Under the pieces are notes generated by a model. That model was not told the DNA's origin and did not search any database. It saw only the letters and a program-made list of their open reading frames with translations. The translations under genes were made by a program, and so were the position numbers. Below are positions 1 to 18,987 of a stretch of DNA of 18,987 bases, piece after piece; the stretch's first letter is position 1, and every line of letters begins with the position of its first letter. This DNA is from Acidobacteriota bacterium (GTDB lineage: Bacteria > Acidobacteriota > Blastocatellia > Pyrinomonadales > Pyrinomonadaceae), in assembly GCA_020853255.1 (NCBI GenBank), contig JADYZI010000407.1:1-18987 (forward strand), read 5' to 3'.

Positions 1-430
1 TATCGACCAACTCATACGGCGGCGGCGGCATCAATCCATCGTCAAGCATTTTTACACGCCTTGGGCCTAGTGCTCCGAGATGAAGCCAGACGGATGCCGA
101 GCCGGGCCCGCCATTGAACGAGAACATTAGTGGACGCTTGGCCGGCGGATCATCCAGGGTATATGCCATGTAGAAGATCCGTGCTTCGGTCTCGCCTGTG
201 GCGGCGTTCTTTATCGGCATATAGCCGGTGGTAACGGTATAGTTCAATGTTCGACTGCCAACTTTTACGGACCGTTTTACCGACACGGGCGGCTCTTCGG
301 GCGATGGAGAAGGAGAAGGGCGAGTCTGCGGTGTTTCCGACGGCCTCGGCGAGGGTGCGGTCTGCGGCGGCCTTCCGGCGCCGGGAACCTGAAACAGAAG
401 AAGTAACGGCAAGAAGAATGATGCGATCAT
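1..430 (-). CDS. Peptidase S10 family serine carboxypeptidase, 5' part (runs off the left edge)
   Basis: The minus strand reads openly from an ATG at 430 to the window edge, giving 143 codons; the rest of the gene lies outside. Residues 1-15 or so (MIASFFLPLLLLFQV) form a hydrophobic signal peptide, so the enzyme should be exported. A linker rich in Pro, Ser and Thr follows (about residues 16-55), then a domain start containing RSVKVGSRTLNYTVTTGYMP and FNGGPGSASVWLHLGALGPR. The NGGPGSAS/W stretch is the conserved oxyanion-hole region of S10 serine carboxypeptidases, which remove C-terminal amino acids; the catalytic Ser, Asp and His would lie beyond the edge. Related secreted S10-like proteins are common in Acidobacteriota (family knowledge). 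No clear Shine-Dalgarno precedes the ATG. Family assignment is firm; substrate unknown. Confidence 0.85.
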   Translation of the reverse strand, partial: MIASFFLPLLLLFQVPGAGRPPQTAPSPRPSETPQTRPSPSPSPEEPPVSVKRSVKVGSRTLNYTVTTGYMPIKNAATGETEARIFYMAYTLDDPPAKRPLMFSFNGGPGSASVWLHLGALGPRRVKMLDDGLMPPPPYELVD

Positions 431-1083
431 GGTTTTTTGTTTTGTCGAAATTGGAAACGTATGGCGAAGGGCGAATCAGCCTGAATACGAATTAGTCACG
501 GCACCACCCGGCATGACTCACGGGCTTTCCCCGATATAAGCAGCGGGCCTCCCGGCATCCGAACACACCATTAGGTGCAGCGCAGCACACGTGTTCAGGA
601 TTTGCCTTACCATCAATTCCAAGTTTGGTTGATCTCTTAAGCTCGAAAAGTAGGATTTTCGAAGCTAAGTTCCTATGAAACCGGGTGCTTTGTCAAGCGG
701 CGGCCTGAAGGGTTTAGCAGTGTGGTGCATTTGCGGCCGGTCATCACGCCCATTTTCAGGCAGGGAAATGGTAACGGTGGTAGGTAAAACTCCCTATTTT
801 TGTTTGTCATAAGTTGCTTTATCATTCGAACCATCACAGCAGTTTCAATGTCAGAATGAACGATTTTTCGGGAACATCCGAGCACATTGAACGTATTTAG
901 GTGTAGAGAACGCGAACGCTGTCCGCCATTGATGTGCCAAGCATCAAAATTAACTTGTAAATTTAGTGCAAAACGCCCTGAGCAAATCCGTCCCTGTCTT
1001 AGGCACACCGTTTGCAATAGAACATAGCGGCAGACCGAATTCCGAACACTCAAGCAGGAACAAGCAGGGAGGCAATCATTCAA
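431..1083. other. Intergenic stretch with no convincing gene
   Basis: About 650 bases lie between the divergent carboxypeptidase and the small gene at 1084. Base composition is more AT-rich and irregular than in the neighbours. The longest open frame (minus, 673-1083) starts at a TTG, is Cys/Arg-rich, has no Shine-Dalgarno and resembles no family I recognise. Visible structures are an inverted repeat at 636-669 and a short TTGATG/CATCAA dyad near 928-946. The stretch must contain promoters for both flanking genes, but I see no strong -35/-10 pair. No tRNA-like or recognised riboswitch-like pattern was seen. Confidence 0.5.
636..669. repeat. Inverted repeat (hairpin) in the intergenic stretch
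   Basis: Arms CTTAAGCTCGAAAA (636-649) and TTTTCGAAGCTAAG (656-669) pair over almost their full length with two compensating one-base bulges, around a 6-base loop. No T-run follows on either strand, so it is not a typical intrinsic terminator. It may be an operator or a small palindromic repeat; the function is unknown. Confidence 0.4.
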
Positions 1084-1302
1084 ATGACGAAGAATAGTAA
1101 GATCAAAGTAATAAAGAGGAACGAGACCGTTAAGTCAGTTTCTCAGCCAAAGACGAAGCCAGAGGAAAAGCGGCACGCGGGCCGCGAGATGGTCTCGACG
1201 GTCAAAAATTGGGTTTCTGATTTTCAGGCACGCAAGCGTGACGAGACGAAAGCCGCAATAGAACTTTTGCTGGTGGTCAAAGCACGGCCGAGCGAATTGT
1301 AG
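1084..1302 (+). CDS. Small lysine/arginine-rich protein of unknown function (72 aa)
   Basis: I do not recognise a named family. The ATG at 1084 is preceded by a GGAGG-type Shine-Dalgarno (around 1068-1073, somewhat distant), and an excellent intrinsic terminator lies 35 bases after the stop, so it looks like a stand-alone expressed unit. Residues 1-35 are very basic and polar (many K, R, E, Q; probably disordered). Residues 36-65 (REMVSTVKNWVSDFQARKR...ETKAAIELL) look like an amphipathic helix. There is no signal peptide, membrane segment or cysteine. The charge pattern would fit a small nucleic-acid- or ribosome-associated protein, but that is speculation. Confidence 0.6.
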   Translation: MTKNSKIKVIKRNETVKSVSQPKTKPEEKRHAGREMVSTVKNWVSDFQARKRDETKAAIELLLVVKARPSEL

Positions 1303-1336
1303 GACTTGACCGCACACCGGACACTTCTTTCACCAG

Positions 1337-1370
1337 GGCAGCCGAACGATCGGCTGCCTTTGCTGTTTTT
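1337..1370 (+). terminator. Intrinsic (rho-independent) terminator
   Basis: A perfect 9-bp stem, GGCAGCCGA (1337-1345) with TCGGCTGCC (1350-1358), closes an ACGA tetraloop and is followed by TTTGCTGTTTTT. It ends transcription of the 72-aa gene before the dehydrogenase operon. Confidence 0.85.
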
Positions 1371-1390
1371 GGGGCCGATGCCCGCCAAAT

Positions 1391-1420
1391 TTGAACTTGC
1401 ATCCAAGTGCCTGTTATTCT
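1391..1420 (+). promoter_or_regulatory. Candidate sigma70-type promoter for the SDR/MBL operon
   Basis: TTGAAC (1391-1396), an 18-base spacer and TATTCT (1415-1420) match the -35 and -10 consensus at four of six positions each. The spot is sensible: after the terminator at 1337-1370 and about 30 bases before the ATG at 1451. If correct, the longer frame opening at TTG 1391 cannot be translated, which supports the 1451 start. Confidence 0.4.
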
Positions 1421-1450
1421 AACGGCGTTCATTCACGATCCAGAAAATCT

Positions 1451-2212
1451 ATGAGGGATAAGGTTGCTTTGGTTACAGGAGCAAGCAGCGGTATTGGCCG
1501 CGCGACGGCGATACGGCTTGCTAGTGAGGGAGCGGTCGTTATGGCCGTGGGCCGGAATCAAGGTGAGCTGGGAGCCTTGCGTGACGAGGCGCATGAATTT
1601 GATGCGGTCGTAAAACCACATTTGGCCGATCTTACCGAAACATCGCAGGTCGATCGGCTGGTGGCCGATACTGTCGAATCCTACGGCCGGCTGGATATAT
1701 TGGTCAACGCCGCCGGGATCATTAAGAACGGATCGATCGAGACGACGACCCTTGCCGACTGGGACAAGATGATGAACGTCAATCTGCGTTCAATGTTCTA
1801 TCTCACGCAAAAATGCATACCGCATCTCGTCGCAACAAAAGGGAATATCGTAAATGTTTCCAGCGTTACGGGCCTGAGGGCATTTCCGAACGTTTTGGCA
1901 TACTGCGTTTCAAAGGCCGGGACCGATCAATTTACGAGATGCACCGCTTTGGAGATGGCTCCCAAGGGTGTCCGCGTGAACGCGGTGAATCCCGGCGTGA
2001 TCGTAACCAATCTGCACAAACGCGGCGGGATGAACGATGACGCCTACAAAGTATTTCTTGATAACGCAAAGAATACGCACCCGCTCGGGCGCCCGGGGAC
2101 ACCTGAAGAGGTGGCCGATCTGATAGCATTTCTGGCATCCGATCAGGCTGGGTGGATAACCGGTACGACGTATTCGATCGATGGCGGCCGGGGCCAAACC
2201 TGTGCGCGATAG
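1451..2212 (+). CDS. Short-chain dehydrogenase/reductase (SDR), 253 aa
   Basis: A classical SDR of normal length, an NAD(P)(H)-dependent oxidoreductase acting in the cytoplasm. Visible motifs are the Rossmann glycine motif TGASSGIG (residues 9-16), NAAG (86-89), the helix-alpha-4 Asn in NVN (110), catalytic Ser in NVSS (137/138), YCVSK with catalytic Tyr151 and Lys155, the PG motif (181-182) and a C-terminal ITGTTYSIDGG. The frame is open back to a TTG at 1391, but family alignment begins at MRDKVALVTG and the likely promoter covers 1391-1420, so ATG 1451 was chosen. Arg35 after the second strand would favour NADP(H) (inference). The next gene starts 8 bases after the stop, so the two are probably co-transcribed. 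The substrate cannot be read from sequence; FabG-like or sugar/alcohol SDRs are all possible. Confidence 0.9.
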   Translation: MRDKVALVTGASSGIGRATAIRLASEGAVVMAVGRNQGELGALRDEAHEFDAVVKPHLADLTETSQVDRLVADTVESYGRLDILVNAAGIIKNGSIETTTLADWDKMMNVNLRSMFYLTQKCIPHLVATKGNIVNVSSVTGLRAFPNVLAYCVSKAGTDQFTRCTALEMAPKGVRVNAVNPGVIVTNLHKRGGMNDDAYKVFLDNAKNTHPLGRPGTPEEVADLIAFLASDQAGWITGTTYSIDGGRGQTCAR

Positions 2213-2220
2213 ACCTTGTT

Positions 2221-3021
2221 GTGAAATTGGAGTTGCTACCCAGTACATTTGAGCGAGACGGTTCGGCCGTTCGGCGACAGCATTTGACGACGCTGGTAGT
2301 TGACGATGCGATCGCTTTTGACGCCGGCTGCCTTGCTATCGGATGTTCAGAAAAACAGCGGGAGAATATTCGCGACATCGTAGTCAGCCATGCTCATTTG
2401 GACCATGTTGCCGGGTTGCCGCTTTTTATCGATGATCTGTTCTCGACACTCACGGAACCGATCCGCGTTCATGCGTCTGCTGAGGTGATCGGCATACTTG
2501 AAGAACACATATTCAACTGGAGCGTATATCCGCGGTTCTCGGAGCTCGAGAACGACTTTGGGGCAGTTATGGAATACGTTGTTTTCTCACCGGGTAGTGA
2601 GTTTTCGATCGGAAAATACTCAGTAGTTCCGATCCAGGTCAATCATAAGGTCCCAAGCTGCGGGTTTATCATCAAGGATGAGAAAGCTACGATCGCCTCG
2701 ACAGGAGACACTGCACCTACCGAGACCTTTTGGAGTGCCGTCAACGATCTTGATGCTCTGGACGCCGTACTCGTCGAATGCGCCTTTCCGGATGAACTCG
2801 CGGACCTTGCTGAGATCTCGCATCACTTGACGCCAAAGGCGCTTGCCGGTGAACTTGAAAAGCTCGACCGGACCGATTGCAGGATCTATGTATCGAATAT
2901 CAAGCCGTCGTATCGCGATCGGACCGTGTCAGAGATCGAGCAGCTTGGGATCGAACGCCTGAAGGTCCTCGAGGTGGGTAAAGAATATGTTTGGCCCTTA
3001 GACGCTACGGGGATCGGATAG
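2221..3021 (+). CDS. Metallo-beta-lactamase-fold hydrolase, class-II cyclic-nucleotide phosphodiesterase-like (266 aa)
   Basis: The protein starts MKLELLPSTFERDG at a GTG, 8 bases after the SDR stop. The metal-binding motif HAHLDH sits at residues 57-62, with further candidate ligands at His142 (VNHKVPS), Asp163 (STGDT) and His201/His202 (SHHLT). The layout, including the H-LT and IKPSY segments, resembles the MBL branch containing class-II 3',5'-cyclic-nucleotide phosphodiesterases (family knowledge). In relatives I remember, a His stands just before the KP motif; here the sequence is VSNIKPSY, with Asn226 at or near that place. Either the last ligand is changed or the alignment shifts. No signal peptide, so cytoplasmic. 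Co-transcription with the SDR suggests a linked task, but the substrate is unknown. Confidence 0.8.
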   Translation: MKLELLPSTFERDGSAVRRQHLTTLVVDDAIAFDAGCLAIGCSEKQRENIRDIVVSHAHLDHVAGLPLFIDDLFSTLTEPIRVHASAEVIGILEEHIFNWSVYPRFSELENDFGAVMEYVVFSPGSEFSIGKYSVVPIQVNHKVPSCGFIIKDEKATIASTGDTAPTETFWSAVNDLDALDAVLVECAFPDELADLAEISHHLTPKALAGELEKLDRTDCRIYVSNIKPSYRDRTVSEIEQLGIERLKVLEVGKEYVWPLDATGIG

Positions 3022-3047
3022 AAGTTTAAGCAAAGGTGATCGGCCGT

Positions 3048-3302
3048 CTAATCTTCGGTTTTGCCATTTCGCTTATCTCTCAAAAAGTTTATTGGCTCAA
3101 ACGCGCCTTGCCGATGTTCGCCGACAAAATCGTGAAGTTCGACGCGCCCGTTCGCCCGGACCGTTTTGATGCGATAGGTTCGCTCTTCACGGTTCCGGCC
3201 GGGCATCAGTTCCGCCCGAAAAGTAACCTGCATCTCGGGCCGGGCCCAGGCAATGATCGTCGGCTCGAGTGTCGCCTTTTTCTTTTTGCTAAATATCGGC
3301 AT
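3048..3302 (-). CDS. Conserved-looking small hypothetical protein (84 aa)
   Basis: The ATG at 3302 has a good Shine-Dalgarno (GCAGGA, about 6 bases before). The protein begins MPIFSKKKK and continues with alternating hydrophobic and charged stretches (TIIAWARPEMQVTFRAEL, RTYRIKTVRANGRVELHDF) typical of a small beta-rich fold, ending in a basic tail. No membrane segment or cysteine. It overlaps the end of the 56-aa gene upstream by 14 bases, a pattern of translational coupling. It converges on the MBL gene with only 26 bases between stops. I do not recognise a named family; the fold suggestion is inference from residue pattern alone. Confidence 0.6.
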   Translation of the reverse strand: MPIFSKKKKATLEPTIIAWARPEMQVTFRAELMPGRNREERTYRIKTVRANGRVELHDFVGEHRQGAFEPINFLRDKRNGKTED

Positions 3303-3459
3303 CGGTTTCCTGCTTTTTCTTGTGTTTCGATCGGCGGCCGACCGGATCGAGTTTGTCGCCGCTCTTTTCCGGGCCGAGCTTTCGCGAGGCCGGCGCCGTC
3401 GGCTTGCGGATCGACTTGAATATCTCCGGTTTCTCTTCTTTTGTCCTTCGACGCTTCAC
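3289..3459 (-). CDS. Small basic hypothetical protein (56 aa), GTG start
   Basis: Read from the GTG at 3459, the product is MKRRRTKEEKPEIFKSIRK... to ...RRSKHKKKQETDADI: extremely basic with an acidic tail, no hydrophobic segment, probably disordered and perhaps nucleic-acid binding (inference). The same frame is open to 3603, but an extended -10 (TGTTATACT, 3469-3477) would place the transcription start only a few bases before this GTG, giving a leaderless mRNA. No Shine-Dalgarno is present. The last codons overlap the start of the 84-aa gene. I do not recognise the family. The case rests on the overlap, the coherent composition and the promoter. Confidence 0.45.
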   Translation of the reverse strand: MKRRRTKEEKPEIFKSIRKPTAPASRKLGPEKSGDKLDPVGRRSKHKKKQETDADI

Positions 3460-3468
3460 GGTGTCGAA

Positions 3469-3477
3469 AGTATAACA
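3469..3477 (-). promoter_or_regulatory. Extended -10 promoter for the two small minus-strand genes
   Basis: On the minus strand this reads TGTTATACT, matching the extended -10 pattern TGnTATAAT at all but one position. No convincing -35 lies 17 bases upstream, which extended -10 promoters can tolerate. The expected start is about 7 bases downstream, almost at the GTG at 3459. Confidence 0.4.
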
Positions 3478-3591
3478 GATGCCAACGCGGAGTACGCGGC
3501 AAATCGGGGTCAATGACTTTGGCCATTTACAGATAAAATCTGAATATTGACAAAATGCCAGGGAAAAAGGACTATTGGATGCATTCAGGGC

Positions 3592-4572
3592 ATGTTTTCC
3601 CAAGACCGGAACACCTCATTTTCTCGAATGGAACGTAAAACACGAGTTGCGGGCGGGAACCGAGGAGCCCAACCCGGAGCGCGTGGCGGGAGTGCAGCAT
3701 TCTGGATATCGGCGGCTAATTACTATTTGTTAACCGTGTTTGTCGCGGGAATTATCTTCCTACTCATTCTTGCGGGGCTGCATGATGGCTACGGTGAAGC
3801 GCCGTGGGCAGCGGCGGGATTGGCGGCCGTGGGCTTTGCGGCGACATTGGGGTTGTTTCGGGAGGTCGTTCTTCGCCGGATCCGACAGCGGGCCCTGGCT
3901 GAACGCCGACTTGCTGCCCACCTCCGCGTGGTACCGCGCGGACGGCAAGACGATATATTGAACGGCCGGATAACCATCGAGCAAAATATCGAAATGCTGG
4001 AGCAGATCAGTGCAAAATCTGAAGCGGCAAAGGTACTGGGTAAGGTTGCTGATGCTCATCGGGAGGTCTTTGAGCTGTGCGAAAAATATCTAACGGCGGT
4101 TTCGGAAGCTTTGCAGACTGCTCGTGCCGGTTCACCCCGTATACCGGTGTTGAGAAAAGGCAGGCGATTCGCGGCGGGAAGGCATAGGTCGCATATGCTC
4201 AGGTGGGCCGAGATCAAAGCGGCAGCATTCACCGCCGAACCGGCAGACGCGGCAAGTCTAGGACGCCGGATCTCGCTTGCACGCGAAGCATTGGCGGCGG
4301 TTGACCGGGCGATCGAGGTCTATCCGGACGAAAATGCCTTGCTGGATTCAAAAGCCATACTCGATATTTTCTTGTTTTCCGGCCGCCTGCGCGAAAGTAT
4401 TGACAAGGCAGAACGGGCCGATGCGGCGGGGAACAGCCATGAGGCGATACGCCACTATAGCGATGCGCTGTCAGACCTGAAGAACAGTGATGTAGCATTT
4501 TCCGAGCGGGAGGCTGTTTTCAGCTGGATCCGATCGGAGATCGATCGGATCAGTAAAATGGCCGGTCATTGA
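3592..4572 (+). CDS. Two-TM membrane protein with helical repeat-like cytoplasmic domain (326 aa)
   Basis: A short polar N-terminus (to about residue 37) leads into two membrane helices (about 44-63 and 70-90), then about 235 residues of soluble, helix-rich sequence with heptad-like Leu/Ala patterns. The C-terminal part (AREALAAVDRAIEVYPDENALLDSKA and SHEAIRHYSDALSDL) resembles tetratricopeptide repeats. The soluble part is probably cytoplasmic. The start is uncertain: the frame opens at TTG 3547, which overlaps a TTGACA sequence, and ATGs occur at 3592 and 3628. None has a strong Shine-Dalgarno; 3592 is listed and 3628 is equally possible. As first gene of the locus ahead of the zinc ribbon and Wza-like exporter, it may organise envelope or export machinery (inference). 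No named family recognised. Confidence 0.65.
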   Translation: MFSQDRNTSFSRMERKTRVAGGNRGAQPGARGGSAAFWISAANYYLLTVFVAGIIFLLILAGLHDGYGEAPWAAAGLAAVGFAATLGLFREVVLRRIRQRALAERRLAAHLRVVPRGRQDDILNGRITIEQNIEMLEQISAKSEAAKVLGKVADAHREVFELCEKYLTAVSEALQTARAGSPRIPVLRKGRRFAAGRHRSHMLRWAEIKAAAFTAEPADAASLGRRISLAREALAAVDRAIEVYPDENALLDSKAILDIFLFSGRLRESIDKAERADAAGNSHEAIRHYSDALSDLKNSDVAFSEREAVFSWIRSEIDRISKMAGH

Positions 4573-4637
4573 TGGGGTTGAGGGTTATGTATATCGACGG
4601 TCGACGTCCAACGTCAGGGGTGGCGGACTGCTAAACA

Positions 4638-4844
4638 ATGATCTTCCAGAAATGCCCAAAATGTAGAAGTTCCCGGATCCGCCGCGGATACCGGCATACG
4701 CCGCTTCCGATGAAGTTCATCTTTCGGTACAACCTGCTGTGTGATAGCTGCAACCTTGAATTCCGCGGGTTTGCGTTCAACCCTTCCGCCCGGCCGCGCC
4801 GCCGGCCAAAACGTAAGGAAGCGGGAAATGAATCCGGTTCCTGA
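4638..4844 (+). CDS. Small zinc-ribbon protein (68 aa) of the export locus
   Basis: Residues 6-9 (CPKC) and 35-38 (CDSC) form two CxxC knuckles about 25 residues apart, a classic zinc ribbon. The link between them is basic and aromatic (RIRRGYRHTPLPMKFIFRYNLL), and the tail is strongly basic (RPRRRPKRK). The gene ends 17 bases inside the next gene, so translation of the two is probably coupled. I have an impression of similar small zinc ribbons beside polysaccharide export genes in Acidobacteriota, but could not check this here. No membrane segment is clear. Binding of nucleic acid or of a cytoplasmic partner are both possible. Confidence 0.7.
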   Translation: MIFQKCPKCRSSRIRRGYRHTPLPMKFIFRYNLLCDSCNLEFRGFAFNPSARPRRRPKRKEAGNESGS

Positions 4845-5859
4845 TGCTCTTGTGTGCTCGTTTTTCAACATGTTTGGCCACACAGTTTTTCGGTATGTAT
4901 CTGCCTCCATCGGGCTGTCCTTCGCGCTTGGCTTCCTCGTTTTTGCCTGGCCTGCCGCTTCGCAGGAATTACCGGACACTGCGGCCGCAAGCAAGACTGA
5001 TCGAATACATTTAGGCGACCTTGTTGATGTTGACTTTGTCGGGAGCTTTGAATACGACTGGCGCGGCGGATTGACCAGCGATGGCTACCTCGACGGCCTT
5101 GAACGGGCTGAAAGGCCTGTTTTTGCTTTATGCAGGACCGAGGCCGAGGCGGCCGCCGCGGTCGTGAAGCAGTTTGCGTATTTTCTTCGCGACCCCGAGG
5201 TGATCGTGAGGATCATTGATCGATCAAACCGGGCTTTGGCCTATGTCAATGGCGCCGTCAGGGTGCCGCAAAGATTCCAGCTGAGACGGCCGGCAAGCCT
5301 GCTTGAACTGATCGTTCTTTCCGGGGGCATCACGGATAGTTCGGCAGGGAAGATCGTCATTTTCCGGCCGCCGAATGTTAGTTGCGGGGCTAGCGGCCGA
5401 TTGCCGGCCCCTGAAAGGGCGGTCCCGCGACGCATCGAGGTAACGATCGCTGATCTGCTTGGCGGAAAGGCCGAAGCGAATCCAAAGGTATTAAGCGGCG
5501 ATATCGTAAATGTTGTGGAGGCACCACCCATATTTGTTATGGGAGACGTGGCTGCCCCGCGGAGGATGAACCTGACGCCCGACCTTACGCTTTCGAGGGC
5601 TATCGCGTCGGCCGGCGGCATCTCAAACTCATTCTCAGGCCAAAAAGCGCGCATTCATCGGCGCGGTTCGGATCCAAAAGTTCTTGAGATTGACCTTCGA
5701 CGTTTGATGGAAAAAAAGATCGAGGATCCGCAATTGGAACCTTATGATGTGATCCAGGTAGAGCAGGAAGGTGTTAAGGCCCAGAAGTTAGCCCCGATCG
5801 GCGAGTCGACGGGGGAAAACAAAGACCTGTCAAAACTACCTCTCCGAATAGTCGATTGA
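4828..5859 (+). CDS. Wza-type polysaccharide export protein with SLBB domains (343 aa)
   Basis: The signal peptide is at about residues 16-45 (hydrophobic VSASIGLSFALGFLVFAW followed by PAASQ). A polysaccharide biosynthesis/export domain follows (about 60-133: IHLGDLVDVDFVGSFEYDWRG, then DPEVIVRIID). Two SLBB units come next (about 137-230: YVNGAVRVPQRFQL...LLELIVLSGGIT; about 234-310: IFVMGDVAAPRRMNL...LSRAIASAGGIS). These domains define the Wza/OPX family of outer-membrane or periplasmic polysaccharide export channels. There is no lipobox Cys, unlike E. coli Wza. ATG 4828 has an AAGGAAG Shine-Dalgarno and overlaps the zinc-ribbon gene; a start at 4870 would also leave a good signal peptide. 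No glycosyltransferase, flippase, polymerase or Wzc kinase is present here, so partners must be elsewhere. Confidence 0.88.
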   Translation: MNPVPDALVCSFFNMFGHTVFRYVSASIGLSFALGFLVFAWPAASQELPDTAAASKTDRIHLGDLVDVDFVGSFEYDWRGGLTSDGYLDGLERAERPVFALCRTEAEAAAAVVKQFAYFLRDPEVIVRIIDRSNRALAYVNGAVRVPQRFQLRRPASLLELIVLSGGITDSSAGKIVIFRPPNVSCGASGRLPAPERAVPRRIEVTIADLLGGKAEANPKVLSGDIVNVVEAPPIFVMGDVAAPRRMNLTPDLTLSRAIASAGGISNSFSGQKARIHRRGSDPKVLEIDLRRLMEKKIEDPQLEPYDVIQVEQEGVKAQKLAPIGESTGENKDLSKLPLRIVD

Positions 5860-5961
5860 CCAACCCGATCCCGCAATAACGCATCAAAATTGTCCAAAAC
5901 GCGGAAATTTGTTTCAATAGGAAGTATTCTAATGATAATCTTCATTGGATAGAAGCAAAAA

Positions 5962-6180
5962 ATGAACAAGCAACAAAGATTCAGCCGCCGAAGCATCATC
6001 CTGTTTTGGCTAGCCCTTGTGGCCGTGATCATCGGCACACTCATCGCACTTGAACAGATAGCGATATTGTATGTTCTTGCTACGGTAGCACTGGTCGCTC
6101 TTCTTCTGGTCGTCGCTTTTGCCGACCTCGAAAAGGTTGGTAGCGAGGGTAGTGGAGCATTTTCTCAAGACGTAAACTAG
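5962..6180 (+). CDS. Small two-TM membrane protein (72 aa)
   Basis: A basic N-terminus (MNKQQRFSRR) is followed by two hydrophobic helices (about 11-30 and 33-53) and a short acidic tail (DLEKVGSEGSGAF). By the positive-inside rule both ends should face the cytoplasm. The ATG follows an A-rich leader with a weak GAAG. Upstream, TTGTTT and GATAAT around 5909-5937 could be a promoter, though the spacing (about 19) is long. The gene sits between the Wza-like exporter and the matrixin in the same direction, so a membrane accessory role in that locus is likely but unproven. No named family recognised. Confidence 0.6.
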   Translation: MNKQQRFSRRSIILFWLALVAVIIGTLIALEQIAILYVLATVALVALLLVVAFADLEKVGSEGSGAFSQDVN

Positions 6181-6190
6181 CCGTATTTGT

Positions 6191-7525
6191 ATGGCCCGAC
6201 TGCTAAAGATCGCCGCCGCGTTCGCACTTATAACAATACAGGTGTGCTCGCTTTTTGGCGCCGAATCAGAGGCCGTGGCAGAACGGGGCGAATCGCAGCC
6301 CGCCCTACGCTGGCGTTCCAAGGTGATCACTGTTTCCCTATCTACATCACTTCTCAGGCCCGCAGCGAACGTGAAAGGTGGAAGTGATGTGGTCGATGCG
6401 GTCCGCCGAAGCCTCAAGACATGGGAAAACGCCAGCGGTGTATCCTTTCGTGTGGTATTTTCGGACCGGCAAGACGTCAGCCCGCAGGGATCTGTCGGCG
6501 ATGGAGTGAGCCTGATCACGGTTGCCCCGACCGCTGAAAATGCGCTCTTATTTGCAAAGAGCGCTGAGACGGTTGCCGCGACGACCCGTGTATTTTTTGA
6601 TGGACGCGGCCGCATTTCCGAGGCAGACATCGTACTGAATCCGTATCAGCAATTTTCGACTGACGGCACATTCGGCACCTTTGACCTGGAATCGGCCTTT
6701 ACCCATGAAATAGGCCATGTTCTAGGCCTTGAGCATTCGCCTGTGCGTGGGTCCACGATGTACGAGACCTCTGGAAAGAACGGCCTATTCGGGCTTCAGG
6801 ATCTTTCGCACCGCACACTTGCTGAAATTGACCGCGCGGCCGTGCGGGCAAAGTACGGAGCGCCGGCGGATGAAGATTGCTGCGGGACCGTTTCAGCAAA
6901 GATCTTAATGGCTGGCGGCCGCCCGGCAGCGGACGTTGAGGTTTGGCTGGAAGACCGCGGATCCGGAAAGGTCGTATCAGAATCGGTTACCGGCACTGAC
7001 GGCATGGCGGAGTTTGGCGGTATTCCGAGCGGGAATTATTCGGTTTTTGCTACACGCCCCGATGGGGCAAAAAAAGCGATTCCGATGCAGGAACTCGATC
7101 CGGTCGAGGTATCGGCTGGCGGCACAACTTCGTTCGCGAAAAAGCTCGAACTACGCCCGGATGACCTTGATGTGAAATACACTGGTTTTAACGGGCAGCT
7201 TACGCTCAGTTCAGTGCCGATAAATCCCGGAAAGAGCTACACGATCTATGTCGGCGGCCGCAATCTGAAACCCAAGGGCGTTAAGATCAGTTTCAGTTCA
7301 CCCTTTTTGGAAGTAACGCCGGGATCGATAGTGGCGCACGATTATGGCGAGGGGCTTGGCGTTCTTAGCTTTGAGGTACAGGCCGACACCCGAACTCCCG
7401 TCGGGGAATACACGATCTTTGTTGAATCTGCATCAGGGGCTCGATCAGCCATCGTGGGCGGCATTTCGGTCCGCACCTTCGCCAACTCGTTTAGTAACTT
7501 CATTTTCGACAATAAGTTACAATAG
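6191..7525 (+). CDS. Secreted matrixin (M10-like) zinc metalloprotease with C-terminal accessory domains (444 aa)
   Basis: The signal peptide is at residues 1-24 (LLKIAAAFALITIQVCSLFGA). The catalytic domain runs over about 38-223. HEIGHVLGLEH at 172-182 gives zinc ligands His172, His176 and His182 and catalytic Glu173, and STM (188-190) is the expected Met-turn of metzincins. An upstream strand segment (ADIVLNPYQQFSTDGTFGTFDLESAF) matches the usual matrixin approach to the active site. Residues 232-290 look like a carboxypeptidase-regulatory/Cna-B-like beta-sandwich (ILMAGGRPAADVEVWLED...TGTDGMAEFGGIPSGNYSV), and 325-430 like another Ig-like unit. No prodomain cysteine switch was seen. It starts 10 bases after the two-TM gene and is probably the last gene of the export locus. 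Substrate unknown; an extracellular-matrix protein is one guess. Confidence 0.88.
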   Translation: MARLLKIAAAFALITIQVCSLFGAESEAVAERGESQPALRWRSKVITVSLSTSLLRPAANVKGGSDVVDAVRRSLKTWENASGVSFRVVFSDRQDVSPQGSVGDGVSLITVAPTAENALLFAKSAETVAATTRVFFDGRGRISEADIVLNPYQQFSTDGTFGTFDLESAFTHEIGHVLGLEHSPVRGSTMYETSGKNGLFGLQDLSHRTLAEIDRAAVRAKYGAPADEDCCGTVSAKILMAGGRPAADVEVWLEDRGSGKVVSESVTGTDGMAEFGGIPSGNYSVFATRPDGAKKAIPMQELDPVEVSAGGTTSFAKKLELRPDDLDVKYTGFNGQLTLSSVPINPGKSYTIYVGGRNLKPKGVKISFSSPFLEVTPGSIVAHDYGEGLGVLSFEVQADTRTPVGEYTIFVESASGARSAIVGGISVRTFANSFSNFIFDNKLQ

Positions 7526-7572
7526 ATATTTTGGCTATTGCAATTGGTTGGCCATTTATGCATAATCTCTGT

Positions 7573-7654
7573 GTTCACCTCCCCGGTGAACATCCGGTCA
7601 CGAGGGGTGAGGACTTGTGACCAAACAGGGCGGCGGTGTGGGAGACGCCGCCCT
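7573..7654 (+). ncRNA. Three-hairpin element after the matrixin gene (terminator or structured RNA)
   Basis: Three perfect stems follow one another. The first is GTTCACC/GGTGAAC (7573-7579 with 7585-7591, loop TCCCC). The second is GGTCAC/GTGACC (7596-7601 with 7617-7622, 15-base loop containing GGGG). The third is AGGGCGGCG/CGCCGCCCT (7627-7635 with 7646-7654). The CCCC of loop 1 could pair with the GGGG of loop 2 as a kissing contact. The third hairpin is followed by ATATCATTTT, so it may be the terminator of the export locus. No known riboswitch class was recognised. Confidence 0.4.
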
Positions 7655-7686
7655 ATATCATTTTAGGGGCTTTATTTTTCAATTAC

Positions 7687-7715
7687 TTGACCGAACTGAG
7701 ATTTGTCGGGATACT
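7687..7715 (+). promoter_or_regulatory. Sigma70-type promoter upstream of the permease
   Basis: TTGACC (7687-7692), a 17-base spacer and GATACT (7710-7715) match the consensus at five and four positions of six. It lies just after the three-hairpin element and reads toward the permease at 8075, leaving a leader of about 350 bases that includes the broken small ORF. Confidence 0.6.
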
Positions 7716-7736
7716 GAATGTTATGCTGCGGCGCTC

Positions 7737-8046
7737 ATGATTGAGTCGCTGGTTTTTTTTTGAGCCGGTACTCGGGCGAGACCCGGAAGATCGGCTTTTC
7801 GCTTTGGATTTAAGATTTTTGTTCTTGCGGGCTGATACCTGGCTGGAGCAAACGCGCGATTTGACAATTTCTTGTGCCGAAGCCGCATCGGCGTTGATGC
7901 GGCGCGGGGGAACCAAATATTTGGGGCGAATCAAGATCGAGGAACACTTTCAGAGTTCCAGCCCGTCAGCTAACCTCGTAGGCGTTTTTGAAAGACATGC
8001 CGTTTTGACGGGACAATTGGATTTGTACTGGCCGTTCACGCGATGA
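7737..8046 (+). pseudogene. Possible small ORF interrupted at a nine-T run
   Basis: From TTG 7741 the frame is open for 101 codons (ending [20 protein letters not shown]). Codon positions look partly protein-like (many G in first position), but there is no Shine-Dalgarno and no family I recognise. An ATG at 7737, 22 bases after the -10 of the promoter at 7687-7715, is in the frame that stops at once after the run of nine T (7753-7761). Removing one T would join this ATG to the long frame. Either the ORF is decayed, expressed by slippage, a sequencing error, or simply not coding; the remainder would be the leader of the permease gene. Confidence 0.25.
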
Positions 8047-8074
8047 CTTGCGATGGCGGCCTTTTAGTTTGAAT

Positions 8075-10093
8075 ATGGTCCGAAAGGAACACGGTTGGTT
8101 TCACCGCTGGCTTTACAATGGCGTACCCGAGGTAGAAGGCCCGCACGAACCGGAAGGCCGCCATCACAGCCACCCCTGGTGGAAAGTGATGTGCCTCACC
8201 GGCGTCGATTACTTCTCAACCCTCGGCTATCAGCCGGGCATCGCCTTTCTTGCCGCCGGAATTCTCTCGCCAGTCGCGACGTTCGTACTCGTGCTTTTGA
8301 CCCTTTTCGGTGCACTCCCTATTTATCGGCGCGTAGCCCAGGAAAGCCCTCACGGCGAAGGTTCGATCGCTATGCTGGAGGCCTTGCTTTCCCGCTGGAA
8401 AGGCAAACTCTTTGTCCTCGTCCTCCTCGGGTTTGTAGCGACCGACTTTGTTATCACGATCACCCTTTCGGCTGCTGACGCCACCGCCCACGTACTTGAA
8501 AACCCTTTCATTCAGGATTCGATGCCGTTTCTCGATCATCCGGTTATCGTAACCCTCGTCCTTATATCTCTGCTTGGCGCCGTTTTTCTCAAGGGATTCA
8601 AGGAGGCGATAGGTATCGCCGTTTTCCTGGTCGGCGTTTATCTGGTGCTCAACGTAGTGGTCATCGGGGTTGGCCTGTACGAGGTTGTGACCCACCCGAT
8701 CCTATTTAACGATTGGCAGACAATGCTTTTCAGAACAAAAGCATCGTTTGGCGGGTTTGAGACAGTTGGGCTGATGGGCATAATCCTTGTCTCGCTGGTC
8801 AGTTTCCCAAAACTTGCACTTGGACTTTCGGGTTTCGAGACGGGTGTTGCGGTCATGCCGATCGTTGAAAGCCCAAACCGTATCGAAAAGACCCGAAAGC
8901 TTCTTGCCACGGCCGCTATCATCATGAGCTTTTTGCTGATCGGCAGCAGCCTTGCAACCAGCGTTCTGATCCCTGAAAAAGAATTCTGCCCGCAGATCGA
9001 TTGTGCCGATACCGAAAGGCTTCATGAACTGCCAGATTTCTGCGCCTGCGGAATGGAGAAGGGCAAGGCGAATGGCCGCGCGCTTGCCTATATCGCGCAC
9101 GATAAATTCGGCGAGTTATTTGGGTCAAGCGTTGGCAATATTTTTGGAACCATCTATGACGTCAGCACGATCCTGATACTCTGGTTTGCCGGTGCCTCGG
9201 CTATGGCCGGACTGTTGAACATCGTTCCGCGATATCTGCCGCGTTACGGCATGGCCCCGGATTGGGCCCGGGCGACGCGGCCGCTGGTACTCGTCTTTAC
9301 CGGAATATGCTTTGCAGTTACGATCGCCTTTTCCGCGGACGTCGATGCCCAGGGCGGGGCCTATGCAACGGGTGTGCTTTTCCTTATTTCGTCTGCAGCC
9401 GTCGCGGTCGCTCTCTCGGCGTTTCGCCAGGAAAACAAATGGCGTTGGGCCTACGCATTCATCGCGCTGGTTTTTATTTACACAACGCTGACGAACATTA
9501 TCGAACGGCCTGACGGCATCAAGATCGCATCGTTGTTCATCTTTGCGATAATTGCCTCATCGTTCGTGTCGAGGGCGATGCGAACGACCGAGCTGAGAAT
9601 TGACAAGATCGAACTTGATGATGCCGCGCAAGGATTCATCGATGATCTTTCGGCCGAGGGCGAGATCCGAATCGTGACCAACCGCCGCGAGGTCGGAAAC
9701 GTTAGCGAATACCGCTTTAAGGAACACGAAAAGCGGATCGACAATCATATTCCCTCGACCGATCCGATTCTTTTTTATGAAATTGAAACTGGTGACGCCT
9801 CGGAGTTTACAGGTAAATTGATGATTCGCGGGTACGATGTTGAGGGCTACCGAGTCCTGCGCACACAGGCGCCGGCCGTTCCGAATGCGATCGCGGCGTT
9901 CCTGTTATTTATTCGCGACCGGACCGGACGCGTGCCGCATGTGTATTTTGGCTGGAGCGAGGGAAATCCGATAATGTACCTTGCACGCTACCTGTTGTTT
10001 GGCGAAGGCGACACGGCCCCGGTCACGCGCGAGATCCTCAGGCAGGCCGAGCCTGACCCTGAACTGCGTCCAAATGTACACGTGGGCGGGTAA
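8075..10093 (+). CDS. APC-superfamily permease with soluble C-terminal domain (672 aa)
   Basis: About 12 hydrophobic helices fill residues 35-490, beginning [23 protein letters not shown], an unwound TM1 with small residues typical of amino acid/polyamine/cation (APC) transporters, followed by [20 protein letters not shown] after TM2. A cysteine-bearing loop ([22 protein letters not shown]) lies between TM7 and TM8. After the last helix comes a soluble region of about 170 residues ([23 protein letters not shown]...[24 protein letters not shown]), probably cytoplasmic and perhaps regulatory. Its general plan resembles KimA-type potassium and amino acid permeases, but no substrate residue decides. 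ATG 8075 fits the topology; TTG 8048 is the alternative. No strong Shine-Dalgarno. Transcription probably begins at the promoter near 7687. Confidence 0.82.
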
Positions 10094-10107
10094 CTAAGAG
10101 CTGTTAT

Positions 10108-10485
10108 CTATTCGGTGTGGCCGTTCAGGATCGACGGATTGAGTTCGAGGAAGCAGGAGCGGCAATAAACAGGGCGACCCTGCGACGGGTAGAACGGTAC
10201 GGTCGTCGGCTCGCCGCATTTGGCGCAGCTTACCGACACCTCAATGCGCTGCCGCACACCGGACGCCTGCGCCGCGGCGATCGCCGCCAGGCGTTCATTC
10301 TTTGCCTGTTTGCAGTCTTTGCAGCGCTTGGGCGGATTCTGCAGGTTCTTGTCGCGAAAAAATGCTTGCTCGCCAGCCGTCCAGACGAAGGACCTGGCGC
10401 AATCGATGCATACAATATCGCGGTCTGTGATCTCATTCTCACCCGCGGGAACTTCCGATCCATCGGCTACTTCGCTAACGGACAT
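10108..10485 (-). CDS. Double zinc-ribbon protein (zf-trcl type), 125 aa
   Basis: Four CxxC knuckles are visible. Cys26/Cys29 with Cys55/Cys58 (IVCIDCARSFVWTAGEQAFFRDKNLQNPPKRCKDC) is the pattern of the probable-zinc-ribbon family zf-trcl, and Cys87/Cys90 with Cys108/Cys111 (SCAKCGEPTTVPFYPSQGRPVYCRSC) forms a second ribbon. Such proteins occur widely in Chloroflexota, Firmicutes and Acidobacteriota and may bind nucleic acid; their role is not established. The AAGGAGGG Shine-Dalgarno is the strongest in the window. The leader is about 180 bases long from the candidate promoter at 10674-10700 and holds a 31-codon ORF overlapping the start. The gene ends only 14 bases from the permease stop, convergently. 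Confidence 0.85.
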   Translation of the reverse strand: MSVSEVADGSEVPAGENEITDRDIVCIDCARSFVWTAGEQAFFRDKNLQNPPKRCKDCKQAKNERLAAIAAAQASGVRQRIEVSVSCAKCGEPTTVPFYPSQGRPVYCRSCFLELNPSILNGHTE

Positions 10486-10673
10486 ATTAAACCCTCCTTG
10501 TCCATTCTCACTGTTCGCTTGGATAAAACGGCCAATAGATAGATATCTTCGGAACTTTTCATCGTAAGCCGACGCGATCTCGACTGATCGAAAATTTGCC
10601 CCTCATGTAGTAGATTGGGTTGTAGGTTTCGGGGATTTTCGTGAGGCCGAGCGCGACCTTTGTCAATTGAGAC

Positions 10674-10700
10674 CCTATAACTATCAGGTGGCAGTGTCAA
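10674..10700 (-). promoter_or_regulatory. Candidate promoter of the zinc-ribbon gene
   Basis: On the minus strand TTGACA (perfect -35, 10695-10700) is followed after 15 bases by TATAGG (10674-10679). The spacing is short. The -35 overlaps that of the divergent purD promoter, so the two may compete for polymerase. Confidence 0.4.
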
Positions 10701-10722
10701 GCCAGGCCCGATGCATTATTAT
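10694..10722 (+). promoter_or_regulatory. Candidate sigma70-type promoter of purD
   Basis: GTGTCA (10694-10699), a 17-base spacer and TATTAT (10717-10722) match the consensus at four and five of six positions. The start should be near 10730, giving a leader of about 23 bases without Shine-Dalgarno before the purD ATG at 10753. No purine-riboswitch-like structure fits in so short a leader. Confidence 0.5.
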
Positions 10723-10752
10723 AGTACGTTATCTTAAGATCACAAAATTTTT

Positions 10753-12048
10753 ATGAATATTCTCGTCATTGGGTCGGGCGGCCGCGAACATGCGATATGC
10801 GGGGCATTTGCCAGGAGCAAGGGTGTAAAAAAAATGATTTGTGTACCCGGTAATGCCGGGATTGCGGAGATCGCGGAATGTGTCCCGATCATGCCGGATG
10901 AGATCGAACGCCTTGCGGACTTTGCATTGGAGAAGGGAATTGACCTTACATTTGTTGGCGGCGAAACTGCTCTTGCGCTTGGCATCGTGGACGCGTTCGA
11001 GTCTCGCGGCCTAAAGGTCATCGGCGCATCAAAAAAAGCCGCTCAACTCGAGGCAAGCAAAGTGTTTGCCAAAGACTTTATGAAACGCCACGGTGTTCCA
11101 ACGGCTGAATACGCTGTTGCGAACTCGGGTGCGGACGCGGTTTCGATTCTCGAATCGGGTGCTTTCGGCGGCCCGGGAGCGCCGGTTGTTGTTAAGGCGG
11201 ACGGCCTCGCCGCGGGCAAAGGCGTCGTGGTCGCGTCGGATCGCGCTGAAGCGGTTGCCGCGATCGAAGATCTTGGATCGATCGCGGGCAGTGAGGCCGC
11301 ATCGAAGATAGTTCTGGAAGAATGCCTTACGGGCCGCGAGGTCTCGCTGCTTATGTTTGCCGACGGCGAAGACTTTGCCCTAATGCCGCCGACTCGCGAC
11401 CACAAGCGCATCGGCGAAGGCGACACCGGCCCGAATACCGGCGGCATGGGGACATTCACTGACGATTCGCTGCTTAGTGAAGATCAACTCGCCGAAATTG
11501 TCGAGACGATCATCCGCCCAACCCTGCGCGACTGCATCGCCGAAGGATTTCCGTTTCGCGGAATTCTATTCCTCGGCCTGATGATGACCGATCGTGGGCC
11601 GAAGCTCCTCGAATACAACGTCCGTTTTGGCGACCCTGAGACGCAATCAATTCTCGTTAGGCTCGAAACAGATATCGTTGATATTTGCGAAGCAATGCTT
11701 GCTGCAAGATTGAACGAAATCGATATTCGCTGGCGGCCGGGGAATTCTGCGACGGTTGTCCTCGCGGCCGAAGGGTATCCGCTGGACCCGCGTAAAGGCG
11801 ATACGATCTCCGGACTGGAACAAGCCGACGCAGTTCCCGGCGTAACGGTCTTTCACGCCGGAACTGCAAGCGACAACGGGAAGCTTGTCACCTCGGGCGG
11901 GCGAGTTCTCGGAGTTACAGCTGTTGGCGGCTCGCTTGACGAGGCTTTACTACAAGCCTATTCAGCCGTCGCTTCTATCTCATGGAACGGGATGCAGTTT
12001 CGCAGAGATATTGGAAGAACGATTCCAACGGGAGCCGGAGCAGGCTAA
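10753..12048 (+). CDS. purD: Phosphoribosylamine--glycine ligase (GAR synthetase)
   Basis: It catalyses step two of de novo purine synthesis: 5-phosphoribosylamine + glycine + ATP gives glycinamide ribonucleotide. At 431 aa it has the normal length. Visible features are the N-terminal nucleotide-fold motif MNILVIGSGGREHA (1-14), VGGETALALG in the N domain, the ATP-grasp lysine segment KADGLAAGKG (148-157), PTRDHKRIGEGDTGPNTGGMG, and the metal/substrate motif LEYNVRFGDPETQ (about 286-298), followed by a standard C domain. No frameshift or fusion is seen; the enzyme stands alone, with no other purine gene adjacent. It is transcribed from its own promoter divergently from the zinc-ribbon gene and converges on the VOC gene. 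Confidence 0.96.
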   Translation: MNILVIGSGGREHAICGAFARSKGVKKMICVPGNAGIAEIAECVPIMPDEIERLADFALEKGIDLTFVGGETALALGIVDAFESRGLKVIGASKKAAQLEASKVFAKDFMKRHGVPTAEYAVANSGADAVSILESGAFGGPGAPVVVKADGLAAGKGVVVASDRAEAVAAIEDLGSIAGSEAASKIVLEECLTGREVSLLMFADGEDFALMPPTRDHKRIGEGDTGPNTGGMGTFTDDSLLSEDQLAEIVETIIRPTLRDCIAEGFPFRGILFLGLMMTDRGPKLLEYNVRFGDPETQSILVRLETDIVDICEAMLAARLNEIDIRWRPGNSATVVLAAEGYPLDPRKGDTISGLEQADAVPGVTVFHAGTASDNGKLVTSGGRVLGVTAVGGSLDEALLQAYSAVASISWNGMQFRRDIGRTIPTGAGAG

Positions 12049-12116
12049 AGTGAACTCCGGCATCTTGATGCGTCCGAACCTCAGTCAAGTGTAAGAAGAA
12101 TATCAATTGTCGAAGA

Positions 12117-12590
12117 TCAAGTGTTACCTATCGGATCCTTTCGGGACGTCTGCTGCCCGAGCTGTTCGGCAAGGCCGATCAGAATACCTTCAGGGCCGCG
12201 GATGTAGCAGAGCCGATATGCGTTCTCGTATTGGACGACTTCGCCGACGAGTTTTGCACCTCGCTTGCCGAGCTGTTCGAGCGTATCGTCAAGGTCTTCA
12301 ACCGCAAACATTACGCGCAGATACCCGAGAGCGTTTACAGGCGCGTTGCGATGATCGGCAATCACGGGCGGAGCAAGGAATCGGGACAATTCGAGCCGGC
12401 TATGGCCGTCCGGCGTACGCATCATTGCGATCTCGACGCTCTGCGTGCCTAGTCCCGTAACCCGCCCGGCCCATTCTCCTTCGACCATTGCGCGCCCTTC
12501 AAACTCGAGGCCTAGTTCTGTAAAGAAATCAATGGCGGCATCCAGGTCTTCAACCACGATGCCGACGTTGTCCATTCGCTTGACTGTCAT
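12117..12590 (-). CDS. VOC-superfamily (glyoxalase/bleomycin-resistance fold) protein, 157 aa
   Basis: Two beta-alpha-beta-beta-beta units are recognisable: residues 4-72 (VKRMDNVGIVVEDLDAAIDFFTELGLEFEGR...SRLELSRF) and 88-142 (LGYLRVMFAVEDLDDTLEQLGKRGAKLVGEV...RGPEGILIGLAE). The start MTVKRMDN has an AAAGGAGA Shine-Dalgarno; a longer frame to 12689 is rejected because the extra stretch is unlike the family. In metal-dependent VOC enzymes a His usually opens each unit. Here the positions read Asn8 and Arg92, while Glu67 and Glu141 are kept, so the metal site looks incomplete and glyoxalase I activity is doubtful. Function unknown; lyase, dioxygenase-like or binding roles are possible. Confidence 0.85.
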   Translation of the reverse strand: MTVKRMDNVGIVVEDLDAAIDFFTELGLEFEGRAMVEGEWAGRVTGLGTQSVEIAMMRTPDGHSRLELSRFLAPPVIADHRNAPVNALGYLRVMFAVEDLDDTLEQLGKRGAKLVGEVVQYENAYRLCYIRGPEGILIGLAEQLGQQTSRKDPIGNT

Positions 12591-12713
12591 GATGTCTCCT
12601 TTGTTTAGCCACTCGCGCATCAGCTGCGGCCCCATGGCGAGGCCGCCGCATCTGCGCCCGAAAGATGTCCGCGGCGGCCGGGCCCACAAGGGACCGGCAG
12701 ATGCCTGCGCTGG

Positions 12714-13145
12714 TTAGACCGTGTGCGGATCTCTTGGTCGATCGTATCGAAGGAGCAAAAGCGCAGGAACCGCCCACGACAGATTTGTCAGTCCGTACCA
12801 ACCCAACAACGGTGCGAGCACAACGAAGAAGCCTAGGGCACCAAGATATCCGAGTCTGCGAAGCTCCGTCCGTGCGAACATTGAAAGCCCGACCGAGACC
12901 TCGAACAGGATCACGCAAACGATAAGGAATGTCGGGTGAGGCGTTGCCGCCAGTGTAGCGAATTCGCGGTATCGCGCGAGTGGGGACAAGGCGGTCAGGC
13001 GCTGTAACTCTAAGGCCGGAGCGTGAAGAGTCACGAGAGCATTGTAGCAAGCACCGATAAGGAATACGAGCGCGAGCATTCCCCGACCGATGACGAGCGA
13101 TCGTGAGCGAGTCGCGTCTGCAGAAGACTCAGCTTGGTTGGGCAT
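12714..13145 (-). CDS. DoxX-like four-TM membrane protein (143 aa)
   Basis: After a polar N-terminus (MPNQAESSADATRSRS) four hydrophobic helices are visible at about 17-40, 67-90, 96-115 and 118-133, with the layout and size of DoxX-like inner-membrane proteins. TM1 contains RGMLALVFLIGACYNALV and the C-terminus ends in a short basic tail (RYDRPRDPHTV). DoxX-family members are often linked to redox or sulfur metabolism, but these distant versions have no known function. A fair promoter lies 45-72 bases upstream on the same strand, so it may be transcribed apart from aroC. The VOC gene follows after a 123-base gap. Confidence 0.7.
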   Translation of the reverse strand: MPNQAESSADATRSRSLVIGRGMLALVFLIGACYNALVTLHAPALELQRLTALSPLARYREFATLAATPHPTFLIVCVILFEVSVGLSMFARTELRRLGYLGALGFFVVLAPLLGWYGLTNLSWAVPALLLLRYDRPRDPHTV

Positions 13146-13189
13146 TTTCGCTTGGCGGTCTAATTACTTACAAACACCGACGGTCGTTG

Positions 13190-13217
13190 ATAATACGCCT
13201 GGATCGAGGATCATCAA
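13190..13217 (-). promoter_or_regulatory. Candidate promoter of the DoxX-like gene
   Basis: On the minus strand TTGATG (13212-13217), a 16-base spacer and TATTAT (13190-13195) match at four and five of six positions. It lies between the aroC stop and the DoxX-like ATG at 13145 and would give a leader of about 38 bases. Confidence 0.45.
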
Positions 13218-13240
13218 TGAGTCTTGAGACGGTACGCTGG

Positions 13241-14479
13241 TTAGTACCGCAACAATAAAGTTTGATAATTCTCAAAATTCCGCCGCATTTCGTCGATCGA
13301 ATCGCCGCCGAATTTTTCGCGGAAAGAATTCGCTAATACGATCGCGAGCATTGCTTCGCCGATGACGCCGGCGGCGGGGACGGCGGTTACGTCGGAGCGT
13401 TCAAAGGCGGCGGGGCTGTCTTCTTTTGTGTCGATATCGACGGAGTGGAGCGGTTTCTTCAACGTCGAGATCGGTTTGAGATAGCCGCGAACCCTAAGTT
13501 CCTCGCCGTTGGTTATGCCGCCTTCGAGGCCGCCGGCACGGTTTGTCTTGCGATAGAAGCCCTTGTCAGAACCCGCTGCGTTAGCGGCGGGCCAGTTCGA
13601 TGAAGCGTCAGACTGACCGCCCGCTGACGCAGGCGGTTCTGACCAGAAGATCTCGTCATGCACCTGCGAACCCGGCCGGCCGGCGTTGGCTACTCCTTCG
13701 CCGATCTCGACTGCTTTGACGGCGTGGATGGACATAATTGCCCGGGCGATTCGGCCGTCCAGCTTGTCTTCCCACGAAGTGTGTGAGCCGAGGCCGACGG
13801 GCAGGTTCTTTGCGACGACCTCAAAAATTCCGCCAAGCGTGTCTCCTTTTTCTTTTGCGTCGTCGATGTGCGCCATCATCGCGGCCTCGACCTCTTTATC
13901 GGCGCACATCAACGCGGCATCCTTCGGGATCGCGGATATCGCTTCCCATTCCGCTTCGATCGGAGTTTCGGGAACGGCTCCGAGTTTTGCGACGTGGCTC
14001 TTAATATCGACGCCGAACAAAGCGAGGAGCTGCCGGGCAACCGCACCGGCGGCGACACGGGCAGCCGTTTCACGGGCGGATGCGCGTTCGAGAATGTCGC
14101 GCAGGTCGCGAGTCTGATCCTTCTGGCCGCCCGCGAGATCAGCGTGGCCCGGTCGCGGGCGTTTTACGATCCGCGGATTCTTTGGCTGGGTCTCGATCGC
14201 TTCCGCCGACATAATTTCGGTCCAATGTACAAAATCGCGGTTCTCGATCATCAACCCGATCGGCGAACCGAGAGCTTTTCCGTGCCGGACGCCGGAAAGG
14301 ATCGTTACCGTGTCGGTCTCGATCTTCATTCGCCCGCCGCGTCCATAGCCCTGCTGCCGCCGCCAAAGCTCGTGATCAATGGCGGCCTTGTCAATAGGCA
14401 ATCCCGCCGGAACGCCTTCAATGATGGTTACAAGTGCAGGGCCGTGCGATTCGCCGGCGGTTGTAAATTTGAAGTTCAT
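13241..14479 (-). CDS. aroC: Chorismate synthase with an in-frame palindromic insertion (412 aa)
   Basis: It converts 5-enolpyruvylshikimate 3-phosphate to chorismate, the last step of the shikimate pathway, using reduced FMN. Signature motifs are [16 protein letters not shown] (1-16), [12 protein letters not shown] (45-56), [12 protein letters not shown] (109-120), [20 protein letters not shown] (127-146), HAVKAVEIG (252-260), [14 protein letters not shown] (313-326) and the C-terminal [15 protein letters not shown] (369-383). Between HDEIFWSE (274-281) and KGFYRKTN (306-313) lie about 25 residues rich in Ala, Ser, Gly and Asn that the family does not normally have. They coincide with a palindromic DNA element (13565-13643). 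Both flanks remain in frame and intact, so the enzyme is probably active with an extra surface loop. The ATG is only 11 bases from the CACAGAG repeat, with no Shine-Dalgarno. Confidence 0.95.
13565..13643. repeat. Palindromic (REP/MITE-like) element inside aroC
   Basis: Two similar units of about 30 bases stand in inverted orientation (about 13566-13595 and 13613-13642). The left unit starts TCAGAACCCGCTGCGTTAGC and the reverse complement of the right starts TCAGAACCGCCTGCGTCAGC. The outer ends are a perfect 9-bp inverted repeat (GTCAGAACC at 13565-13573, GGTTCTGAC at 13635-13643). Each unit also folds on itself (CCGCTGCGTTAGCGG, CCGCTGACGCAGGCGG). This is the architecture of paired REP sequences or a small non-autonomous palindromic element. 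No second copy exists in the window, and no clear target-site duplication was found. Confidence 0.75.
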
Positions 14480-14490
14480 ACGGTGCGTTT

Positions 14491-14582
14491 ACCACAGAGA
14501 CACAGAGACACAGAGACACAGAGTAATATCCTGGCGCCGCAGACCTAGGTTTCCAATCTCTATGTCTCTGTGCCTCTGTGGT
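14491..14582. repeat. CACAGAG inverted/tandem repeat between aroC and the EamA gene
   Basis: The left arm (14491-14523) is ACCACAGAG followed by three further ACACAGAG units, an 8-bp tandem. The right arm (about 14558-14582), reverse complemented, reads ACCACAGAGGCACAGAGACA and then TAGAGA, pairing with the left arm over about 25 bases with two mismatches. The inner 35 bases are unrelated. The element could act as a bidirectional terminator or RNA hairpin. It overlaps the 3' end of the EamA gene. Confidence 0.75.
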
Positions 14583-15459
14583 CAATTTTTCCCGATCGCC
14601 TTCTAAAGACGATCAATCCTATACTTGTCAATATTAACAGACCTCCCGCGATCGTTTGCGGCGGGAGCGTTTCGCCCAACACAAGGTTGCCTACCACGAC
14701 AGCGATCAGTGGCGTGACCAGTGAGATCATCATTGCCTTGGTCGATTCGATTCTACTCAAAAGCCAATAATAAAGCCAAAAAGCCGCTATTGTTCCAGCA
14801 ACCGCCAGGTATAGGACACAGGCGAGGGCACGCCAGTTCCAGTTGAACGAAAGCGGATTTCCCTCGGCTGTCAACGCGTAAATAATGATCAGCGGCAGCC
14901 CGCAGGCCATTTGTGTCCACAGAAGCGCTGCCGGATGGATCGAGCCGCCCTTTGCCTTTACAAGAATGGAGGATTGGGCGGCCGCATAGGCACCTGCGAC
15001 GATAGCCACGGAACCGGCGAACGCGGACCAATCCTCAAGCCTGAGCTGTTCAAGAAAGATCACGGCAACGCCGGCGACGCCTGTGCAGACAGCGATGATC
15101 TTAAGCCGCGTGATCCGCTCGGCCGGCAGAAATATCCATGCCAGCAACAGGCCAAAAACTGGGATCGAGGCCTGAAGAACGGCCGCAAGCCCGGACGAGA
15201 TGTATTGCTCGCTCCAGAAGACCGCACTATAGTTTATTGAGAATTGCAGAACGCCCGTCAAAGCGACAAGGCGCCATTCCGATATCGACCTTGGCAAGGG
15301 AAGCGTTCCTCGGATGACAAGCGGAGCAAGAAGAATGACGGCAAGCGAGAAGCGGGCTGCCGAAAAAGTGATCGGCGGCAGATCGGCCAGGCCAACTTTG
15401 ATGAAGATCCAGGTGGTGCCCCACAAAAGGCAAAGGATCAGCCAAACAAGGATCGTCAT
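14560..15459 (-). CDS. EamA/DMT-family transporter (299 aa)
   Basis: Ten hydrophobic helices arranged as two EamA repeats (about 3-135 and 145-288) mark a drug/metabolite transporter-superfamily inner-membrane exporter. The start MTILVWLILCLLWGTTWIFIKVGL carries the characteristic WGTTW motif in TM1; the second repeat shows AGTIAAFWLYYWLLSRIESTKAMMISLVTPLIAVVVGNLVLGE, which is typical of the family. Typical substrates are amino acids or other metabolites, not determinable here. The last codons (DHRGTET and stop) are encoded by the CACAGAG repeat, so the native C-terminus was probably replaced when the repeat arrived. No clear Shine-Dalgarno is seen before the ATG; 102 bases separate it from rsmD, upstream on the same strand. 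Confidence 0.92.
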   Translation of the reverse strand: MTILVWLILCLLWGTTWIFIKVGLADLPPITFSAARFSLAVILLAPLVIRGTLPLPRSISEWRLVALTGVLQFSINYSAVFWSEQYISSGLAAVLQASIPVFGLLLAWIFLPAERITRLKIIAVCTGVAGVAVIFLEQLRLEDWSAFAGSVAIVAGAYAAAQSSILVKAKGGSIHPAALLWTQMACGLPLIIIYALTAEGNPLSFNWNWRALACVLYLAVAGTIAAFWLYYWLLSRIESTKAMMISLVTPLIAVVVGNLVLGETLPPQTIAGGLLILTSIGLIVFRRRSGKIDHRGTET

Positions 15460-15561
15460 AAAAATTTCAGCATGGCGGTCGGCCGGCTGATCTGCTTCAA
15501 GACAACTTAAAATGCAAGTTTCCGCAGGCCATGGCCTTAGATCGACAGCCTGGCCGCATAC

Positions 15562-16116
15562 CTAATTCCTTTCGTAAAAGCTAAGGCTTGAATCGCCCTG
15601 TTTCAAGATCCGCCAGCGTCGAAGCAAGCCGACGGCATCGGGCATAGCTGATTTTGCGTGATGCTCGACGATCAGAATTCCGTCCGGGTTCAATAACTTG
15701 CCGTCTTCCGCGCCGAACTCGTAGAGGACCGTCGAATAGTCAATATCATAAGGCGGGTCAAAATAAACAATGTCCCATCCGGCTGCGTGGTGCCTTGCTG
15801 AAAAGGTCTCCGCAGGCAGACAAACGATCTCTGTCTCATCTTCCGGCACGCCGAGGTGGTCCAGATTGTCCTCGATTAGCGCACACGCACGCCGCGATAT
15901 ATCAACGAATGTCGTAAAGGCCGCGCCGCGTGACAGGGCTTCGATACCAATTGCACCGGTCCCGGCGCAGAGGTCCAGAAAACGTGTCGCTTCATCTATC
16001 CGCGGCGCAATAACATTGAACAGTGTCTCTCGCAGTCGGTCGGATGTCGGCCGCGTCCGCGTGTCCGCCGGGCTCTTTAGGGTTCGTCCCCGATATTGTC
16101 CAGCGATCACGCGCAT
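15562..16116 (-). CDS. rsmD: 16S rRNA (guanine(966)-N(2))-methyltransferase RsmD
   Basis: It methylates G966 of 16S rRNA in the 30S subunit with S-adenosylmethionine. The 184-aa length is normal. It starts MRVIAGQYRGRTLKSP and has TRPTSDRLRETLFNVI (21-36), the SAM-binding motif FLDLCAGTGAIGIEALSRGA (46-65), Asp72 in FVDIS as the expected acidic residue contacting SAM, and catalytic motif DPPY (120-123, within DIVYFDPPYD). These are the hallmark segments of the RsmD family. It lies 84 bases after recG on the same strand, a pairing seen in many bacteria; coaD, the other common partner, is not next to it here. Confidence 0.95.
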   Translation of the reverse strand: MRVIAGQYRGRTLKSPADTRTRPTSDRLRETLFNVIAPRIDEATRFLDLCAGTGAIGIEALSRGAAFTTFVDISRRACALIEDNLDHLGVPEDETEIVCLPAETFSARHHAAGWDIVYFDPPYDIDYSTVLYEFGAEDGKLLNPDGILIVEHHAKSAMPDAVGLLRRWRILKQGDSSLSFYERN

Positions 16117-16200
16117 AGTTCGATCCGCAAAAGATCCGTCTTTTCTGACGGAACACGATCAGATTATATTATGGCCGCTGCGTGCACAATCAAGTTCCGA

Positions 16201-18486
16201 TCATCCGATCCCGGCCAGCCTGAACTTCGGATCGTCCTTGACGTGTTCGATAAGCCGAGAGGTTTCTTTTGTGAGGCGTTTTTCGGTCAGGAAATACTCA
16301 GCTTCTTTCCGTGCTTCTTCAAGGGTTTTTATATCGCGGATAATGTTCGCGATCTTGAACTGCTGTACACCAGATTGCCGTGTGCCGAACAGTTCTCCTT
16401 GCCCGCGAATTTCGAGGTCTTTCTCCGCGATGCGAAAACCGTCGCTGGTTTCTTCCATTATCCCGAGCCGCTGTTTCGCGACCAACGTTTTTTTGTCGCC
16501 CGTCAGCAGGACGCAATAGCTCTGTTCGGCGCCACGACCAACGCGGCCGCGAAGCTGATGCAGCTGCGAAAGGCCGAACCGCTCTGCGTGCTCGATGACC
16601 ATCAGCGATGCATTCGGCACATCAACGCCAACCTCGATGACCGTGGTCGAAACGAGAATATTCAATTCGCCCGAAACAAAACGCCGCATGATGTCGTCCT
16701 TTTCGGCGCTTTTCATTTTCCCGTGAAGCAGCCCGACGTTTCGACGGGGAAAGACCTTATCGCGAAGTTCCTCGAACATTTTGGTCGCCGCTTTCAGATC
16801 GACCTTTTCGGATTCTTCGATCAGCGGATACACGATATAAGCCTGGCGGCCGAGCCCGATCTCGCGTTCGATGCCTTTGTAAACACCACTCCGCTGGTCC
16901 TCGCCGACGACAACGGTCTTGACCGGTGTCCGGCCGGGCGGCAGTTCGTCGATGATCGAGACGTCGAGGTCACCGTAAACCGTCATCGCAAGCGAACGGG
17001 GAATAGGTGTTGCGGTCATCACCAGCACATCCGGATTTAGTCCCAGGTCGCGCAGCATTGACCGCTGAAGGACACCGAACCGATGCTGTTCATCGACGAC
17101 GGCGAGAGCAAGATCGTCAAAGCGAATGCCTTCCTGAATGATCGCGTGTGTGCCGACGATCATTTGCGATTCGCCGGACGCAATTGTCGCCGAAACGTTT
17201 CGTTTTTCCGCCGCCCCTAGGCTGCCAGTTAGGAGAGACACTTTGTAGCCGGTCCCTTCAAAAATTCGCTTTGCGTTTCGGAAGTGCTGTTCGGCGAGTA
17301 TCTCGGTCGGTGCCATCAGGGCAGTTTGATATCCATTTTCCATTGCCGCGAACATTGCAAGAAAGGCAACTATCGTCTTTCCGCTGCCGACATCGCCCTG
17401 AAGAAGCCGGTTCATCGGCTGGTCGGATGTCATGTCGTCCAGGATGCTGCGGATAACACGCCGTTGTGCCTCGGTCAGCCTGAAGGGCAGCAAGGCTTTT
17501 ACCCGGTCCAGAAACGCGTCGGAGAGTTCGATGACCGCCCTTTTCTTCTCTTTTTTGCGTGTGCCCCGCTGCAACTGAAGGGCAAGCGAGAGCCAGAAGA
17601 ATTCGTCAAATATCAAACGCCGTTGCGCCGGGCTGATGAATCGATCGTAATCGGACACGGGAACCTCCGGCGGAGGAAAATGGACGTCGATCAATGCCTG
17701 CGGACGCGGGATCAGATCATGGCGTTTTATTGTCTCGGTGGGCAGCGATTCAGTGAATGCGGTCTGGTCCAAATGCTGGAGAACGTCAAATACTATCTCG
17801 CGGAGCCGCTTTGTTCTGAACGGGCCCAGCTTTCTGTAGATAGGCACCGCACGGCCGGTGTGAATATTTGCGAACTCGGGCGAGCCGGTACCTTCGAGCA
17901 GATCGTCACTCTCGTCCTCGCCTTCGGCCGCAGACTCGAATTCAAGGGTTTCGGCATCAACCGGCGGCAGCATCTCGAGTTCGTCCGGCTTACCTAGTTT
18001 CAGTCCAAAGGTGTTGCGGCGGGCGTCCCATTCCCATCGCCCGAAGGCAACGAATCGAGTGCCTCGTCTGAATCGGTCGTTGTAATAGTTGATTATCGCA
18101 GGCGCGGATTTGCCGGATATGAACCAGAATACGACAACAGGTTTTCGCGTCCGCTCGCGGTCGCCGCCGCTGACCTCATAAATATAAAGCGGCGGTGCCT
18201 TGGGGTCCCGATTTTTGCCAACTCGAAATCCACCGGACACCCGCGTGTGGATCTCCACTGACGCTTCGAGGCCGTCGTACAGTTCGTCGATCTGGATAAG
18301 ATTCGATCGGTCCTCATACCGTGTCGGGAAGTAGTCCAGGAGGTCTTCGACAGTCGCCTCTTCCACGTTGGTCTTTGCCGCGAGATTCGCGACGGCCGCC
18401 GCCAGCTTTCGCGACATGTTCTGCGAAAGTCCGGCAATGCCAAATGAATAGAGGTCAACGATTCGTGTTCGCGCTGTGAGGGCCAT
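16201..18486 (-). CDS. recG: ATP-dependent DNA helicase RecG
   Basis: RecG is a double-stranded DNA translocase that regresses stalled replication forks and processes branched DNA. Order seen: N-terminal helical region, OB-fold wedge (about 60-175), helicase motif I GDVGSGKT (about 363), DEQH box in VVDEQHRFG (about 463), MTATPIPRSLAMT (motif III), then the second RecA domain with STTVIEVGVDVPNA (motif V) and HQLRGRVGRG (motif VI), and the C-terminal FGTRQSG segment. At 761 aa it is longer than E. coli RecG (about 693). Extra length includes a charged insert in the wedge (about 86-115) and an acidic linker (about 176-205, EFESAAEGEDESDDLLEG). The ATG at 18486 has no good Shine-Dalgarno; Met24 would be an alternative start. 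Confidence 0.96.
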   Translation of the reverse strand: MALTARTRIVDLYSFGIAGLSQNMSRKLAAAVANLAAKTNVEEATVEDLLDYFPTRYEDRSNLIQIDELYDGLEASVEIHTRVSGGFRVGKNRDPKAPPLYIYEVSGGDRERTRKPVVVFWFISGKSAPAIINYYNDRFRRGTRFVAFGRWEWDARRNTFGLKLGKPDELEMLPPVDAETLEFESAAEGEDESDDLLEGTGSPEFANIHTGRAVPIYRKLGPFRTKRLREIVFDVLQHLDQTAFTESLPTETIKRHDLIPRPQALIDVHFPPPEVPVSDYDRFISPAQRRLIFDEFFWLSLALQLQRGTRKKEKKRAVIELSDAFLDRVKALLPFRLTEAQRRVIRSILDDMTSDQPMNRLLQGDVGSGKTIVAFLAMFAAMENGYQTALMAPTEILAEQHFRNAKRIFEGTGYKVSLLTGSLGAAEKRNVSATIASGESQMIVGTHAIIQEGIRFDDLALAVVDEQHRFGVLQRSMLRDLGLNPDVLVMTATPIPRSLAMTVYGDLDVSIIDELPPGRTPVKTVVVGEDQRSGVYKGIEREIGLGRQAYIVYPLIEESEKVDLKAATKMFEELRDKVFPRRNVGLLHGKMKSAEKDDIMRRFVSGELNILVSTTVIEVGVDVPNASLMVIEHAERFGLSQLHQLRGRVGRGAEQSYCVLLTGDKKTLVAKQRLGIMEETSDGFRIAEKDLEIRGQGELFGTRQSGVQQFKIANIIRDIKTLEEARKEAEYFLTEKRLTKETSRLIEHVKDDPKFRLAGIG

Positions 18487-18565
18487 CTGGGATGAGAATA
18501 TCAGAATCTGGCATTTGAAGAGAGGAGGTAAACGAAGCGATAGCGTAGCTCAATCCGTTCAAGGC

Positions 18566-18987
18566 TCATGTTTCCAGGCTAAACGGATTAAAATCCGTGT
18601 TTCGATCAAAGTAATCCTCGTGCTCGGCACGTTTTAGCCAGTCAACAACGACGTATGTTAGCGGCGTTGCAAATACTTCCCAAAGGACCTTGATGAAATA
18701 GTTGCCGATCATGACGCTGATCAACTGTTCATTGGACCACATGCCATAGAACGCGATTGGATAGAATATCAAGGAGTCGGCGATCTCGCCGGCGATGGTC
18801 GATCCAATGGTTCGCGTCCAAAGGTACTTGCCGGTCGTGAAGAGCTTCATTTTGGCGAGGACGAACGAATTGACAAACTCGCCGGCCCAGAATGCGATCA
18901 ATGAAGCGGCCACGATCCGCGGGGTTTGGCCAAAGATCAGATTGACCGCCGCCTGCTGCTCGGGCGACATTGTAGGGGCCGGATGCA
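18566..18987 (-). CDS. Queuosine precursor transporter (VUT family, YhhQ-like), C-terminal part (runs off the right edge)
   Basis: The frame is open to the window edge; the last upstream codons read HPAPT before MSPEQQAAV, so the Met at 18970 is internal, not the start. About 140 residues are present. They contain the family segments TPRIVAASLIAFWAGEFVNSFVLAKMK, GKYLWTRTIGSTIAGEIADSLIFYPIAF and IGNYFIKVLWEVFATPLTYVVVDWLKR, matching the C-terminal half of VUT/YhhQ transporters, inner-membrane proteins that import queuosine precursors such as preQ0 for tRNA modification. At least three hydrophobic helices are visible. It ends EDYFDRNTDFNPFSLET and lies 79 bases upstream of recG in the same direction. 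Confidence 0.88.
   Translation of the reverse strand, partial: HPAPTMSPEQQAAVNLIFGQTPRIVAASLIAFWAGEFVNSFVLAKMKLFTTGKYLWTRTIGSTIAGEIADSLIFYPIAFYGMWSNEQLISVMIGNYFIKVLWEVFATPLTYVVVDWLKRAEHEDYFDRNTDFNPFSLET

Follow-up and report, generated by a model that had tools for sequence, protein, structure and literature searches.

A REPIN-like element in a repeatedly recolonised loop of chorismate synthase in Pyrinomonadaceae (Acidobacteriota)

The aroC locus and its palindromic insert

The window, by which we mean the whole 18,987-nt stretch of DNA that was analysed, belongs to a member of the family Pyrinomonadaceae and carries on its minus strand aroC, an essential gene. Its product, a chorismate synthase, scored above the cut-off for both NCBIfam PRK05382.1 and TIGR00033. 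An inverted pair of REP repeats lies within this gene in the following arrangement.

13241..14479, minus strand: aroC, chorismate synthase, 412 aa, the host gene (Pfam PF01264, Chorismate_synt, E 4.4e-115)
13565..13643, no strand assigned: REPIN-like element, an inverted REP-unit pair of 79 bp (1 mod 3), in frame with aroC (from unit positions, fold z and shuffles)
13565..13592, plus strand: REP unit 1, GTCAGAACCCGCTGCGTTAGCGGCGGGC, stem CCCGC/GCGGG
13593..13615, no strand assigned: spacer separating both REP units (by subtraction)
13616..13643, minus strand: REP unit 2, GTCAGAACCGCCTGCGTCAGCGGGCGGT, stem CCGCC/GGCGG
13568..13636, minus strand: codons of residues 282–304, the net insertion relative to solved chorismate synthases (alignment to PDB 1q1l/1qxo; coordinates from the reading frame)

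The element ends in perfect 9-base termini (GTCAGAACC and GGTTCTGAC). The unit pattern GTCAGAACCNNCTGCG matched twice in the window, and none of 200 shuffles contained two matches (shuffle mean 0.00); the folding energy of the element corresponded to z scores of −6.6 as DNA and −6.8 as RNA, which 0 of 200 shuffles equalled. A sequence-only reading of this locus had described an in-frame inverted palindromic pair with perfect 9-base ends inside aroC, and this description stands except for the unit length, which is nearer 28 than 30 bases; from its term "REP-pair/MITE-like" we keep the REP pair and drop the generic MITE. The two units fold together into a longer hairpin, and 27 inverted doublets were found among the elements of related genomes. 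Stem pairing was conserved: full pairing was seen in 55 of the 93 distinct unit-like sequences, as against a shuffled mean of 25.5 and a maximum of 34. In known RAYT systems the REPs have a head of the GTAG or GTGG type, which was absent here as a rule: when units were chosen on bases 8–28 alone, regardless of head, 72 of 79 started with GTCAG, and we therefore call the element REPIN-like with a divergent head. Around 211 units the target-site consensus was weak, GTC being preceded by T in 57% and position −3 being C in 50%. Elsewhere in the window, a tandem and inverted repeat of CACAGAGA units occupies positions 14488–14585, directly upstream of aroC, where units of this type are also found in the related genome G002 (L002 4916–4987), and a 681-aa ORF at 8048–10093 had no Pfam match at E 0.001.

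Reading the sequence in the aroC frame, the element codes for residues S280–D305 of AroC. Alignment with PDB entries 1q1l and 1qxo placed residues 282–304 as an insertion between ..HDEIGWSE and GKGYFR.., in agreement with the extra in-frame loop that had been predicted. An AlphaFold model built from close relatives alone was poor (pLDDT 66.8, pTM 0.69) and was set aside; in the better model, for which distant AroC sequences were added to the alignment, residues 283–303 formed the sole stretch with a pLDDT below 50. The element-coded extra loop in the chorismate synthase of this soil bacterium is probably floppy. Purifying selection on aroC was strong on either side of the loop, with a dN/dS of about 0.05 between the window and its relative L001 (dN 0.033 and dS 0.625 for the part 5′ of the loop; dN 0.030 and dS 0.579 for the 3′ part). 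We infer that the enzyme still works with its REPIN-like insert, and the loop peptide would be expressed as part of it.

The window and most of the relatives are metagenome contigs, a point in favour of an assembly or binning artefact. Homologous inserts, however, occur in clusters from other sources (P0002 and P0003), the frame is intact and the gene is under purifying selection to either side of the loop, and among the 104 of 119 family genomes in which AroC was matched at E 1e-60, 102 had exactly one. An artefact, to which we give next to no probability, was ruled out by these homologous inserts, the intact frame and the single AroC per genome.

Copies in related genomes and their reading frame

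In copy counts the genome of the window is represented by its relatives, most of which are drafts. Among the matches listed, the window element matched 13 of 14 relative genomes in a first set, with at least 38 matches in G001, at least 55 in G002 and at least 26 in G003, numbers in which some elements are counted twice since a palindrome can match on both strands. The closest full-length match among those listed was in G001 (90% identity over 80 bases). All 22 genomes of a second set were matched as well. Exact unit patterns numbered 73 in G002, 37 in G119 and 36 in G051, all relatives of the source genome. The exact CCGCC plus CCACC pattern was present in 14 of 297 Acidobacteriota genomes, namely in 13 of the 19 drawn from the family searched for AroC and in 1 of the 278 others; as a control, the pattern read backwards gave no match in any of the 14 pattern-bearing genomes.

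The aroC gene of L001, used as a query, matched aroC in 16 of 16 genomes, and all listed matches outside aroC fell on bases 828–899 of its 1221, which are the insert. A control query from the gene body gave one aroC match in each of the 15 matching genomes, plus two weak matches of 19–24 bases. Strong folding (z < −3) was seen for 8 of 13 aroC inserts versus 2 of 78 control stretches, one of the latter lying within the window's own aroC. These data bear on whether an ordinary fast-evolving surface loop had drifted to a low-complexity, palindrome-like sequence without any mobile element. The position is indeed long and variable in many relatives; against drift stand the many loci that match the insert DNA and not the gene body, and the excess of strong folds among the inserts. 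Simple drift was ruled out by the insert copies at many loci in relatives, and we regard it as very improbable.

To see where the copies lie, we sampled 60 regions of five relatives, made up of the listed matches of G001, G002, G003 and G012, one match of G004, and the aroC loci of G001 and G002. Elements were located through BLAST searches that used the window element as query, so that "unit", here and in the second sample and transposase-locus counts below, includes the close CCACC-stem class. Gene status was judged not from annotation but from codon usage in open frames to either side of the element. Coding-like ORFs held 47 of the 115 elements (units and near variants) and the other 68 lay outside such ORFs. 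One frame, giving peptides of the SEPPASAGG/PPxxAGGSD type, was used by 46 of the 47 intragenic elements; the lone copy in another frame was in L268, a VWA protein. A second sample, comprising the 30 best-match loci of the 22-genome search, gave the same picture, with 18 of 38 elements intragenic and 18 of 18 in that frame. The suggestion that this is a protein-invading repeat family in Acidobacteriota is therefore supported, the same peptide recurring in many genes of the relatives.

Length was biased too. All nine pairs scored intragenic by script were 1 mod 3 in length. The script labelled a further 18 pairs as not intragenic; when the five of these with both arms flagged as intragenic in the 60-region sample were moved by hand, 14 of 14 intragenic pairs were 1 mod 3, versus 6 of the 12 with neither arm flagged (Fisher p 0.004), a comparison that omits L298 (one arm flagged, also 1 mod 3) while the equally one-armed L290 is among the nine, and in which two of the 12 extragenic pairs have one arm in common. 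The bias in frame and length fits selection. Binomial values for these counts took 2 of 5 frames as the null and assumed independent copies, which orthologues are not, and we give them no weight.

Of the 33 host ORFs, 30 were searched against Pfam; each of these matched a domain at E ≤ 0.001, the match of L277 being below its cut-off. By domain, the hosts included M14 and M1 peptidases, PurL, LeuRS, a class II tRNA synthetase, MetRS, TilS (in two genomes), UvrD, CarB, MetH, PntA, AcrB, glycine dehydrogenase, HsdM, pseudouridine synthase, a GltD-like protein and a xanthine-dehydrogenase-like protein. Alignments of LeuRS and PntA, each from nine genomes, placed the inserts in hypervariable stretches. 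A loop of the LeuRS editing domain held the insert in G001, G002 and G051 and other long inserts in G081 and G072, and was without one in four genomes; a second LeuRS loop held three units in G012 and one in G081. The PntA linker carried the insert in G002 and G083, and in G051 a peptide resembling the third REP class (VSEPGAIATG). Insertion sites also recurred across genomes in M14, M1 and pseudouridine synthase, as judged by matching flank peptides.

Several further loci were observed in passing. The M1 peptidase ORF of G002 (L293:3604-6837) contains six REP units in frame, and a REP in L180 (G068) and a heptamer repeat in L220 (G084) apparently share one site in similar proteins (..DKFA.D..). 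An ORF of G007 (L058/L069), which by eye we take to be Mfd, has an LRVESRES..LSTLNSRLLT peptide and REP-type units in its 3′ part.

Turnover of the AroC loop

In the two AroC clusters closest to the window's protein, P0002 and P0003 (95 and 94% identity), the insert is clearly homologous, whereas the next two (91% identical) have an unrelated repeat, F6, at the identical position. Farther relatives carry one of several repeat classes, including the window's with other spacers, or a loop of at most 14 residues. The segment is therefore not an old loop common to all close relatives, which would have refuted the sequence-only reading, and P0002 and P0003 share it. What had not been foreseen was the use of this site by several unrelated repeat families.

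To survey the loop we combined 88 AroC sequences, obtained from 90 genome loci read as DNA (30 plus 60), with 120 listed proteins, some of which the genome loci duplicate. Among these 208 AroC, 107 had a short loop (at most 14 residues), 24 the window's REP class, 6 and 7 two other REP classes, 10 F6, 10, 6, 13 and 4 four tandem-repeat classes, 2 were mixed, 13 other and 6 not extractable; these counts are approximate because the classes were defined by peptide patterns written by hand and a few entries stand in the wrong class, among them P0012 (REP-C-like, in "other"), P0067 (perhaps a chance "SPVS") and L091 (masked, counted as short). In the genome loci taken alone, the loop was short in 66 of 88, and that of P0114 consists of two classes in tandem. 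A FastTree phylogeny of 192 AroC, inferred from the sequences minus the loop, requires at least 65 changes of loop class, a count that is likewise approximate and includes the states "short" and "other"; the least possible number is 11, and none of 200 shuffles was as low (shuffled mean 86.2). When only well-supported branches were counted, each of the eight repeat classes still required 3 to 9 changes. The aroC loop is thus an insertion hotspot, with eight repeat classes and about 65 class changes.

The occupants differ in kind. Two F6 inserts folded weakly (z −0.7 and −2.9), showing that not every loop class is a strong palindrome. Heptamers of the GTCTCCNGTCTCC type, as in the aroC insert of G072, gave 46 pattern matches in that genome, many of them overlapping, and the heptamer pattern was present in 5 of 16 genomes. 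Heptamer repeats were also observed in coding-like ORFs (15 of 30 elements in L217–L246, with overlapping loci counted repeatedly). Conversely, G119 has a short aroC loop despite its 37 unit matches, indicating that a rich REP load alone does not bring an aroC insert.

Hairpins might instead be retained at the loop for a function in pausing, mRNA stability or protein regulation, and both the strength of the RNA hairpin and the repeated recolonisation of the site would suit such a role. The loop occupants, however, have no common sequence, the loop is short in 107 of 208 AroC, and the host genes are functionally diverse, and we consider retention for function quite unlikely. The repeated use of the loop would reflect tolerance or targeting. 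It is possible, although we are doubtful, that the aroC turn serves as a genuine landing site and not just a tolerant one: a hairpin resident there would attract unrelated repeats, or be swapped for them, by single-strand transposition or by template switching at a cruciform. Were this so, an essential protein would contain a slot whose sequence is rewritten again and again. LeuRS, PntA, the M14 and M1 peptidases and pseudouridine synthase seem to have comparable slots.

A candidate transposase and the relation to known repeats

Genes with a Y1_Tnp domain (PF01797) were found in 22 of 23 genomes, with scores of 37.5 bits for G083:C36 and 33.8 bits for G054:C75 against a cut-off of 23. One subfamily, retrieved with a query from L338, was present in 27 of 36 genomes. 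We call it RAYT-like because its transposase scored 21.1 bits with NCBIfam REP_Tyr_transpos, under the cut-off of 80, and it may be a divergent group; the NCBIfam IS200 model gave 31 bits, under its cut-off of 55. At 11 of 30 subfamily loci the gene had units matched by the window element on either side, no more than 400 bases away, and in all 11 their order was inverted. At least five of the 11 (L357, L358, L362, L364 and L366) have units of the window's CCGCC type, and others have the CCACC type. The remaining 19 lacked window-type units on both sides. By contrast, window-type units were found at 0 of 30 other Y1_Tnp loci within about 1.5 kb. Loci L337–L340 were left out of the controls because they had been fetched partly for units already seen nearby.

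An inverted 14-mer of any class was common to both gene sides at 21 of the 30 subfamily loci versus 2 of 300 random places; no such 14-mer was found at the other nine, although two of these, L360 and L361, are among the 11 flanked loci. Other unit classes accompany further members: GTCAGAACCGGGAG, the third AroC-loop REP class, flanks L367 and L370, and the form GGAACCACCTGCGG flanks L371. Since inverted units flank 11 of 30 loci of this subfamily and 0 of 30 other Y1 loci, the mover of the units is likely a RAYT, and the flanked Y1 subfamily would be what transposes them. The presence of the transposase follows unit copy number only loosely, and a search at E 1e-20 found no subfamily member in the REP-bearing G077 (at least 42 matches) or G059 (at least 43), drafts that may be incomplete. 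Two subfamily genes were also observed near aroC, one following it by about 90 bases in G051 (G051:C11:21056-21559) and the other by about 1.3 kb in G079 (G079:C52:53853-54359).

The elements resemble REPINs, REPs and their RAYTs in having short palindromic units, many of them in inverted pairs, dozens of copies per genome, covarying stems, and a Y1 (IS200/IS605-type) gene between two inverted copies, a layout that the accessible text of PMC2817692 describes for RAYT genes with inverted REPs on both sides. They differ in the GTCAG head and in a transposase that scores under the NCBIfam REP_Tyr cut-off. Their genic share is also higher: in the part of PMC3116915 consulted, 16-mers of P. fluorescens SBW25 occur 1,067 times and 14 overlap genes, whereas 47 of our 115 sampled copies lie in coding-like ORFs.

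The sequence-only reading had likened the insert to Rickettsia palindromic elements (RPEs). As far as the description in PMC10969869 was available, RPEs are alike in being palindromes in frame in unrelated genes, with a conserved peptide and several families, and unlike in their host, here Acidobacteriota, in their length of about 150 bp as against 79 bp, and in the RAYT-like gene that the units of our element flank. An RPE-like or MITE family without a RAYT, with the flanked transposases as bystanders, would account for the in-frame insertion in unrelated genes, which is an RPE hallmark in the accessible text of that source, and for the REP-rich genomes in which no subfamily member was found. 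Moreover, GTC follows a T in 57% of the 211 units, which recalls the CGTC repeats in their TGTC variant; the R. conorii elements are members of these CGTC repeats in the available portion of PMC3733652. The inverted units at 11 of 30 loci of a specific Y1 subfamily and none of 30 other Y1 loci, together with the other unit classes that flank further members, argue against bystanders, and we give this alternative a small chance. The likeness to RPEs accordingly holds for in-frame genic insertion and not for the machinery, which looks like REP/RAYT; RPEs are a functional analogue, given the REP-like character of the units and their link with a RAYT-like Y1 transposase.

Insertion of this kind is already known, intragenic REPs, REPINs and RPEs having been described (PMC3733652, PMC3116915 and PMC10969869, each as far as accessible). 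Di Nocera (2013), in the part of PMC3733652 available, reported REPs inside genes, most of them in Opitutus terrae and R. conorii, with GTAG/CGTC REP dimers that encode 20–30 residues within genes, including those for tRNA synthetases and UvrD, and a single case, Xanthomonas recB, of different REPs at about one site. Compared with what that portion covers, our case differs in the phylum and in a short AroC loop with eight repeat classes whose turnover was mapped on a tree, some of these classes being tandem-heptamer palindromes and not REPs. In the literature searched, which included few subscription papers, we came upon neither a report of such insertions in Acidobacteriota genes nor one in which many repeat classes had recolonised the loop of an essential protein. 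Relative to these sources, what is new is the phylum, the high genic share and the recolonised loop of an essential enzyme.

We consider it very likely that the REPIN-like element was, in all likelihood, copied by a RAYT-type Y1 transposase and survives in a tolerated frame, in a loop that has been recolonised. In single-stranded DNA the two inverted REP units would be able to pair with each other in a fold-back structure, and the single-strand transposase most likely copied the element into the turn between two chorismate synthase strands. One frame of the element is stop-free and would code for small neutral residues (SEPPASAGG...PPxxAGGSD); insertions in this frame, of length 1 mod 3 and in tolerant loops, would survive, and selection would purge the remainder. 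One and the same invasion would have struck many housekeeping genes of the Pyrinomonadaceae, and the aroC turn may be so tolerant, or so often targeted, that unrelated repeat families replaced one another there.

REPs are extragenic by name. Here many REP-like copies lie within core enzymes in a single tolerated frame, and one enzyme loop has been repeatedly recolonised. For annotation, alike loop peptides in unrelated Pyrinomonadaceae proteins are to be read as repeat-derived and not as shared domains. With many filled and empty orthologues and a candidate transposase, the family offers a natural experiment in how mobile DNA supplies new protein segments, and AroC a core enzyme in which tolerance to insertion can be measured.
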